Part shown: positions 1 through 64,000 of the stretch, one piece after another
Layout of the letters: each line of letters opens with the position of its first letter
Position numbering within the stretch: the stretch's first letter is position 1
Origin: Hydrogenovibrio sp. JE_KL2
GTDB taxonomy: Bacteria; Pseudomonadota; Gammaproteobacteria; Thiomicrospirales; Thiomicrospiraceae
Direction: 5' to 3'
Assembly (NCBI RefSeq): GCF_009296185.1
Contig: NZ_WBJR01000004.1
Location: 62,001 to 126,000 of the forward strand
DNA length: 64,000 nucleotides
Notes under the pieces: model-generated
Databases searched by the model: none
What the model was told of the DNA's origin: nothing
The model's input: only the letters and a program-made list of their open reading frames with translations
Position numbers and translations under genes: made by a program

Positions 1-171
1 GTGCGCGGCATCGTACTCGCCAAACACCAGCTTGTCACGGATGTTCGACCAGGACACTTCCCGCTGTAGTTCAACGTTCAAGCCCTGTTCTTCAAAAAAA
101 CCTTGTTCCTTGGCAACAATCAATGAGGCACAATCATTCAGTGGTATAAATCCGATCTTTATCTTATCCAT
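1..171 (-). CDS. nasS: NasS-like nitrate/nitrite sensor, N-terminal part (cut by window edge)
   Basis: Only the first 57 codons lie in the window; the frame stays open to base 1. The start (ATG, 171-169) gives MDKIKIGFIPLNDCASLIVA, the opening of the CmpA/NrtA-type nitrate-binding fold. There is no signal peptide: the binding-protein fold begins at once, so the protein is expected in the cytoplasm. That fits NasS, which in known nasST systems binds nitrate or nitrite and releases its partner NasT. It starts 16 bp after nasT on the same strand, so the two are probably co-transcribed. A true transporter subunit would carry an export signal; the missing remainder leaves some doubt. Confidence 0.75.
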   Translation of the reverse strand, partial: MDKIKIGFIPLNDCASLIVAKEQGFFEEQGLNVELQREVSWSNIRDKLVFGEYDAAH

Positions 172-187
172 TCTTCTTCCTCATTCC

Positions 188-775
188 CTATTCCAGCACA
201 CTGATAATCGTTTCAGCCACTTCATATAATTTCTGATTACTGTCCATTGAGCGTTTGCGTATCGCTTCATAAGCCTCTTGTTCGGTCACGCCTTTTTGCT
301 GCATCAACAAGCGTTTCGCCTTGTCGATCAACTTGTTCTGTTCCAACTCGGACTTGGTTTGTTTCAACTCGTCTTTCAGCGCCTGATACTCTCTGAAACG
401 TGCAATCGCCACACTCATGATTGGCTTTACACGCTCCATATCCACACCTTTGACGATGTAACCACTCACCCCTGACTTAATCGCTTCCTGAATGACGGTT
501 TCATTGTCTTCGTCGGCGAACATTACCACCGGCAAGGGGTTGTGCTCATTGAGTAGATACATACTTTCGAGAATATCCCGATCCGGCGATTCGGTGTCAA
601 TCACAATCATATCCGGCATAATCTGCGCAACCTTCGCCAGCAGGCTTGGGCCGGGTTCGACACGAGCGATCACCTCATAGCCATGATCCAACAACGCCTG
701 CGACAAGAGTGCAGAACGCCCAGAGTCGTTATCCACGAGCATCACTTTGATGGTTTCAAACTTGGTCTTAGGCAT
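188..775 (-). CDS. nasT: NasT-type ANTAR response regulator (transcription antiterminator)
   Basis: 195 residues. An N-terminal receiver-like domain (about 8-125) keeps acidic residues near D15/D17, a phospho-acceptor-like D60 and K109. A short coiled helix (130-150) leads into a C-terminal ANTAR domain (about 150-195, DKAKRLLMQQKG... AYEAIRKRSM). ANTAR proteins bind paired RNA hairpins in mRNA leaders and prevent termination; NasT does this for nitrate assimilation genes and is held inactive by NasS. The downstream NasS-like gene supports that assignment. Its targets are not visible here unless the structured leaders in the adjacent 776-1316 gap belong to it. Confidence 0.85.
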   Translation of the reverse strand: MPKTKFETIKVMLVDNDSGRSALLSQALLDHGYEVIARVEPGPSLLAKVAQIMPDMIVIDTESPDRDILESMYLLNEHNPLPVVMFADEDNETVIQEAIKSGVSGYIVKGVDMERVKPIMSVAIARFREYQALKDELKQTKSELEQNKLIDKAKRLLMQQKGVTEQEAYEAIRKRSMDSNQKLYEVAETIISVLE

Positions 776-1057
776 CTTCTCTTCGTCTGCTTAAATCGTT
801 TTTCACGTTATTCATTTCCAATTCGGTTTTATCGTGTGCTGTTCACCAATAAAAAAAGCCCACCCATTTCCTCCATCATAAAGAAAACGGCATGAGCATC
901 TCTACTAAATTATCTTGGAAATAGAAACAACCAAACCAACCGTAAAATTATGTTTCAAAAACAAACAATTATGTACATTTGTTTACTTTTTAAACGCCAT
1001 AAAAGATGCCTGTATTCGAGGGCTTAGGTTTCATTTTGGTGCAAGCCAACACCATTT

Positions 1058-1083
1058 AGAAAATAAGCAATGCCTTATTTTCT
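1058..1083 (+). other. Stem-loop with 10-bp stem and six-base loop
   Basis: AGAAAATAAG (1058-1067) pairs perfectly with CTTATTTTCT (1074-1083) around the loop CAATGC. It has no T-run, so it is not a terminator by itself. It lies upstream of a terminator-like hairpin in the leader of the chemoreceptor gene and next to an ANTAR antiterminator gene. ANTAR targets use six-base loops, but the conserved A1/G4 loop pattern is not cleanly met. Confidence 0.45.
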
Positions 1084-1170
1084 ACCCAAAAACCACTAAA
1101 CGTTTGATTTATATAACGTTACCTATCTATGGTTTGGAAATTTCTTTAACTAATCTATGTTTGAGTAAAG

Positions 1171-1242
1171 ACGCTCACAAAAAGCTCCCTCCTTTTTTAG
1201 CGAAACCGTAATGAACAGGGTCGATTTTTGTGGGCGTTTTTT
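1171..1242 (+). terminator. Terminator-like hairpin in the chemoreceptor leader
   Basis: ACGCTCACAAAAA (1171-1183) pairs with TTTTTGTGGGCGT (1224-1236), with one G-T wobble. An inner CCCT/AGGG pairing and a run of seven T follow the same axis. It reads on the plus strand and ends about 75 bp before the MCP start. It is either an attenuator in a long leader or an insulating terminator. Confidence 0.5.
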
Positions 1243-1316
1243 ATGGTCGTTCATTTGCACAATGATTGTGAAAATAAATCATCAAAGAAAGTTGATAGAA
1301 CAAGGATTCAAGCGTT

Positions 1317-3953
1317 ATGGATAAACACGAACAAGAAAAAGATTTCAAACACCTCGGCACACTTGTTATCAAAATGGACTTTTCAGGAGCCTTTCTGGAA
1401 ATCAATGATGCTTTCGTAGAAGCAAGCGAGTTTACGCGCACTCAACTCGCTGGAGAAAATTTTTCTCAACTACTTCATGAAGACACGCCAACCAAGCTGA
1501 CCAAAGATTTATGGCAAACGTTAAAATCTGGAAAGCCTTGGGTTCATATCCTGAAAATCAAATGTAACCATGACAAATACCTTTGGGCGGAAGCCAATAT
1601 GGCGCCCGTACTGGAAAACAACAAAATCGTGGGGGCACTTGCCGTACTCAAACCGCTATCCAACCAAACGCTGGTAACCTCGGCACAAGACGCTGCCGCA
1701 CACTATAAAAAGATACGCCGCAGTTCCGTGCGCAACGGTATTTTGCTGACGCCTGCGCAAAACCTATGCCTGTTCCACAGAATTCATCCTATCAACCTGA
1801 TGGTCGCCAGTATTGCATTGATTGGCGTTTTGGCGACACTACAGCAGTTTCACATCATAAATCTACCAGGTTGGGGTATCCCGGCAATCAGCGCATTTCT
1901 GTTTTTCTACGCGCTTGCGGGGCGAAAATACGCCTTCAAACGTTTAGGCAAAGCAAAAGTGCTTATCGACAAGATGCGCCAAGCCGACTTTAACGGACAG
2001 GTGGATTTCTATGGTGACCATTCCCTCAGCCGTTTGGTCTCTGCCGTGAAAATGATGCAAGTACAACTGGGCGCCATGGTAGAAGACACCAAAGCGCAAA
2101 TCAACCGCAGTACGCGCCTTAAGTCTGCCTTGGACAGTGCTTCGGCCAATATCATGATGGTCAGCAACAAAGGCAAGATACTGTACTTCAACGACGAGTT
2201 GAAACAGTTTTTCATCAAGCACGAAAACAGCTTGAAACAAGCTTACCCGAAATTCGCCATCGGCTCGCTTATCAGCCAGCCTCTGGCGGAGATTTTCCAT
2301 ACTGACAAATTCAACAACCTTCAAGAAAACAAACAGGAGATTGATGTAGAAGAGCCGTTTGCCGACCTTCTGATCAACCTCAAAATCAAACCCATATTCG
2401 ATGCACAACAACACGTCATCGGCTCGGTGGTGCAGTGGGATGACCTGACACAACAACGTAAAATAGAAGAAAACCTCAAGTTCACCCTTGAGATGGCTTC
2501 TATGGGGCATACCGCATTGAAAATAGACACCCACAATCTGTCCGGCTTCTTCTTGGATACCTCCAACAACATCAACTCCTTGCTGAGTGAGCTGAACCAG
2601 ATTATCGAAAACATGGTGTTCGTCATGACCAAACTCGCCACCGGCGACTTGCAGGGTCGTATCGAAAAGAGTTTGCAAGGTTCTTTGGCAGCGATGAAAG
2701 GCTCCACACACGTGTCTTTGGACAATCTGAGCGCCATCGTTTACTACATCAAACAATCTGCCGAAATGGTGAGTACCGCCGCAAGTGAATCCGCCAGTAC
2801 CGCATTGGATTTATCCGACAGAACACAAAAAGCTGCCGCCACACTTGAACAAATCAACACCACCATGCAATCCGTGCATAGTGAACAAACGCAAAATACC
2901 CAAGAACTGATGAACATCAACCGACTGGCAAGTAACACCGTTGAAAAAAATTCCATGGCGAAATCCGCCCTAGAAGAAACCGTTGCCGCCATTGATGAAA
3001 TGCAGTCCACCTCAGAAAAAATCGCCAGCATTATCGGCATGATTGACGGCATCTCCTTTCAAACCAACCTATTGGCGCTCAATGCCGCGGTAGAAGCCGC
3101 ACGTGCTGGCGAACATGGACGAGGCTTTGCAGTTGTGGCCGGAGAAGTCCGCACCCTAGCTCAAAAATCTGCCGAAGCCTCTGCCGAAATACGTCAACTC
3201 ATTGAAGAGTCTATCGACAAGGTTCAACAAGGTGTCAGTAAAGTGCAAGAAACCAATCAAGCGTTTGACGAGGTCAACCACAGCGTCACGCACATCGGCA
3301 ACTCATTGTCAGAGGTGGTTTCTTCCATTGAACAGCAGCAGGTGGCCGTTTCCCGCATTGCCGAGTCCATCAACTCTCTGGACGACAACCTGCAAAGCAA
3401 CGCCGCACTGGTTGAAGAGACCTCTGCCGCATCCGAATCCCTAAAAGACCAAGCCGTTCTGCTCAGACGCGAAACTGACAAATTCACCATTGACGAAACC
3501 AAAGCAAAATCACTGATCCAGACCACCCCAGATATCTCTGGCATCCGCATCTCAGATGTTCGTCAATCCATGCGCATCTGGAAAGCCAATACCCAAGCCT
3601 ATCTCAATGGCGTTAATGTGCCTATTGACCTTGACAAGATTACTGATCACAACATATCTCAAGTCGGAAAAGCCGTGGCACAACTGCTGCAATTCCAGCC
3701 AAGTATTGCAAACTTGCCAGAGTATAAGAAAATGGAAGCGCTTCATATTCGCCAGCATCAATTGATTGACGACACCTTAAAACTGATGCAAAGCGGAAAT
3801 AACAGCGGGGAAAACATTAAACAAAAAGACGCCCTATTAGATGACTTTGTCGACGTCTCCGACCAACTTGATGAAGCGTTGAAAGCACTCGATCTTGCCA
3901 TTGCACACAACTTGGACACACCGGCTTCTGCGCCTGCGCCACTGCTACAGTAA
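1317..3953 (+). CDS. PAS-PAS methyl-accepting chemotaxis protein with degenerate CZB tail
   Basis: 878 residues. Order: PAS domain (about 10-115), two membrane segments (157-180 and 188-203) joined by a very short loop, second PAS (about 264-385), MCP signalling coiled coil with the hairpin-tip sequence around 577-630 ([20 protein letters not shown]), then a CZB-like region (about 740-865). The short inter-membrane loop means almost no periplasmic part, so sensing is cytoplasmic, as in Aer-type energy or redox receptors. In the CZB region the helix patterns and the late H-x3-H pair (LHIRQH) survive, but the early His is Ser (RQSMRIWK) and the usual Cys is Ser (NISQVGK). Zinc binding is therefore doubtful. 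Copy 1859-1875 of the dispersed motif encodes the loop between the membrane segments. Ligand unknown. Confidence 0.9.
1859..1875 (+). repeat. Dispersed 18-mer motif, copy 1 (in MCP gene)
   Basis: AAATCTACCAGGTTGGG, 17 of 18 positions of AAAATCTRCCAGGTTGGG (the first A is T), followed by G. It lies in coding sequence and is read as N-L-P-G-W-G. Confidence 0.85.
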
Positions 3954-3968
3954 ACGCTCCGCCGCCAA

Positions 3969-4014
3969 GCTATCAATAGCATCGCCTATCCGCTAGGGTA
4001 AATGCATTGATAGC
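3969..4014. repeat. Imperfect inverted repeat after the MCP gene
   Basis: GCTATCAAT (3969-3977) pairs with ATTGATAGC (4006-4014). Inner GCAT/ATGC and CCTA/TAGG pairings lie on the same axis. It begins 15 bp after the MCP stop. It could end transcription, but there is no T-run. Confidence 0.5.
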
Positions 4015-4037
4015 AAGTCTGTGATGCAAGGCTTAGC

Positions 4038-4183
4038 ATGTTTCTTTACCTCAGCGCCCCCATTTGTGAAAAGCACAGTAATACTTGGGGCATCCCAAAA
4101 GCGGCGAGCGTATCATCCACATTGAACAAGCCCTTAAAGATACCGGCTTGATGCACTCGCTGCCTCTGCAGCAGTCCATGTAA
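4038..4183 (+). pseudogene. Remnant of a histone-deacetylase/acetoin-utilisation family gene (N-terminus, frameshifted)
   Basis: An ATG at 4038 opens MFLYLSAPICEKHSNTWG. A one-base loss near 4090 then shifts the reading to GHPKSGERIIHIEQALKDTG, ending at a stop at 4181-4183. Spliced together these match the start of the histone-deacetylase-like amidohydrolase family, whose opening carries C-x2-H and G-H-P-E-S-P-E-R motifs followed by an ALxxTGL helix. Only about 47 residues remain of roughly 300; the catalytic part is missing. It stops 19 bp before a copy of the dispersed motif. The family call rests on motif recall. Confidence 0.5.
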
Positions 4184-4201
4184 AAGCCATGTTAAGACAA
4201 T

Positions 4202-4219
4202 AAAATCTACCAGGTTGGG
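4202..4219 (+). repeat. Dispersed 18-mer motif, copy 2 (abuts the DUF2726 gene stop)
   Basis: AAAATCTACCAGGTTGGG, a perfect match, followed by T. It ends at the base before the stop codon of the minus-strand gene that begins at 4220. Confidence 0.95.
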
Positions 4220-4723
4220 TTATTTAAATTTAACCACGACAGAGGCAATTGCATCGGCTATCTCTTTTTCAAAATACCGACTCTTTGCATTGATCATCAC
4301 CAAAGGAATCTTGGCACTTGCAAATGCTTCCGTCACCAAAACATCTCGTTTTTGGCGCTCAGGAAGTTCATGGGTTGAGTCATTCAATTCCACCGCGCAA
4401 ACCAGGTTGAATTGTTTATCCACTATGACAAAATCAACATGCTTTTGACTGATTTGGCTAAACAGCCAATGCCAGCCGCTGCCTTTTTCCCATTTGTTTA
4501 CATCAGGTGTCAGAATATCCGAAATCCGCACCTTGCCATAAACTCTAAAGACATCACCGGCAATCGACTCTAACACCTCTAAGAAACGCTTTTCCGATGG
4601 CGTAAACAAACTCTTTTGAGGTCTGTAAGATAATTTTATTTGAGGGTGTTCAGACCTTTTACCTCCAAAAGAGACATTCTTCCCAAAAAATAAACGACGC
4701 AGTAAATTCAATAACCACTTCAT
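4220..4723 (-). CDS. DUF2726 family protein, nuclease-like
   Basis: 167 residues. A basic, hydrophobic N-terminus (MKWLLNLLRRLFFG) precedes a DUF2726-type domain (about 38-165): FTPSEKRFLEVLE, then VDFVIVDKQFNLVCAVELND. The spacing D97...E112-x-N-D115 resembles a PD-(D/E)xK nuclease core, though the usual lysine is not obvious. Members often sit near restriction or DNA-repair genes. Here it is intact but isolated between a dead deacetylase-like fragment and a dead HsdR fragment, and flanked on both sides by direct copies of the dispersed motif. The true substrate is unknown. Confidence 0.75.
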   Translation of the reverse strand: MKWLLNLLRRLFFGKNVSFGGKRSEHPQIKLSYRPQKSLFTPSEKRFLEVLESIAGDVFRVYGKVRISDILTPDVNKWEKGSGWHWLFSQISQKHVDFVIVDKQFNLVCAVELNDSTHELPERQKRDVLVTEAFASAKIPLVMINAKSRYFEKEIADAIASVVVKFK

Positions 4724-4727
4724 ATCA

Positions 4728-4745
4728 AAAATCTACCAGGTTGGG
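4728..4745 (+). repeat. Dispersed 18-mer motif, copy 3 (upstream of the DUF2726 gene)
   Basis: AAAATCTACCAGGTTGGG, perfect, within a longer run of G. It begins 5 bp outside the start of the DUF2726 gene, in the same direction as copy 2, so the gene is bracketed by direct copies 526 bp apart. Confidence 0.95.
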
Positions 4746-4755
4746 GGGAACACAC

Positions 4756-4908
4756 TTAATGCGTCCAAGCGTTGGACAAAACTTCGACTTGTTTCAAGAT
4801 GAATTTCACCACTTCTGGTACATCATCCGGTGGATATTTCCAACGTTGCAAAGTCTTTCTGACAATAATACGCAATATTAACAATCTACGCAAAAATGGC
4901 AAAATGAG
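4756..4908 (-). pseudogene. Remnant of type I restriction subunit HsdR C-terminus
   Basis: Read on the minus strand, an open frame ends at TAA (4758-4756) and encodes ILRIIVRKTLQRWKYPPDD followed by VPEVVKFILKQVEVLSNAW. This is the pattern of the very end of HsdR subunits (R-x2-V-R/K-x-L-x4-Y-P-P-D, then an amphipathic helix ending in QAExL). No start codon, helicase or nuclease part is present, and the frame runs back into a copy of the dispersed motif. It is the tail of a deleted restriction gene; the assignment is by motif memory. Confidence 0.5.
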
Positions 4909-4926
4909 CCCCGTGAGAAATGGGTG

Positions 4927-4944
4927 AAAATCTACCAGGTTGGG
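4927..4944 (+). repeat. Dispersed 18-mer motif, copy 4
   Basis: AAAATCTACCAGGTTGGG, perfect, followed by T. Third direct copy within 743 bp; it lies at the upstream edge of the HsdR-like remnant and 85 bp before mipA. Confidence 0.95.
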
Positions 4945-5028
4945 TAAAGAATTACACTTCGGTGAAATGATTATTTAGAATAGTGAAATCCGTCTGGTTC
5001 AACAGATAACTTCTTATAGTGGAGGGTT

Positions 5029-5892
5029 ATGAAGGCTTTTTCAGTGCTGCTTACAAAATGGCGAATACAATTGGGGATGGTCTCGGTATGCGTAATGGCT
5101 GTGCCGCTAGATGCCTTTGCCCAGCAAACCCTACCTAAATGGGAACTGGGGTTGGGACCTGGAATCATTTCCTACCCAGACTACCCTGGCTCTAAAGAAC
5201 AGAACAACTTAATCATTCCTTTTCCTTATATCACTTATCGCGGCAAGGATTTTGAGATAGACCAAAGTGAGGCGAAAAAGCCGCTCTTTGGTTATGGTGA
5301 ATGGGAGCTTGACCTAAGTTTGGCTAGCAGTGTGCCAGTTTCGAGCAAAGACAATAAAATGCGACAAGGCATGGATGATCTGGATACCACGGTTGGGTTT
5401 GGTCCCGTGGTAAAGTATCGTCTGATTCATCGTCACCTGAATGAGTTGAAGTTTGAAATGCCGGTTTATTGGGCAATCGCCACCAATTTCCGTTCACTGC
5501 ATGAAGAAGGTATCAAAACCACGCCAGGACTTTACTACTACTTCCGAAAAAGCTTTTCTACCGATCAGCGTATCAAAATCACGCTTTACACCAATGCCAA
5601 TTTTGCAACGGCAAAAAACAATAATTATTTCTATGAGGTCAAAACTTATGAAGCGACTAGCTGGCGTCCTGACTATAGATCGAAAGATGGATTTGGCGGC
5701 TACAGCTATGGCGCGAGCGTGAACTGGCACTTTGGCAACTTTTGGCTGGGGGCTTTTTATAAATTGACGGACTTGTCCGAAGCCGTTTTCAGACACAGCC
5801 CTTTGGTTGAAACAACCCGTGCAGAAACCTTTGGAGCTGCTCTGACATGGAACTTTTATCAGTCATCCGAAACTGTCGAAGGATTGGAATAG
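5029..5892 (+). CDS. MipA/OmpV family outer membrane protein
   Basis: 287 residues. A signal peptide of about 31 residues ends AFA before QQ. The mature chain begins with the MipA/OmpV pattern (WELGLGPGIISYPDYPGS... IPFPYITYRG), alternates short amphipathic strands throughout, and ends near a strand with aromatic residues (AALTWNFYQ), as in a beta-barrel. In E. coli MipA links MltA and PBP1B; elsewhere the family is called OmpV. The function here is unknown. It is alone on the plus strand, with a strong GGAGGG ribosome site and a terminator right after it. Confidence 0.85.
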   Translation: MKAFSVLLTKWRIQLGMVSVCVMAVPLDAFAQQTLPKWELGLGPGIISYPDYPGSKEQNNLIIPFPYITYRGKDFEIDQSEAKKPLFGYGEWELDLSLASSVPVSSKDNKMRQGMDDLDTTVGFGPVVKYRLIHRHLNELKFEMPVYWAIATNFRSLHEEGIKTTPGLYYYFRKSFSTDQRIKITLYTNANFATAKNNNYFYEVKTYEATSWRPDYRSKDGFGGYSYGASVNWHFGNFWLGAFYKLTDLSEAVFRHSPLVETTRAETFGAALTWNFYQSSETVEGLE

Positions 5893-5943
5893 TATCAATC
5901 AGTTTATCGAACTTGTATTGAGAGCTATACAGAAATTCTAGAC

Positions 5944-5977
5944 ACAAAAAAAACCAGACAAAAGTCTGGTTTTTGAA
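5944..5977. terminator. Bidirectional terminator between mipA and tRNA-fMet
   Basis: AACCAGAC and GTCTGGTT form a stem with a short A/T loop. It has an A-run on the left and a T-run on the right, so it can end mipA on the plus strand and the tRNA transcript on the minus strand. Confidence 0.8.
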
Positions 5978-5980
5978 TTT

Positions 5981-6057
<77 letters not shown>

Positions 6058-6120
6058 TTAATGATGTGCGTATTATAGGGTGTTACAGAATTATTGCAAG
6101 TCGAATTTAGGATTAATTCA

Positions 6121-6147
6121 AAAAGAGCGTATTACGCGCTCTTTTTT
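6121..6147 (-). terminator. Terminator overlapping the end of the DUF2818 gene
   Basis: AAAAGAGCG (6121-6129) and CGCTCTTTT (6137-6145) form a 9-bp stem with a T-run on the minus strand. The DUF2818 stop codon (6134-6132) lies within the loop. It closes the nuo transcription unit. Confidence 0.75.
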
Positions 6148-6458
6148 GAGGAATGAATAAACTGTTTTAGGTTGTATCTGTAGATAAAACCTGGAAAGGC
6201 AAAAATTGCGAACATAAATAACGTGACAACATAAAACTGCCAATCCTGCTCTTTGACATGCCCCATGACTTTGTTTTGTAGCAGGTAACTAAACCCACCC
6301 ATTACAATAAAGTAAAGGAACCACTCCGCTAGGTTAATCCAAATACTTTTGGTTGGTACTGTGATAAATATAAATAGCTTATTTTGCAAAATCCAAGGGA
6401 CGTTTGCTAATACGATAGCTGTAGAAAGCAATATCCAAACAGCAGCATCTAATGTCAT
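6132..6458 (-). CDS. DUF2818 family membrane protein
   Basis: 108 residues with three or four membrane segments (about 4-25, 40-60 and 76-95) and a short basic tail. It matches the DUF2818 family, small membrane proteins often encoded directly after nuoN in beta- and gammaproteobacteria. That position is seen here, 53 bp after nuoN on the same strand. A role in complex I assembly or function has been suggested only by gene order. A terminator hairpin lies between it and nuoN, so it may be expressed partly by readthrough. Confidence 0.75.
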   Translation of the reverse strand: MTLDAAVWILLSTAIVLANVPWILQNKLFIFITVPTKSIWINLAEWFLYFIVMGGFSYLLQNKVMGHVKEQDWQFYVVTLFMFAIFAFPGFIYRYNLKQFIHSSKKSA

Positions 6459-6475
6459 ATTTCTACCCTTTTAAC

Positions 6476-6502
6476 AAAAAGCCCTAAGGATGAGTTAGGG
6501 CT
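6476..6502 (-). terminator. Terminator after nuoN
   Basis: GCCCTAA (6481-6487) and TTAGGGC (6495-6501) pair around a 7-base loop, with a T-run on the minus strand. It falls between nuoN and the DUF2818 gene. Confidence 0.7.
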
Positions 6503-6511
6503 TTTAAAATC

Positions 6512-7957
6512 TTATAAGCTGTTATAGCACAGCGTAATCAACGATGATGGCATCAAACCAAGTATCAATAATGCAACCGATACAAAACTCACAGCCCAGT
6601 TCAACTGTCTGCTGACAGGCTCTGCCTTAGTATTCTCATCCGGCTCGTCAAAGTACATCGTCTTGACGACTTTCAAATAATAGAATGCGCTGATAACCGC
6701 TGTTACAACAGCATAAACCGCTAACCATACAAAGCCTGAGCGGACAGCTTCTTGAATAACCGTTACTTTTGCATAGAAGCCAATGAATGGTGGGATACCT
6801 GCCATAGAGAACATAACAAACAGCATCATTAGCGCCAGCCATGGGTTGCGTTTGTTCATACCTTTGAAGTCTGAAACCTTGTCAAAGGCATTACCTGTTC
6901 TCGCAAGTGCGACGATCATACCAAACCCGGCAACCCCGGTGATCGAATAAACAATAATGTAGAACATTGCGGCCGAATAACCATCCGGTGTCGCTGCCAC
7001 AATACCTAACAACATGAATCCCACATGCCCGATACCAGAGTATGCCAGAAGTCGTTTTAAATTGTCTTGAACAAGTGTGACGATTGCACCGACTGCTAAA
7101 GATAGTACTGTGATGATGATAATCAGCGTTTGCCAGTCTTGAACCAAACCAGGAAGACCTTCAATCAAGACACGGTAAAGCATGGCAAATGCGGCAAGCT
7201 TAGGTGCGGTACCCATAAACAGGGTTACTGCAGTTGGCGCACCATGATAAACATCTGGCACCCACATGTGGAATGGCACAGCTCCCAGCTTGAAAGCCAA
7301 ACCGATGACCACAAATACAACACCGAAAGAAAGCACAACATCATCAGCTTTGCCTGAAGCAATGACTTGAGCCATTTTCGAGAATTGGATTTCACCAGTT
7401 GCGCCGTAAAGCATCGAAAAACCATACAACAACATACCTGTTGCCAAAGCACCCAATACGAAGTACTTCATCGCAGCTTCAAGGGCAAACTGGTTGTCTT
7501 TACGCATGGCAACCATTGCGTAAATCGCCAATGACATGATTTCCAACCCTAAGTACATCGTAATTAGGTTGTAAGCCGAAACCATGACGAACATCCCTAG
7601 TACACCAAAAAGGCCTAGAGTAAAGTACTCACCTTTGTAGAACTTCTTCTGTAGCAAGTATTCCTTTGAGAATAAGAAAATGCCCAGTGAGATTAAAACG
7701 ATAAAGAGTTTTAAGACATCACCAAAAGTGTCTCTGACAAAACTACCGCTAAATGTAATGACCTGTTCTGTTGCAAAGCTCTCGAAGATGAGATAGCCGA
7801 CAACCACCAAAATAACTTGAGTTGCGTAGTAGGTTGCGAACTCATAACGTTTTGACCAAATCGTATCAGCAACGAGAAGCAATGACGCCAAAACCAGTAA
7901 TACGATTTCCGGCATTGCGGGTGCGAAACTTGGGATTACGAAATTCATATGATTCAC
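6512..7957 (-). CDS. nuoN: NADH-quinone oxidoreductase subunit N
   Basis: 481 residues, about 14 membrane helices. One of the three antiporter-like proton channels of complex I. The helix 7-8 region carries the family pattern (KLGAVPFHMWVPDVYHGAPTAV) with the key lysine and the broken-helix proline. Length is normal for the family. It is the last subunit gene of the nuo operon, 10 bp after nuoM, and is followed by a terminator. Confidence 0.97.
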   Translation of the reverse strand: MNHMNFVIPSFAPAMPEIVLLVLASLLLVADTIWSKRYEFATYYATQVILVVVGYLIFESFATEQVITFSGSFVRDTFGDVLKLFIVLISLGIFLFSKEYLLQKKFYKGEYFTLGLFGVLGMFVMVSAYNLITMYLGLEIMSLAIYAMVAMRKDNQFALEAAMKYFVLGALATGMLLYGFSMLYGATGEIQFSKMAQVIASGKADDVVLSFGVVFVVIGLAFKLGAVPFHMWVPDVYHGAPTAVTLFMGTAPKLAAFAMLYRVLIEGLPGLVQDWQTLIIIITVLSLAVGAIVTLVQDNLKRLLAYSGIGHVGFMLLGIVAATPDGYSAAMFYIIVYSITGVAGFGMIVALARTGNAFDKVSDFKGMNKRNPWLALMMLFVMFSMAGIPPFIGFYAKVTVIQEAVRSGFVWLAVYAVVTAVISAFYYLKVVKTMYFDEPDENTKAEPVSRQLNWAVSFVSVALLILGLMPSSLITLCYNSL

Positions 7958-7967
7958 TCACCTATCC

Positions 7968-9482
7968 TTATAATTTTGACGTTGTCGCTTGAATCAAAAG
8001 ATTCTCGACAGAAGTATGCATCACATCAATGACTGGCGCTGGGTAGATACCTAGCAAAATAACTGCAACAGCCAATGTTGCCATGATTGCAAATTCACGT
8101 GCATTTAAGTCTTTTAGCTGGGCAACATTGTCATTGGAAACCGGACCAAAGAAAACGCGTTTTACCATCCATAGCGTATAGGCTGCTCCGATAATCAAAG
8201 TGGACGCTGCAACAATACCGTACCAAGGATTCGCCTTGAAGGATGAAAGGATAACCATGAACTCACCCACGAAACCTGATGTACCTGGAAGACCGGCATT
8301 TGCCATTGCAAACAATACCGCAAAGAAACCAAACCATGGCATGGTGTTAACCACACCGCCATAAGCACTGATTTCACGCGTATGCATACGGTCATAAAGC
8401 ACACCAATCATCAAGAACATCGCCCCTGAAATGAAACCATGCGAAATCATCTGGATCATGGCCCCTTCCATACCGATCATAGAGCCTTGTGTGGACTGAG
8501 TGTTTTGCAAGATATCGAATACCAAGAACATCCCAAGTGTGACGAAGCCCATGTGCGAGATTGAGGAGTAAGCAACCAGTTTTTTCATGTCTGATTGAAC
8601 CATTGCAACCAAACCGATATAGAAAATAGCAATCAATGAAAGTGCAATCACTAACCAGTCAAGCGCCATAGATGCATCTGGCGTAATAGGTAAGCTGAAA
8701 CGAACGAAACCATAGCCCCCCATTTTCAGCATGATAGCAGCCAGTACAACAGAACCTGCTGTAGGTGCCTGTACGTGAGCATCCGGCAACCAAGTATGCA
8801 CGGGGAACATTGGCACTTTAACGGCGAATGCAATCAAGAACGCCAAGAAAATCAAAATCTGTGCTGTCATGCCTAGGTGCATGGCTTGGAAATCCAGAAT
8901 AGAGAAGCTTCCTGACTGGAAATACATGTATAAGAAGCCGACCAACATGAATACCGAACCGAAGAAGGTATATAGGAAGAACTTGATCGTCGCGTAAACA
9001 CGATTTGGTCCACCCCACTTACCGATAACGATAAACATCGGAATCAACAATGCTTCCCAGAACACATAGAACAAGATACCGTCAAGCGCAACAAACACAC
9101 CAATCATCAGGCCTTGCATAATCATGAAAGCACCCATGTATTGCTCGACGCGCTCTTTAATCACTTCCCATGCGGAAGCAACAACCAAGATTTGAGTGAA
9201 GGTCGTCAACAACACCAATGGCATTGAAAGCCCGTCAACACCAAGGTAGTACTGGATGTTGAATTGAGAAATCCAACTGGTTCTTTCAACAAACTGCATT
9301 GCTGCCGTTGTTTTATCAAATTCCAACCAAAGTGGTAATGAAGCAAGAAAAGTCAGTACCGAAACGATTAATGCAATCCATTTTGCAAGTTGGTCTCTAT
9401 CTCGACCAACAAACAAAACAATCAACCCACCAATAATAGGTAACCAAATCAGGGTACTTAAAATAGGAAAACCAAATATCAT
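7968..9482 (-). CDS. nuoM: NADH-quinone oxidoreductase subunit M
   Basis: 504 residues, about 14 membrane helices. Second antiporter-like proton-pumping subunit. The conserved channel glutamate region (FVFWEALLIPMFIVIG, seen as FYVFWEALL) and the lysine segment AFAVKVPMFPVHTWLPDAHV are present. Complete, 27 bp after nuoL. Acts in the inner membrane arm of complex I. Confidence 0.97.
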   Translation of the reverse strand: MIFGFPILSTLIWLPIIGGLIVLFVGRDRDQLAKWIALIVSVLTFLASLPLWLEFDKTTAAMQFVERTSWISQFNIQYYLGVDGLSMPLVLLTTFTQILVVASAWEVIKERVEQYMGAFMIMQGLMIGVFVALDGILFYVFWEALLIPMFIVIGKWGGPNRVYATIKFFLYTFFGSVFMLVGFLYMYFQSGSFSILDFQAMHLGMTAQILIFLAFLIAFAVKVPMFPVHTWLPDAHVQAPTAGSVVLAAIMLKMGGYGFVRFSLPITPDASMALDWLVIALSLIAIFYIGLVAMVQSDMKKLVAYSSISHMGFVTLGMFLVFDILQNTQSTQGSMIGMEGAMIQMISHGFISGAMFLMIGVLYDRMHTREISAYGGVVNTMPWFGFFAVLFAMANAGLPGTSGFVGEFMVILSSFKANPWYGIVAASTLIIGAAYTLWMVKRVFFGPVSNDNVAQLKDLNAREFAIMATLAVAVILLGIYPAPVIDVMHTSVENLLIQATTSKL

Positions 9483-9509
9483 CTAAAAAATTCCCTTATC
9501 TTCTTATTC

Positions 9510-11486
9510 TTACCACAATACCCAAACGAGCATGCCTAGTAGGCCAAAAATCATTACAAACGCGTAATGGTACATATATCCAGTTTGTGCAGTTCTTAAC
9601 GAAGCTGCCATACCTGCAATTGACGTAAATGTATTGGTAACAATACCGGTATCAATTGTCTTAACATCAATTCCTTTCCAGAAGAACTCACCCAATTTAC
9701 GTGCACCGCCAACAAATACGATTTCATTGAAACGGTCAAACCCATACGCATGTCTCAAAACATAAGCGCCACGGAAACAGGTTGCTTTCAACTTGTCAGT
9801 CAATCCAGGCGCTCTTAGGTATAGGAACCAAGCCAGAACAACACCAGACAAAGCTAGAATCACAGGTAGCGTCGTCAAAGCATGGACAATCATGTCAAAA
9901 GGACCGTTGTAATGATGCGCATAGATTTCACCTAGTACATCATGCTGCGGCAACACATGAATTGCATCCGCAAAATAGCTGCCTGACAATACGCCACCAA
10001 TCAATGGGAAACCGATCAAGACTGAAGGAATCGCCAGCATAATCAACGGTAGTGTCACAACCCAAGGAGATTCCTTGATTTGATGAGTCTTAACATACTC
10101 CGACTCTTCTCCGTGGAAGACAATAAAGAACATTCTGAAACTGTAGAACGCGGTTACGAATACACCGATATAAAGCAGCACTTGCGCATAGCCGGCACCG
10201 AACAGATGAGAATCACCCACTGCCATCAAAATACTGTCTTTCGAGAAGAAACCTGAAAAGCCTGGAAAACCAATTAGCGCCAAGTTACCAATCAAAAGCG
10301 ATACATAAGTGATTGGCATATACTTGCGCAAGCCACCCATCTGACGGATATCTTGAATATGGTGCATCGCGATAATGACGGAACCTGCTGCCAAGAACAA
10401 CAAGGCTTTAAAGAAAGCATGCGTCAATACATGGAACATCCCTGCCGCATAAGCAGACACACCCAATGCCGCCGTCATATAACCCAACTGAGAAAGTGTT
10501 GAATAGGCAACGACACGTTTAATGTCATTTTGAACCATACCCAATAGCCCCATCATAAAGGCTGTTGTCGCACCGACAATCAATACAAAACTCAACGCCA
10601 CTTCAGATAACTCATAAGCTGGAGACAAACGTGCCACCATGAAAATACCTGCTGTTACCATCGTTGCCGCGTGAATCAAAGCAGAAATAGGTGTTGGACC
10701 TTCCATCGACTCTGGAAGCCACACGTGCAAAGGCATCTGTGCAGATTTACCCATGGCGCCGATGAACAACAAAATCGTCATGACAGTAATCATTGACCAT
10801 TCTGTACCAGGGAATAGGCTCATGGTTGTATCTTTGTGCGCAGCAAGACCGTTGAAGAATTCAGTGTAATCCAAGGTATTGAAATACATCACAACAACCG
10901 CGATCCCTAAAATGAAACCGAAGTCTCCAACACGGTTCACAAGGAATGCCTTCAGGTTTGCTTGAATCGCAGACTCGCGCTTCATATAGAAACCGATCAA
11001 AAGGTAAGAAACCAAACCTACTGCTTCCCAACCGAAGAACAACTGCAAGAAGTTGTTTGCCATAACCAATGACAACATTGAGAAGGTAAATAGCGAAATG
11101 TAACTGAAGAAACGCTGATAGTAAGGATTATGATGATCATAGTCTTCATCGTGATCCATATAACCGATTGTATAAACATGAACCATCAAGGATACAAACG
11201 TCACAACCAACATCATGGTTGCCGATAGGCTATCAATCATATAACCGATTTCAAAGCGAATACCATCTGAAACCAACCACGTATAAAGTGAATCGTTATA
11301 AGGAGAGTGTCCTTGCCAAACAAATAGATAGAACACATAAAACGATAGAATCGTCGAGACAGCTACACCAAAAATCGTAATGGTATGCGCACCACGTCGG
11401 CCGATTCGACGGCCGAATAAACCGGCCATCAGGCCACCAAACAACGGTGACAAAAGAATAAGAGTTAAAATGAATTTTAATGCCAT
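9510..11486 (-). CDS. nuoL: NADH-quinone oxidoreductase subunit L
   Basis: 658 residues, the longest and most distal antiporter-like subunit. Contains the conserved [18 protein letters not shown] segment and [35 protein letters not shown]-type core (here [15 protein letters not shown]). The long C-terminal lateral helix is expected from the length and from the extended tail past residue 510. Preceded by nuoK with an 8-bp gap. Confidence 0.97.
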   Translation of the reverse strand: [658 protein letters not shown]

Positions 11487-11494
11487 CTTTAAAA

Positions 11495-11800
11495 TTATCC
11501 CTTCATTGAGCCAAGATCATCAACGTTGATGCTCTTACGATTACGGAAAACCAGCACGATAATGGCAAGGCCAATGGCCGCTTCAGCTGCTGCTACCGTC
11601 ATAATGAAAAATACAAAAATTTGTCCAGTGACATCATTCAAATAATGTGAAAAGGCAACCAAGTTGGTGTTTACAGCTAACAACAACAACTCAATCGACA
11701 TCAAAAGAATAATGATGTTTTTTCGGTTAAGGAAAATACCTGCCATGCTAATCATGAACAAGACAGCTCCAAAAACTAAGTAATCTGAAAGCGCTATCAT
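11495..11800 (-). CDS. nuoK: NADH-quinone oxidoreductase subunit K
   Basis: 101 residues, three membrane helices, full length. Conserved buried glutamates are seen in the second and third helices ([17 protein letters not shown] and [13 protein letters not shown]), which form part of the membrane proton path. Start overlaps the nuoJ stop by 4 bp, which suggests translational coupling. Confidence 0.96.
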
Positions 11801-12438
11801 TCGTCTTTTCCTTCTTCTTTTTTCACGTCTGCTTCAACCACCGCATCCATTTTGACCATACGGAAACGATCTTCAGCACGCACTTTAACCTGTTTATCAA
11901 TATCCTGATACAAGACTTCTGTTGTAGGGCGACGACGAAGCGTTAATGTAATTGCCGCAATAATACCGACTAACAGCAAAACAGCGGCAAGGATGAATGC
12001 GTATGCATGTGTTGTATACAAAGGCACTGCGATAGCTTTGGTGTTGCTGTAATTTGCGCCAAACTCTTGTGGCGAAGGATAGTGCGACAAACCGAATCTG
12101 TCTGGCCCTAACACCAAGTACATCAAGGCGAAAATGGCAATCGATACTAACACACCCAAAGGTAAGTAACGCGTAAACCCTTCTTTAATTTGGGCTACGT
12201 TGATATCCAGCATCATCACCACAAATAGGAATAAAACCATTACCGCGCCGACGTAAACCAGGATCAAGACTAAACCAAGGAACTCCGCCTGTGCCGTCAA
12301 CCAAACACCTGCCGTAGAGATGAAAGCCAACACCAGCCATAACGCTGCCTTAACAGGGTTTTTGACACTAATCATCATCAACCCTGAAATCGCCGCAATA
12401 CCGGCCAATACATAAAAAATAAATTGTAAAAATGTCAT
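11797..12438 (-). CDS. nuoJ: NADH-quinone oxidoreductase subunit J
   Basis: 213 residues from the ATG at 12438 ([18 protein letters not shown]), with five membrane helices and a charged cytoplasmic tail. An upstream in-frame start at 12522 would add 28 polar residues that overlap nuoI and are not family-like, so the shorter start is used. The third helix region ([24 protein letters not shown]) is the conserved pi-bulge segment. Complex I membrane arm. Confidence 0.95.
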
Positions 12439-12460
12439 CGAATGTCTCTCTTGGTCTACA

Positions 12461-12952
12461 TTAACGGTACTTAGCGTCTGCTGCTCTATCAGCAGCAATT
12501 TGCGCTTCGTGCTTATCACCAAAAGCCAACAGCTTTTCTTTTGTCATAATATGAGGCCCTCTTTCGTGGAACTCATACTCAAAAACACGCGTTTCTACAA
12601 TCGCATCTACTGGGCAGGCTTCTTCGCAGAAACCACAGTAAATACACTTAAACATATCAATGTCGTATTGCGTTGTACGACGTGAACCATCTTCTCTTTC
12701 TTCTGACTCGATGGTAATGGCATTCGCAGGGCAAACCGCTTCACACAATTTACACGCGATACAACGCTCTTCACCATTCTCATAACGTCGAAGCGCATGA
12801 TGACCTCTAAAACGAGGAGAAAGTGGTGTTTTTTCTTCTGGGTAACGAACGGTAATTTTCTTTTTGAAAAGGTATTTACCTGTTACTGCCAAGCCTTTGA
12901 ATAGTTCAATCAATCCAAAGGTTTTAACTTGATGTTTTAAAAATGCAATCAT
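12461..12952 (-). CDS. nuoI: NADH-quinone oxidoreductase subunit I
   Basis: 163 residues. Two 4Fe-4S ferredoxin motifs, [12 protein letters not shown] and [12 protein letters not shown], hold clusters N6a and N6b that pass electrons from NuoG to NuoB. The basic amphipathic N-terminus anchors the peripheral arm to the membrane. Lies between nuoH and nuoJ, as usual. Confidence 0.97.
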
Positions 12953-12964
12953 GATGAACCTCTA

Positions 12965-14029
12965 TTAATTGAACCAAGGGCCAAGTTTGACGTATTCCAT
13001 GATCATCACAACGAACACCCATACGATTGTCACTGGAATCAAAACTTTCCAGCCCAGACGCATGATTTGGTCGTAGCGATAACGTGGGAAAGTCGCACGG
13101 AACCACAAGAACAAGAATAATAAGAAGGCAACCTTAGCAAACAACCAGATAAATCCAGGAATCCAACCAAAAACTGCTTCCAACCCCGGAATACCATCAA
13201 ATGGAGATAACCAACCACCAAGGAACATAATCGCCGTCATAAAGGAGATCAGAATCATCATCGAATATTCCGCTAGGAAGAATACGGCGAATGCCATACC
13301 AGAATATTCAACGTGGAAACCAGCAACGATTTCAGATTCCCCTTCCGCAACGTCAAACGGCGCACGGTTGGTTTCAGCCAAACCGGAAATGAAGTAAACG
13401 AAGAACATTGGTAGTAATGGAATCCAGTACCAATGCCAAATACCGCCCTTCTGTCCATTAACGATGTCTGTCAGGTTCATACTGTCAGCAACCATCAATA
13501 CCGTTACCAACGCGAAGCCCATCGCGATTTCATAGGAAATCTTCTGTGCAGATGCACGAAGTGCACCAAGGAATGCATACTTAGAGTTGGATGCCCAACC
13601 AGAAATAACAATCCCGTAAACACCAATAGACGCCACGGCCAATACATAAAGTACCCCTGCGTTAATGTTAGCGACCACGACACCATTCGCATCAAACGGG
13701 ATAACTGCCCAAGCGGCTACCGCAGGCGCAATTGCCAAAACTGGCGCGATAATAAACAGGTACTTGTTAGATTGGCTAGGGATAACCACTTCTTTAGTCA
13801 AGGCTTTAACCGCATCCGCAATCGGTTGCAACCAACCACCCGGACCGACTCGGTTTGGCCCCATACGAACTTGCATATAACCGATGACTTTACGCTCGGC
13901 ATAAGTCAACCATGCAACCGTAATCATGACCGGCATGATAACAACGACAGCTTGGATCAATAGCGTAATCAAGACGGCTAGCCAGTCATACATGAAAGAA
14001 GATAGCCAAGCTTGTAATGAATCAAACAT
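12965..14029 (-). CDS. nuoH: NADH-quinone oxidoreductase subunit H
   Basis: 354 residues, eight membrane helices. Subunit that forms the quinone chamber with NuoB and NuoD. The signatures [22 protein letters not shown] near the N-terminus and the acidic loop [26 protein letters not shown] (split here to keep short: [15 protein letters not shown]) are intact. 14 bp after nuoG. Confidence 0.97.
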
Positions 14030-14043
14030 AATGACAAATCTCC

Positions 14044-16134
14044 TTAATTAGATGCTGAAGCATCAGGGGTTGCTTGCAAAGATGGCGAACGGCGCACCAA
14101 TGCATCTACCGAATAAATCGAAACCAGCGGCGTAGGGATTAAGCTTGCTTCATCATTGTTCAACGACAATGCAGCATAATCGGCACTCGGCATTTCTGAA
14201 TCCAGTACTTCAGCCAACACTTGATTAGAATGGGTTTGCTCAAAACCTTCCAACTCGAACATGTTGCCCAATACACGGAAGATTTTCCAAGCAGGCTTGG
14301 CTTCACCTTGAGGTTCAACTGCCATCTTGAATGACTGCTTCACGCCAGTAGCATTAACAAAAGTGCCAGCCGTTTCAGCAAATGTTGCGATCGGTAACAT
14401 GACATCGGCATAACCACGCTGTGCTTCCGTATCGAAGGCTGTCAATGAAACTACAAAGTCCGCAGACTGCATCGCTTGAAGCGCCATGTTTCCATCTTGA
14501 ACATCATGTTCAGGTTCAATGCCCAAATTGATGAAAGTCTTCAAGTTGTTTGACAACATTTCTACGGTGTTCAAACCACCTTCTTTTGGCATAAAACCAG
14601 TTAGCTGTGCACCCACATCGTTTGCAGCCATTGGCAAGATGCTGAAGGTTGCTTGAGTGGCTTTAGCGATATCATCACACAACTTAACGAGTTGTGAATA
14701 ACGCGCGTCCATTTGCGCAATTTGTCCCAGCATAATTGCTGATGAGTTGTTGTGCAAATGCGTCGCAATGTCTTTATGTGCATCGGTTACTTCAACTGAA
14801 GAAAGATAATCTGGAACATTTCCTGCCATTGACGTCGCAGCTTTTGCAACAGCTTTCAACTCGGCTAGCAGATCTTCATTAGCCAACGTTTCAACATCAT
14901 AGTTGAACTTAAAGTCTTGAGGGTTCACCGCAAATACCTTCGCGCCGGACAACTGAGCTTTACGCACACGGTGGTTCAGCATTGGCAATTCTTTTCTTAA
15001 GAAACTGCCAACCAGAAGCACAGATTTCAAAGACTCCACTTCTTCCAAAGAATGATTTAGCTTAGACCCAACCTGGCAGATTTTATCCATTGAGAAATCG
15101 ATTTGTCTCAATCGGTGGTCTAGGTTACGAATACCTAATCCTCTCGCCAACTTTTGCAATAAGTGCAATTCTTCTAATGTAGAAGATGGAGAAGCCAATA
15201 CACCAATGTCATTTGGTTCAGCCAAACGTGATTTTAGAGAATCAACGACAAATTCCAGTGCCGTTTCCCAGTCAACTTTCTTCCATTGACCGTTCTTTTT
15301 AATCATAGGAGTCGTTAGACGATCTTCACTATTAATCCCTTCATATGAGAAGCGATCACGGTCAGAAATCCACACTTCGTTGATAGCTTCGTTTTCATCA
15401 GGAACAACACGAAGCACTTTGTTGTTTTTAGAATGGATAATGATGTTAGAGCCGATACTGTCGTGAGGTGCAATAGACTTATGAGATTTCAACTCCCATG
15501 GTCTAGCAGAATAGCGGAATGGCTTAGAGGTCAATGCACCTACTGGACACAAATCAATCATGTTCCCGGACATTTCAGAAGAAACCGATTTCTCAATGTA
15601 GGTACCGATTTCCATCCACTCACTACGCCCGGTAGCCCCTAGTTCCATAATCCCGCCAATCTCTTGGCCGAAACGAACACAACGTGTGCAGTGAATACAA
15701 CGTGTCATATCGGTATGGATAAGCGATCCAATATTTTTATCACCTAGAATACGCTTCGCTTCTGTATATTTAGAAACATCATCGCCATATTCCATTGCCA
15801 CATCTTGTAGCTCACACTCACCACCTTGGTCACAGATCGGACAATCCAATGGGTGGTTGATCAACAAGAACTCCATGACTGATTTTTGTGCCGCAACTGC
15901 CTTAGAGGATTTGGTAAAAACCTTCATCCCATCCGTTACAGGGGTTGCACAAGCAGGCAAAGCCTTAGGCGCACCTTCAACTTCAACCAAACACATACGG
16001 CAGTTTGCCGCGATGGATAGCTTCTTGTGGTAACAAAAACGCGGAATAGAAATCTGAGCATCGTCAGCAACATCAATAAGCATGTCGCCTTCACGAGCTT
16101 CAACAACTTGTCCGTTTATCTCAATTTTAACCAT
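14044..16134 (-). CDS. nuoG: NADH-quinone oxidoreductase subunit G, short form
   Basis: 696 residues, shorter than the about 900-residue E. coli form and close to the mitochondrial 75-kDa type. N-terminal ferredoxin domain with Cys near 34, 45, 48 and 62 (cluster N1b), then [18 protein letters not shown] (N5) and CIHCTRC...CPVGAL (N4). The following molybdopterin-like domain has no Cys cluster at its start ([18 protein letters not shown]), so the extra N7 cluster of some bacteria is absent. The C-terminal domain lost its cofactor in this family. It contains motif copy 15067-15084. Confidence 0.95.
15067..15084 (-). repeat. Dispersed 18-mer motif, copy 5 (in nuoG)
   Basis: Minus-strand AAAATCTGCCAGGTTGGG, perfect with G at the variable position, followed by T. 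Read in nuoG as K-I-C-Q-V-G, a different frame from the other copies. Confidence 0.95.
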
Positions 16135-16185
16135 AATTAAAACCTAAATTTGGAACCTGTATAAGGAGTCCTGTCACTGGTTGGC

Positions 16186-17469
16186 TTAAGCTCTATCAAA
16201 GATGCTGCAACCGTGCTCAATGTAATGACGGAACTCGTGTTCGTAATGATCTAAGAAGCTACCGACTGGTATCGCCGCAGCATCACCCAAACCACAAATT
16301 ACGCGTCCCATAATTTTTCCTGAAACATCTTTTAATAATTCGATGTCCTCTGGTCTACCTTTGCCTTGTCTGATACGGTGAACGACTCGATACATCCAAC
16401 CAGTACCTTCACGACATGGCGTACATTGCCCGCATGATTCTTCATAGTAGAACCATGTCAAACGCTCTAGTGCGCGAACCATATCTGTTTGATCATCCAT
16501 AATGATCACAGACCCAGCCCCTAGGAAAGAACCTGCTTTCGCAATAGAGTCATAATCCATATTCATTTCCAGCGCTTTTTCTGCTGGAAGCACGGCAGTT
16601 GAAGAACCACCAGGAATCACTGCTTTCAGTTTGCGCCCTTTCCAAACACCACCCGCCAACGCTAACAAGTCTTTAAATGGTGTTCCCATTCGAACTTCAA
16701 AGTTTCCAGGGTTATTGATATGCCCAGAAACTGAATAACACTTGGTTCCACCTGCATTAGGTGCACCGATATCTGCAAACCAGTCACCACCTTTCGCTAA
16801 GATCATTGGGATCGAAGCCAGTGTCTCAGTATTGTTAATCGTGGTCGGCTTACCATACAAACCGTAGCTCGCTGGGAAAGGTGGCTTAAAGCGTGGCTGA
16901 CCCTTCTTACCTTCAATAGACTCAATCAGAGCCGTTTCTTCACCACAAATATAAGCGCCAGCGCCCAAGTGTGTGTAAAGATCAAAATCAAAACCTGAAC
17001 CGAGAATATTCTTGCCAAGTAGTCCTGCTTCTCTTGCTTGGTTTATAGCATTGTCAAAACGCTTGTATGGCTCCCAGAACTCACCACGGATATAGTTGTA
17101 TCCAGCGCAGGCACCGATCACGTAACCGGCAATCATCATCCCTTCAACCAACTGGTGAGGGTTATAGCGCATAATGTCGCGGTCTTTAAAGGTTCCTGGC
17201 TCACCTTCATCCGAATTACATAGAATGTACTTAGGACCCGGTGCATTACGGTTCATAAAGCTCCACTTCAAACCTGTAGGAAAACCTGCACCACCACGCC
17301 CACGAATACCGGAAGTTTTCACTTCATCAATAATCTCTTGAGGAGTAATCTCACCTGCTAAGACTTTTTTCCATACCTCGTAACCACCATTGGCAACATA
17401 GGTATCAATATCCCATGAGTTTTCTAAATGATTTAAACGGTAACAATTTTCATTCTGTGGAATCATCAC
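16186..17469 (-). CDS. nuoF: NADH-quinone oxidoreductase subunit F
   Basis: 427 residues. NADH-oxidising flavoprotein of complex I. Contains the NADH/FMN glycine-rich segment [13 protein letters not shown] (about 57-69), a second FMN loop ([18 protein letters not shown]), and the N3 cluster motif [10 protein letters not shown] (about 348-357) with a later Cys (ICGLGD). The start directly abuts the nuoE stop with no gap. Confidence 0.97.
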
Positions 17470-17961
17470 TTACTCCAATCCGTCTAAAATTTCATCAAGT
17501 GATTCTTCGGTAAGATTTTCATAATATTCTTTTCCGAGCATCATCATTGGAGCGCCTCCACAGGCACCTAAACACTCAACTTTTTTAATTGAGAATTTTC
17601 CGTCAGGTGTCACTTCTCCCACGCCAACACCTAACTTTTTCTCTAGGTGTTCTAGAATCTCATCACTTCCACGCAACATGCACGAAATGTTGGTACACAA
17701 ACAAATCTTGTGTCTACCAACCGGCTTATGCTCATACATAGAGTAAAAAGTTGCTACTTCATAAACGGCAATTGGTGTCATTTCAAGATAGTCTGCAACT
17801 TGATCCATTAGTTCAGTGGTCAAGCTTCCGCCACTCACTTCTTGAACGATTCTCAGCGCAGGCATAACCGCAGACTGTTTTTGATCTTCTGGGTAATGTG
17901 AAACCCAGCGATCAATACGCTCTTTCACTTCACCTTGAATAACATTCGCTGTTGCGCTCAT
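17470..17961 (-). CDS. nuoE: NADH-quinone oxidoreductase subunit E
   Basis: 163 residues. Thioredoxin-like 2Fe-2S subunit (cluster N1a). Ligand pairs CTNISC and CLGAC are seen around 88-93 and 129-133. The N-terminal helical part ([25 protein letters not shown]) is typical. Overlaps nuoD by 4 bp upstream and abuts nuoF downstream. Confidence 0.96.
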
Positions 17962-19211
17962 CGGTCAATCTCCCCAAATACGATATCTTGCGTTCCGATA
18001 ATAGAAACGACATCGGCAATCATGTGGCCTTTTGCCATTTCATCAAGCGAAGCCAAGTGAGCAAACCCTGGTGCCTTAACTTTTAGTCGGTAAGGTTTGT
18101 TCGCACCATCGGACACCATGTAAATACCGAATTCACCTTTTGGGTGTTCTACAGCGGTATAACTTTCACCCGCTGGTACCGCATAACCTTCGGTAAACAA
18201 CTTGAAGTGGTGAATCAATGCTTCCATATTGGACTTGGCTTCTTCACGAGAAGGTGGTGCAACTTTATGATCGCTAGTCATGACTGGGCCTGGATTCTTC
18301 TTCAACCAGTCAACACATTGCTTAATGATTTTGTTTGATTCACGCATTTCTGCAACGCGAACCAAATAGCGGTCATAACAATCTCCTGTCACGCCTACTG
18401 GGATGTCAAAATCCATTTTGTCATAGACTTCATATGGCTGTTTCTTACGCAAATCCCAAGCGATACCAGAACCGCGTAACATAGGTCCTGTAAACCCTAG
18501 TTGCAACGCTCTTTCTGGAGAAACGATTCCGATATCTACCGTTCTTTGTTTCCAGATACGGTTATCGGTCAATAATGTTTCATACTCGTCAACATAACCC
18601 GGAAAACGCTGTGTAAAGGCTTCAATAAAATCCAACAATGAACCTTCACGAGTTTCGTTCAACTTATCCAGCTTTTTGCCGGAATGCCATTTTGAAGCTT
18701 CATATTTAGCCATAGTATCCGGCAAGTCACGGTATACCCCACCTGGTCGATAATAGGTTGCGTGCATACGCGCACCGGAAACCGCTTCATAACAATCCAT
18801 TAAGTCTTCACGCTCACGGAAGGCATAAAGGAAAACGGTCATCGCACCAATATCCAACGCGTGTGCACCCAACCACATAAGGTGGTTCAATATACGAGTG
18901 ATTTCGTCGAACATCACACGGATGTATTGCGCACGCTCAGGCACTTCAACACCAATCATCTTTTCAATCGCCATCACATAAGCATGCTCATTGGACATCA
19001 TAGAAACATAGTCCAAACGATCCATATATCCAATTGACTGATTGTAAGGTTTATATTCCGCTAACTTCTCAGTACCTCGATGTAGTAGGCCAATATGAGG
19101 ATCAGAACGCACAATCGTTTCACCGTCCAGCTCAAGAACCAAGCGCAATACACCGTGCGCAGATGGATGCTGTGGACCGAAGTTAAGCGTATAGTTTCGA
19201 ATTTCAGACAT
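17958..19211 (-). CDS. nuoD: NADH-quinone oxidoreductase subunit D
   Basis: 417 residues, related to hydrogenase large subunits. Forms the quinone head-group site with NuoB. The N-terminal [13 protein letters not shown] loop, with the quinone-ligand His, and the LHRGTEKL segment are intact. The hydrogenase nickel cysteines are absent, as expected. Separate from nuoC (19-bp gap), not fused as in E. coli. Confidence 0.97.
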
Positions 19212-19230
19212 AATGCTTTCCTAATTTCCT

Positions 19231-19899
19231 CTAAGCCGTCTTATCTTCGCGAATTACGCGTGGAACATTAACACGGTTTTCAATTTCGACTGGTTCATAA
19301 ACAACGCGCCCTTTTTCAGAGTCATAGCGCATTTCAACATGACCGGTAAGTGGGAAGTCTTTTCTCAAAGGGTGTCCCACAAAACCATAGTCAGTCAAAA
19401 TTCTTCTTAAATCTGGATGGCCTTTAAAAACGATACCAAACATATCAAAGACTTCTCTTTCAAACCAGTTGGCTGAATTCCATACTTGCACAATAGAATC
19501 AACGATCGGCATTTGAGTGTCTTCTGGGAACACTTTCACTCGAATTCTATAATTGTGTTCAACCGACAAGAAGTGATAGACAACAGCAAAACGTCTAGAC
19601 ATAAACTGCCCTTCGTCGGAAGAATCTTCTTCATCAAAGTCAAACACACCGCGGCTAAACCCTTTATTTGGTGCCGCCATCGTTTCCCAGTTAGCTTCAC
19701 CGTAGTGAAGATAGTCAACTGCTGTGACATCAATCAACTCGTCAAAGCCCAATTCGTCTCTTAAAGTCAAAAAAGCATCTAACGCTTTTTCTGGCGTCAA
19801 CTCTATCGTCAGTTCATTAAATTGAACCTTCGAGTCAACAACAGCTCCTGCCAGCAATTTGCTGACCTGAGTTTGTAAATCCAGTACCGACTGTTTCAT
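19231..19899 (-). CDS. nuoC: NADH-quinone oxidoreductase subunit C
   Basis: 222 residues, the 30-kDa subunit of the connecting module. The signature [27 protein letters not shown] stretch is present ([20 protein letters not shown]) followed by the proline-rich end that packs on NuoD. It has no cofactor. 30 bp after nuoB. Confidence 0.96.
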
Positions 19900-19929
19900 A
19901 GAAATTTCACTCTTTAAACTCGGGGGAAA

Positions 19930-20406
19930 TTAACGAGCAATGGTATTTGTTCGTTTAATTTTCGCTTGAAGCTGGATAATCCCGTATAACAAAGCTTCTG
20001 CTGTTGGAGGACATCCAGGAACATAGACATCGACAGGCACAATCCTGTCACAACCGCGAACAACTGAATAAGAATAGTGGTAATAACCGCCACCGTTAGC
20101 ACATGATCCCATAGAGATTACCCAACGAGGCTCTGCCATTTGGTCATAAACTTTACGCAATGCTGGTGCCATTTTATTTACCAACGTTCCAGCAACAATC
20201 ATCACATCTGATTGGCGAGGACTTGGTCTAAAAATGATCCCAAAACGGTCCAAATCATAACGTGACGCACCGGCATGCATCATCTCAACCGCGCAACAGG
20301 CCAACCCAAAAGTCATTGGCCACAAGGAACCCGTTCTTGCCCAGTTAATCAGCTTATCTGCGGAAGTAGTAACTACCCCTTCCTTCAAAACGCCTTCTAT
20401 TCCCAT
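19930..20406 (-). CDS. nuoB: NADH-quinone oxidoreductase subunit B
   Basis: 158 residues. Carries the terminal N2 cluster: adjacent cysteines in [13 protein letters not shown] (about 36-37), then GSCANGGG (about 101) and GCPPTAEAL (about 131). It hands electrons to quinone. Its start overlaps the nuoA end by 10 bp. Confidence 0.97.
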
Positions 20407-20753
20407 TCAAGCGCTCCCTTTTTCCACTCATAAATAAAGCCAACTACCAGAAGCGATAAAAACCCTGCCATCGCCAACAATCCAAACGTACCCACTTCTT
20501 TCAGCACAATTGCCCAAGGGAACAGAAATGCGATTTCCAAATCAAAAATAATGAAAAGGATCGCAACAAGATAGAAGCGAACATCAAACTTCATACGAGA
20601 ATCTTCAAAGGCTTCAAATCCACACTCATATGGAGAAAGCTTCTCGGCATCAGGACGGTTTGGTCCAAGCAGATATCCCATTAGGATAGGCCCTACACCA
20701 AATAATATGCCTAGCACAACAAACACTATGATAGGTAAATAATTTTCAAGCAT
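20397..20753 (-). CDS. nuoA: NADH-quinone oxidoreductase subunit A
   Basis: 118 residues, three membrane helices, with the conserved acidic loop [24 protein letters not shown] between helices 1 and 2. First gene of the 14-gene nuo operon, 49 bp after tRNA-Leu on the same strand, so the tRNA promoter may contribute to its transcription. The helix 2 acidic segment ([14 protein letters not shown]) is intact. Confidence 0.96.
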
Positions 20754-20802
20754 ATTAAACCCTTCTAACTTAGTAAACTAAGCTTATGGTCATTCAAAAA
20801 AA

Positions 20803-20887
20803 TGGTGCCGATGGCCGGATTTGAACCGGCACAGCTTGCGCCACTACCCCCTCAAGATAGCGTGTCTACCAATTCCACCACATCGGC
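20803..20887 (-). tRNA. tRNA-Leu (anticodon GAG)
   Basis: 85 nt with encoded CCA. The minus strand begins GCCGATGTGGTGGAATTGG, has TTGAGGG around the GAG anticodon, a long variable arm as in class II tRNAs, the GGTTCAAATCC T arm, and ends CATCGGCACCA. It sits between secG and nuoA, a common gammaproteobacterial arrangement. Confidence 0.95.
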
Positions 20888-20895
20888 TATGTGTC

Positions 20896-21219
20896 TTACT
20901 CTGGTACCACCGGAGCTTTTGTATCGTTATTATTCTTTTTCTCTGTTGTTACTACAGGCTTCTGAACAACACTTTGATATCCTTTCACTTGTTTGGCGCC
21001 CAAATAAGCCAACGTCAAACTTGTCATAAAGAAAATCGCCGCCACAACTGCAGTTACCTTCAACAAAAAACTACTTGAACCGCCGCCACCGAATACAGAC
21101 TGGGAAGACCCACCTCCGAAATTCGCACCAGCGTCAGCACCTTTACCGTGCTGTAATAGCACAAGCACGATTAAAATAAATGCCACTACCAAATGAATGG
21201 TTAGTACAAATGAAAACAT
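20896..21219 (-). CDS. secG: Preprotein translocase subunit SecG
   Basis: 107 residues, two membrane helices (about 4-22 and 52-72) joined by a glycine/serine-rich loop ([21 protein letters not shown], shortened here to [14 protein letters not shown]), which is the family signature. The C-terminal tail is charged and poorly conserved. Auxiliary part of the SecYEG channel. Starts 2 bp after tpiA ends and runs toward tRNA-Leu. Confidence 0.95.
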
Positions 21220-21221
21220 GA

Positions 21222-21980
21222 TTACTCTCCTGCAGCCTCACAAATGGCCATAAAATCTTCAGCAACCAATGAAGCACCACCAATCAATCCACCATCAATA
21301 TCAGGCTGACTGAACAATTCCTTTGCATTATCCGGTTTCACACTACCGCCGTACTGAATAATGATGCCACTTGCAACATCTTCATCATAGCTCGCCAATA
21401 GATTGCGAATAAATGCGTGAACTTCTTGTGCTTGCTCCGCAGTTGCCGTTTTACCAGTACCGATTGCCCAAACTGGTTCATAAGCAATCACTACGTTTTT
21501 AAAAGCATTAATACCAACTTTGGCTACGACTGCATTAATCTGTGTGGAGATAACTTCTTCCAACTGACCCGCTTCACGCTCTTCCAAAGTTTCTCCAATA
21601 CACAATATTGGCGTCAAACCTGATCGAATCGCAGTATCGACTTTATTAGCGATTTCTGCATCCGTTTCTTTATAAATAGCACGTCTTTCCGAATGACCCA
21701 AAATAACGTACTGACATCCAAGATCTTTCACCATGCCCGCAGAAATCTCTCCAGTATACGCTCCCTGAACAGGTTCTTCCGCGATATTCTGGACACCCAA
21801 TTCTATATTTGATGCAGACAAAGAACGATTTACATAATCCACATACAATGCTGGTGGACATATAGCTACTTTAGCGTTTCCTGCACGGTCAGACATTGCA
21901 TTAAGCCCCGTTACAAGGCTCTTGATATCAGCCTTATTGCCATGCATTTTCCAATTACCTGCGACAAACATTTGTCTCAT
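21222..21980 (-). CDS. tpiA: Triosephosphate isomerase
   Basis: 252 residues. Interconverts dihydroxyacetone phosphate and glyceraldehyde 3-phosphate. Catalytic residues are all present: K11 in GNWKMHG, H96 in ILGHSERR, E168 in [11 protein letters not shown]. The phosphate-binding end ([18 protein letters not shown]) is intact. In Calvin-cycle autotrophs, which this strain may be, it serves both glycolysis and carbon fixation. Directly upstream of secG. Confidence 0.97.
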
Positions 21981-22049
21981 TTCTTAGTCTCCGACACAAA
22001 ATTCCGCCTATATTAGCGATTTCTTTTTTGAATTACAATCTTGACAATC

Positions 22050-23384
22050 TTATGAAAATTCGCTTTCAACCACCTGCAACAGCGCATTTACTTCGGACTC
22101 AATCATCAACATGTCCTGCCCCTCAACCATTACTCGGATAAGCGGTTCTGTACCTGATGCTCTAATCAAAACCCTTCCTTTTCCAGCCATTCTTGCTTCA
22201 GAATCACTAATAGCAGCTTGTAATACCGCGCTTGAAGAAACATCCACCTTATCTGCTACACGTACGTTTTTCAGTAGTTGTGGCATCTTTTGCATTCCTG
22301 ATGCTAACGCTTGAAGGGATTTTCCAGTCCTGGTGATTATTGACATAATTTGCAATGCAGCAACAATACCATCACCTGTTGACGTCTTATCCAAACACAA
22401 AACATGGCCTGAAGATTCCGCACCATAATCCCAGCCGTTTTCTTTCAGCGCTTCCATAACATAGCGATCACCCACTTTTGTGCGAATAAAGTCTATGCCC
22501 AATTCTTTTAGTGCAACCTCTAACCCCAAATTACTCATCAGGGTTCCGACCACACCTGAAACAGGCTTTTCTGAGTTAGACGCCAAGACATAAAGAATCT
22601 GATCCCCATCCACAATTTTACCGGTATGATCAATCATCATTACCCTATCGCCATCACCATCAAAAGCGATACCTATATCAGCAGACTCTGCCATCACTTT
22701 CTGCCTCAGGGCATCTAAATCTGTGGCTCCACACTTCAAATTAATATTAATCCCATCTGGTTCAACACCAATTGCTACAACATCCGCGCCCAACTCTTTG
22801 AAAACTGCGGGAGCAATGTGGTAAGTTGCGCCATTTGCACAATCCAAGACCACCTTAATGCCATCTAACTTTTTATTGGATTCATAAGTACTCTTACAAA
22901 ACTCGGTATATCTACCGGCGGCATCATCAATACGTCTTGCTCTTCCCAAATTAAGTGAATCAACAGTTTCCAGAGCCTGGTCAAATGCCGCCTCTACTTC
23001 AAACTCAATTTGATCGGAAATTTTTTGGCCTTTAGCGGAGAAAAACTTGATGCCGTTATCGTGATGAGGATTATGAGAAGCGCTGATAACAATACCTGTA
23101 TCAGCATGAAAAGTTCGAGTCAGGTAGGCTACTGCAGGGGTAGGCATAGGCCCCAGTAAAAGAACATCAATGCCAGCAGCAATAAATCCTGCTTCCAACG
23201 CCGACTCAAACATGTAGCCCGAAATACGAGTGTCTTTGCCGATCATTACAGTTTTTTCACCGTAATCTCGCATCACCTTGCCAGTTGCCCAGCCAAGTTT
23301 TAGGATTTGATCAGGACAAATCAGTCCTTTACCCACCTCATTGCGAATACCATCGGTTCCGAAATATTTTTTTGTTTGCGACAT
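22050..23384 (-). CDS. glmM: Phosphoglucosamine mutase
   Basis: 444 residues, full length. Converts glucosamine 6-phosphate to glucosamine 1-phosphate for peptidoglycan and LPS synthesis. The catalytic phosphoserine is in [12 protein letters not shown] (about S103), the metal loop is DGDGDRVMM, and the phosphate-binding loop is [12 protein letters not shown] near the C-terminus. 19 bp after folP, as in many gammaproteobacteria. Confidence 0.97.
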
Positions 23385-23403
23385 TGCAACTACCTAAAAT
23401 TTA

Positions 23404-24228
23404 TTACAGCAAAGTATGCATTACTTTGAATGCTTGAATCGTTTCTTCAAAATCATGAACACGAATAACCCTAGCGCCTTTCATCGCAGCAACAATTGCG
23501 GCCGAAACACTTCCTATCATTCGCTTTTCGACAGGCAAACCACCCAATATATCGCCAATCATTCTCTTTCGCGATACGCCCACCAATATTGGGTGACCTA
23601 AACTGGAAAACTGCTCTAGTTGTTCGAACAATTTTACATTATGCTCAAGACTTTTACCAAATCCAAAGCCTGGATCAATCAGTATATTTTCGTGTTTTAT
23701 ACCATTAGAAATGCACTCTTTCGCTCTTAACGTCAAAAAGTCCGACACCTCCTGAAAGACATTTTCATAAACAGGATTGTCCTGCATATTTCCAGGTTCT
23801 CCCTTCTTATGCATCAAACAAGCCATCACGCCCGAGACAGCAACAAGTTCTTCAGCTCCTTTTGACTGAAGCGCATTGATATCATTGATCAAATCAACCC
23901 CTAACTTGATGGACTCTTTCATCACTTCTGTTTTGTAGGTATCGATTGAAATAGACATATCTGTCATTTGCTTGATCCACTCTATAACAGGCAATACCCT
24001 TTCTAGCTCTTCATCCAAACTAACTGTAGCTGCTCCGGGACGAGTAGACTCTCCTCCTATATCGACGATATCGACACCAGCGGACTGCATACGCTCCAGC
24101 ACAATTTTAATTTGATCTTCGGAGTTATGCACACCCCCATCCGAAAAAGAATCTGGGGTCACATTTAGAATCCCCATGACCAGAGGGATATCCAAACTAG
24201 TTGCATGGATTTTTTCAAAAAAAGTCAT
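23404..24228 (-). CDS. folP: Dihydropteroate synthase
   Basis: 274 residues, TIM-barrel enzyme of folate synthesis joining p-aminobenzoate to hydroxymethyl-dihydropterin pyrophosphate. Motifs: MGILNVTPDSFSDGG (18-32), DIGGESTRPGA (pABA/phosphate loop), LIDPGFGFGK and the terminal RVHDFEET. Lies between ftsH and glmM; a terminator separates it from ftsH. Confidence 0.97.
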   Translation of the reverse strand: MTFFEKIHATSLDIPLVMGILNVTPDSFSDGGVHNSEDQIKIVLERMQSAGVDIVDIGGESTRPGAATVSLDEELERVLPVIEWIKQMTDMSISIDTYKTEVMKESIKLGVDLINDINALQSKGAEELVAVSGVMACLMHKKGEPGNMQDNPVYENVFQEVSDFLTLRAKECISNGIKHENILIDPGFGFGKSLEHNVKLFEQLEQFSSLGHPILVGVSRKRMIGDILGGLPVEKRMIGSVSAAIVAAMKGARVIRVHDFEETIQAFKVMHTLL

Positions 24229-24239
24229 TCAGCACTCCA

Positions 24240-24267
24240 TAAAAAAACCCCTAAAAAGGGGTTTTCG
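24240..24267 (-). terminator. Terminator after ftsH
   Basis: AACCCC and GGGGTT form a stem around a short A-rich loop, with a T7 run on the minus strand. It sits in the 59-bp gap between ftsH and folP. Confidence 0.75.
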
Positions 24268-24287
24268 TAATTAATCAGCTACATTCT

Positions 24288-26246
24288 TCAATGTAATTTT
24301 GGCTCTGCATCATTAACTGAATCATCGTGTTTATCTGAAAGATCGGTCTTAGTTGTTTCCTGAGATTGTGAACTTGATAACTTCGAAGAACCATCATCCT
24401 TTCCATCATCACTTTCTTTCCAATCTTTAGGCTCACCAGGTTCCTTGCCTTCCATCAAGTTTTTCACCTGATCGGCATCAATCGTCTCATACTTCATCAA
24501 AGCATCAGCCATTGCGTGCAAGATAGAAATATTATCCGTCAGAAGCTTTTCAGCACGCTCATAGTTACGATCAATCAACTTACGAATCTCCAGATCAATT
24601 TCCTTCGAAATCTCACCAGAAACATTCGCATTTCGAGAGCTTCCCATCAAGGAGCCATTGTCTTCCTCTTCATACATAAGAGGTCCAAGCTTATCTGACA
24701 AGCCCCATTTCGTAACCATATTACGGGCAATTTGCGTTGCTCGCATAATGTCATTACTTGCACCGGTAGTCACCGCTTCTGAACCAAAAATCATCTCTTC
24801 AGCAATGCGTCCACCGTACAAACTAGACAACTGACTTTCTAACTTACGCTTAGAGTAACTATAAGAATCCTCTTCGGGCAGATACATGGTTACACCCAAT
24901 GCTCGACCACGCGGCATAATACTAACTTTATAAACTGGATCATGCTCTGGTACCAGATACCCGACAATTGCGTGCCCTGCTTCATGGTAAGCAGTGAGTT
25001 TTTTCTCTTCTTCACTCATTACCATGCTCTTACGCTCAACACCCATCAGAATTTTATCTTTAGCTTTTTCAAAGTGTGCTTGGGTTACTAAGCGTTCATT
25101 GCCTCGCGCAGCAAACAGTGCAGCTTCATTAACCAAGTTTGCCAAGTCTGCGCCTGAAAATCCAGGCGTACCGCGAGCAATCAAAGCCGGCTTAACATCG
25201 TCCGACAAAGGAACTTTACGCATATGAACCTTAAGAATTTGTTCGCGTCCTCTAACATCTGGCAAACCTACCGTTACCTGACGGTCAAATCTTCCCGGTC
25301 TCAATAGCGCAGGGTCAAGAACGTCGGCACGGTTAGTCGCGGCAATTACAATCACCCCTTCATTCCCTTCAAAGCCATCCATTTCAACCAGCATTTGGTT
25401 CAATGTTTGTTCGCGTTCATCGTTTCCGCCACCCATTCCGGCACCACGGCTACGACCTACAGCATCAATTTCATCAATAAAGATAATACATGGCGCGTGC
25501 GCTTTTGCCTGCTCAAACATATCACGAACTCGTGAAGCACCGACACCTACAAACATCTCCACAAAGTCAGAACCAGAAATACTGAAAAAAGGTACTTTTG
25601 CTTCACCAGCAATTGCTTTTGCCAATAAAGTCTTACCTGTTCCAGGAGGCCCCACCATCAAAACACCACGCGGAATGTTTCCACCAAGATTTTGATACTT
25701 TTCTGGATCTCTTAAGAAATCAACGATTTCACCCACTTCTTCTTTGGCTTCATCTGCACCCGCAACATCCTCTAAAGTGACTTTAACTTGATCTTCTGTC
25801 ATCATGCGGGCTTTTGATTTACCAAAAGACATAGGACCGCCTTTCCCGCCGATTCCACCCCCCATTGAACGCATGAAGAATATCCAGATAGCAATCAATA
25901 GCAACATTGGGAACCAAGAAATAAAGATTTGCATCAAAACGCTTTGTTTTTCAGGTAAATGCGCAATGACTTTGACATGATAGTGCAACAAGTCGCCCAT
26001 CAACCCTACATCACCGGGGTTAATCGTCGTAAATGCCTGACCATTAGTGTAAACACCATGAATAGTTTGACCATCCATAGAAACTTGACTAACTTGCCCG
26101 TTATGCACTTGCTGGATGAAATCAGAGTAAGCTAGCTGAGAGCTTTTCCCCATCATTTGCTGCCCACTGAAGTGGTTGAATATCGACAACATGATGGTTG
26201 CCACCACTGTCCATATCAAGATGTTTTTTAACATGTCATTCTTCAT
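24288..26246 (-). CDS. ftsH: ATP-dependent zinc metalloprotease FtsH
   Basis: 652 residues. Inner membrane AAA+ protease: two membrane segments (about 8-25 and 103-124) around a small periplasmic domain, AAA domain with Walker A GPPGTGKT (about 200), Walker [12 protein letters not shown], the arginine-finger region [20 protein letters not shown], and zinc site HEAGH (about 420). The C-terminal tail is acidic and serine-rich ([17 protein letters not shown]), low-complexity and probably flexible. It degrades LpxC, sigma32 and unassembled membrane proteins in E. coli. Confidence 0.97.
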
Positions 26247-26384
26247 AATTCACCTGTGAACCGTACCATGTACTTACAATTTCATAACTTTATAGTGATA
26301 ACTCTACCACATTTTCTCATAAATATTATTTATATTATTTATGTAAAAGTACCCTTAATTCTTATTCCAAAAAACCTATAAAAT

Positions 26385-27005
26385 TTAATGTTTTTTGCCT
26401 CTTGCCAAAAGATAGATTTCTTTACTTCTAGCTCTGGAAGCTTTAGGTTTACGCGTTAAAACCTTTTGATAATTTCCTTTCAAGGTCGTTAGCAACTGGT
26501 CATACCCCTCACCCTGAAATACCTTCATCAACAAGTCCCCACCGGGCTTCAAAACTTGTTCTGCTAGCTCAACACACAACTCAACCAAATACATCGACTT
26601 CGGAATATCCACCCCTTTGTTTCCGGTCATATTGGGTGCCATATCAGACATCACCAAATCGACGTCGCGTCCGTCTAGCGCATCCAGCAAATTTTGATAG
26701 ACTTCATCCTCACGAAAGTCACCTTGGATAAAAGTCACACCTGCAAAGGGATCAACGGGCAAAATATCCAGCGCGAAAACACGCCCTTCCTCACCAATCT
26801 GCATTGATGTCCATTGAGACCAACCACCTGGCGCAGCCCCCAAGTCCACAACCGTCATACCTTTTTTGAAAAGCTGATCCTTTTCATCAATCTCTTGAAG
26901 CTTATAAATGGCACGTGAACGCCAGCCTTCTTGCTTCGCTTTATTGACATAATAATCGTCAAAATGCTCTTTTAACCATTCATTGCTTGATTTACTTCTT
27001 GCCAT
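26385..27005 (-). CDS. rlmE: 23S rRNA 2'-O-methyltransferase RlmE (FtsJ/RrmJ)
   Basis: 206 residues. Methylates U2552 of 23S rRNA using SAM. The SAM loop [14 protein letters not shown] (about 53-66), the catalytic SDMAPN segment (about 119-124) and a late Lys ([10 protein letters not shown]) are present. Upstream of ftsH with a 138-bp gap, the classic rlmE-ftsH order, and divergent from yhbY. Confidence 0.96.
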
Positions 27006-27074
27006 CGAGGTTTTTCTTATAAAATATGCAAATTAATCGCTTAGTCATTAATAATAATTAAAATCGGAAATTCA

Positions 27075-27380
27075 ATGTCAAAAAACCAAAAACTTTCAAT
27101 TCAACAAATTAAGTTCCTAAGAGGAATCGCTCACGGTCTAAACCCTGTAGTGACTATCGGCATCAATGGCGTCACTGATTCCTTAATGGAAGAAGTTGAA
27201 AGTTCCTTAGCCCATCATGAATTATTGAAAATCAAACTGGCTGCAGCGGAAAGGGATGATCGAAAAACGATCATCGATCATGTTGTGCAGCAAACGGGTT
27301 CACAATTGGTTCAATCCATTGGAAAAGTATTCGTTATTTTCCGTGCCAAAGAGAAAAGCGAAATCATTCTACCTAAGTAA
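27075..27380 (+). CDS. yhbY: YhbY family RNA-binding protein (CRM domain)
   Basis: 101 residues, one CRM domain filling the protein, with the signature GLNPVVTIGINGVTDSLMEE and HHELLKIKLA. E. coli YhbY associates with pre-50S particles. It is divergently transcribed from rlmE across a 69-bp AT-rich gap, the usual arrangement. Confidence 0.93.
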   Translation: MSKNQKLSIQQIKFLRGIAHGLNPVVTIGINGVTDSLMEEVESSLAHHELLKIKLAAAERDDRKTIIDHVVQQTGSQLVQSIGKVFVIFRAKEKSEIILPK

Positions 27381-27386
27381 CATCAA

Positions 27387-27425
27387 TAACGTGTAACGGT
27401 GTGCAGTACACACCGTTACACGTTA
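27387..27425. terminator. 17-bp perfect stem-loop between convergent yhbY and metZ
   Basis: TAACGTGTAACGGTGTG (27387-27403) pairs perfectly with CACACCGTTACACGTTA (27409-27425) around CAGTA. It fills the gap between two convergent stop codons. There is no T-run, so it may act as a structural 3' end or pausing element instead of a standard terminator. Confidence 0.6.
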
Positions 27426-27426
27426 C

Positions 27427-28611
27427 TTAGACAATCTTGTCTAAGCCTCGAGCCAAATCAACTTTCAAATCTTCAATAGACTCTAGCCCAACTGAAATCC
27501 TTAATAGATTATCGGTAATCCCTGTTGCTAACCTTTCACCCTCAGGGACTCGGCAATGCGTTGTAGTCGCTGGGTGCGTAATACTGGTTTTAACATCGCC
27601 CAAATTGGCGGTTATTGATACCATTTTCGTATTATCAATCACCGACCAGGCTTGTTCTCGCCCACCTTTAACTCTAAAAGTCACTAGTCCACCAGCCGCT
27701 TTTTGCTGTTTTTGTGCCAAGTCGTATTGAGGATGAGATTTCAAACCAGGATAAAACACTTTTTCCACTGCCGGATGCCCATCCAACCAAGTCGCAAGAG
27801 CCATCGCTCTCTGGCAGTGTGCTTCCATTCTCACAGAAAGGGTTTCGAGTCCTTTTAAAAATATCCATGCATTGAATGGACTCATTGAAGGCCCTGCCGT
27901 GCGCAAAAAGCCTCTAACCTCTTCTCCGACAAGTGTTTCGGAGCCCACAACAGCACCACCAATACCGCGACCCTGTCCATCCAAAAATTTTGTCGCGGAA
28001 TGAATCACTATATCCGCGCCCAAAGCTAAGGGTTGTTGCAAAATGGGGGTACAGAAGCAATTATCGACAATCAGAATTGCACCACTACATTTTGCCAATG
28101 CACTCAAGGCAGCAATATCAGCAATTTGAGTTAGTGGATTAGAAGGACTTTCCAAGAAAAATGCTTTCGTATTCGGTTTAACCGCTTTTTCCCATTCATT
28201 AATATCCGTTTGCGAAACAAAGGTGACTTCCAAACCGAATTTCTTCAGGTATTTGTTAAACAATACCTTTGTTGTCCCGAAAATACTGCTTGAAGAAATA
28301 ACATGGTCTCCCGACTCACATAGCGACATAAATGTCGTCAAAATAGCCGACATTCCAGAAGCCGTAGCAACACATGCCTCACCACCTTCCAGTGCGGCTA
28401 AGCGGTTTTCGAAAGCACTGACTGTGGGATTAGAAAAGCGCGAATAAACATTTCCTTTTTCTGCCCCACTAAAACGGTCAGCTGCCTGCTGCGCCGAATG
28501 GTAGCGAAAACTTGAAGTAGAGAAAATGGCTTCACTATTCTCTTGTTCTTCGGTTTGATTGTAGCCCGCACGAATCGCCAGCGTTTCCAAATCAAATTCT
28601 TTATCCATCAC
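27427..28611 (-). CDS. metZ: O-succinylhomoserine sulfhydrylase
   Basis: 394 residues, PLP enzyme of the Cys/Met metabolism family. The PLP lysine lies in [16 protein letters not shown] (about K208), and the tyrosine/arginine motif [10 protein letters not shown] occurs near residue 55. MetZ makes homocysteine from O-succinylhomoserine and sulfide. The call over cystathionine gamma-synthase rests on sequence style and on the purF-metZ neighbourhood seen in Pseudomonas. Start overlaps the purF end by 4 bp. Confidence 0.9.
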
Positions 28612-30125
28612 TCGCCTTGTCCATTATGAAGACCTACAGGCTCTTGCCCCACTTCCTTACGTTTCGACTGCGCAGAATCATTTCGTGCCAACCCAAGTGA
28701 CTGCAAATACTCTTGCGTAATATCCCCAGTAACATAACAACCACTAAAACAGGAAGTATCGAACTCTTTAATATTTTTGTTACCTTGCCAAACTGCTTCG
28801 ATAAGGTCATCTAAATCCTGATAGAACAAACGATCCGTTCCGATATACCCAGCCACTTCTTCGGTTGTACGGTTACTGGCAACCAGTTCATCAGTTGTTG
28901 GCATATCAATACCATAGACATAAGGATAACGAACCGCTGGAGCAGCTGATGCAAAGTAAACCTTTTTCGCCCCAGCTTCACGCGCCATTTGAACAATCTC
29001 ACCGGAGGTTGTACCACGAACAATTGAGTCATCAACCAACAAGACATTCTTGCCTTCAAATTCCAACGGAATGGCATTTAGCTTTTGACGTACAGACTTC
29101 TTGCGAAGCTTTTGCCCAGGCATGATAAAGGTACGACCAATATAGCGGTTCTTAATAAATCCTTCACGATAAGGCTTACCTAAAACCTCTGCCAACTGTA
29201 ACGCAGATGTTCTACTGGTATCTGGAATTGGCATAACGACATCAATATCGTTGTCCGGCCAATCTCTTAAAATCTGTTCCGCCAGCTTTTCTCCCATTCT
29301 CAAACGGGATTTATAAACAGAAATGTCATCAATCATTGAGTCTGGACGCGCAAAGTAAACAAACTCAAAAATACATGGACTGTATTGCGGATTTTCTGCG
29401 CACTGCTTAAATTCAATATCACCGCTTTCTGTAATAACAACGGCTTCGCCCGGAGCTAAGTCCTTTATCAACTGAAAACCAGCTGTATCAAGAGCCACAC
29501 TCTCTGAGGCAATCATATAAGCATCACCATCATCATTAGTGCGCTTACCAACAACAATCGGTCTTAATGCAAAGGGATCACGAAACCCAATCAACCCAAC
29601 ACTAGGAATCACACCTACCGCCGCATAACCGCCACGAGCGCGCTTATGCACGCGTTCAATTGCCTTAAAGACATCCTGTGCATCGATAAATAACTTCTTC
29701 TGCTGCATCAGTTCATGCGCAAAGACATTCAACAAAACTTCAGAGTCCGAGTTGGTATTCAAGTGACGCAAATCCTGCTCATACAGTTCTTTGCCCAACT
29801 GTTCTGCATTGGTCAAATTACCGTTGTGAGCCATAGCAATACCATATGGCGAATTTACATAGAAAGGCTGTGCTTCTGCACTTGAAGCAGAACCTGCTGT
29901 TGGATAGCGCACATGACCAATCCCGATATTACCGTGCAAATCACGCATGTGACGGGTTCTGAAAACATCCTTCACCATGCCGTTATCTTTGCGCTGAAAA
30001 ATTCTTCCATCCTGACAGGTCATAATGCCCGCGGCATCCTGACCACGATGCTGCAACACTGTAAGCGCATCGTAGATTTCTTGGTTGACAGGTGAATTAG
30101 AAACAATTCCAACTATGCCACACAT
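28608..30125 (-). CDS. purF: Amidophosphoribosyltransferase
   Basis: 505 residues. First committed step of purine synthesis. Begins MCGIVGIV, so Cys2 is the N-terminal glutaminase nucleophile after Met removal. The PRPP motif [17 protein letters not shown] is present. Lies between the SPOR gene and metZ; in Pseudomonas and E. coli cvpA usually sits just upstream of purF, but here there is only a 38-bp gap. Confidence 0.97.
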
Positions 30126-30163
30126 GGTGTTTTCTCCGGATTTAACTTCATTAAACTGACGTT

Positions 30164-30784
30164 TTACTTTGTTTTTGCTAATTCCGAGCGTACTCGTAAC
30201 ACTCGGTTTAACTGCTGTTGATCTCTTAAAGCCAAGCTTTTATCGGTATAAGGTCCAATACGAACTGAATAGTATTTACTCTGTGGAAAATATTTAACAA
30301 AAACGTCATAGTCATATTTTAAATGTTCGTAGAGTAAATTTGCTTTTTCTTTTGAACGATAAGCCGCCACTCGGATAATCCATTTTTCTTTAGCAATCGG
30401 CGTTTTCGCTTTCTCAGCTGGATTTTCCGATGTTTTTACCGAGGATTTTTGTTCAACCTTACTTGTCGTAATATTTGCTGTGTTATTTGATCTACTTGTA
30501 TCGGAAACTTTTTCAGTTGCCTTAGGCGTTGGCTCGCTTGCCACAACTTTCGCAGAAGCACTCTTTTGTGGAACAGGCTGTTCACTTTTAACTCCCGGCA
30601 GCACAAAAGGTTTATCAACCACTATTTCATCACTTTTGGGATGATTATCCGCCATCTCCATATCCGGTGAAAACCTGACTGGATCACTGTACCAACTTGG
30701 AACAATGGTAATGAGCAACAACAACCAAACAAGCGCGCCCGTCATACGAAATTTAAGAGATAAATCTTCCGAATCCATTTCCAT
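30164..30784 (-). CDS. SPOR-domain protein, DedD-like
   Basis: 206 residues. A single membrane segment (about 14-30), a long Ser/Thr/Lys-rich linker, and a C-terminal SPOR domain (about 130-205, [23 protein letters not shown]... [19 protein letters not shown]). SPOR domains bind denuded glycan at the septum. Gene order folC-dedD-purF supports the DedD identity. Confidence 0.85.
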
Positions 30785-30812
30785 AAACTTTCCTATGGGT
30801 TCTCTCTTCGTT

Positions 30813-32156
30813 TTACAAGGCTTTCAATGCCGTCAGACATTGAGAAACAGTATAAAAAGAACCCCAACACAAAACATCCACGCCTTCGTTAGCTTGATTA
30901 TCTTCATAGGCTTTACGAGTAGCGGAAAGTATATCATCAGTCATGACAATTAATGACGGTTCAACCCCCACATCTGTTAGCGTCTGTTTTAATTGTGAGA
31001 CAGAAGTGGCTCTTGGTACATCCAAGTCCGCAATATACCAACGATTCGTAAAAGGTATCATTTGACGAATCATCTCCGAATAATCCTTGTCTTTCAAAAC
31101 TGAAAAGACAGCATCCCCCTTAAAGTCAGATTGTGCTAAAAAATTCGCCAATACTTTTGCCGACTGAGGGTTGTGCGCCACATCCAACAACCAGTTCTGA
31201 TTACCCACTACCAAAGACTGCAATCGTCCAGGGTGCGTTACATGTGCCAGCCCTTGACGAATTGCAGCACCCTCTACAGGTAGTTTCGATTGACTTAATT
31301 GAATAATCGCAAGAACCCCTGAGGCATTCTGTAATTGAAACTCACCTTGCAATGCTGGAAATGGCAGATTATCCAGACTTGCTAGCTTATGCTCTGACTT
31401 AGCTAAAAACTGCCAGGTTGGGGGGCAACCATAGTCTGATAAATCACTGTTACATGCCTTCATCAAATAATCAAAATCTCGATTCAAGCACAGCAACTCA
31501 ATATGATGCTCTTTTACATAATCAAATAGTGTCTGCGGGATATTATTATCAGAGCAAACCGCAAAATGCCTCTCTCGCATAATGCCCGCTTTTTCTAGCG
31601 CGATCAGATTACGATCATTACCAAGCCAGTCTGAGTGGTCAACATCAATTGCCGTGACTAATGCAATATCTGCATCCAACGCATTCACAGCATCCAGCCT
31701 ACCGCCCAAGCCGACTTCTAAAATCCAGACATCCAATTCGGCTTTTTTAAAAATAATCCAGGCAGCAAGTGTAGCAAACTCAAAGTATGTAAGCTTTACA
31801 TCGCCCCTAGCTTCTTCTATTGCAACGAACGCAGAGACAATGTCTTTATCAGAGACGGGATTAAGATCAATTTGGATACGTTCGTTGAACGTCAAAATAT
31901 GAGGAGAGGTATAAGTTCCGACACGGTAACCTTCGGCCTTATAAATTGCGCTCAACATAGCAACACTGGAACCTTTTCCGTTTGTCCCAGCAACAGAAAT
32001 AACATAAGGCGTATCTTGCAATACTCCCAATTTATGGGCAACTTGCGAGATACGCTCTAACCCAAGATCAATTTCTTGGGCATGAAGTGCCAACAACCAG
32101 TCTAACCATTCTGCTAAAGAACCTGAAATACCGGGGTTGTCAGCTGAGTCCATCAC
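30813..32156 (-). CDS. folC: Folylpolyglutamate/dihydrofolate synthase
   Basis: 447 residues. Adds glutamate to folates, and in many bacteria also to dihydropteroate. P-loop GTNGKGSS (about 57-64), HILTFNERI, and the DVDHSDWLGND segment are present. It has the accD-folC-dedD neighbours common in gammaproteobacteria. It carries variant motif copy 31405-31422, read as P-T-W-Q-F. Confidence 0.95.
   Translation of the reverse strand: MMDSADNPGISGSLAEWLDWLLALHAQEIDLGLERISQVAHKLGVLQDTPYVISVAGTNGKGSSVAMLSAIYKAEGYRVGTYTSPHILTFNERIQIDLNPVSDKDIVSAFVAIEEARGDVKLTYFEFATLAAWIIFKKAELDVWILEVGLGGRLDAVNALDADIALVTAIDVDHSDWLGNDRNLIALEKAGIMRERHFAVCSDNNIPQTLFDYVKEHHIELLCLNRDFDYLMKACNSDLSDYGCPPTWQFLAKSEHKLASLDNLPFPALQGEFQLQNASGVLAIIQLSQSKLPVEGAAIRQGLAHVTHPGRLQSLVVGNQNWLLDVAHNPQSAKVLANFLAQSDFKGDAVFSVLKDKDYSEMIRQMIPFTNRWYIADLDVPRATSVSQLKQTLTDVGVEPSLIVMTDDILSATRKAYEDNQANEGVDVLCWGSFYTVSQCLTALKAL
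31405..31422 (+). repeat. Dispersed 18-mer motif, copy 6 (in folC, one mismatch)
   Basis: AAAAACTGCCAGGTTGGG, one change from the consensus (T5 to A), followed by G. It lies on the strand opposite to folC coding. Confidence 0.75.
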
Positions 32157-32181
32157 CTACGTTCTTGCTTAGAATGCTTGG

Positions 32182-33036
32182 TTACGCAGGCTTTTTTAAA
32201 AGCATACGACAAACACTGGCCAGTTCTTTAGAAAGCTGGTGTCTATGAATGATTCGATCAATTGCACCATGCTCTAGCAAGAACTCCGAACGCTGGAAGC
32301 CTTCAGGCAATTTCTCACGAACGGTTTGTTCAATAACGCGTGGGCCAGCAAAACCAATCAATGCCTTAGGTTCAGCGACATTCAAGTCACCCAACATGGC
32401 AAAGCTGGCAGATACACCGCCCATGGTTGGATCCGTCAACACAGAAATAAATGGTAGCCCCTTAGCACGTAAACGCCCTAGAGCCGCACTGGTTTTTGCC
32501 ATTTGCATAAGAGAGAATAATGCTTCTTGCATACGCGCACCACCAGAAGCTGAAAATACAATCAACGGCATCTGATGCTCAATCGCGAAACCTACAGCGC
32601 GAACAAATTTCTCACCCATAACAGAGCCCATAGACCCTCCCATAAAGCGGAAGTCAAATGCACCTGCAACCACATCCAACCCTTCGATTTTGCCGCTCAT
32701 GGTGATAAAGGTATCTTTTTCACCTGTAGTTTTTTGAGCCTGAGCCAAACGTGATTTATAGGTTTTCAAATCCTTAAATTTCAACGCATCAACAGGAGAA
32801 ACATTTGCCGAAATTTCAACGCCAGTCCCCTCATCGAAGAAGGCTTCTAAGCGCTCACGTCCACCTAAACGCATGTGATGATCACACTTAGGGCAAACCT
32901 CTTGGTTACGCTTCACTTCAGCGCGGTATAGTGTACTTTCACATTTAGGACACTTCGTCCACAAGCCTTCAGGAACGTTCTTCTTGCGCTCTGCCACTTG
33001 TTTAATACTTGGCAAAATCTTTTCAAACCAACTCAT
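32182..33036 (-). CDS. accD: Acetyl-CoA carboxylase carboxyltransferase beta subunit
   Basis: 284 residues. N-terminal zinc ribbon with C29, C32, C48 and C51, then a crotonase-like carboxyltransferase fold with [15 protein letters not shown] and the oxyanion loop [18 protein letters not shown]. It works with AccA in fatty acid synthesis. The 107-bp gap to trpA holds no gene. Confidence 0.96.
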
Positions 33037-33143
33037 TCTTTACTCCAAATGCTTTAAAGAAAGCTTAGGGGGATGCATTATTTTATGCGCGCATTATACA
33101 GACATTAACTTCGAGAATACACCTCGAACTTAATACAACAGCA

Positions 33144-33968
33144 TCAAACCTTTTCAGCATCCGCCTGATCAATCCCACGTCTAAACTCACACATTTTTTC
33201 TGAAATAGCGTCCATGATGACCGCTTGATCCGCTGATGCATTTTGTTCAATCAATGAAACCAAAGCTGAACCTACAATGATTGCATCCCCCACTTTTGCC
33301 ATCTCATATGCCATATCGCCATTGCGAATACCGAAACCAATCCCAACAGGCAATTTCATAATCGTTTTTAGATGATTAACTTGTTGGGTGACTTCCTCAG
33401 TATTTAGCGCGCTCGATCCTGTCACACCTTTCAAGGAAACATAGTAAACAAATCCACTACCTTGTTCGTTGACAGCTTGTAAACGGGAGTCAGGTGTCGT
33501 TGGAGAGACTAAAAAGATTCGATCCAAGCCAGCAGACTGCATCACAGTCAAATAACCTGAAGTTTCCTCCGGCGGCATATCCACAGTCAATACAGCATCC
33601 ACACCAACCGACTTTGCTTCATCAGCAAATACCTGATAACCCATCGCCTCGATAGGGTTCAAATACCCCATCAAAATAATCGGGGTTTTATCATCTTTCT
33701 GTCTGAACTGCGCCACCATTTGCAGCACATCCCTCAAGCTGACGTTATGCTCTAACGCACGTTCAACAGCTTTTTGGATAACAGGACCATCCGCCATCGG
33801 ATCCGAAAAAGGAACCCCTAATTCCAAAATATCCGCACCCTCTTCAACCAACGCGTGCATCAATTCCACGGTCATGCCTGGGTTAGGGTCACCTGCGGTG
33901 ATATAAGGTATCAAAGCGGTTTTTCCCTGGGATTGCAGGTTCGTTAATAAACTTTTAATTCTGCTCAT
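33144..33968 (-). CDS. trpA: Tryptophan synthase alpha chain
   Basis: 274 residues, TIM barrel. Catalytic acids E49 (DILELGVPFSDP) and D60 (MADGPVIQ) are present; it cleaves indole-glycerol phosphate. Located 3 bp after trpB. Confidence 0.97.
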   Translation of the reverse strand: MSRIKSLLTNLQSQGKTALIPYITAGDPNPGMTVELMHALVEEGADILELGVPFSDPMADGPVIQKAVERALEHNVSLRDVLQMVAQFRQKDDKTPIILMGYLNPIEAMGYQVFADEAKSVGVDAVLTVDMPPEETSGYLTVMQSAGLDRIFLVSPTTPDSRLQAVNEQGSGFVYYVSLKGVTGSSALNTEEVTQQVNHLKTIMKLPVGIGFGIRNGDMAYEMAKVGDAIIVGSALVSLIEQNASADQAVIMDAISEKMCEFRRGIDQADAEKV

Positions 33969-33971
33969 AAC

Positions 33972-35177
33972 TTAAAACTCAAACCCTTCGATTTTTGCAA
34001 TGGTGTTCATGTCTTTATCACCACGACCGGATAAATTCACAATAATAATTTGATCTTTAGACATGGTGGGCGCTAATTTTGTCACATAGGCTAACGCATG
34101 ACTGGACTCTAACGCAGGCAAAATACCTTCATAACGAGTTAAATCTCTAAAGCCCTGCAGAGCTTCTTGATCATCAACCGCCACATAATCTACACGACCG
34201 ATATCTTTCAGCCACGCATGCTCAGGCCCAACACCCGGATAATCGAGCCCTGCAGAAATGGAATGCGTTCCCATGATTTGACCATTCTCATCTTCTAGTA
34301 AATAGGTACGGTTACCGTGCAATACGCCGGGTTTACCTTTACACAAAGACGCTGCATGACGGCCTGTTTCTAGACCATCACCCGCTGGCTCAACCCCAAA
34401 GATTTTGACTGATTCGTCACCCAGGAATTCATGGAATAGACCAATCGCGTTTGACCCACCTCCTACACAGGCAACCAACGCATCAGGAAGGCGCCCTTCT
34501 TTTTGCAGAATTTGTTGCTTCGCTTCACGACCAATAATCGCTTGAAAGTCTCTAACCATCGCAGGATAAGGGTGCGGACCGGCAACAGTTCCAATAATGT
34601 AAAAGGTATTGTCGACATTCGTTACCCAGTCACGCATGGCTTCATTCAATGCGTCTTTCAAGGTACGTGTACCTGACTCCACTGCAACCACTTGCGCGCC
34701 CAGCATTTTCATACGCGTAACGTTTGGTGCCTGACGAACCACATCGTCGGCTCCCATATACACAACACACTCAAGCCCCAATCTAGCTGCAACGGTCGCA
34801 CTTGCCACACCATGCTGGCCTGCGCCTGTTTCAGCGATAATACGAGTTTTTCCTAGGCGTTTTGCCAATAGAGCCTGGCCGATCGTGTTATTGATCTTGT
34901 GCGCGCCAGTATGATTCAAGTCTTCGCGTTTGAGATAGATTTTGGCGCCGCCCAGTGCTTCTGACCAACGCTCAGCATAATAAAGTGCACTTGGACGCCC
35001 AACATAATCTTGGAAATCCTTTGTCAATTCATCCAAAAATACTGGATCATTTTTGACCGACTCATATTGCTGATTCAGTTCTTCCAAAGCAGCCATCAGT
35101 GTTTCAGGGGCAAAAATACCACCATAAACACCGAAATGGCCATGCTTATCTGGAAACTGAGAAAAATCGATTGCCAT
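33972..35177 (-). CDS. trpB: Tryptophan synthase beta chain
   Basis: 401 residues from the ATG at 35177 ([13 protein letters not shown]), supported by a strong AGGAG ribosome site; a 7-residue upstream extension is not family-like. The PLP lysine is K94 (GAHKINNT), and the glycine-rich PLP phosphate site [10 protein letters not shown] is intact. It condenses indole with serine. The start is 2 bp from the trpF stop. Confidence 0.97.
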
Positions 35178-35178
35178 C

Positions 35179-35829
35179 TTATCTCCTGACTTTTTCATTT
35201 ACAGCTTTAATAAACTGCTCAATTTTCGTTTCTGACTTCTTACCGGGCATCAACTCGACGCCACCACTCACATCAACAGCCCAAGGCTCGACAATCTCAA
35301 TTGCCCGCTCAACATTCCCGGCGTGTAATCCACCTGCCAAAATAACAGGCATGTTCAAACTGGTTTGCTTGTCTTTGGACACCCAATCCCAATTAAAAGC
35401 TTCGCCTGTACCACCTGGAATACCTTTGACATACGTATCCAAAAGCATCCCTTTTGCGGTTGCATATTCTTTGGCCAAAGTAGACAAATTAGAGTCATGC
35501 TTCATTCTCACCGCTTTAATATAGGGGCGAGAAAACCCACTACAAAATGCTTCTGCCTCTTCGCCATGAAACTGCAGCAAATCAACCTTGGTTGCAGAGA
35601 TAACTTCTTCAACTTCCTCAACTGTCGGGTCAACAAAAAGCGCTGTGATAGCGACAAATGCGGGAACAACCTCAACAATATGCCTAGCTTGTTCAAGTGT
35701 CACATAACGAGGGCTTTTGCGGTAGAACACCAAACCTATCGCATCGGCACCATTTGCAACCGCAACCTTGGCGTCTTCACCGTTGGTGATACCACATATT
35801 TTGACCCTTGTTCGCATCAGCTCTTTCAT
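35179..35829 (-). CDS. trpF: Phosphoribosylanthranilate isomerase
   Basis: 216 residues, TIM barrel. Catalytic Cys in [11 protein letters not shown] (about C12) and the phosphate-binding DVSGGVE segment are present. Precedes trpB and trpA. No anthranilate-branch genes or leader peptide with Trp codons were seen here. Confidence 0.95.
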
Positions 35830-35835
35830 AAAACC

Positions 35836-36621
35836 TTATCCTTGCCAGAGCACTGCATCGAGTTCTGTCTTTGGCATATCAAACTTTTCTGGGTAAATCG
35901 CATTGACAAAATATAACCCCTCAGCGGGAGCAGTGATGCCAGCTTGTGTCCGATCTTGTTTATCAAGCAAGGTTTTCAACCATTCTTCCGGCTTCTCACC
36001 TCGACCCACTTCCAGCAAGGTGCCTACAATATTACGTACCATATGGTGCAAAAACGCATTCGCTTGAATATCGACAAAAACAAAATCATCATGCCGACTT
36101 ACTTGGACAGACTGCACCTCTCGAATGGCATGATTTGCCTGACAGCCCGCGGCTCGAAATGAAGAAAAATCATACTCTCCAACTAATGTTTGAGCAGCTC
36201 TGTGCATAGCCATCTCATCCAATGACTGCCTTTCCCAGGTCACTCGACCGGACAAGACTGCTGAATGGACTGGACGATTAAAGATGACATAACGATATTG
36301 TCTTGCCACGGCGCTAAAGCGGGCATGAAAGTCATCCGAAACAGTACGAGCCCAAGCAACGCGAATGTCATAAGGCAACTTGGTATTGGTACCTTGAACC
36401 CATGCACGCCCCAACCTGGTAGATTTTGTCTCGAAATGCACCACCTGCCCTATCGCATGAACCCCCGTATCTGTTCTGCCTGCGCAATGAACTTCAATAG
36501 GTTCGTCTGCGATAAAGCTTAAAGCGGACTGCAAATGTTTTTGTACCGAGTCGCAATGATCTTGATACTGCCAACCGCAATAGGCACCGCCTTGATATTC
36601 AATCCCTAAAGCGATTCGCAT
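35836..36621 (-). CDS. truA: tRNA pseudouridine synthase A
   Basis: 261 residues. Catalytic Asp is D51 in CAGRTDTGVHA. It makes pseudouridine at tRNA positions 38-40. It carries motif copy 36410-36427, read as K-S-T-R-L-G at residues 66-71. Tight spacing with asd and trpF suggests one transcript. Confidence 0.96.
   Translation of the reverse strand: MRIALGIEYQGGAYCGWQYQDHCDSVQKHLQSALSFIADEPIEVHCAGRTDTGVHAIGQVVHFETKSTRLGRAWVQGTNTKLPYDIRVAWARTVSDDFHARFSAVARQYRYVIFNRPVHSAVLSGRVTWERQSLDEMAMHRAAQTLVGEYDFSSFRAAGCQANHAIREVQSVQVSRHDDFVFVDIQANAFLHHMVRNIVGTLLEVGRGEKPEEWLKTLLDKQDRTQAGITAPAEGLYFVNAIYPEKFDMPKTELDAVLWQG
36410..36427 (-). repeat. Dispersed 18-mer motif, copy 7 (in truA)
   Basis: Minus-strand AAAATCTACCAGGTTGGG, perfect, followed by G. 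It reads AAA-TCT-ACC-AGG-TTG-GGG in truA. Confidence 0.95.
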
Positions 36622-36626
36622 TCAAG

Positions 36627-37649
36627 TTATAGGTAATCTTTAATCAGCAACTCTGCGATTTGAACGGTGTTTGTTGCAGCGCCTTTACGCACATTATCTG
36701 CAACTACCCATAAGTTCAAACCTTTCTCGCAAGAGATGTCTTCACGAACACGCCCAACATAAACAGGGTTAGTATCGGCTGCATCTGTTACCGCAGTTGG
36801 GTAACCGCCATCGACATGCTCATCAATCAAGACTATACCGTCCGCCTTACCAAGAATTTCTTTGGCTTTTTCTGCCGTTATTTTTTCTTTGGTTTCGATA
36901 TGAACCGCTTCACTGTGACCATAAAATACTGGCACACGAACCGCTGTCGGGTTAACCAAAATCGAGTCGTCGCCCATGATCTTTTTGGTTTCCCACACCA
37001 TTTTCATTTCTTCTTTGGTGTAGCCATTGTCTTGGAACACATCAATTTGCGGAATGCAGTTAAACGCAATCTGTTTAGGATAAACATTCGTTTCAACAGG
37101 CTTCAAGTTCAACAAGTTTGCCGTTTGTGTCGCAAGCTCTTCAATCGCTTCTTTACCTGAACCTGACACCGCCTGATAGGTTGCCACGTTAATACGCTCA
37201 ATACCCACTGCATCATAAATTGGCTTTAGTGCCACCAACATTTGAATGGTTGAGCAGTTTGGGTTGGCGATGATTCCGTGTTTTGTATAGCCAGCGACCG
37301 CTTGGGGATTCACCTCTGGGACAACCAGCGGGATATCATCGACATAACGGAACTCAGAGGTGTTGTCGACAACAACACACCCAGCTGCCGCAGCTTTAGG
37401 TGCATACTCTCGTGAAATAGATGCCCCTGGTGAAAACAGGCCGATTTGAACCTTAGAAAAGTCAAACGTAGCCAAATCTTCAATTTCTACCCAGCCACCG
37501 CGAAACTCAAGTTTTTTACCTGCCGAACGGCTACTTGCTAGTGGGTAAAGTTTACCTACCGGAAAATCTCTTTCTTCCAGTACTTTTAAAATGGTTTCTC
37601 CTACTGCGCCAGTAGCGCCAACGACAGCAATGTCATATTTTTTTGTCAT
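36627..37649 (-). CDS. asd: Aspartate-semialdehyde dehydrogenase
   Basis: 340 residues. N-terminal NADP fold with GATGAVGETI (11-20), catalytic Cys in NPNCSTIQM (C132), and a downstream His-containing substrate segment (GHSEAVHIE). It feeds lysine, threonine and methionine synthesis. In Pseudomonas fimV lies between asd and truA; here they are 5 bp apart. Confidence 0.96.
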   Translation of the reverse strand: MTKKYDIAVVGATGAVGETILKVLEERDFPVGKLYPLASSRSAGKKLEFRGGWVEIEDLATFDFSKVQIGLFSPGASISREYAPKAAAAGCVVVDNTSEFRYVDDIPLVVPEVNPQAVAGYTKHGIIANPNCSTIQMLVALKPIYDAVGIERINVATYQAVSGSGKEAIEELATQTANLLNLKPVETNVYPKQIAFNCIPQIDVFQDNGYTKEEMKMVWETKKIMGDDSILVNPTAVRVPVFYGHSEAVHIETKEKITAEKAKEILGKADGIVLIDEHVDGGYPTAVTDAADTNPVYVGRVREDISCEKGLNLWVVADNVRKGAATNTVQIAELLIKDYL

Positions 37650-37695
37650 GTAAGTTCTCTTAATAGCCTTTAACTTTTGTTGTTAGAGATTAAAA

Positions 37696-38217
37696 CTAAA
37701 CGTTATCTTTTTCAGCATTCGCTTTGCTGACTTTTTCTTCAATTTTTACTTCTGTTTGAGTGTTTCCCGTCAACTTTTCACCACTACTTGCAAACTGACT
37801 GGCAAGTTGGTTCGCCAAACGCATTCTTTCGGCTTCGGGAAAACTCACAATTAATCCACCCTCTGTCAGTTCACGACTTTCCCCGATGAACTTTCCACCG
37901 GCTTCAATCATCAACTCACCACAAATCACTTCTCCAAGAAGTTTACCTGTCGACAGGATATCTATGGATTCACAAGCAACTTTGCCTTCCAAAACACCGC
38001 TTACTACAACGTTTTTTGCTTTGATTAGGCCCTTGAGAATGCCTTTATCACCAATAGAAACATCGTATTCCGTTTCAACAATACCATCAACACGACCATC
38101 TATATGTAAAGGCCCATCAAGATCTTTGATTTCGCCGCTTATTTTACATCCCGTAGCGATAATTGTTTTTCCACTTCCTGTACGCGTTTTTGCACCGCCT
38201 GACTTAAAGATCCCCAT
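37696..38217 (-). CDS. Bactofilin (polymer-forming cytoskeletal protein)
   Basis: 173 residues. A short basic/serine N-terminus, then a bactofilin core (about 18-125) of repeated beta-helix turns: GCKISGEIKD, LHIDGRVDGIVE, VSGVLEGKV, ILSTGKLLGEVICGELMIEAGGKFIG. Bactofilins polymerise without nucleotides and often anchor peptidoglycan enzymes. The neighbouring M23 gene overlaps it by 79 bp, so the pair is translated together from overlapping frames. A good ribosome site (AGGGAG) precedes the start. Confidence 0.9.
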   Translation of the reverse strand: MGIFKSGGAKTRTGSGKTIIATGCKISGEIKDLDGPLHIDGRVDGIVETEYDVSIGDKGILKGLIKAKNVVVSGVLEGKVACESIDILSTGKLLGEVICGELMIEAGGKFIGESRELTEGGLIVSFPEAERMRLANQLASQFASSGEKLTGNTQTEVKIEEKVSKANAEKDNV

Positions 38218-39089
38218 GGTACTCCCTTCACACGTGTAAATATAAGATCATAGTTTTGTAGCCTCCAATCAACAAAAGGCGCCGGATTAAGCTTTCTTTG
38301 CACAAATGAAACCTCGTAATGAAGATGTGGCCCAGAAGACAATCCCGTTGAACCGATTTCTCCAATACGCTCACCTTTGTGAACATACTCACCTGTTTTC
38401 ACCAGCAACTTACTCATATGCCCATAAAGCGTTCTAAAACCGTCCTTATGATCCAATATGATTAGGTTGCCATAACCACTTTTCTTATGGTAACCGGCAT
38501 ATTCAACCGTCCCATTTGCTGTCGCGACTACAGGATCACCAATTTTCCCCCTGTAATCGATTCCTCGGTGAAACTCTCTTTGCCCGGTAACTGGGTGAAT
38601 CCGCCATCCAAATGAACTAGAAACGCCTTGAAATTTACCCACAGGACGCCCATTCGGAATATCTTCCAGCATGATTTGCTTTTCCAGAGTGGTTAACTGA
38701 ACAATCTTAACGCGATCCTGAACAGGCAATTCTTCATCAGGCTTAACGCCAATCAAATCCTCCAACCCCTGCAAGGTTTGGTCTAAAAATTGGATTTGTT
38801 TGGACTTGTTATCTAAATCTCCTTGTAGACGATGCTTTTCAGACTTTAACAAAGCATAGTCCTGCTTGTTTTTTTCCAGCATCGACAAGTATTTGTCTTG
38901 TGCTTGAATCCTTCTATGTTCGATCTTAACGGTCTCTTGGTTTAACCACCAAATAACGCCCGCACCGCCAGCCAATAGCACAAAAATAAACAGAATAAAA
39001 AAGAGTGCAAATTTTCTGACTAACTGATTAAAAGAAAAATTACGGGAACCATGAACATCACTTATCGTTATTGTAAACTGATCCTTCAT
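38139..39089 (-). CDS. M23 family metallopeptidase (bactofilin partner)
   Basis: 316 residues. One membrane segment (about 27-50), coiled coil (about 57-105), then an M23 LytM domain (about 150-270). Active-site residues: H in EFHRGIDYRG with D, HxH in GPHLHYEV. The last 26 residues overlap the start of the bactofilin gene in another frame. Usually found next to bactofilins and thought to cut peptidoglycan peptide bridges at bactofilin sites. Confidence 0.93.
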   Translation of the reverse strand: MKDQFTITISDVHGSRNFSFNQLVRKFALFFILFIFVLLAGGAGVIWWLNQETVKIEHRRIQAQDKYLSMLEKNKQDYALLKSEKHRLQGDLDNKSKQIQFLDQTLQGLEDLIGVKPDEELPVQDRVKIVQLTTLEKQIMLEDIPNGRPVGKFQGVSSSFGWRIHPVTGQREFHRGIDYRGKIGDPVVATANGTVEYAGYHKKSGYGNLIILDHKDGFRTLYGHMSKLLVKTGEYVHKGERIGEIGSTGLSSGPHLHYEVSFVQRKLNPAPFVDWRLQNYDLIFTRVKGVPWGSLSQAVQKRVQEVEKQLSLRDVK

Positions 39090-39171
39090 CCTTGAACGTT
39101 CCTTAACTTTTTCTTATATCCGAACATCAAAGTCCTCCTGAATAGGCCTTAAATAGCCGAAGACTTAAAAC

Positions 39172-40245
39172 TTACAGTGCTGCTACAACTGCATCTCCCA
39201 TTTGAGATGTAGAGACTTTGGTCATCCCTTCCGACCAAATATCACCCGTTCGCAGACCTTGATCCAACACTGCACTCACAGCATTTTCAATTTTCACTGC
39301 CAAGTCTTCACGACCTAAACTATAACGCAACATCATAGCTGCTGACAAAATTGTCGCCAAAGGGTTCGCAATATTTTGTCCGGCGATATCCGGTGCAGAA
39401 CCATGACTTGGCTCATACATTCCCTTATTATTCGCATCAAGTGATGCCGATGCCAACATACCAATTGAGCCTGTCAACATGGACGCTTCATCCGACAAGA
39501 TGTCTCCAAACATGTTGCCCGTTACCATAACATCAAACTGTTTCGGGTTAAGTACCAACTGCATAGCCGCGTTATCAACATACATATGGTTTACAGTGAC
39601 TTCTGGATACTCTTTAGCGACTTCATCAATCACTTCACGCCACAACTCGGTGACTTCCAACACGTTTGCCTTATCAACTGAAGTCAGCTTCTTATTACGC
39701 TTCATTGCCGCTTGGAAAGCAACATGAGCGATGCGTTTGATTTCTGACTCAGAATAGACATAAGTATTGAACCCTTGTCTTTCACCATTTTCAAGTGTTC
39801 TGACGCCGCGTGGTTGACCGAAATAGATCCCCCCCGTCAATTCACGGACAATCAAAATATCCAATCCAGCAACAATTTCAGGCTTCAATGTTGAAGCATC
39901 CGCCAGCTGTTTAAATAAGTAAGCAGGACGTAAATTCGCAAACAACTCCATCTCAGAACGCAAACGAAGCAAGCCTTTTTCAGGACGAACAGAGATATCC
40001 AACGACTCCCACTTATAGCCACCGACAGCTCCCAGAAGCACCGCATCCGCAGCTTTTGCCTTTACCATTGTCTCATCTGCTAAAGGCACACCGTGCACGT
40101 CATACGCGGCACCACCAACCAAATCTTCCGTCATGGCAATATCCAGACCATCAGATTGTTTTAGCGCTTCCAATACCTTAACAGCTTCTGCAGTAATCTC
40201 AGGACCAATACCATCACCTGGCAAAATCAATACTTCTTTAGTCAT
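39172..40245 (-). CDS. leuB: 3-isopropylmalate dehydrogenase
   Basis: 357 residues. NAD-dependent decarboxylating dehydrogenase. Substrate arginines in [16 protein letters not shown], the catalytic Y in [14 protein letters not shown], and metal aspartates in GDILSDEAS are present. The NAD loop [14 protein letters not shown] is intact. Last gene of leuCDB in this order. Confidence 0.97.
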
Positions 40246-40273
40246 TTTTTTCTCTTAATACTTTTATTTTTAA

Positions 40274-40915
40274 TTAGTTAAACAACCATGGGTTCTTTAC
40301 TTTATAGTTTTGTTCAAATGCCTCAATTTCACTTTGGTGTTGTAGCGTCAGACCAATATCATCCAAGCCATTCAGCAAGCAGTGGCGACGGAATTCATCA
40401 ACATCGAATGCAATTTGCTCACCATTTGGACGAATGATTTTTTTAGCAACCAAGTCCACCGTCAACTGATACCCTTCTTCCGCATAGGTTTCCTGAAACA
40501 GCTTATCAACGATTACTTCATCCAAAACTATCGGCAAAATACCATTTTTGAAACAGTTATTAAAGAAGATATCCGCAAAACTTGGCGCAATAACAACATC
40601 AAAACCATAATCTTTCAACGCCCAAGGTGCATGCTCACGGCTTGAACCGCAACCGAAGTTTTCACGTGCCAGCAATATTTTCGCACCTTGATATCTTGGC
40701 TGATTCAAAACAAAATCTTTTCTCAATGGTCGATTGGTGTTATCCATACCGGGCTCACCCACATCTTCATAGCGCCACTCATCAAAAAGATTCGGACCAA
40801 AACCGGTACGCTTAATCGATTTCAAAAACTGTTTTGGAATAATCGCATCGGTATCGACGTTCGCGCGATCCATTGGAGCAACAACTGCCGTTAATTCAGT
40901 AAATTTATCCATCAT
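40274..40915 (-). CDS. leuD: 3-isopropylmalate dehydratase small subunit
   Basis: 213 residues. Swivel domain of the isopropylmalate isomerase with the signature [15 protein letters not shown]. Shares the TAATG junction with leuC (1-bp overlap), giving coupled synthesis of the heterodimer. Confidence 0.97.
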
Positions 40916-42351
40916 TAAACTCCCACTTCCAACATGGTTCTCACATCGACAAAATGTCCCACCACTGCAGCGGCAGCCGCCATTTCAGGGCTAACCAAAT
41001 GTGTGCGTCCACCTGCACCTTGTCTACCTTCAAAGTTTCTGTTTGAAGTAGAGGCGCAGTGCTTACCAGAAGGCAATCTATCCGCATTCATCGCCAAACA
41101 CATTGAACAGCCTGGGTTTCTCCACTCAAAACCAGCTTCAATGAAAATTTTATCCAACCCTTCTTCTTCAGCTTGCTTCTTGACCAAGCCGGAACCTGGA
41201 ACGATCAATGCCTGTTCAACACTAGCAGCGACCTTGCGCCCCTTCAACACCTTAGCTGCCGCACGAATATCTTCTATACGAGAGTTGGTACAAGAACCAA
41301 TAAATACATAATCGACTGGAATATCAGTAATACTCATGCCCGCATCCAACCCCATATACTCAAGCGCACGACGAATACCGCCCGCTTTCACTGGATCAGC
41401 CTCGGCATCAGGGTTAGGCACTTTGCCGTTTACATCCGTCACCATTTCAGGAGAAGTTCCCCAAGAAACCTGGGGTTCAATTTCAGCACCGTTCATTTCC
41501 ACAACCGTGTCAAATACGGCATCGGCATCAGAATGCAAATCTGACCAGGCGGCAACAGCTTTATCCCAATCTTCAGATTTTGGCGCATAAGGACGACCTT
41601 TGACATACTCAATCGTTTTATCGTCAACCGCAACCAAACCAACGCGAGCACCAGCTTCAATCGCCATATTACAGACCGTCATACGTCCTTCAACAGTCAT
41701 ATCTTTAAAGACCTGACCACCGAACTCAATCGCGTGTCCGTTACCACCGGCAGTTCCGATTTTGCCGATAATCGCCAAAATAACATCCTTTGGCGTCACG
41801 CCTGGGCGAAGTCGACCATCTACTTTCACCAACATGTTTTTCATTTTTTTCTGCAACAAACACTGTGTTGCCAAAACATGCTCAACCTCCGAAGTACCGA
41901 CACCATGTGCCAACGCACCTAATGCACCATGCGTTGCAGTATGGGAATCCCCACAAACCAACGTCATACCCGGCAACGTCACCCCTTCTTCAGGACCGAC
42001 AACATGAACGATCCCCTGACGAACATCACCAATACCAAATTCCGTGATTCCAAAATATTTCGTGTTAGCGTCCAGAGTTTGAACTTGAATACGAGAAATA
42101 GGATCTTCAATATCTTCCGCAGAGGTATAAGCCGTCGTTGGAACATTATGGTCAGGTGTTGCCACATTGGCATCAATACGCCATGGCTTGCGCCCCGAGA
42201 TCTTCAGCCCTTCAAACGCCTGCGGTGACGTTACTTCATGCAGAAGTTGTCGATCGATATAAATTAACGCTGTGCCGTCCTCTTCCTGACGAACAACATG
42301 ACTATCCCATAATTTATCGTATAAAGTCTTTCCCATCGGCTCACTAGACAT
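40915..42351 (-). CDS. leuC: 3-isopropylmalate dehydratase large subunit
   Basis: 478 residues. Aconitase-type 4Fe-4S enzyme. Cluster cysteines are seen in [12 protein letters not shown] and in [11 protein letters not shown]. Substrate motifs [21 protein letters not shown] (shortened: [13 protein letters not shown]) are intact. Heads the leuCDB unit from a promoter in the divergent gap with queE. Confidence 0.97.
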
Positions 42352-42396
42352 TGTTATAATCTCGCCCTACGAAATAATTTAAAAAAATAGTGTCAA

Positions 42397-42425
42397 ATTA
42401 TAGCACTTTACACCTAGGCTAAGAA
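42397..42425 (-). promoter_or_regulatory. Predicted leuC promoter
   Basis: Minus-strand TATAAT (42402-42397), preceded after 17 bp by TTCTTA (42425-42420). It sits about 46 bp before the leuC start in the gap shared with queE. The -10 is perfect; the -35 matches 3 of 6. Confidence 0.45.
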
Positions 42426-42463
42426 CAAAAATCACCGCGTAAAACACAAGAGTTTGAGACCTT

Positions 42464-43108
42464 ATGAACTACAGAATTAAAGAAGCATTTTACTCTTTAC
42501 AAGGTGAAGGTTTTCACACAGGAAGACCGGCTATTTTTTGTCGATTCAGTCATTGCAACTTATGGACTGGAAAAGAAGCTGATCGCGAAACTGCCGTGTG
42601 CAAATTCTGTGACACCGACTTTATTGGCGAAGATGGTCAAAATGGCGGGCGCTTCAAAGATGCTGACACGCTTTTAAAACACTTACTACAACTCTGGCCG
42701 ACAAATACTGACGTACACCCATTCGTTGTATTAACAGGTGGCGAACCGTTACTACAAGTCGACACCGCCCTTATTGACACCTTCCATGCGCAACAAGTTG
42801 AAATCGCAGTGGAAACCAATGGCACACTCAAAGCGCCGGAAGGGCTAGACTGGATATGCGTCAGCCCGAAAGCCAATGCCCCTATCATTCAAGACAGTGG
42901 AGATGAAATGAAGCTGGTGTATCCACAGCAAGAAAGGTCACCCGAAGATGTCGAGAACCTCGACTTCAAGCACTTTTATCTGCAACCAATGGCGGATGTA
43001 GACCCGGTAATAACCGAAAACAACATGCGTGCCGCCGTTGACTATTGCCTACACCACCCCCAGTGGAAGCTAAGTCTGCAAACACACAAAATATTAAACA
43101 TTGACTGA
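42464..43108 (+). CDS. queE: 7-carboxy-7-deazaguanine synthase
   Basis: 214 residues. Radical SAM enzyme of queuosine synthesis, with the unusual QueE spacing C31-x14-C46-x2-C49 in place of the normal CX3CX2C. The glycine-rich VLTGGEPLLQVD segment binds SAM. First plus-strand gene after a long minus block; queC and queD are not in the window. Confidence 0.93.
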   Translation: MNYRIKEAFYSLQGEGFHTGRPAIFCRFSHCNLWTGKEADRETAVCKFCDTDFIGEDGQNGGRFKDADTLLKHLLQLWPTNTDVHPFVVLTGGEPLLQVDTALIDTFHAQQVEIAVETNGTLKAPEGLDWICVSPKANAPIIQDSGDEMKLVYPQQERSPEDVENLDFKHFYLQPMADVDPVITENNMRAAVDYCLHHPQWKLSLQTHKILNID

Positions 43109-43189
43109 GCGCCACTCATTTCAAACGCCAAGTCTTTTTTTGCTAAAATAAAAAATACATTTTTTACAATTCAACATTCAAAAACACAC

Positions 43190-43207
43190 AAAATCTGCCA
43201 GGTTGGG
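43190..43207 (+). repeat. Dispersed 18-mer motif, copy 8 (5' of the DUF6475-like gene)
   Basis: AAAATCTGCCAGGTTGGG, perfect, followed by T. It ends 5 bp before the ATG at 43213. The AGG inside it lies at ribosome-site distance, so the motif may double as the ribosome site. Confidence 0.95.
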
Positions 43208-43212
43208 TCATT

Positions 43213-43881
43213 ATGCAAGTTCAAGATATGGAAAAGTTCTCTCAAATCCTGAAGTGGGTATTTGCATATTATGAAAAAGAACTAACTGACCTGACATTTG
43301 AAATGTACTGGAATGGTTTAAAAGACTATTCGATTGATGAAGTTCAAGCCGCTTTCAACGCCCATCTGCAACACCCGGAAGATGGCAAATGGTGGCCAAA
43401 AGTCTCGGACATCATCAAAAACTGTAAAGGCGGCACGCAGGACAATGCACTAAGAGCTTGGAATGAAGTGGAAACCGCCATTCGCCGTGTAGGTGGCTAT
43501 CAAGATGTGGTTTTCCATGATCCGCTAATCCACCAAATCATTCATAAAATGGGCGGTTGGATTGCACTGTGTGACATCCCGGATGAAAAATCTCTGGTGT
43601 TCAAAGCGAATGAGTTTAAAAACGCTTATCGTGCGCTTTATGCAACTCCGCAACAGTTACAACCGCCAGTTGAGTTGACAGGTATTATCAATGCCCAAAA
43701 TGCCAAAATCAAAGGCGCTAAAAAACAACCGCCTGTTTTGATTGGCGATCCTGAAAGAGCAAAAGAAGTCTTGAGTCAGCTCCAAGCACCGGAAAATCTG
43801 GTCACTATCAGCCATGCCGCCGTTAAGGCAGCAAAGAGTCTTGACGCCAAGTTGAACGCCAACCAAGACCAGCCGGCTTAA
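43213..43881 (+). CDS. DUF6475-like protein, phage-type replication-associated
   Basis: 222 residues. The N-terminal helical part (LKWVFAYYEKELTDLTFEMYWNGLKDYSIDEV-type, about 10-45) and the segment WWPKVSDIIKNCKGG, followed by AWNEVETAIRRVGGYQDVVFHDP, match a family found beside phage replication genes. No ATPase or nuclease motif was seen. It ends 3 bp before the next gene, so the two are an operon. The function is inferred only from family company; it is the first gene of a small plus-strand pair after queE. Confidence 0.65.
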   Translation: MQVQDMEKFSQILKWVFAYYEKELTDLTFEMYWNGLKDYSIDEVQAAFNAHLQHPEDGKWWPKVSDIIKNCKGGTQDNALRAWNEVETAIRRVGGYQDVVFHDPLIHQIIHKMGGWIALCDIPDEKSLVFKANEFKNAYRALYATPQQLQPPVELTGIINAQNAKIKGAKKQPPVLIGDPERAKEVLSQLQAPENLVTISHAAVKAAKSLDAKLNANQDQPA

Positions 43882-43883
43882 TT

Positions 43884-44624
43884 TTGATGAAGTTACATTT
43901 TGACGCCAACATTGCCGCAAAGATAGGCTTAAACGAAGCCATTTTCATTGGCTGGCTGCTCGAAGAATACGACGAAACGCCGACACGCACTGAGAGACTG
44001 CTTGAAACCTTTAAATTCTGGTCAGATGAAGTCCTATACCAATGCCTTGCAGGCTTGGAATCCAGAAAACTGATCGTGGTTCAGAGAACACCGCAAGGGG
44101 ATTGTATCTTTGCCATCAACCACCCTCAACTGCAAGCGCAATTCGGCATCGAAATCCAACCTGTCAAGGCGCCATCGACAGGTGTCGTGCTGGATAATAA
44201 TTTAAAAAAACACCTACTCAGATTTCAGTCTACAGACACGCTTTTGAACAAGAAGCTCACTCAATTACTGCAACAAGACACTCAAGAGTTATTGGACTAT
44301 GCCATTTCCGAAGGGCTGTCTCATGAAATTGCCGCCATGTCCTTTGACAAGTTCTTACACTATGTTTCAGCCAACCCGGATCGCTTCTGGAACACTGATC
44401 TCACTTCTTACTGGCGCTTCTGGGTCAGCAACAGCAAGGAGAAACAGGGAATTTCAAATACAGGCGGCATAGCACAAACGGGCAAACGTTCAGCTATAGA
44501 AAGAAGCAATGATCATGCGGCATCCAACTGGTTAAAGAAAAAATCTCAGCCTAACCAGACACAACTACATACCGCCGTCCAAATCTCTCATTCCCAACCT
44601 TCAGACACAAAAAAACCGACTTAA
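43884..44624 (+). CDS. DnaT/phage replication-like protein
   Basis: 246 residues. The N-terminal half resembles a winged-helix replication protein (GLNEAIFIGWLLEEYDE... FWSDEVLYQCLAGLESRKLIVV), and a later segment (FDKFLHYVSANPDRFWNTDLTSYWRFWV) is like the DnaT C-terminal region that loads helicase. The C-terminal 50 residues are polar and low-complexity. With the preceding gene it could form a primosome or helicase-loading pair of phage origin. No recombinase or other phage gene is nearby. Confidence 0.6.
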   Translation: MMKLHFDANIAAKIGLNEAIFIGWLLEEYDETPTRTERLLETFKFWSDEVLYQCLAGLESRKLIVVQRTPQGDCIFAINHPQLQAQFGIEIQPVKAPSTGVVLDNNLKKHLLRFQSTDTLLNKKLTQLLQQDTQELLDYAISEGLSHEIAAMSFDKFLHYVSANPDRFWNTDLTSYWRFWVSNSKEKQGISNTGGIAQTGKRSAIERSNDHAASNWLKKKSQPNQTQLHTAVQISHSQPSDTKKPT

Positions 44625-44650
44625 ACATACGCCTAAGTCGGTAACTTTTT
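44615..44650 (+). terminator. Terminator after the replication-like pair
   Basis: ACCGACTTA (44615-44623) and TAAGTCGGT (44634-44642) pair with a 10-base loop, followed by AACTTTTT. The stem overlaps the preceding stop codon. Confidence 0.75.
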
Positions 44651-44672
44651 GAATAAAACAGTTTCTTAATTG

Positions 44673-44963
44673 CTACGGAAAAGAATAGCTATTTTGAGGA
44701 TTATCCGCTTTATGCTGACGCTTTGATTCATCCGACATAAACTGTTCAACTTTTTTCTTAAGTCGATGAATCTCCTGCAATCCTTGATCTAGCCTTTCTG
44801 ATTGCGCAGCATTCTCACTTTTTTGCTGCTTGATCTCTTTACCTAGTTTATAGGTTTTGCTCTCAAGGATGCGGACCCGAGTACTGATACTCGCAGCTTC
44901 CGCAACACCCTGCACAATCATTAGACCAGCAAGCAACAAGACTATTAGGGTTGGTTTTTTCAT
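44673..44963 (-). CDS. Small exported coiled-coil protein
   Basis: 96 residues from the ATG at 44963, chosen because AGGGAG sits at proper distance from it and too close to the upstream in-frame ATG. A signal peptide (about 1-22, ends AEA) is followed by a long helix of heptads (ISTRVRILESKTYKLGKEIKQQ). The tail is polar. Not recognised beyond that; similar in style to the N-terminal coiled coil of CpoB/YbgF. Last gene of the envelope cluster. Confidence 0.65.
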   Translation of the reverse strand: MKKPTLIVLLLAGLMIVQGVAEAASISTRVRILESKTYKLGKEIKQQKSENAAQSERLDQGLQEIHRLKKKVEQFMSDESKRQHKADNPQNSYSFP

Positions 44964-44998
44964 GTAACCCATCTCCCTGAGTTTGTTGTTATTCGCTA

Positions 44999-45691
44999 TT
45001 ATCGACCGTCAACAGTTTGGCAGTTATAACCATTACCACATAAGTTACTTGCTTCTACGGGCTCTTGGTTACAGCTTCCATTTGGACAATTGGTGTAAAC
45101 AAAGTGGTTGTTGAAGAATCCACGATCTACATACACTTCCAAAATGGTTTCATAGTTATTGTCTGGCATTGGGGTCACGCTAACAACACGCGCGCCTTTG
45201 ACAATTGCATTCACTCTCGCACGGAAGTTGTCGTTTCTTGCCGTCAAAGTAGACAGTTGCGTGTTACTGTCAATTTTCACACCATATAACTGTTCAGCAA
45301 GTGAACGGTAAGCATCCAACTTAGAAGCACGGATTGCCATCAAGCGTCTTTGACCAGGCGTATAACCTTCATAAGAACTTTCTGAACCAAACCCTGTACC
45401 TGTGATTTTAATCAACTGAGGCTGACGCGGTGGCTGAGGTTGTTGATTAGGCTGTGCCTGCTTCATTTGATCATTTTGAGCTTTATCATCTGATTTAGCA
45501 ACATCATCCGCCTTAGCCGCATCATCTGGAGTGACCGCATCCGCTTTTGCTGGCATTGGAGCCTGCGCCACTGCTGGCGCTACCGGTGCCATCGCAGGCT
45601 GCGACGGTTCGACCGTTGGCTGGCTTGAACAGCCGGCAAGTAATGCCGCACCAAGCAAACCAATAAACATAATTAGAGTTTGTTTTTTCAT
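44999..45691 (-). CDS. LPP20/FlgP-like lipoprotein
   Basis: 230 residues. Lipobox LLAGC puts the lipidated Cys near residue 21. A Pro/Ala/Gln/Asp-rich linker (about 25-90) leads to an LPP20-like domain (about 95-200; GYTPGQRRLMAIRASKLDAYRSLAEQLYGVKI). The C-terminal tail has five Cys (NCPNGSC, NLCGNGYNC) that could form disulfides in the periplasm. FlgP-type members bind flagellar or envelope structures; no flagellar gene is nearby. Confidence 0.7.
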   Translation of the reverse strand: MKKQTLIMFIGLLGAALLAGCSSQPTVEPSQPAMAPVAPAVAQAPMPAKADAVTPDDAAKADDVAKSDDKAQNDQMKQAQPNQQPQPPRQPQLIKITGTGFGSESSYEGYTPGQRRLMAIRASKLDAYRSLAEQLYGVKIDSNTQLSTLTARNDNFRARVNAIVKGARVVSVTPMPDNNYETILEVYVDRGFFNNHFVYTNCPNGSCNQEPVEASNLCGNGYNCQTVDGR

Positions 45692-45706
45692 GACATTTTC
45701 TCCGTT

Positions 45707-45955
45707 TTATTCAAAAAGTGTTTGTTTTTTATATGTTCTATGAGTAATCCAACCTTGGGACAACTCTTGTGCTTTCTTGTCTTCAAGTCGTTTACTCGCT
45801 TTTAGCTCATCAATAGACCTAACATTACCAGGCTGATAATGATAAGGAACCAGCTTGGTTTCATAATAATCAGGCACTTGATAAGTTGCTGTTGTGCTGC
45901 ACCCACTACCTAACAGAACCACCAAAGCTAAAACCGTGCCGAACGACCATTTCAT
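45707..45955 (-). CDS. Small lipoprotein
   Basis: 82 residues. Signal peptide with lipobox LLGSGC (Cys near 19), then a short polar chain (ATYQVPDYYETKLVPYHYQPGN). Function unknown. Starts 14 bp after the membrane coiled-coil gene, with a GGTTGGGAG-type ribosome site, and precedes the LPP20 gene. Confidence 0.65.
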   Translation of the reverse strand: MKWSFGTVLALVVLLGSGCSTTATYQVPDYYETKLVPYHYQPGNVRSIDELKASKRLEDKKAQELSQGWITHRTYKKQTLFE

Positions 45956-45969
45956 GCTTCTCTCCCAAC

Positions 45970-47181
45970 CTAGTATGTATAGGCGTCATTATCCTTATAA
46001 CCGCCACTTGGTGGATATTGATAAGGGCTGCTATGAGCCGGGGTATTCGGCGTAGGCGCTGATTGATGAGGTTTCACCGCTCCCGGGACATTCGGGTTGT
46101 GCGAACCTGTCGTAACACCTTTTTTACCAACGACAGCCGGCGCCTTTTCAACTTTTTCCGAAACCAACTGTTTCTCAACGGACTTAATACTCTTCAGCAG
46201 TAACTTATAATCAGATTGCAATTTTTTCACACGCTGATTGATTTCGTAGATACGTCTCTGCGCACTTGTCATCTGAGCGCCAACGCGATCTAGCTTAGCT
46301 GCCAACTCAGGAGCCACCTTCACTTCTTGAACTGGTGCAGCAACAGGCTCAGCAGGTTTAACGGCAGCTTGCGCTTTTTCATGACTATCTTTTGCATCAG
46401 CTGTCTTTTGTAAATCGCCTGCTTCAATCTTAGCGATATCACCGTTAAGCTGTTCTAATTGGAAGCTAATCGCGTCCAACTTCTTATCAAGCGTCTTCAG
46501 TGTTTTTTCCGATGCATTGGTATGCATTAGCGATTGCATTGAGTTCGCTTCAATACCATTGATCTTATCCATGGTGTCTTTGCTTAACTCGTTTCCTGAC
46601 GATAGTGCCGCCCAAATGCCAACCCCTATCGTCACAACTACTAAAAAGATGATGATTGAACTGAAGGTAATAATTAATTTCTTTATCGCATCCATGTCAG
46701 GGCCTTTAATTGCGTTATTTGCCTTTTGAGCCTGTGCAGCTTGCGCACGTTTCTCTAGAATATCTTCTGCTTTATGCTCCATCGCACTCGAAGCATCTTT
46801 TCCTTGAATTGCACTCAACGTATCGACTGGTGGCTGTTCTGGAGCTGGTTCTGGCGACGGTGGCGCCGCAGGAGGTTCCGCTACCGGCTCAGGCTCCGGT
46901 GTTGCAGTCTCTTCTGCCTGAATACCTGATGCACCGATATCCTCATCCAACTCATCAAGTAATCCAGCAGTTGGATCTTCTTCAGTAGTTTCATCCACTG
47001 CCCAATCTTCTGGAACTTCTTCTGCATCAGGCAAATCATCACCCTCAACAGCAGATGTCGCAGGTGCTGCTTCCGGCTCGGCCTTGGGCTCTTCCGCAAT
47101 AGATTCCAACTCTGCTTCGTCAAGCAAAGCGTCAATACTGTCCAAGTCGTTAGGATCAACGGTATTGTTTATTTGTGCCAC
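45970..47181 (-). CDS. Bitopic membrane protein with acidic N-terminus and periplasmic coiled coil
   Basis: 403 residues. Very acidic, Pro/Glu/Ala-rich N-terminal 150 (with DSIDALLDEAELESIAEE), one membrane helix (about 168-192, KLIITFSSIIIFLVVVTIGV), coiled coil (about 215-345), and a Tyr/Pro/Gly-rich end (SSPYQYPPSGGYKDNDAY). The layout predicts N-in, C-out. Not recognised; it belongs to the envelope cluster with the LpoA-like and LPP20-like genes. Confidence 0.7.
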   Translation of the reverse strand: MAQINNTVDPNDLDSIDALLDEAELESIAEEPKAEPEAAPATSAVEGDDLPDAEEVPEDWAVDETTEEDPTAGLLDELDEDIGASGIQAEETATPEPEPVAEPPAAPPSPEPAPEQPPVDTLSAIQGKDASSAMEHKAEDILEKRAQAAQAQKANNAIKGPDMDAIKKLIITFSSIIIFLVVVTIGVGIWAALSSGNELSKDTMDKINGIEANSMQSLMHTNASEKTLKTLDKKLDAISFQLEQLNGDIAKIEAGDLQKTADAKDSHEKAQAAVKPAEPVAAPVQEVKVAPELAAKLDRVGAQMTSAQRRIYEINQRVKKLQSDYKLLLKSIKSVEKQLVSEKVEKAPAVVGKKGVTTGSHNPNVPGAVKPHQSAPTPNTPAHSSPYQYPPSGGYKDNDAYTY

Positions 47182-47223
47182 TTGCTAACCTCTAGCATTC
47201 CAAAAAAATAGCTGCTTCTCTGA

Positions 47224-48717
47224 TTATGGAAATTGAACAACAGAGAAGCTACCTTTGTTCAACCAAAATTCTTCTGGCAAAATAGTGGGAGCTCTATGCT
47301 CATCCAACATCACTTCACCCAGTTCAGAAGGCAAACTTCTCACGCTTGAGTCATTTATCGACTGAGCAACTTTTGCCGCTAAGCTTCCAAAAGCATGAAA
47401 AATGCCAACTTGTTGATCATCTTCCAAACCTCCCTTGGCATAAGCCCGAACCTGATCGACAAAATATTTCGGTAGCAGTGCATAGGTATTACGCCAATAC
47501 GACATACTTTTGTTAAAGTCTTTCACTGCTGGCAGTTTGCTTGGCAACCAATAATGCTGAACGGTACCTAAATGGTAGAAGTTAAGTAAAGGCGACACCT
47601 GAACCGCTTGACGAGCGGAAACAAAAGAAACAACGGCATCCAAATCCTGTCTTGAACGCTCATCGAAGTGAAGCTTGTGCTTAATAACTGTTTGCAGCCA
47701 GTTTTTGCGGATATTCGACTGGCTAGCATTAACCAAGTCCCCTACAGCCTGGTCCATGCTGTGGTCAACTTGCTGAATGTGAACTCTAAAGCTTTTTGTC
47801 GTATCAGGATGTTTCTCAGCATAATCCGCCCAAACGGTCTCAAAAGACTGCAACAAATCCTGAGAAGCCTTTGAAGAATCAACAATCACAGAAATTCCTT
47901 TAAATTGGTGTTCCACCAATTGCTTTACCAAAACAGGAACATACCCTTCTCTGCTTAAACTCAGACAACGAACATAACTCTTAGGCTTATCAATTTGATT
48001 CAGCAGTAATGTTGGTACTTTGGTATCAAGATCATTGAGTACTTGTGCCTTGCCCTGCCTTAAGGGTCCGATAATAAAGGTGGGCTGACTCAGCTTCATC
48101 AGGTTCCACAGCTCCAACATAGAGTCGAAGACCTCTGTATCGTAGAACTTCAGCTCGGCGTTCGGAAAGGCTTCCTGAATTCCTTTCTGAATAGCCAAAC
48201 CGATTTGACTGTAGTCGCCCGTCAGAGGCAATAATACCGCGATGTTTTGTGCATCGAACTTATAAGGCAAAGCATCACTGTTATCTTGAGTGGAAGTAGA
48301 AGCGGTCTGCTGGAGATATTGCTGCAAACTCTCAATGCGCAACTGCATTTCGGGGGAAATCGCAGCTTTATCAACAGCACCAAGCGAGTCCAGATAAGCT
48401 CTTACATGAGACGGAATGCCATTTTTTCTCGCCAACTCGGCTTTTAGCAAAAGTATTTCAGCATCTATACGCTTGATTTGCAGATCTAACGGAAGCTTTG
48501 TACTATCAGAGCTTTCCTTTGGTAAATCACCAGATAAAGCTCCTGAGGCTTCTCCCGCTTTCTTTCCCTCTGCATTAGCGCTTTCACTGGATGTAGATGG
48601 TTTCTCTGAAGAATCCGCCGGCGAGAGATGTATAGAGTCGTTGTAGATTCGTACCTGAGGATTGGCAAGAATTGCCGCTGAAAACAACAGTGTCAACAGC
48701 AGACTAAGCCATTTCAT
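47224..48717 (-). CDS. LpoA-like periplasmic protein
   Basis: 497 residues from the ATG at 48717 (MKWLSLLLTLLFSAAILA), a plausible signal peptide; the upstream TTG at 48762 lacks a spaced ribosome site. After a Ser/Glu-rich linker and a short helical region (about 70-140), the C-terminal part (about 155-495) resembles the LpoA substrate-binding-protein fold (NIAVLLPLTGDYSQIGLAIQKGI). LpoA activates PBP1A in E. coli. This protein lacks a lipobox Cys and most of the N-terminal TPR part. Confidence 0.7.
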   Translation of the reverse strand: MKWLSLLLTLLFSAAILANPQVRIYNDSIHLSPADSSEKPSTSSESANAEGKKAGEASGALSGDLPKESSDSTKLPLDLQIKRIDAEILLLKAELARKNGIPSHVRAYLDSLGAVDKAAISPEMQLRIESLQQYLQQTASTSTQDNSDALPYKFDAQNIAVLLPLTGDYSQIGLAIQKGIQEAFPNAELKFYDTEVFDSMLELWNLMKLSQPTFIIGPLRQGKAQVLNDLDTKVPTLLLNQIDKPKSYVRCLSLSREGYVPVLVKQLVEHQFKGISVIVDSSKASQDLLQSFETVWADYAEKHPDTTKSFRVHIQQVDHSMDQAVGDLVNASQSNIRKNWLQTVIKHKLHFDERSRQDLDAVVSFVSARQAVQVSPLLNFYHLGTVQHYWLPSKLPAVKDFNKSMSYWRNTYALLPKYFVDQVRAYAKGGLEDDQQVGIFHAFGSLAAKVAQSINDSSVRSLPSELGEVMLDEHRAPTILPEEFWLNKGSFSVVQFP

Positions 48718-48783
48718 CACAAACAAACTGTATGTTTTGAAGAATCCCTTCAATGGTACCAACCTTCTATGATTTCCGTCCCC

Positions 48784-51429
48784 CTACTTTAAAGACTTGG
48801 AAACGATTTCATAAACATCTTTAGACAAGCTCCCACTCTCAACCAGCTTTGTTAGCTGACTTTTCATTTTTGTCTGTCTGTCAATATCATAACGTTTCCA
48901 CTGGGTAAACGGACTGACTATACGTGCAGCGACTTGTGGGTTTATTTTATCCAGTTTCAGCACTTCTGATGCCAAAAAGGCATAACCTTCTCCCGAGGCA
49001 TGATGAAAACCTTGCATATTCATACGCCCAAAAACTCCCAGTACACTTCTTACCCGATTCGGATTGGTATAATGAAAGTCAGGATGCTCGACTAAAGACT
49101 TCACCACCTCCAACGCACTGTCAAACTGATCAGATGCCTGAAGTGCAAACCATTTATCCAAAACCAAATCATCCTGTTTCCATTTTTGATAAAAATCTGC
49201 CAGGTTGGCCTGTTTCTGTTCAGAATCATAAGGCTTCATTGCCTCCAAGGAAGCAAACACGTCCGTCATATTTGACTGCTTATCAAACTGAGTTTGCATC
49301 CAAGCTTTCTGGGATGGTAATTTTGATAAATAGTTCAGACAACGGTTCTTGAGCATTCTGCGAGCAATCGCATCTTTATCATAACGATAAGCCTCTGAAC
49401 TTTCCATTTGCTGATAGGTTTCCAACAATAATGATTCAAACTTTTCCGCAATTGCCTTTTTCATATAGCTATAAACGGCCAGAATACTATCAGTATTGAT
49501 CAGCATGCCTTTATTTGACAAGGTTTCCTGCAAATAGCTTTCATCCGGCAAGGTAATGGCAAGAGACTTTAACGCTAGATCAAGTGACGTATCCCCAAGA
49601 TTGCTTTCCAAAGCTTTGGCATAGTATTCTGACAAGGTCAACTCTCGGCTGTCTTCAACGGCTTGCACGTTTTTAACCAAGTTCATCAACGCCAAACTTT
49701 GAATCGACTCCCAACGCACGAAACTATCAGCATCATAAGACGCCAGCGCCACCAACTCATCCTGAGTGCAGGCATAATCCAATAAAATCGGGGCGGAGAA
49801 GCCTCGAAACAACGAAAGATACCCTTCCTCTTCAACATCCTGTAGAACCAGTGTTTCATCATGCCGGGTCAACTCAAATAACCAACCGTTGTCAGCTCGC
49901 GAACAACGCGACTGATCCGCTTCAGCAAATGAAAAAGACAATGCCGTTTCGCGAGTTGGCGACAATACGTCAAACACCACAGGAATCAACAAAGGCAGGT
50001 GCGCTTGCTTTCCGTTCAGGGTTTGTTTGAATGACAACGATAAGGTTTTATTGACAGCATCATACTGCTTAGTCACCGTTACCTTTGGCGTGCCCGACTG
50101 AATGTACCAGTGATGCATTTGCGACAAATCACGCTGATTGGCATCCGCCATCGCATTACGGAAATCTTCCACCGTAACCGCTTGCCCATCAAAGCGGTCA
50201 AAATACAAATCCATCCCTTTTCTGAAACCATCTCTTCCCAATAAGGTTTGGTAAAGGCGAACCACTTCGGCACCTTTTTCATAAACTGTCATGGTGTAGA
50301 AGTTGTTCATTTCAATGTAGGATTGAGGTTGAATCGGGTGTGACATAGGCCCCGCATCTTCCGGGAATTGGAAGCTACGCAAACGTTTAACATCTTCTAT
50401 TCGCTTCACCGCAGGAGACAGCATATCCGAAGTGAACTCCTGATCTCTGAAAACAGTCAACCCTTCTTTTAGCGTTAGCTGAAACCAATCCCGACAAGTA
50501 ACACGATTACCCGTCCAGTTGTGGAAGTACTCATGGGCGATAACCGATTCAATACCCTCGAAGTCGACATCGGTTGCCGTTTCTGGCTTCGCAAGTACAA
50601 ACTTGGAGTTGAAGACATTCAACCCTTTATTCTCCATGGCGCCCATATTGAAATCATCAACGGCAACAATCATGTATACATCAAGGTCGTAAATCAATCC
50701 AAAACGCTCTTCATCCCATTTCATCGATTTCTTTAGCGATGCCATGGCATGATCACACTTGTCCAGATTGTTTTCCTGCACATACAAGCGCAAATCAACA
50801 CGCCTTGAATCCTTGGTTTCAAAGTGATCTTCAACCACTTCTAGATTACCCGCAACCAGCGCAAAGAGGTAACAAGGCTTTTTATGAGGGTCTTCCCATA
50901 CGGCAAAATGTTTGCCGCCTTCAAGCTCTCCAAACTCGACCAGATTTCCGTTAGATAACAAAACTTTATTTTCTCGCTCATCACCAATAATCTTGGTCGT
51001 AAAGTAACTCAAACAATCGGGTCTATCCAAATAATAGGTAATAGTTCTAAAGCCCTCTGCTTCGCACTGGGTACAATAGTTACCACTGGAGCGATACAAG
51101 CCTTCCAAACGCGTATTTGCTTCTGGATTGATTTTGGTTTTCACCACTAACTCAAAGTGTTCTTCGGGGCAGTTCAGCGTCAAATCGGTGTCTGTCAGTT
51201 GAAAATCTTCTTGGCCTAATACCTTTCCATTCTTTTCCACCGATACCAGTACCAGATGTTCACCATCCAGCTTTAAGGTTGTTTGACCGGTTTTGCGAAC
51301 GACCTTCATCCTATTGGTCACTAGAGTTTCAGAAGGGTCGAGTTCAAATGTTAAATCAACAGATTCGATTTCAAAGTCGAGCGGACGGTAATCTTTTAGG
51401 AAAATTTCTTTTGGTTGCTGTGTAGACAT
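48784..51429 (-). CDS. pepN: Aminopeptidase N
   Basis: 881 residues, M1 family. Substrate motif GAMENKGLN and zinc site HEYFHNWTGNRVTCRDWFQLTLKEGL (shortened here to HEYFHNWTGNRV, with E further on) are present. Cytoplasmic; no signal peptide. Length is normal. It carries motif copy 49192-49209, read as Q-A-N-L-A-D-F on the opposite strand. Confidence 0.97.
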   Translation of the reverse strand: MSTQQPKEIFLKDYRPLDFEIESVDLTFELDPSETLVTNRMKVVRKTGQTTLKLDGEHLVLVSVEKNGKVLGQEDFQLTDTDLTLNCPEEHFELVVKTKINPEANTRLEGLYRSSGNYCTQCEAEGFRTITYYLDRPDCLSYFTTKIIGDERENKVLLSNGNLVEFGELEGGKHFAVWEDPHKKPCYLFALVAGNLEVVEDHFETKDSRRVDLRLYVQENNLDKCDHAMASLKKSMKWDEERFGLIYDLDVYMIVAVDDFNMGAMENKGLNVFNSKFVLAKPETATDVDFEGIESVIAHEYFHNWTGNRVTCRDWFQLTLKEGLTVFRDQEFTSDMLSPAVKRIEDVKRLRSFQFPEDAGPMSHPIQPQSYIEMNNFYTMTVYEKGAEVVRLYQTLLGRDGFRKGMDLYFDRFDGQAVTVEDFRNAMADANQRDLSQMHHWYIQSGTPKVTVTKQYDAVNKTLSLSFKQTLNGKQAHLPLLIPVVFDVLSPTRETALSFSFAEADQSRCSRADNGWLFELTRHDETLVLQDVEEEGYLSLFRGFSAPILLDYACTQDELVALASYDADSFVRWESIQSLALMNLVKNVQAVEDSRELTLSEYYAKALESNLGDTSLDLALKSLAITLPDESYLQETLSNKGMLINTDSILAVYSYMKKAIAEKFESLLLETYQQMESSEAYRYDKDAIARRMLKNRCLNYLSKLPSQKAWMQTQFDKQSNMTDVFASLEAMKPYDSEQKQANLADFYQKWKQDDLVLDKWFALQASDQFDSALEVVKSLVEHPDFHYTNPNRVRSVLGVFGRMNMQGFHHASGEGYAFLASEVLKLDKINPQVAARIVSPFTQWKRYDIDRQTKMKSQLTKLVESGSLSKDVYEIVSKSLK
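49192..49209 (+). repeat. Dispersed 18-mer motif, copy 9 (in pepN, one mismatch)
   Basis: AAAATCTGCCAGGTTGG then C, so 17 of 18 match. It lies opposite the pepN coding strand. Confidence 0.75.
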
Positions 51430-51458
51430 GTTCAGATGAGACTTATGTGAATGTTGTT

Positions 51459-51504
51459 AAAAAAAAAAGCCTTCCTACCACTGCTGCAGTAGAAAGGCTT
51501 TTCA
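51459..51504 (-). terminator. Terminator after pal
   Basis: AAAGCCTT and AAGGCTTT arms, extended by CTAC/GTAG with one mismatch, surround a GC-containing loop. A run of T follows on the minus strand. Lies between pal and pepN. Confidence 0.8.
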
Positions 51505-51525
51505 GCTTGTTTAGCTAGGATTCAA

Positions 51526-52095
51526 TTAATATGAAAACGCAGCTCTACGGTTTTTAGCCCACGCAGCTTCAGTGTGCGCTGGATCTACTGGGTTTTCTTC
51601 ACCGTAGCTGATAACATTGATTCGGCTTGGGCTAACGCCTTCAGCGATCAAAGCATTTTTAACGGCGTTAGCACGTCTTTCACCTAGAGCCAAATTGTAC
51701 TCAGGTGTTCCACGCTCATCACAATAACCTTTGATGGTGACTTTAGCTTCAGTGTTCAAAGCCATATAATCAGCATTCATTTTGATGATGCTATAGAAAT
51801 CAGGTTTGATTTCAGAGCGATCAAAGTCGAAGTGAACCACTTGACCTTGTAAAGCTGCAAACAACTGAGAAGCTGTTTTGCCATCTGCGTTAGTTGGCTC
51901 AGAAGCTTTTTCGCTAGTTGCTGCACTTGCCGTTGCTTGATCAGAAGTTGCAGATGAAGCTGCACCATCGCCAGAAGCTGCCGCTGCAGTTGAAGCTGTT
52001 GAATCGTCGTCTTTAGATGGCGTTGAAGAACACCCTACTAAAGTTAACCCTAAGAACGCGACCAAAAACAGTTGTTTAAGTGATGATGCAGACAT
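51526..52095 (-). CDS. pal: Peptidoglycan-associated lipoprotein
   Basis: 189 residues. Lipobox LTLVGC (C22), a Ser/Ala/Thr low-complexity linker, then an OmpA-like peptidoglycan-binding domain (about 78-189, VTIKGYCDERGTPEYNLALGERRA). It anchors the Tol-Pal system to the wall. tolB is not upstream as it usually is; a small lipoprotein and fnr are there instead. Confidence 0.93.
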   Translation of the reverse strand: MSASSLKQLFLVAFLGLTLVGCSSTPSKDDDSTASTAAAASGDGAASSATSDQATASAATSEKASEPTNADGKTASQLFAALQGQVVHFDFDRSEIKPDFYSIIKMNADYMALNTEAKVTIKGYCDERGTPEYNLALGERRANAVKNALIAEGVSPSRINVISYGEENPVDPAHTEAAWAKNRRAAFSY

Positions 52096-52148
52096 TGTCC
52101 TTCCTCTCTAGAATTTGAATAAAATATGCAAAAACATAAGTAGTTGTT

Positions 52149-52178
52149 ATCTTACCCAAAAACAAATGTATTTAACAA
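52149..52178 (-). promoter_or_regulatory. Predicted pal promoter
   Basis: Minus-strand TTGTTA (52178-52173) and TAAGAT (52154-52149), 18 bp apart, about 54 bp before the pal start. Matches to consensus are moderate. Confidence 0.35.
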
Positions 52179-52227
52179 GAAAATCCTTACAAATTTAAGA
52201 CTTTCTTACTAAACACCAAAAAGACAG

Positions 52228-52431
52228 CTATTTTTTGCTTCCGTAGTTCTCATAACTTGGGTTGGTGTTTGAGATGTCAGCATTGGAAACATCATCTGAA
52301 GAGGGTCCATAAATCACATGCTGCTGTTGTGCATCACCGGATGCTGGTTTGGTTTCAGCATTTGAACACCCGACTAAGGATGCTGTTAAAAACAAAGAAG
52401 CCAAACTCACTTTAAGAAACGAACGTAACAT
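52228..52431 (-). CDS. Small lipoprotein
   Basis: 67 residues from the ATG at 52431 (MLRSFLKVSLASLFLTASLVGCSN), preceded by an AAGGAG ribosome site; a longer in-frame start gives an unlikely hydrophilic extension. Lipobox LVGC puts the lipidated Cys near 22. The remaining 45 residues are Ser/Asp/Asn-rich with NPSYENYGSKK at the end. Function unknown. Confidence 0.65.
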   Translation of the reverse strand: MLRSFLKVSLASLFLTASLVGCSNAETKPASGDAQQQHVIYGPSSDDVSNADISNTNPSYENYGSKK

Positions 52432-52454
52432 AAACAATCTCCTTATTGTCGTAT

Positions 52455-52493
52455 CATAAAAAAGGCAAGTCCATATTAACGCTGTGCCTGACG
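52455..52493 (-). terminator. Possible terminator after fnr
   Basis: Minus strand: AGGCA, an AG step past one unpaired C, a long loop, then CTTGCCT and TTTTTT. The stem is short and bulged, and it falls between fnr and the small lipoprotein gene. Confidence 0.4.
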
Positions 52494-52551
52494 ACAAGAT
52501 TGGAGATAGCTTCAATAAAACCTTAAGGAATTCTGCTAACAGACGGAAAAC

Positions 52552-53286
52552 CTATTCGGAACAGATCATTGCCTCTTCACCAGCGAACTCTTTTAAGAGT
52601 TCTTCATTCAAAATCGAGATTTCTTTCTTTTTCCAGTTCAGCACATTTAGCTTATTGAACTTCGCCAAAATACGGGATACGGTCTCTGGTGTCAGATTCA
52701 AATAGCTTGCCACATCCCGATGCAGGATATTTAAGCGGAATTTGGTGTGGAGATAGCCTCGAGACTTATATTTCAAAGACATCGACCATATAAAATAAGC
52801 CAAACGCTGTTCAGCAGTTTTTTGTGTCAGCAGTGAAGTGTACATGCGACTGCCGACAATTTCCTGACTCATCAAACTGAATATCTGACTATATAGATTA
52901 GGGACCTGCGCAGCCAGATCGGACAGTTGTCCATAAGGAATTTCGCACACCGTGGTCACATCCAAGGCTACCGCGTAAAACTGATATTCCTGATAAGCAA
53001 TTGAATCCATCCCAACAATATCGCCAGGCAAATAGAAACCATGAATCACTTCTAGATTATTATGATCGTAAGAAAACAGCTTCACCGCCCCTGCTCTTAC
53101 TGCAAACAAGGAAGTAAATTTCTCACCTTCTTTGAACAGGTATTCTCCTTTTGATAGAGAAGGTTTACGATTCACCAACTCATCCAACTGAGACAAATCC
53201 GTATCATGAAGTCCGTTTGCAAAACAGATGCGCTGTAACCCGCAGTTCGCACAATTAGCAGTGTAATGAATGGCAATATTTCCCAT
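52552..53286 (-). CDS. fnr: FNR/Anr-type oxygen-sensing regulator
   Basis: 244 residues, CRP/FNR family. Cluster cysteines C12, C15, C21 and C114 are all present, so it can hold an oxygen-labile 4Fe-4S cluster. The recognition helix ETVSRIL keeps the E-x2-S-R pattern that reads TTGAT half-sites. It controls the oxic/anoxic switch in relatives. No clear TTGAT-N4-ATCAA box was found in the window. Confidence 0.93.
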   Translation of the reverse strand: MGNIAIHYTANCANCGLQRICFANGLHDTDLSQLDELVNRKPSLSKGEYLFKEGEKFTSLFAVRAGAVKLFSYDHNNLEVIHGFYLPGDIVGMDSIAYQEYQFYAVALDVTTVCEIPYGQLSDLAAQVPNLYSQIFSLMSQEIVGSRMYTSLLTQKTAEQRLAYFIWSMSLKYKSRGYLHTKFRLNILHRDVASYLNLTPETVSRILAKFNKLNVLNWKKKEISILNEELLKEFAGEEAMICSE

Positions 53287-53482
53287 AAGCGAATTCTTAA
53301 CCTAAATCAATTTTTCTTAAAAACTTTCGTTATTTTAGCAAAATCAAAATTATCCAGATTACTTAGTTCACAAAAAACAGCATGCACCATTATATTTTGA
53401 TAGAAAAACTCTCTTTTTTGATTAAGAAATTTAATTGTAAAAACTATCCCCACAGCAAACCTTCTTCCTCAAGCTAACTGGC

Positions 53483-53499
53483 TGATTAATTTTTAATCA
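53483..53499. promoter_or_regulatory. Inverted repeat, possible operator
   Basis: TGATTAA and TTAATCA are perfect 7-bp arms with a TTT spacer, within the divergent gap upstream of fnr. The arms resemble FNR half-sites loosely, but the spacing is wrong for that box. Confidence 0.35.
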
Positions 53500-53562
53500 C
53501 TTTAAAAAAGATTAACTAATTTTAGGCACTTACCAATCAACCGGGTAATTTTAACCACAAAG

Positions 53563-53585
53563 TTATCCACAGGTTTTGTGGATGA
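53563..53585. promoter_or_regulatory. Inverted pair of DnaA-box-like sites
   Basis: TTATCCACA (53563-53571) is a consensus DnaA box; TGTGGATGA (53577-53585) is the inverted box with one change. The 7-bp arms ATCCACA and TGTGGAT are perfect. Could bind DnaA in the AT-rich gap. Confidence 0.45.
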
Positions 53586-53821
53586 AAAAACATAAGTATT
53601 TTCAACACACAAAACATTACAAATAATGCAAATATAAATATATATCAAAGGGTTACGGTATTTTTCTAGAATACAATAGCAATAAAAAAACTAATTTTCA
53701 AAAAACACTGTCAAGCATTTTCTTAAATTTATTCACCGCTTCGTTTTGGTGCGTATTCTCGTTCCAAGAAAAGTGGGTTGTGTTAAAATTCGTGCCAAAT
53801 TTGAATTTTCTCGAGGTATTT

Positions 53822-55024
53822 ATGGCAAAAATTTTAGGTATAGGAAATGCAATTCTTGACGTCATCCTGACCACAGCGCATTACCCAAGGGAAGATGAAG
53901 AACTTAGAGCCACTGAACGTCAGTTTCAAGTGGGGGGTAATGTCTGTAATTCTCTTTATGTTTTGAGCCAACTTGGACACGAAACCACTATCGCAACCAC
54001 CATTGCCAGTGACGATGCTTCAAAACAGTTGTTAAATGGCTTAAAAGCCCGACAAATTCAAACTGAACACACTCAGAGATTCATTCAAGGGCAAACCCCT
54101 ACTTCCTATGTCATTTTGAATAACGAGAATGGCAGCAGAACCATTACCCACTTTCGTGACTTACCAGAGTTGAGTTTTGACTTCTTCGCCAAAATCGAAA
54201 TCGAAGAATATGACTGGTTACATTTTGAAGGACGTAACCTAGAGCATCTTCCTGGCATGATGAATATTGCCAAGACCTTTTTGACCCACCAACCCATTTC
54301 GCTGGAAGTTGAAAAAGCAAGAGACGGCATTGAGCAGCTCTTCTCTCAAGCAAACCTACTCATCTTTTCTCACCACTATGCTGGTCAAAAAGGTTATCAA
54401 GATGCCACGAGCCTGTTAAAAGACATCAAAACGCAAGCACCAAACAGTCACTTAGTATGTACTTGGGGTAAAGACGGCGCATGGTTCTGCCCGGCGGGCG
54501 GCAATATCTCCCACCAGCCAATCCATGAAATTCCACAAACGATTGATACCCTTGGCGCCGGAGATACCTTCAATGCCGCATTGATTGACGCATTGATTCA
54601 AAAGCAAGATTTAGCAACTGCAGTAGATACCGCATCCAAACTTGCTGCAAGGAAATGCCAGCAATTCGGGTTCGATAACCTCTTGACAGAAATCAAAGAA
54701 AAACAGCCTTTGGCAAATGTTAACCAAGTCAACAACTCGAAAGTGCTGATTGTGCCTTGTGCAGATTTGCCGCACTCGGTTATTTTGATTAAGCATGAAG
54801 ATCAGGTTAAGGCGTATCAGAACAACTGCCCTCATCAAGATGTTCCGCTAAATGAAGCCTATAAGGTAGACGTTAATCCCTTTGAGAAAACGATGAAGTG
54901 CTCTGTGCATGACGCTTTCTTCTCAATTGAAGATGGTGTGTGTATTGAAGGTCCGTGCATCAATGACGAGCTAGAAATCGTCGCTATTGAAATAGATGAT
55001 AAAGGCGATATTTACCTCGCCTAA
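53822..55024 (+). CDS. PfkB-family sugar kinase fused to a Rieske 2Fe-2S domain
   Basis: 400 residues from ATG 53822, preceded by GAGG; a 14-residue upstream extension has no ribosome site. Residues 1-300 are a PfkB/ribokinase-type fold: FQVGGNVCNSLYVLSQLG near 35-52 and the catalytic DTLGAGDTFNAAL (242-254, G-A-G-D at 245-248). Residues about 307-400 form a Rieske domain with C336-x-H338 and C360-x2-H363, a complete ligand set. Neither part is truncated. The kinase could be ketohexokinase-like; the substrate and the role of the cluster are unknown. Confidence 0.85.
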   Translation: MAKILGIGNAILDVILTTAHYPREDEELRATERQFQVGGNVCNSLYVLSQLGHETTIATTIASDDASKQLLNGLKARQIQTEHTQRFIQGQTPTSYVILNNENGSRTITHFRDLPELSFDFFAKIEIEEYDWLHFEGRNLEHLPGMMNIAKTFLTHQPISLEVEKARDGIEQLFSQANLLIFSHHYAGQKGYQDATSLLKDIKTQAPNSHLVCTWGKDGAWFCPAGGNISHQPIHEIPQTIDTLGAGDTFNAALIDALIQKQDLATAVDTASKLAARKCQQFGFDNLLTEIKEKQPLANVNQVNNSKVLIVPCADLPHSVILIKHEDQVKAYQNNCPHQDVPLNEAYKVDVNPFEKTMKCSVHDAFFSIEDGVCIEGPCINDELEIVAIEIDDKGDIYLA

Positions 55025-55054
55025 AATAGATTGAAATTGGGGTGACTCATACAC

Positions 55055-55072
55055 CCCAACCTGGTAGATTTT
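55055..55072 (-). repeat. Dispersed 18-mer motif, copy 10 (intergenic)
   Basis: Minus-strand AAAATCTACCAGGTTGGG, perfect, followed by G. It lies in the 65-bp gap between the convergent PfkB-Rieske and rlmB genes. Confidence 0.95.
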
Positions 55073-55089
55073 TATCGAATGAATTTTAA

Positions 55090-55827
55090 TTATTTTGCTA
55101 AATGACGTTGTCTATAGACTTCGTACAAAGTTACACCCGTTGCAACGGAAACATTCAAACTTTCCACACTTCCTACCATCGGAATGGCTGCAAGATGGTC
55201 ACAGTTTTCACGAGTCAGCTTTCTCAAGCCGGTGCCTTCAGCTCCCATCACCAAACCAACAGAACCCTTAAAGTCCATATCGTAAATGGTTTGATCCGTT
55301 TCACCTGCTAGCCCCGTCATCCACATACCTTTTTGCTGCAAGTCTTTCAAGGTTCTTGCAAGGTTAGAGACAACAACCAACTTGACCGTCTCTGCGGCGC
55401 CACAAGCAACTTTACGAACGGTTGCATTCAACCCAACAGAGTTATGCTTTGGAATCACCACAGCATCCACACCTGTCGCGTCTGCCGTACGCAGAATAGC
55501 ACCAAGGTTATGCGGATCTTGCACTTCATCCAAAAATAGAAATAACGGATTGTTGATTTCTTCAACCATTTTGACAAGGTCAGACTCAGTTAGGTCTGCT
55601 TGCTTGGCAACCAAAGCGATGACGCCCTGATGAACGCCTTCCACTTGATTGAAAAAAGATTTGGCCTCTGTATTAACCGTCACGTCCAAACGCTTGGCTT
55701 GATCCACCAATGCTTGCACGCGCTTGTTTAGAGGCCCTTTTTGCACCGACAACGCATAAATAAGATGCGGTGATTGCTTCAGCAACTTTTCAATGGCATG
55801 AATACCAAATAACTGTTCTTGCTTCAT
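55090..55827 (-). CDS. rlmB: 23S rRNA 2'-O-methyltransferase RlmB
   Basis: 245 residues. SpoU/TrmH-type SAM methyltransferase with knot motifs NLGAILRTADATG, GAEGTGLRKL and SLNVSVATGV; the N-terminal L30e-like substrate-binding part begins EQLFGIHAIEKLL. It methylates G2251 of 23S rRNA. Follows rnr by 21 bp; the rnr-rlmB pair is standard. Confidence 0.96.
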   Translation of the reverse strand: MKQEQLFGIHAIEKLLKQSPHLIYALSVQKGPLNKRVQALVDQAKRLDVTVNTEAKSFFNQVEGVHQGVIALVAKQADLTESDLVKMVEEINNPLFLFLDEVQDPHNLGAILRTADATGVDAVVIPKHNSVGLNATVRKVACGAAETVKLVVVSNLARTLKDLQQKGMWMTGLAGETDQTIYDMDFKGSVGLVMGAEGTGLRKLTRENCDHLAAIPMVGSVESLNVSVATGVTLYEVYRQRHLAK

Positions 55828-55848
55828 CTTAAGTCAGACTCAAGCTTA

Positions 55849-58233
55849 TCAAGACTGAGCCGGTTTCTTACCGCCTTTTTTACGGTAATAACGTTTCTTC
55901 TTGCGTTTTTTAGGCTGCTCTTCATCGTTCTGATCTTCAGAAACGGTATCCACATCTTCGCCTTCCGTCAGACTGGTAATGAATCGTAAATCTACTTTAC
56001 GCTCATCCAAATCTACTTTAGCGACCTGTACGCGAATACGATCTCCTAAGCGATACACCTTTCCTGTACGCTCACCTTTCAGGCAATGACGAGACTGATC
56101 GTAATGGAAATAGTCTTCTCCTAACTCGGTGATATGTACCAAACCTTCAACATACAAAGAATCCAGCTCTACGAACAAACCAAAGTTGGTTGCTGCAGAA
56201 ATGGTTGCATCATACTCTTCTCCCAAACGGTGAGATAAGAACTCACATTTCAGGAAGGTAACGGCATCACGCGTTGCTTCATCAGCTCGACGTTCCGTGC
56301 CCGAGCAATGCTCACCAAAGGTTTTCATATCCGCTTCGGAATATTCATAAGTTTCAAGAGGCTTTTTCTGCCAAGCAAAACGAATTGCGCGGTGAATCAA
56401 CAAGTCCGGGTAACGACGAATTGGCGACGTAAAGTGCGCATAGTTCTCGTAGTTCAAACCAAAGTGACCTAGATTGTCAGGTTGGTAAACCGCTTGGTTC
56501 ATGCTACGCAACAACACGGTTTCAACAATGTGACTGTAAGGTTTGCCCTGAACTTTCTCAGCAATTGCAGCAAAGTCTTCAGCACTTGGGTTATCCCCCC
56601 CTTCCAGGAACAACCCAAAGTCACCTAAGAAAGTTCTTAAGTTATTCAGTTTTTCTTCAGAAGGTTTATCGTGTACACGATAAAGAATTGGAATCTTATG
56701 CCACTTAAGGTAACGAGCAGTCGCCACGTTAGCCATCAGCATACATTCTTCAATCAATTTATGCGCATCGTTACGATGAACTGGAACGATTTCTTTAATC
56801 TTACGAGCATCATCGAACACAATTCTTGTTTCGACAGTATCAAACTCTAAGGCGCCGCGGCTTTCACGCGCTGTCTTCAATATTTGATAAAGATCGTTCA
56901 AATCTACCAGGTTGGGTACCAAGTCTTTGAAAGTATTTCGATGCTCACTCTGCTCATTGGTCAGAATGTCATGAACCTGATTGTAGGTCAATCGGGCTTT
57001 CGAGTGCATCACAGCATCATAAAACTGTGTGCGTTCAAGCTTGCCTTCATCGTCAATCGACATGTCGCAAACCATACACAAACGGTCTACTTTCGGGTTC
57101 AAAGAACACATTTCGTTAGACAGTTTTTCCGGCAACATCGGAATAACTTTTTGCGGGAAATACACTGAGTTACCACGTTCAAAGGCTTCTTTATCCAGCA
57201 CGCTGCCTGATTTGACGTAATGGGAAACATCGGCAATGGCTACCACCAGACGCCACCCTTTTTTGCGACGCTTGGCAAAAACGGCATCATCGAAGTCTTT
57301 AGAATCTTCACCATCAATCGTCACCAAAGGCAGATTACGAAGGTCTTTTCTGCCTTCAATTTCCGCTTCTGTTACTTCGTTTGGAATATCATCCAACTCA
57401 GCTAGCAACTCAGGTGACCATTCGTTTGGAATACCATGCGCATAAATCGCAGAATCGATTTCCATCCCCGGCGCCATATAGTCACCGACAACTTCAATGA
57501 TTTTACCGATGGCACTTGAACGCTTGGTTGGCTGGTGAATGATTTCCACCATAACAATTTGGCCTTCCGCTGCATCAATCAAACCATCTTGAGGAATGAA
57601 AATATCCTGGGCAATTTTACTGTTGCTAGGCTGAACCCAAGCCAGTCCGTCCTCATAATGAAGACGTCCCAAGACTTTTTCATTGGTGTGTTTTACCACC
57701 TCAACGATCATCCCTTCGCGTCGACCTTTACGATCAACTCCGACAACCGATGCGATGACGATATCGCCATGAAATACTTTGTGCATTTCCTTTTCAGACA
57801 GGAACAGGTCTGAACCACCATCTTCCGGCTCAACGAAGCCAAAACCATTCGGATGTCCCAAGACTTTCCCTTTGATCAAATCCATTTTTTGGATCAGACC
57901 AAACGCACCACGACGGTTTCTTAAAAGCTGTCCATCTCGAACCATGGCTTTTAAGCGTCGGGACAAAGCTTCGAATCGCTCTTCGTCGTCAATTTCCAAG
58001 CTGTCGGCGATCTGCTTGATGCGCATTGGCTTTTGCTCTTTTTCAAGCATTTCGATAATGAATTCACGACTCGGAATTGGGTTGTCGTATTTTGACGCTT
58101 CCCTATCTGCATGAGGGTCGACGGTAGAATTGTTTGATGTTTCTGTTGTAGCAGTCTCTTCGTTCACTACTGATTGCATATTTGAAGATTCCTCTGAAGA
58201 AAGCTCCAAGGCATTTTGTTTTGTTTCTGACAC
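55849..58233 (-). CDS. rnr: Ribonuclease R
   Basis: 794 residues. Order: short acidic N-terminus, helix-turn-helix-like region (about 55-115), cold-shock domains (about 120-260), RNB catalytic domain (about 310-640) with DGEDSKDFDDAVFAK, S1 domain (about 685-765), and a Lys/Arg-rich tail (KKRKKKRYYRKKGGKK). It is the processive 3'-5' exonuclease for structured RNA. Carries motif copy 56900-56916, read as P-N-L-V-D-L on the opposite strand. Confidence 0.97.
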   Translation of the reverse strand: MSETKQNALELSSEESSNMQSVVNEETATTETSNNSTVDPHADREASKYDNPIPSREFIIEMLEKEQKPMRIKQIADSLEIDDEERFEALSRRLKAMVRDGQLLRNRRGAFGLIQKMDLIKGKVLGHPNGFGFVEPEDGGSDLFLSEKEMHKVFHGDIVIASVVGVDRKGRREGMIVEVVKHTNEKVLGRLHYEDGLAWVQPSNSKIAQDIFIPQDGLIDAAEGQIVMVEIIHQPTKRSSAIGKIIEVVGDYMAPGMEIDSAIYAHGIPNEWSPELLAELDDIPNEVTEAEIEGRKDLRNLPLVTIDGEDSKDFDDAVFAKRRKKGWRLVVAIADVSHYVKSGSVLDKEAFERGNSVYFPQKVIPMLPEKLSNEMCSLNPKVDRLCMVCDMSIDDEGKLERTQFYDAVMHSKARLTYNQVHDILTNEQSEHRNTFKDLVPNLVDLNDLYQILKTARESRGALEFDTVETRIVFDDARKIKEIVPVHRNDAHKLIEECMLMANVATARYLKWHKIPILYRVHDKPSEEKLNNLRTFLGDFGLFLEGGDNPSAEDFAAIAEKVQGKPYSHIVETVLLRSMNQAVYQPDNLGHFGLNYENYAHFTSPIRRYPDLLIHRAIRFAWQKKPLETYEYSEADMKTFGEHCSGTERRADEATRDAVTFLKCEFLSHRLGEEYDATISAATNFGLFVELDSLYVEGLVHITELGEDYFHYDQSRHCLKGERTGKVYRLGDRIRVQVAKVDLDERKVDLRFITSLTEGEDVDTVSEDQNDEEQPKKRKKKRYYRKKGGKKPAQS
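56900..56916 (+). repeat. Dispersed 18-mer motif, copy 11 (in rnr)
   Basis: AAATCTACCAGGTTGGG, 17 of 18 positions (the first A is C), followed by T. It lies opposite the rnr coding strand. Confidence 0.85.
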
Positions 58234-58346
58234 ACTTACTCAACTTTTATCTTTACGTAGGAAGTTTGTTAAGACAACTCTAAAACATTCCAATCGTTGT
58301 CTTGGCTCTCTAATTACTATTCCAAAAAAGAAAGGGGCTTCCAGTT

Positions 58347-58373
58347 AAAAAAAAGCCTAGCAACGTGCTAGGC
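58347..58373 (-). terminator. Terminator upstream of rnr
   Basis: GCCTAGCA (58355-58362) and TGCTAGGC (58366-58373) form a perfect 8-bp stem with an ACG loop, followed by T8 on the minus strand. It ends the flavoprotein transcript before rnr. Confidence 0.85.
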
Positions 58374-58454
58374 CGCGCCTATTATATAACAATTTGTTTT
58401 AATTGTAATCTTGATGATTTTTAAACATTTTTGACAAAAAAACTTAAGCCTTCT

Positions 58455-59858
58455 TTAAGCGCTTTTTGCCATCGCCGAAATCTCTTCCGTCGTATACAAC
58501 TGCTTTGCCAATAATCTCAGTGTCGACTCTAACGCCTCTTCTAAAACTGGGTGATAGAACGGCATATCCAGCAGTTCCTTGACCGTCAATTTCTGCGCTA
58601 CCGCCCAAGCTAACAAGTGCGTTAAATGCTCTGCGTTATGCATCACCAACTCACCGCCCAGCAAGCATTTACTTGATTTGTCAGCATAAAGGACAATGCT
58701 GCCTTTGTCTTCATCCATGACAATCGCTCGCCCATTATTTCTTTCCAGATCAAACTCCGCCAACACACAGTTTGACAATTCCAAATCAGAAAAAGAAGTT
58801 CCGAACACCCCCACCTGCGGGTCGGTAAATGCTACAGCTAAAGACGTTTTTCTTTCATACTCCGTTATGTTTGGATAAGCCATTGCATTTTCAGCTGCAA
58901 TCGCACCTTCATGTCCGGCTTCATGCAAAATCGGTCGATAAGTGTTAACGTCTCCGGCAATAAAAATCGGTTTATCGCCAATTTGCATTGAGTGGATATT
59001 AAAAGGTGGCATCCCTCGTTCATTCAACTCAACACCGATATTCTCTATGCCGATTTGATCAATATTCGGTCGTCTTCCCAAGGAAGCGACTACCGCATCG
59101 ACTTCAAATGTCTTGTCACCTAAAATCACCTGAACACCAGATTCCATTTTCTCCAGTTGCGCTGCCTGCCCGAGATAAATTGGGAACTCTTTGGAAATGC
59201 ATTCATATAATTTCGCAGCGGCTTGAGGGGACTTCACACAAGTCAAAGACGGTGCCATCTCAATTCCGATGACTTCAACCCCTATTCGTGACAAAGCCTG
59301 CCCTAACTCCAACCCGATAATACCTAAGCCGATTACCGCCATTTTTTTAGGCAAGGCTTCCAACTCAAATAAGGTATCACTCGTCAATAGTCTATCACCC
59401 AGTTCTAACCACGGTTGAGGCACAGCAGGTCTTGATCCGGTTGCAATAATGATTCTTTCTGCCTGAATCACCTCACCATTGACCTCAACCTGATTATCGG
59501 AAACAAACTTTGCATAACCTGTTATTAACTGTTCGGGGGTTAATGTGTCGGTACTGCCTGCAATCACGCCGCCAGTAAAACGATCTCTAAAAGCTCTTAC
59601 GCGCTTCAACACCGCCGCATCATCTATGGAAAGCGCCTCTGCACCGTTAATACCAAAGGCTGCAAATTTTTTTCTAGCATAAAAGTGATCTGCACAATGA
59701 ATCATCGCTTTTGAGGGCATACACCCCACTCTGGCACAAGTGGTTCCGTAATGGCCTCCATTAACCATCAAGAAATCATCTGTCTCTTTACGAATCTTGC
59801 CAAGTGCCGTCAATCCAGCTGAACCAGCCCCTATAATCAAATACTTTACTTGCTTCAT
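58455..59858 (-). CDS. Dihydrolipoyl dehydrogenase-type flavoprotein
   Basis: 467 residues. FAD-binding GAGSAGLTALG (10-20), redox disulfide C41-x4-C46 (TTCARVGCMPSK), a second nucleotide fold (IGLGIIGLELGQALSRIG), and the dimer-interface motif HPVLEEAL with the catalytic His. The CARVGC form and absent lipoyl E2 partners nearby suggest a stand-alone member of the pyridine-nucleotide disulfide oxidoreductase family. Substrate uncertain. Confidence 0.8.
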   Translation of the reverse strand: MKQVKYLIIGAGSAGLTALGKIRKETDDFLMVNGGHYGTTCARVGCMPSKAMIHCADHFYARKKFAAFGINGAEALSIDDAAVLKRVRAFRDRFTGGVIAGSTDTLTPEQLITGYAKFVSDNQVEVNGEVIQAERIIIATGSRPAVPQPWLELGDRLLTSDTLFELEALPKKMAVIGLGIIGLELGQALSRIGVEVIGIEMAPSLTCVKSPQAAAKLYECISKEFPIYLGQAAQLEKMESGVQVILGDKTFEVDAVVASLGRRPNIDQIGIENIGVELNERGMPPFNIHSMQIGDKPIFIAGDVNTYRPILHEAGHEGAIAAENAMAYPNITEYERKTSLAVAFTDPQVGVFGTSFSDLELSNCVLAEFDLERNNGRAIVMDEDKGSIVLYADKSSKCLLGGELVMHNAEHLTHLLAWAVAQKLTVKELLDMPFYHPVLEEALESTLRLLAKQLYTTEEISAMAKSA

Positions 59859-59927
59859 CGTTCAGACCTCTCCATTCGCAACTCCATCGAAAGTTGAATC
59901 CATTGAATATATTCTATTCACCCGAAA

Positions 59928-59970
59928 TATAAAAAACGGCTAAAAGCTCATTTCATCTTACCAATAGCCG
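59928..59970 (-). other. Possible attenuator hairpin in the flavoprotein leader
   Basis: On the minus strand CGGCTA and TAGCCG pair across a roughly 22-base loop, followed by TTTTTT. It lies 5' of the flavoprotein start, with no gene ending there, so it would terminate in a leader. The stem is only six pairs. Confidence 0.35.
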
Positions 59971-60043
59971 ATATTTTGTTCATTGCATTTTTGTGATTTT
60001 TAGTAATATGGTGCTTATTGCTTTACAAGGGAAATGGATATCT

Positions 60044-61657
60044 ATGCGATTGACGCTTAAGTCTGCGCAGCAAGCCTCACCAAAGCTGCCTAACAGCGCC
60101 AAAAAATCGAACAAGCTGAGGCTTGTGATATCCATCTGCATACTATTTGGACTATTGCTCGGCAATACCAATTTGATAGAAGCCGATACCACCACTCCCA
60201 AAATAAAACCTGCCAACCCGAAATCCTCGATTATCGATAGAATCCAAAAGCCCTTCACCGGTGATTTGGATGCGATACGAAAGCGGCGAATCATCCGGGT
60301 ACTGGTTAGTCGAACCAAAACCAATTTCTTCTTAACATCCAAAGGATTCAGAGGGCTAGAACATGACCTGCTGGTCGCATACGAATCCTACCTGAACCGC
60401 GGTCTGCGAAAGCAACGCTACGAAACCCATCTGACATTCATCCCGCTTCCTTTCAGCGAAATCCTGACCAAACTTCAACAAGGCTACGGCGATATTGCCG
60501 CCTCTGGTCTCACCATCACCCCCGAACGACAAAAACTGGTGGACTTCACCAAACCCTATATTACCAATGTTGAAGAAATTCTGATTTCTAACAAACACGC
60601 CCCGCCAATCAAACGTTTGCAAGACTTGGCCGGTAAACAAGTCATTGTGGTGGGAGACAGCAGCTATATCATCCACCTGGAAAAACTTAACCAAACACTT
60701 GGAGTAATGGGACGCCCCCCTATTGAAATCGTACGAGCTGCGCCTCTATTGGAAGCCGAAGATTTGCTGGAATTGGTCAATGAAGGGATTTATGACTACA
60801 CCGTTGTAGACAGCCACATTGGCGAAATCTGGAGCAAAGTACTTGGTAACATCCAACTGCACCCTGACTTCGTGCTTTACCACAATGGGCAGATCGCTTG
60901 GGCGATTCAGAAAAACCACCCCAAATTAAAAGCCTCTCTCGACCGATTTATTCAAGTCTATGCCAAACCTGGACGCTTTCTAGGCAATGCCGTTTACAAG
61001 AAATATTTTGAAGATACCTATTGGATTAAAAGACCTTTAACTCACGATCTACTCAAAAAGGTGAGGTGCCTGCAATATTATTTCGAACTCTATGCCGAAT
61101 ACTACGGATTTGATTGGAGACTTATCGCCGCGCTGGCATATCAGGAATCTCGCTTCAATCAGAGCAAAAAAAGCCACATGGGGGCTATCGGCATCATGCA
61201 AATCAAGCCCTCAACCGCCAGGGATAAAAATGTAGATATCCACCACATCAACAAACTCGAAAACAATATTGAGGCCGGCGTGAAGTACCTCGCATTTTTA
61301 AGAGAACGCTACTTCTCAGACCCCCAGTACTCACCTGAAGACCGTGATAACTTCGCATTAGCCGCCTACAATGCAGGGCCGGCAAGAATACTGCAGCTAC
61401 AAGAAGACGCTCAAAAACATGGCTTGAATCCATATAAATGGTTTTACAACGTTGAGACATTAGCCAGAAACGAGATTGGCAGGGAAACCGTGAACTATGT
61501 CACCAGCATTCAGAAAATGAAGCTGTTCCTAACGGCATCAAAAAGGCTGGAAGAAAACAAACGACTGCTTTTAGAGAAAACCTCTCAAAGCAATCTTGAT
61601 GTAAACCCTTTGCCCAAAAAGAAAGTGATTAAGAAGAAGCCGGGCGATAAACCTTAA
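60044..61657 (+). CDS. mltF: Membrane-bound lytic murein transglycosylase F
   Basis: 537 residues from ATG 60044; earlier GTG (59993) and ATG (60008) starts are possible. N-terminal hydrophobic segment (about 26-44), solute-binding-type domain (about 75-325), then an SLT domain (about 355-490) with the catalytic Glu in ALAYQESRFNQ and MGAIGIMQIKPSTA. It cleaves glycan strands to anhydro-muropeptides. The basic C-terminal tail overlaps the 3' end of convergent thiI by 29 bp. Confidence 0.9.
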   Translation: MRLTLKSAQQASPKLPNSAKKSNKLRLVISICILFGLLLGNTNLIEADTTTPKIKPANPKSSIIDRIQKPFTGDLDAIRKRRIIRVLVSRTKTNFFLTSKGFRGLEHDLLVAYESYLNRGLRKQRYETHLTFIPLPFSEILTKLQQGYGDIAASGLTITPERQKLVDFTKPYITNVEEILISNKHAPPIKRLQDLAGKQVIVVGDSSYIIHLEKLNQTLGVMGRPPIEIVRAAPLLEAEDLLELVNEGIYDYTVVDSHIGEIWSKVLGNIQLHPDFVLYHNGQIAWAIQKNHPKLKASLDRFIQVYAKPGRFLGNAVYKKYFEDTYWIKRPLTHDLLKKVRCLQYYFELYAEYYGFDWRLIAALAYQESRFNQSKKSHMGAIGIMQIKPSTARDKNVDIHHINKLENNIEAGVKYLAFLRERYFSDPQYSPEDRDNFALAAYNAGPARILQLQEDAQKHGLNPYKWFYNVETLARNEIGRETVNYVTSIQKMKLFLTASKRLEENKRLLLEKTSQSNLDVNPLPKKKVIKKKPGDKP

Positions 61658-63071
61658 CTTTGTCAAAGCCGTTATCTTTAAGATATTGTGCATGAAGTTG
61701 ACTCATCACGCCTTTTTCACAATAAAGCAGATAGCTTTTCGATTGATCCAAACCTTTAAACTTCTGATTCAGTTCAAAAAATGGAATATGAACCACGCCT
61801 TCCAGAGATAATGGGCGTGCTGCAACTTCTTCAGGGCGACGGATATCTATAACCGTTTCATCACCGACCTGATTGACGATTTCAATATTCGCCTGTGCAT
61901 TTACATCAGCAATGATTTCATGGACTGGTAAAAATACCGCTTCAGAAACCGCTTGGTCAAGCACAGTATAGTCGAATCGAACCTGTTCTCTTTCCATGCG
62001 TTTGAATGAACCATGAATAACAGGATTCTTTGAAATCACGCCACAATACTCCGGCATGCTTTCAGCGAAATGACGCGTCCCGATTTCATCGGCTATACGC
62101 ATAATGTCCGGTTTGTCCATCACAGCTAGAGGTCTAAGCACCAGTTTATCGGTCGCTTTATCAATCAATGCCAGGTTTCTCAACGTTTGGCTTGAAACCT
62201 GGGCAACACTTTCACCCGTCACCAACGCATCGATTCCCATTTGATCTGCAATTTTTTCCGATGCCTGTAGCATCAAACGCTTCAACATGACGCCCATATA
62301 ACCTTCATGGGAAGAACGGAAAATTTCTTCCACCACACCTTCAAACGGAATGGAGACAAACTGAACACGATGGGACGAGGCGTATTGCCCCCACAAATAA
62401 AGCGCAACCTGCTTAACGCCAATCTCATGCGCAGCACCGCCTAGATTGAAGAAAATGAAATGTGTCTTAATGCCTCGTTTAATGGTGAGATAACTGGCAA
62501 CAGTAGAATCAAAACCACCCGACATCAACGACAGGATTTCACCCTGCGTTCCAAGCGGGAAGCCACCCAACCCTCTATGACGCGCGGCAATGACATTGAC
62601 TTGGTTTTGCTGATATTCCAACTCCACTTTATAATCAGGATGATGAAGATCGACCCCTTTCGCATTACCCTGCTCCAGCAAATAACCGCCGATATAACGC
62701 TCCATATCAAAGGACGAAAAGTCATGTGTGCCACTGCGTTTAACACGTACCACAAAAGTTTTGCCTTCAATTTTCGGCAATGCAAAGTCTGCGACACGTT
62801 TTGCGACCTCATCCAAAGTGTCCGCCTCGGATTGAGAGACTTCCAACACTTGCTCAACACCAGGCGTTTGCGTCAACACTTTCAACACAGGGGTTCTTTT
62901 GTCTTCTGGCGCAAAAACTTCAATTTTGTCCCAAAAACGTTTTAACGCAATACTGTCATCAAGTCTTAAAAGTTGTGTTCGCAAATTATCATGAAGCTGG
63001 CTCACCATCTTTTTCTTGACGGAAGTGCCTTTCACCATAATTTCGGGGAAGAGTTTAATAATAAATTTCAT
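61629..63071 (-). CDS. thiI: tRNA 4-thiouridine synthase / ThiS sulfurtransferase
   Basis: 480 residues. THUMP domain (about 60-165), PP-loop ATPase with LMSGGFDSTVASY (about 178-190), Cys in PEYCGVISKNP, and a C-terminal rhodanese domain with the catalytic Cys in LLYCEKGVMS (about C452). Full length, so it can serve both tRNA s4U and thiazole sulfur transfer. The 3' end overlaps mltF by 29 bp. Confidence 0.95.
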   Translation of the reverse strand: MKFIIKLFPEIMVKGTSVKKKMVSQLHDNLRTQLLRLDDSIALKRFWDKIEVFAPEDKRTPVLKVLTQTPGVEQVLEVSQSEADTLDEVAKRVADFALPKIEGKTFVVRVKRSGTHDFSSFDMERYIGGYLLEQGNAKGVDLHHPDYKVELEYQQNQVNVIAARHRGLGGFPLGTQGEILSLMSGGFDSTVASYLTIKRGIKTHFIFFNLGGAAHEIGVKQVALYLWGQYASSHRVQFVSIPFEGVVEEIFRSSHEGYMGVMLKRLMLQASEKIADQMGIDALVTGESVAQVSSQTLRNLALIDKATDKLVLRPLAVMDKPDIMRIADEIGTRHFAESMPEYCGVISKNPVIHGSFKRMEREQVRFDYTVLDQAVSEAVFLPVHEIIADVNAQANIEIVNQVGDETVIDIRRPEEVAARPLSLEGVVHIPFFELNQKFKGLDQSKSYLLYCEKGVMSQLHAQYLKDNGFDKVKVYRPASS

Positions 63072-63099
63072 ATGTTTTGGAAGGGATATTTGTTTGGAA

Positions 63100-63939
63100 T
63101 CAGACTAAGCTGTTACTCATCAATGAGATGCGGATTTCATCAACAATCTCATCTTCAATCATTAACTCGGTCTGTGCATTCTTTCGCATTAATTTGATTT
63201 CATCACCATTATACTGGTCAAAACTAGATTCGCCCACAATCGCATTCGCCAGCTGCACTATCGCAACCAAAGATTTTGCTCTGGGTTCTTTGATGATACT
63301 AAAGTCTTTTTGATGATGCATTAACATCACCTGAGCATACATCGAGGCCAACTGCCATTTTTTAGCAACTAACAAACCATACACACCGTGATGCGCACCA
63401 AATAGCTCTATTTCTTTTAGGATACCGGTATAGCAGTTTGTCAAAGTGTTAAAGAATATCTGGGAATAGCCATCAAACTTCATCGACATGATAATAGCCC
63501 CAGCATTATGAAACAGGCCGGCCATATAAGCTTCTTCCGGCACAATGCCATCAACCCAACGGCTAAGTTCCGCAGAAACATTCGACACATCCATAGTGTG
63601 TTCCAACACTTCATCGAAGACCTTATCGGAGACCAATGTTTTAAAGGCCAGCCCAGTAATGACTGTTTTGAGTCGCAATAACCCCAAAGACTCAATCGCA
63701 CCTCTAATGGTAGTGATTTCATCAGCATCTTTACGCTTGAATTGAGCTTGGTTCGCCAAGCGAATCAGCTCACCGGAAAGCACCGTATTACGCGCGATAA
63801 TATCGGCAATATCAGCGGTATCAGGAAACTCGGTTTTTTGGAATAATGCCTGCAATTGCATGACTTCAGCAGGCATCGCGGGAATTTCAAACCCTTGCAT
63901 CTGCTTTGTGGCGGTTTCAAGTTGCTCTTTTAAAGCCAT
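63100..63939 (-). CDS. HDOD domain signalling protein
   Basis: 279 residues from the ATG at 63939, which follows AAGGAC at a workable distance; a 12-residue upstream start is less likely. The HDOD domain (about 15-215) includes IPAMPAEVMQL, ARNTVLSGELIRLANQAQF and AGLFHNAGAIIMS. HDOD proteins are HD-like, usually without catalysis, and often tie into chemotaxis or c-di-GMP signalling. 28 bp upstream of thiI. Confidence 0.85.
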   Translation of the reverse strand: MALKEQLETATKQMQGFEIPAMPAEVMQLQALFQKTEFPDTADIADIIARNTVLSGELIRLANQAQFKRKDADEITTIRGAIESLGLLRLKTVITGLAFKTLVSDKVFDEVLEHTMDVSNVSAELSRWVDGIVPEEAYMAGLFHNAGAIIMSMKFDGYSQIFFNTLTNCYTGILKEIELFGAHHGVYGLLVAKKWQLASMYAQVMLMHHQKDFSIIKEPRAKSLVAIVQLANAIVGESSFDQYNGDEIKLMRKNAQTELMIEDEIVDEIRISLMSNSLV

Positions 63940-64000
63940 TTTTATTTTTTTGTCCTTACTAACTGCGCCATACATTTAATGATTTTGTCGTATATTCTAC

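Follow-up and report, generated by a model that had tools for sequence, protein, structure and literature searches.

Ketohexokinase (KHK), the animal fructokinase, belongs to the PfkB family of kinases, which also includes the sulfofructose kinase YihV. Human KHK-C gave D-xylulose-1-kinase activity in engineered E. coli (PMC5029101). The Rieske ferredoxins of aromatic dioxygenases, such as those of biphenyl dioxygenase and carbazole dioxygenase, are proteins of about 105 amino acids that carry the motifs C-x-H and C-x2-H. To our knowledge there is no precedent for a Rieske domain that regulates a kinase. An earlier reading of the locus described here, made from the sequence only, had called a combination of kinase and Rieske domain an unusual architecture. 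Indeed, no paper on this combination was found in the open-licence PMC full texts, among the matches listed. Both domains are well known, and entries of domain databases listing both may exist.

The gene was found in the sulfur-oxidising bacterium Hydrogenovibrio sp. JE_KL2, within a stretch of 64,000 nucleotides that was analysed as a whole and is called the window below. Our overall interpretation, held tentatively and at somewhat less than an even chance, is that of a bifunctional protein in which a ketohexokinase-type ketose kinase is joined to a ferredoxin-type Rieske domain and is tied to redox state in Calvin-cycle autotrophs.

The fused reading frame and its conservation

The kinase-Rieske gene is located on the plus strand at 53822..55024 and comprises 400 codons followed by a stop codon (55022-55024), giving a product of 400 amino acids. 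The mechanical open reading frame begins earlier, at a GTG at 53780. The ATG at 53822 is preferred as start, since a likely ribosome-binding site read from the sequence (GAGG, 53813..53816, plus strand) lies 5 nt upstream and the aligned relatives begin there as well. Pfam recognises both halves above its curated cut-offs, the kinase domain PF00294 with 114.1 bits (cut-off 25.8, E 1.1e-32) and the Rieske domain PF00355 with 39.4 bits (cut-off 20.3, E 5.7e-10). A PfkB kinase and a complete Rieske domain in one open frame were what the sequence-only reading had claimed, and its coordinates need no change.

A frameshift, or a stop and start missed in the assembly, might merge two genes into one apparent frame, and a sequencing error of this kind had been named as the alternative to a true fusion. 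A match to the fusion is present in all 62 genomes of the family that were searched, and an order-level search gave the same 62 genomes. The protein runs from end to end without internal stop in 60 of them, that of the window included, and several of these genomes consist of a single contig. Broken copies were found in the other two. The copy of G020 (G020:C1:788428-789546) has a TAG inside and its match stops at residue 375, within the Rieske half, and the copy of G034 (G034:C180:8569-9763) falls into two pieces with stops. Because 60 of the 62 genomes share the same unbroken frame, the artefact is rejected and its probability is negligible. A collection of species contained 17 matching loci. 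Full-length fusions account for 13 of these, in records named Hydrogenovibrio, Thiomicrospira, Thiomicrorhabdus or Piscirickettsiaceae (one of them, L012, was omitted from the alignment), and the other four comprise one fusion from a Halothiobacillus MAG, two kinase-only relatives and one fragment. That the fusion and both of its domains are genuine is practically certain.

The kinase half and the Rieske half

Residues 1-286 (53822..54679, plus strand) form the PfkB domain, which is of the ketohexokinase type. Its best solved relatives by sequence are human and mouse KHK (E 4e-47, residues 3-287), followed by the sulfofructose kinase at E 2e-17. A structure was predicted from 16 aligned sequences with a mean pLDDT of 87.9 and a pTM of 0.74, the Rieske half being less certain in the model (blocks from residue 301 onward have pLDDT values of 59-86). 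With this model, Foldseek also placed KHK first (TM-score on target 0.92). Fold comparison of residues 1-291 by VIA-align gave a Z of 40.5 and an rmsd of 1.4 over 288 residues for KHK, compared to a Z of 34.8 for YihV and of at most 33.7 for entries named ribokinase. The best KHK is thus ahead of the best YihV by more than 5 Z, and YihV was rejected as the nearest solved relative since KHK is nearer by both sequence and fold. None of the best 25 of 27 NCBIfam matches reaches its own cut-off.

The positions at which KHK binds its substrate were compared in 131 kinases, consisting of 102 kinases of a class-wide sample and 29 further members of the family. D13, G39 and N40, at the positions of D15, G41 and N42 of KHK, are present in all 131 and N43 (KHK N45) in 130. 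D25 (KHK D27, contributed by the other subunit) is present in 119, including the protein of the window, and is replaced by Asn in the other 12. We take these five KHK residues to be those that contact the ketose. The GAGD motif (residues 245-248; 54554..54565, plus strand) ends with D248, which corresponds to D258 of KHK and which, by homology with the PfkB family, is presumably the catalytic base. It is kept in 130 of the 131 kinases, the remaining one having a gap, whereas the first Gly of the motif is replaced by Ala in 18. Judged from these resemblances, the kinase is likely to act on ketoses. The earlier assignment as a sugar or nucleoside kinase is thereby narrowed: a sugar kinase, ketohexokinase-like by sequence and fold, is retained, and the general sugar or nucleoside kinase is dropped.

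Recycling of sucrose or fructose was considered as the job of the fused kinase. The same genome has a second PfkB-like gene (297 aa, L019) directly after a putative sucrose-phosphatase gene (named by eye), and for this reason sucrose recycling is a poor explanation for the fused kinase and unlikely to be its function. No sucrose-phosphate genes were seen among the open reading frames at 47-62 kb of the window, which were read by eye.

A short linker (residues 287-294; 54680..54703, plus strand), defined as the gap between the Pfam matches, precedes the Rieske [2Fe-2S] domain at residues 295-400 (54704..55021, plus strand; Pfam match 295-381). The Pfam Rieske domain was matched in 14 of the 16 aligned relatives, the other two being kinase-only. 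The motifs of the predicted cluster ligands, C336-P-H338 (54827..54835, plus strand) and C360-x2-H363 (54899..54910, plus strand), occur in each of the 38 fused proteins that were examined (33 from the family and 5 from other families). Like the GAGD motif they are present as the sequence-only reading had stated. With G020 left out, both ligand motifs are invariant in 37 fused proteins, and the same holds for the further cysteines C374 and C379 of a CxxGPC segment (54941..54958, plus strand), which is also invariant in all 14 rows of a wider Rieske alignment. The CxxGPC cysteines are not known to have a role in Rieske ferredoxins.

A Rieske profile of the family, compared to solved structures, gave 11 matches, the best with an E of about 1e-5. 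Ferredoxins of dioxygenases or monooxygenases make up nine of them. The disulfide cysteines of the bc1 type are absent from the 14 aligned Rieske rows. As far as sequence comparison can tell, the Rieske half is of the ferredoxin type, with a putative [2Fe-2S] cluster. Both observations would also suit a function in electron transfer, with the Rieske half as a working ferredoxin for another enzyme, one that catalyses the step preceding or following that of the kinase, so that the fusion would tether two steps of one pathway and leave the kinase unregulated. However, the names of two of the 11 solved matches point to the cytochrome b6f type, no recurring oxygenase or reductase gene was seen in the gene clusters read by eye, among those listed, and the kinase reaction is not itself redox chemistry. 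We consider such an electron-transfer partner rather unlikely.

Pairing with Rieske genes and the gene neighbourhoods

The sequence-only reading had suggested a search for co-occurrence of the two domains. In a class sample of 369 genomes, searched with cut-offs of E 1e-20 for the kinase and E 1e-12 for the Rieske type, 102 genomes have the kinase and 143 the Rieske type, 60 of the latter with and 83 without the kinase. Position classes were assigned with a Rieske cut-off of 30 bits and a distance of -100 to 400 nt between the domains. Nine of the 102 kinases are fused, 30 are followed immediately by a Rieske gene in the same orientation, one (G304) has it directly upstream and 62 are unpaired, so that 40 are fused to or beside a Rieske domain. 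Pairs, either fused or adjacent, occur in 25 of 55 kinase families, and the fusion is also present in three families beyond that of the window. Each of the nine fused genomes has a single match of the Rieske type, which is the fused one. In a phylum-wide sample of 398 genomes, three matched at 1e-20: the window's own genome, one of the same class and, weakly, one from another class.

The Rieske type is present in 60 of the 102 kinase genomes compared to 83 of the 267 others (p 1.5e-6), and with one genome per family in 28 of 44 compared to 37 of 114 (p 5e-4). Within RuBisCO genomes only, the co-occurrence is weak (53 of 94 with kinase, 36 of 88 without, p 0.04). In 40 of the 60 genomes that carry both, the two genes are fused or lie next to each other; under an assumed adjacency probability of 2 in 2000 for each genome this would be of the order of 1e-105, although related genomes are not independent. 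The link is nevertheless optional, since 62 kinases are unpaired, with no Rieske type detected at E 1e-12 in 42 of their genomes, and since 83 Rieske genomes are free of the kinase. The Rieske type thus has a use of its own, which is also in line with a ferredoxin serving another enzyme. No kinase column convincingly distinguishes the paired kinases from the others (best difference 0.50 vs 0.15), and no interface is therefore visible.

A maximum-likelihood tree, built quickly from the 102 kinases and four further members of the family (106 in all), implied three changes to the fused state, in the family of the window, in f146 together with f158 and in f55. Strongly supported branches alone force one change, and 41 of the 103 inner branches are poorly supported. 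Three origins are for this reason likely but not firm, and according to the tree the fusion probably arose about three times. The linkers vary in both length and sequence among the fused lineages, a pattern that would be expected if adjacent genes had been joined independently.

These data bear on the question of whether the two halves cooperate at all. Independent proteins encoded side by side might have merged passively by loss of a stop codon, with no functional coupling. The kinase and the Rieske type each occur alone, and their separate genes lie close together, which makes fusion easy. Furthermore, in family f153 a similar gene string is found by eye with and without the kinase. By eye, too, in L150 and L151 a kinase-free Rieske gene lies between a large protein and an ABC transporter, and L069 is similar with the kinase included. 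Because the Rieske gene stands in the same string without the kinase in L150 and L151, some of the pairs may be neighbours simply through inherited gene order. On the other hand, the pairing is kept across different settings, identified mostly by eye, and once in reversed order. The adjacency or fusion in 40 of 60 genomes, the fusion on about three occasions and the match in 62 of 62 family genomes, unbroken in 60, also speak against a passive event, and we regard it as unlikely. Since fusion and pairing recur, a functional tie between kinase and Rieske domain is likelier than chance, although this does not amount to proof.

The settings upstream were compared for the 40 paired kinases, two of which have little or no upstream DNA. 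A large protein is encoded directly upstream of 12 of them; the one member checked has two cyclic-nucleotide-binding stretches, a rhodanese and an FGE-sulfatase-like domain. Other settings, named by eye, include an adenylate-kinase-like gene upstream in three f3 genomes, an NTF2-like gene on the opposite strand upstream in seven paired loci and an HU-like gene upstream of one paired kinase. A gene of the fnr type is found upstream in part of the window's family. The large protein corresponds to cluster c13 (L096:429-6071 and relatives), with 1386-1881 aa in six loci, and relatives of c13 were also seen by eye upstream of some kinase-free Rieske genes.

The sequence-only reading had pointed to the divergent fnr as a clue to function, for which no support was found. 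The neighbour at 52552..53286 on the minus strand encodes an Fnr-type regulator (NCBIfam Fnr, 221.2 bits, cut-off 228). Of 13 family loci, one of which (L108) has 308 nt upstream only, 8 have such a gene in the vicinity of the fusion, and it was seen in none of the paired settings outside the family. Three FNR-like sites lie between fnr and the fusion gene, with two mismatches each, and a site with one mismatch lies at 54683-54696, inside the coding region. Single sites mean little, since 99 FNR-like matches were found in the window where 61 were expected. A scan for promoters and terminators gave no excess over shuffled sequences (3 vs 5.1 and 1 vs 1.9, respectively). Control of the fusion gene by FNR was rejected, the upstream sites being poor and the best one lying within the coding region, and the divergent fnr is a local neighbour of the fusion gene.

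Several further neighbours were recorded. In eight loci with unpaired kinases (L072, L074, L079, L081, L082, L086, L089, L095) a small gene on the same strand lies 1-43 nt upstream, encoding a protein of about 100 aa or more. One of these proteins shows weak similarity to a zinc ribbon, under the Pfam cut-off, and membrane stretches noted by eye. Might the kinase have an alternative, cysteine-rich partner in this small protein? By eye, a gene resembling glycine oxidase (ThiO) was seen downstream of the kinase in L073 and L078 and a YjbQ-like gene upstream of the kinase or the Rieske gene in L101 and L168; a link to thiamine is possible for these neighbours. No metabolic operon that would name the kinase substrate was found in the neighbourhoods read.

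RuBisCO, possible function and comparison with known systems

The kinase occurs mainly in genomes that encode RuBisCO, an association that lay beyond the reach of the sequence-only reading. The large subunit was found in 94 of the 102 kinase genomes compared to 88 of the 267 others (p 8e-27, kinship ignored). Adjustment for descent, made solely by taking one genome per family, left 41 of 44 with and 38 of 114 without kinase (p 3e-12). The eight kinase genomes without RuBisCO are G063, G094, G109, G220, G269, G344, G418 and G422. Pairing is not commoner with RuBisCO, which is present in 35 of the 40 genomes with a paired kinase and in 59 of the 62 with an unpaired one. In 4 of 55 neighbourhoods a phosphoribulokinase-like gene is located at a distance of 2-4 kb (one representative checked, NF011997). 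Among genomes free of the kinase, with one genome per family, the Rieske type also leans to RuBisCO (20 of 37 vs 18 of 77), with RuBisCO in 36 of 83 genomes with and 52 of 184 without the Rieske type when all are counted; this leaning is a further point for an electron-transfer partner. For a role of the kinase in Calvin-cycle autotrophs we see the chances as evenly balanced.

The interpretation that we favour tentatively, a ketose kinase tied to redox state, can be outlined as follows. The ketohexokinase-type half would use ATP to add a phosphate at C1 of a small ketose. The substrate may be a ketose from, or leaking from, the Calvin cycle, e.g. D-xylulose, D-ribulose or D-fructose. Pentuloses of this cycle are reasonable substrates because human KHK-C served as a D-xylulose-1-kinase in engineered E. 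coli (PMC5029101). Through the Rieske cluster, in turn, the kinase would respond to the cellular redox or oxygen state, with phosphorylation going up or down. The shared fusion and the frequent pairing elsewhere suggest a possible link between redox state and the phosphorylation of sugars. Redox control of the kinase by the Rieske half, raised already in the sequence-only reading as a tie to redox state or oxygen, is plausible but somewhat doubtful.

A more specific version would be a ketose-1-kinase gated by redox or oxygen, in which the Rieske domain senses electron supply and the enzyme salvages or disposes of dephosphorylated or mis-made sugars of the RuBisCO cycle. We think this version quite improbable. 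If it were true, no earlier instance would be known to us in which a small-molecule kinase is controlled by a Rieske domain, and forms made of two separate proteins would exist across the Gammaproteobacteria. The fusion offers a handle on the role of an animal-type ketohexokinase in carbon-fixing bacteria with RuBisCO and on the question of whether enzymes other than oxidoreductases can be controlled or fed by a Rieske cluster.

Among described systems, the kinase half is closest to KHK, with which it is alike in sequence, fold and ketose-contacting positions. The sulfofructose kinase YihV is a similar kinase of the same family but clearly more distant in both sequence and fold. In contrast to the matched KHK chains, which have no Rieske domain, the kinase described here carries one; moreover, it is bacterial, 32-34% identical to KHK and tracks RuBisCO, and its activity is predicted. 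The Rieske half shares with the dioxygenase ferredoxins, which rank among the best solved matches of its profile, the two ligand motifs, the size of about 105 aa and the lack of bc1-type disulfide cysteines. It differs from them in that the similarity is weak (E about 1e-5), in the extra invariant CxxGPC cysteines and in its neighbour, which is a kinase gene, with no oxygenase seen.
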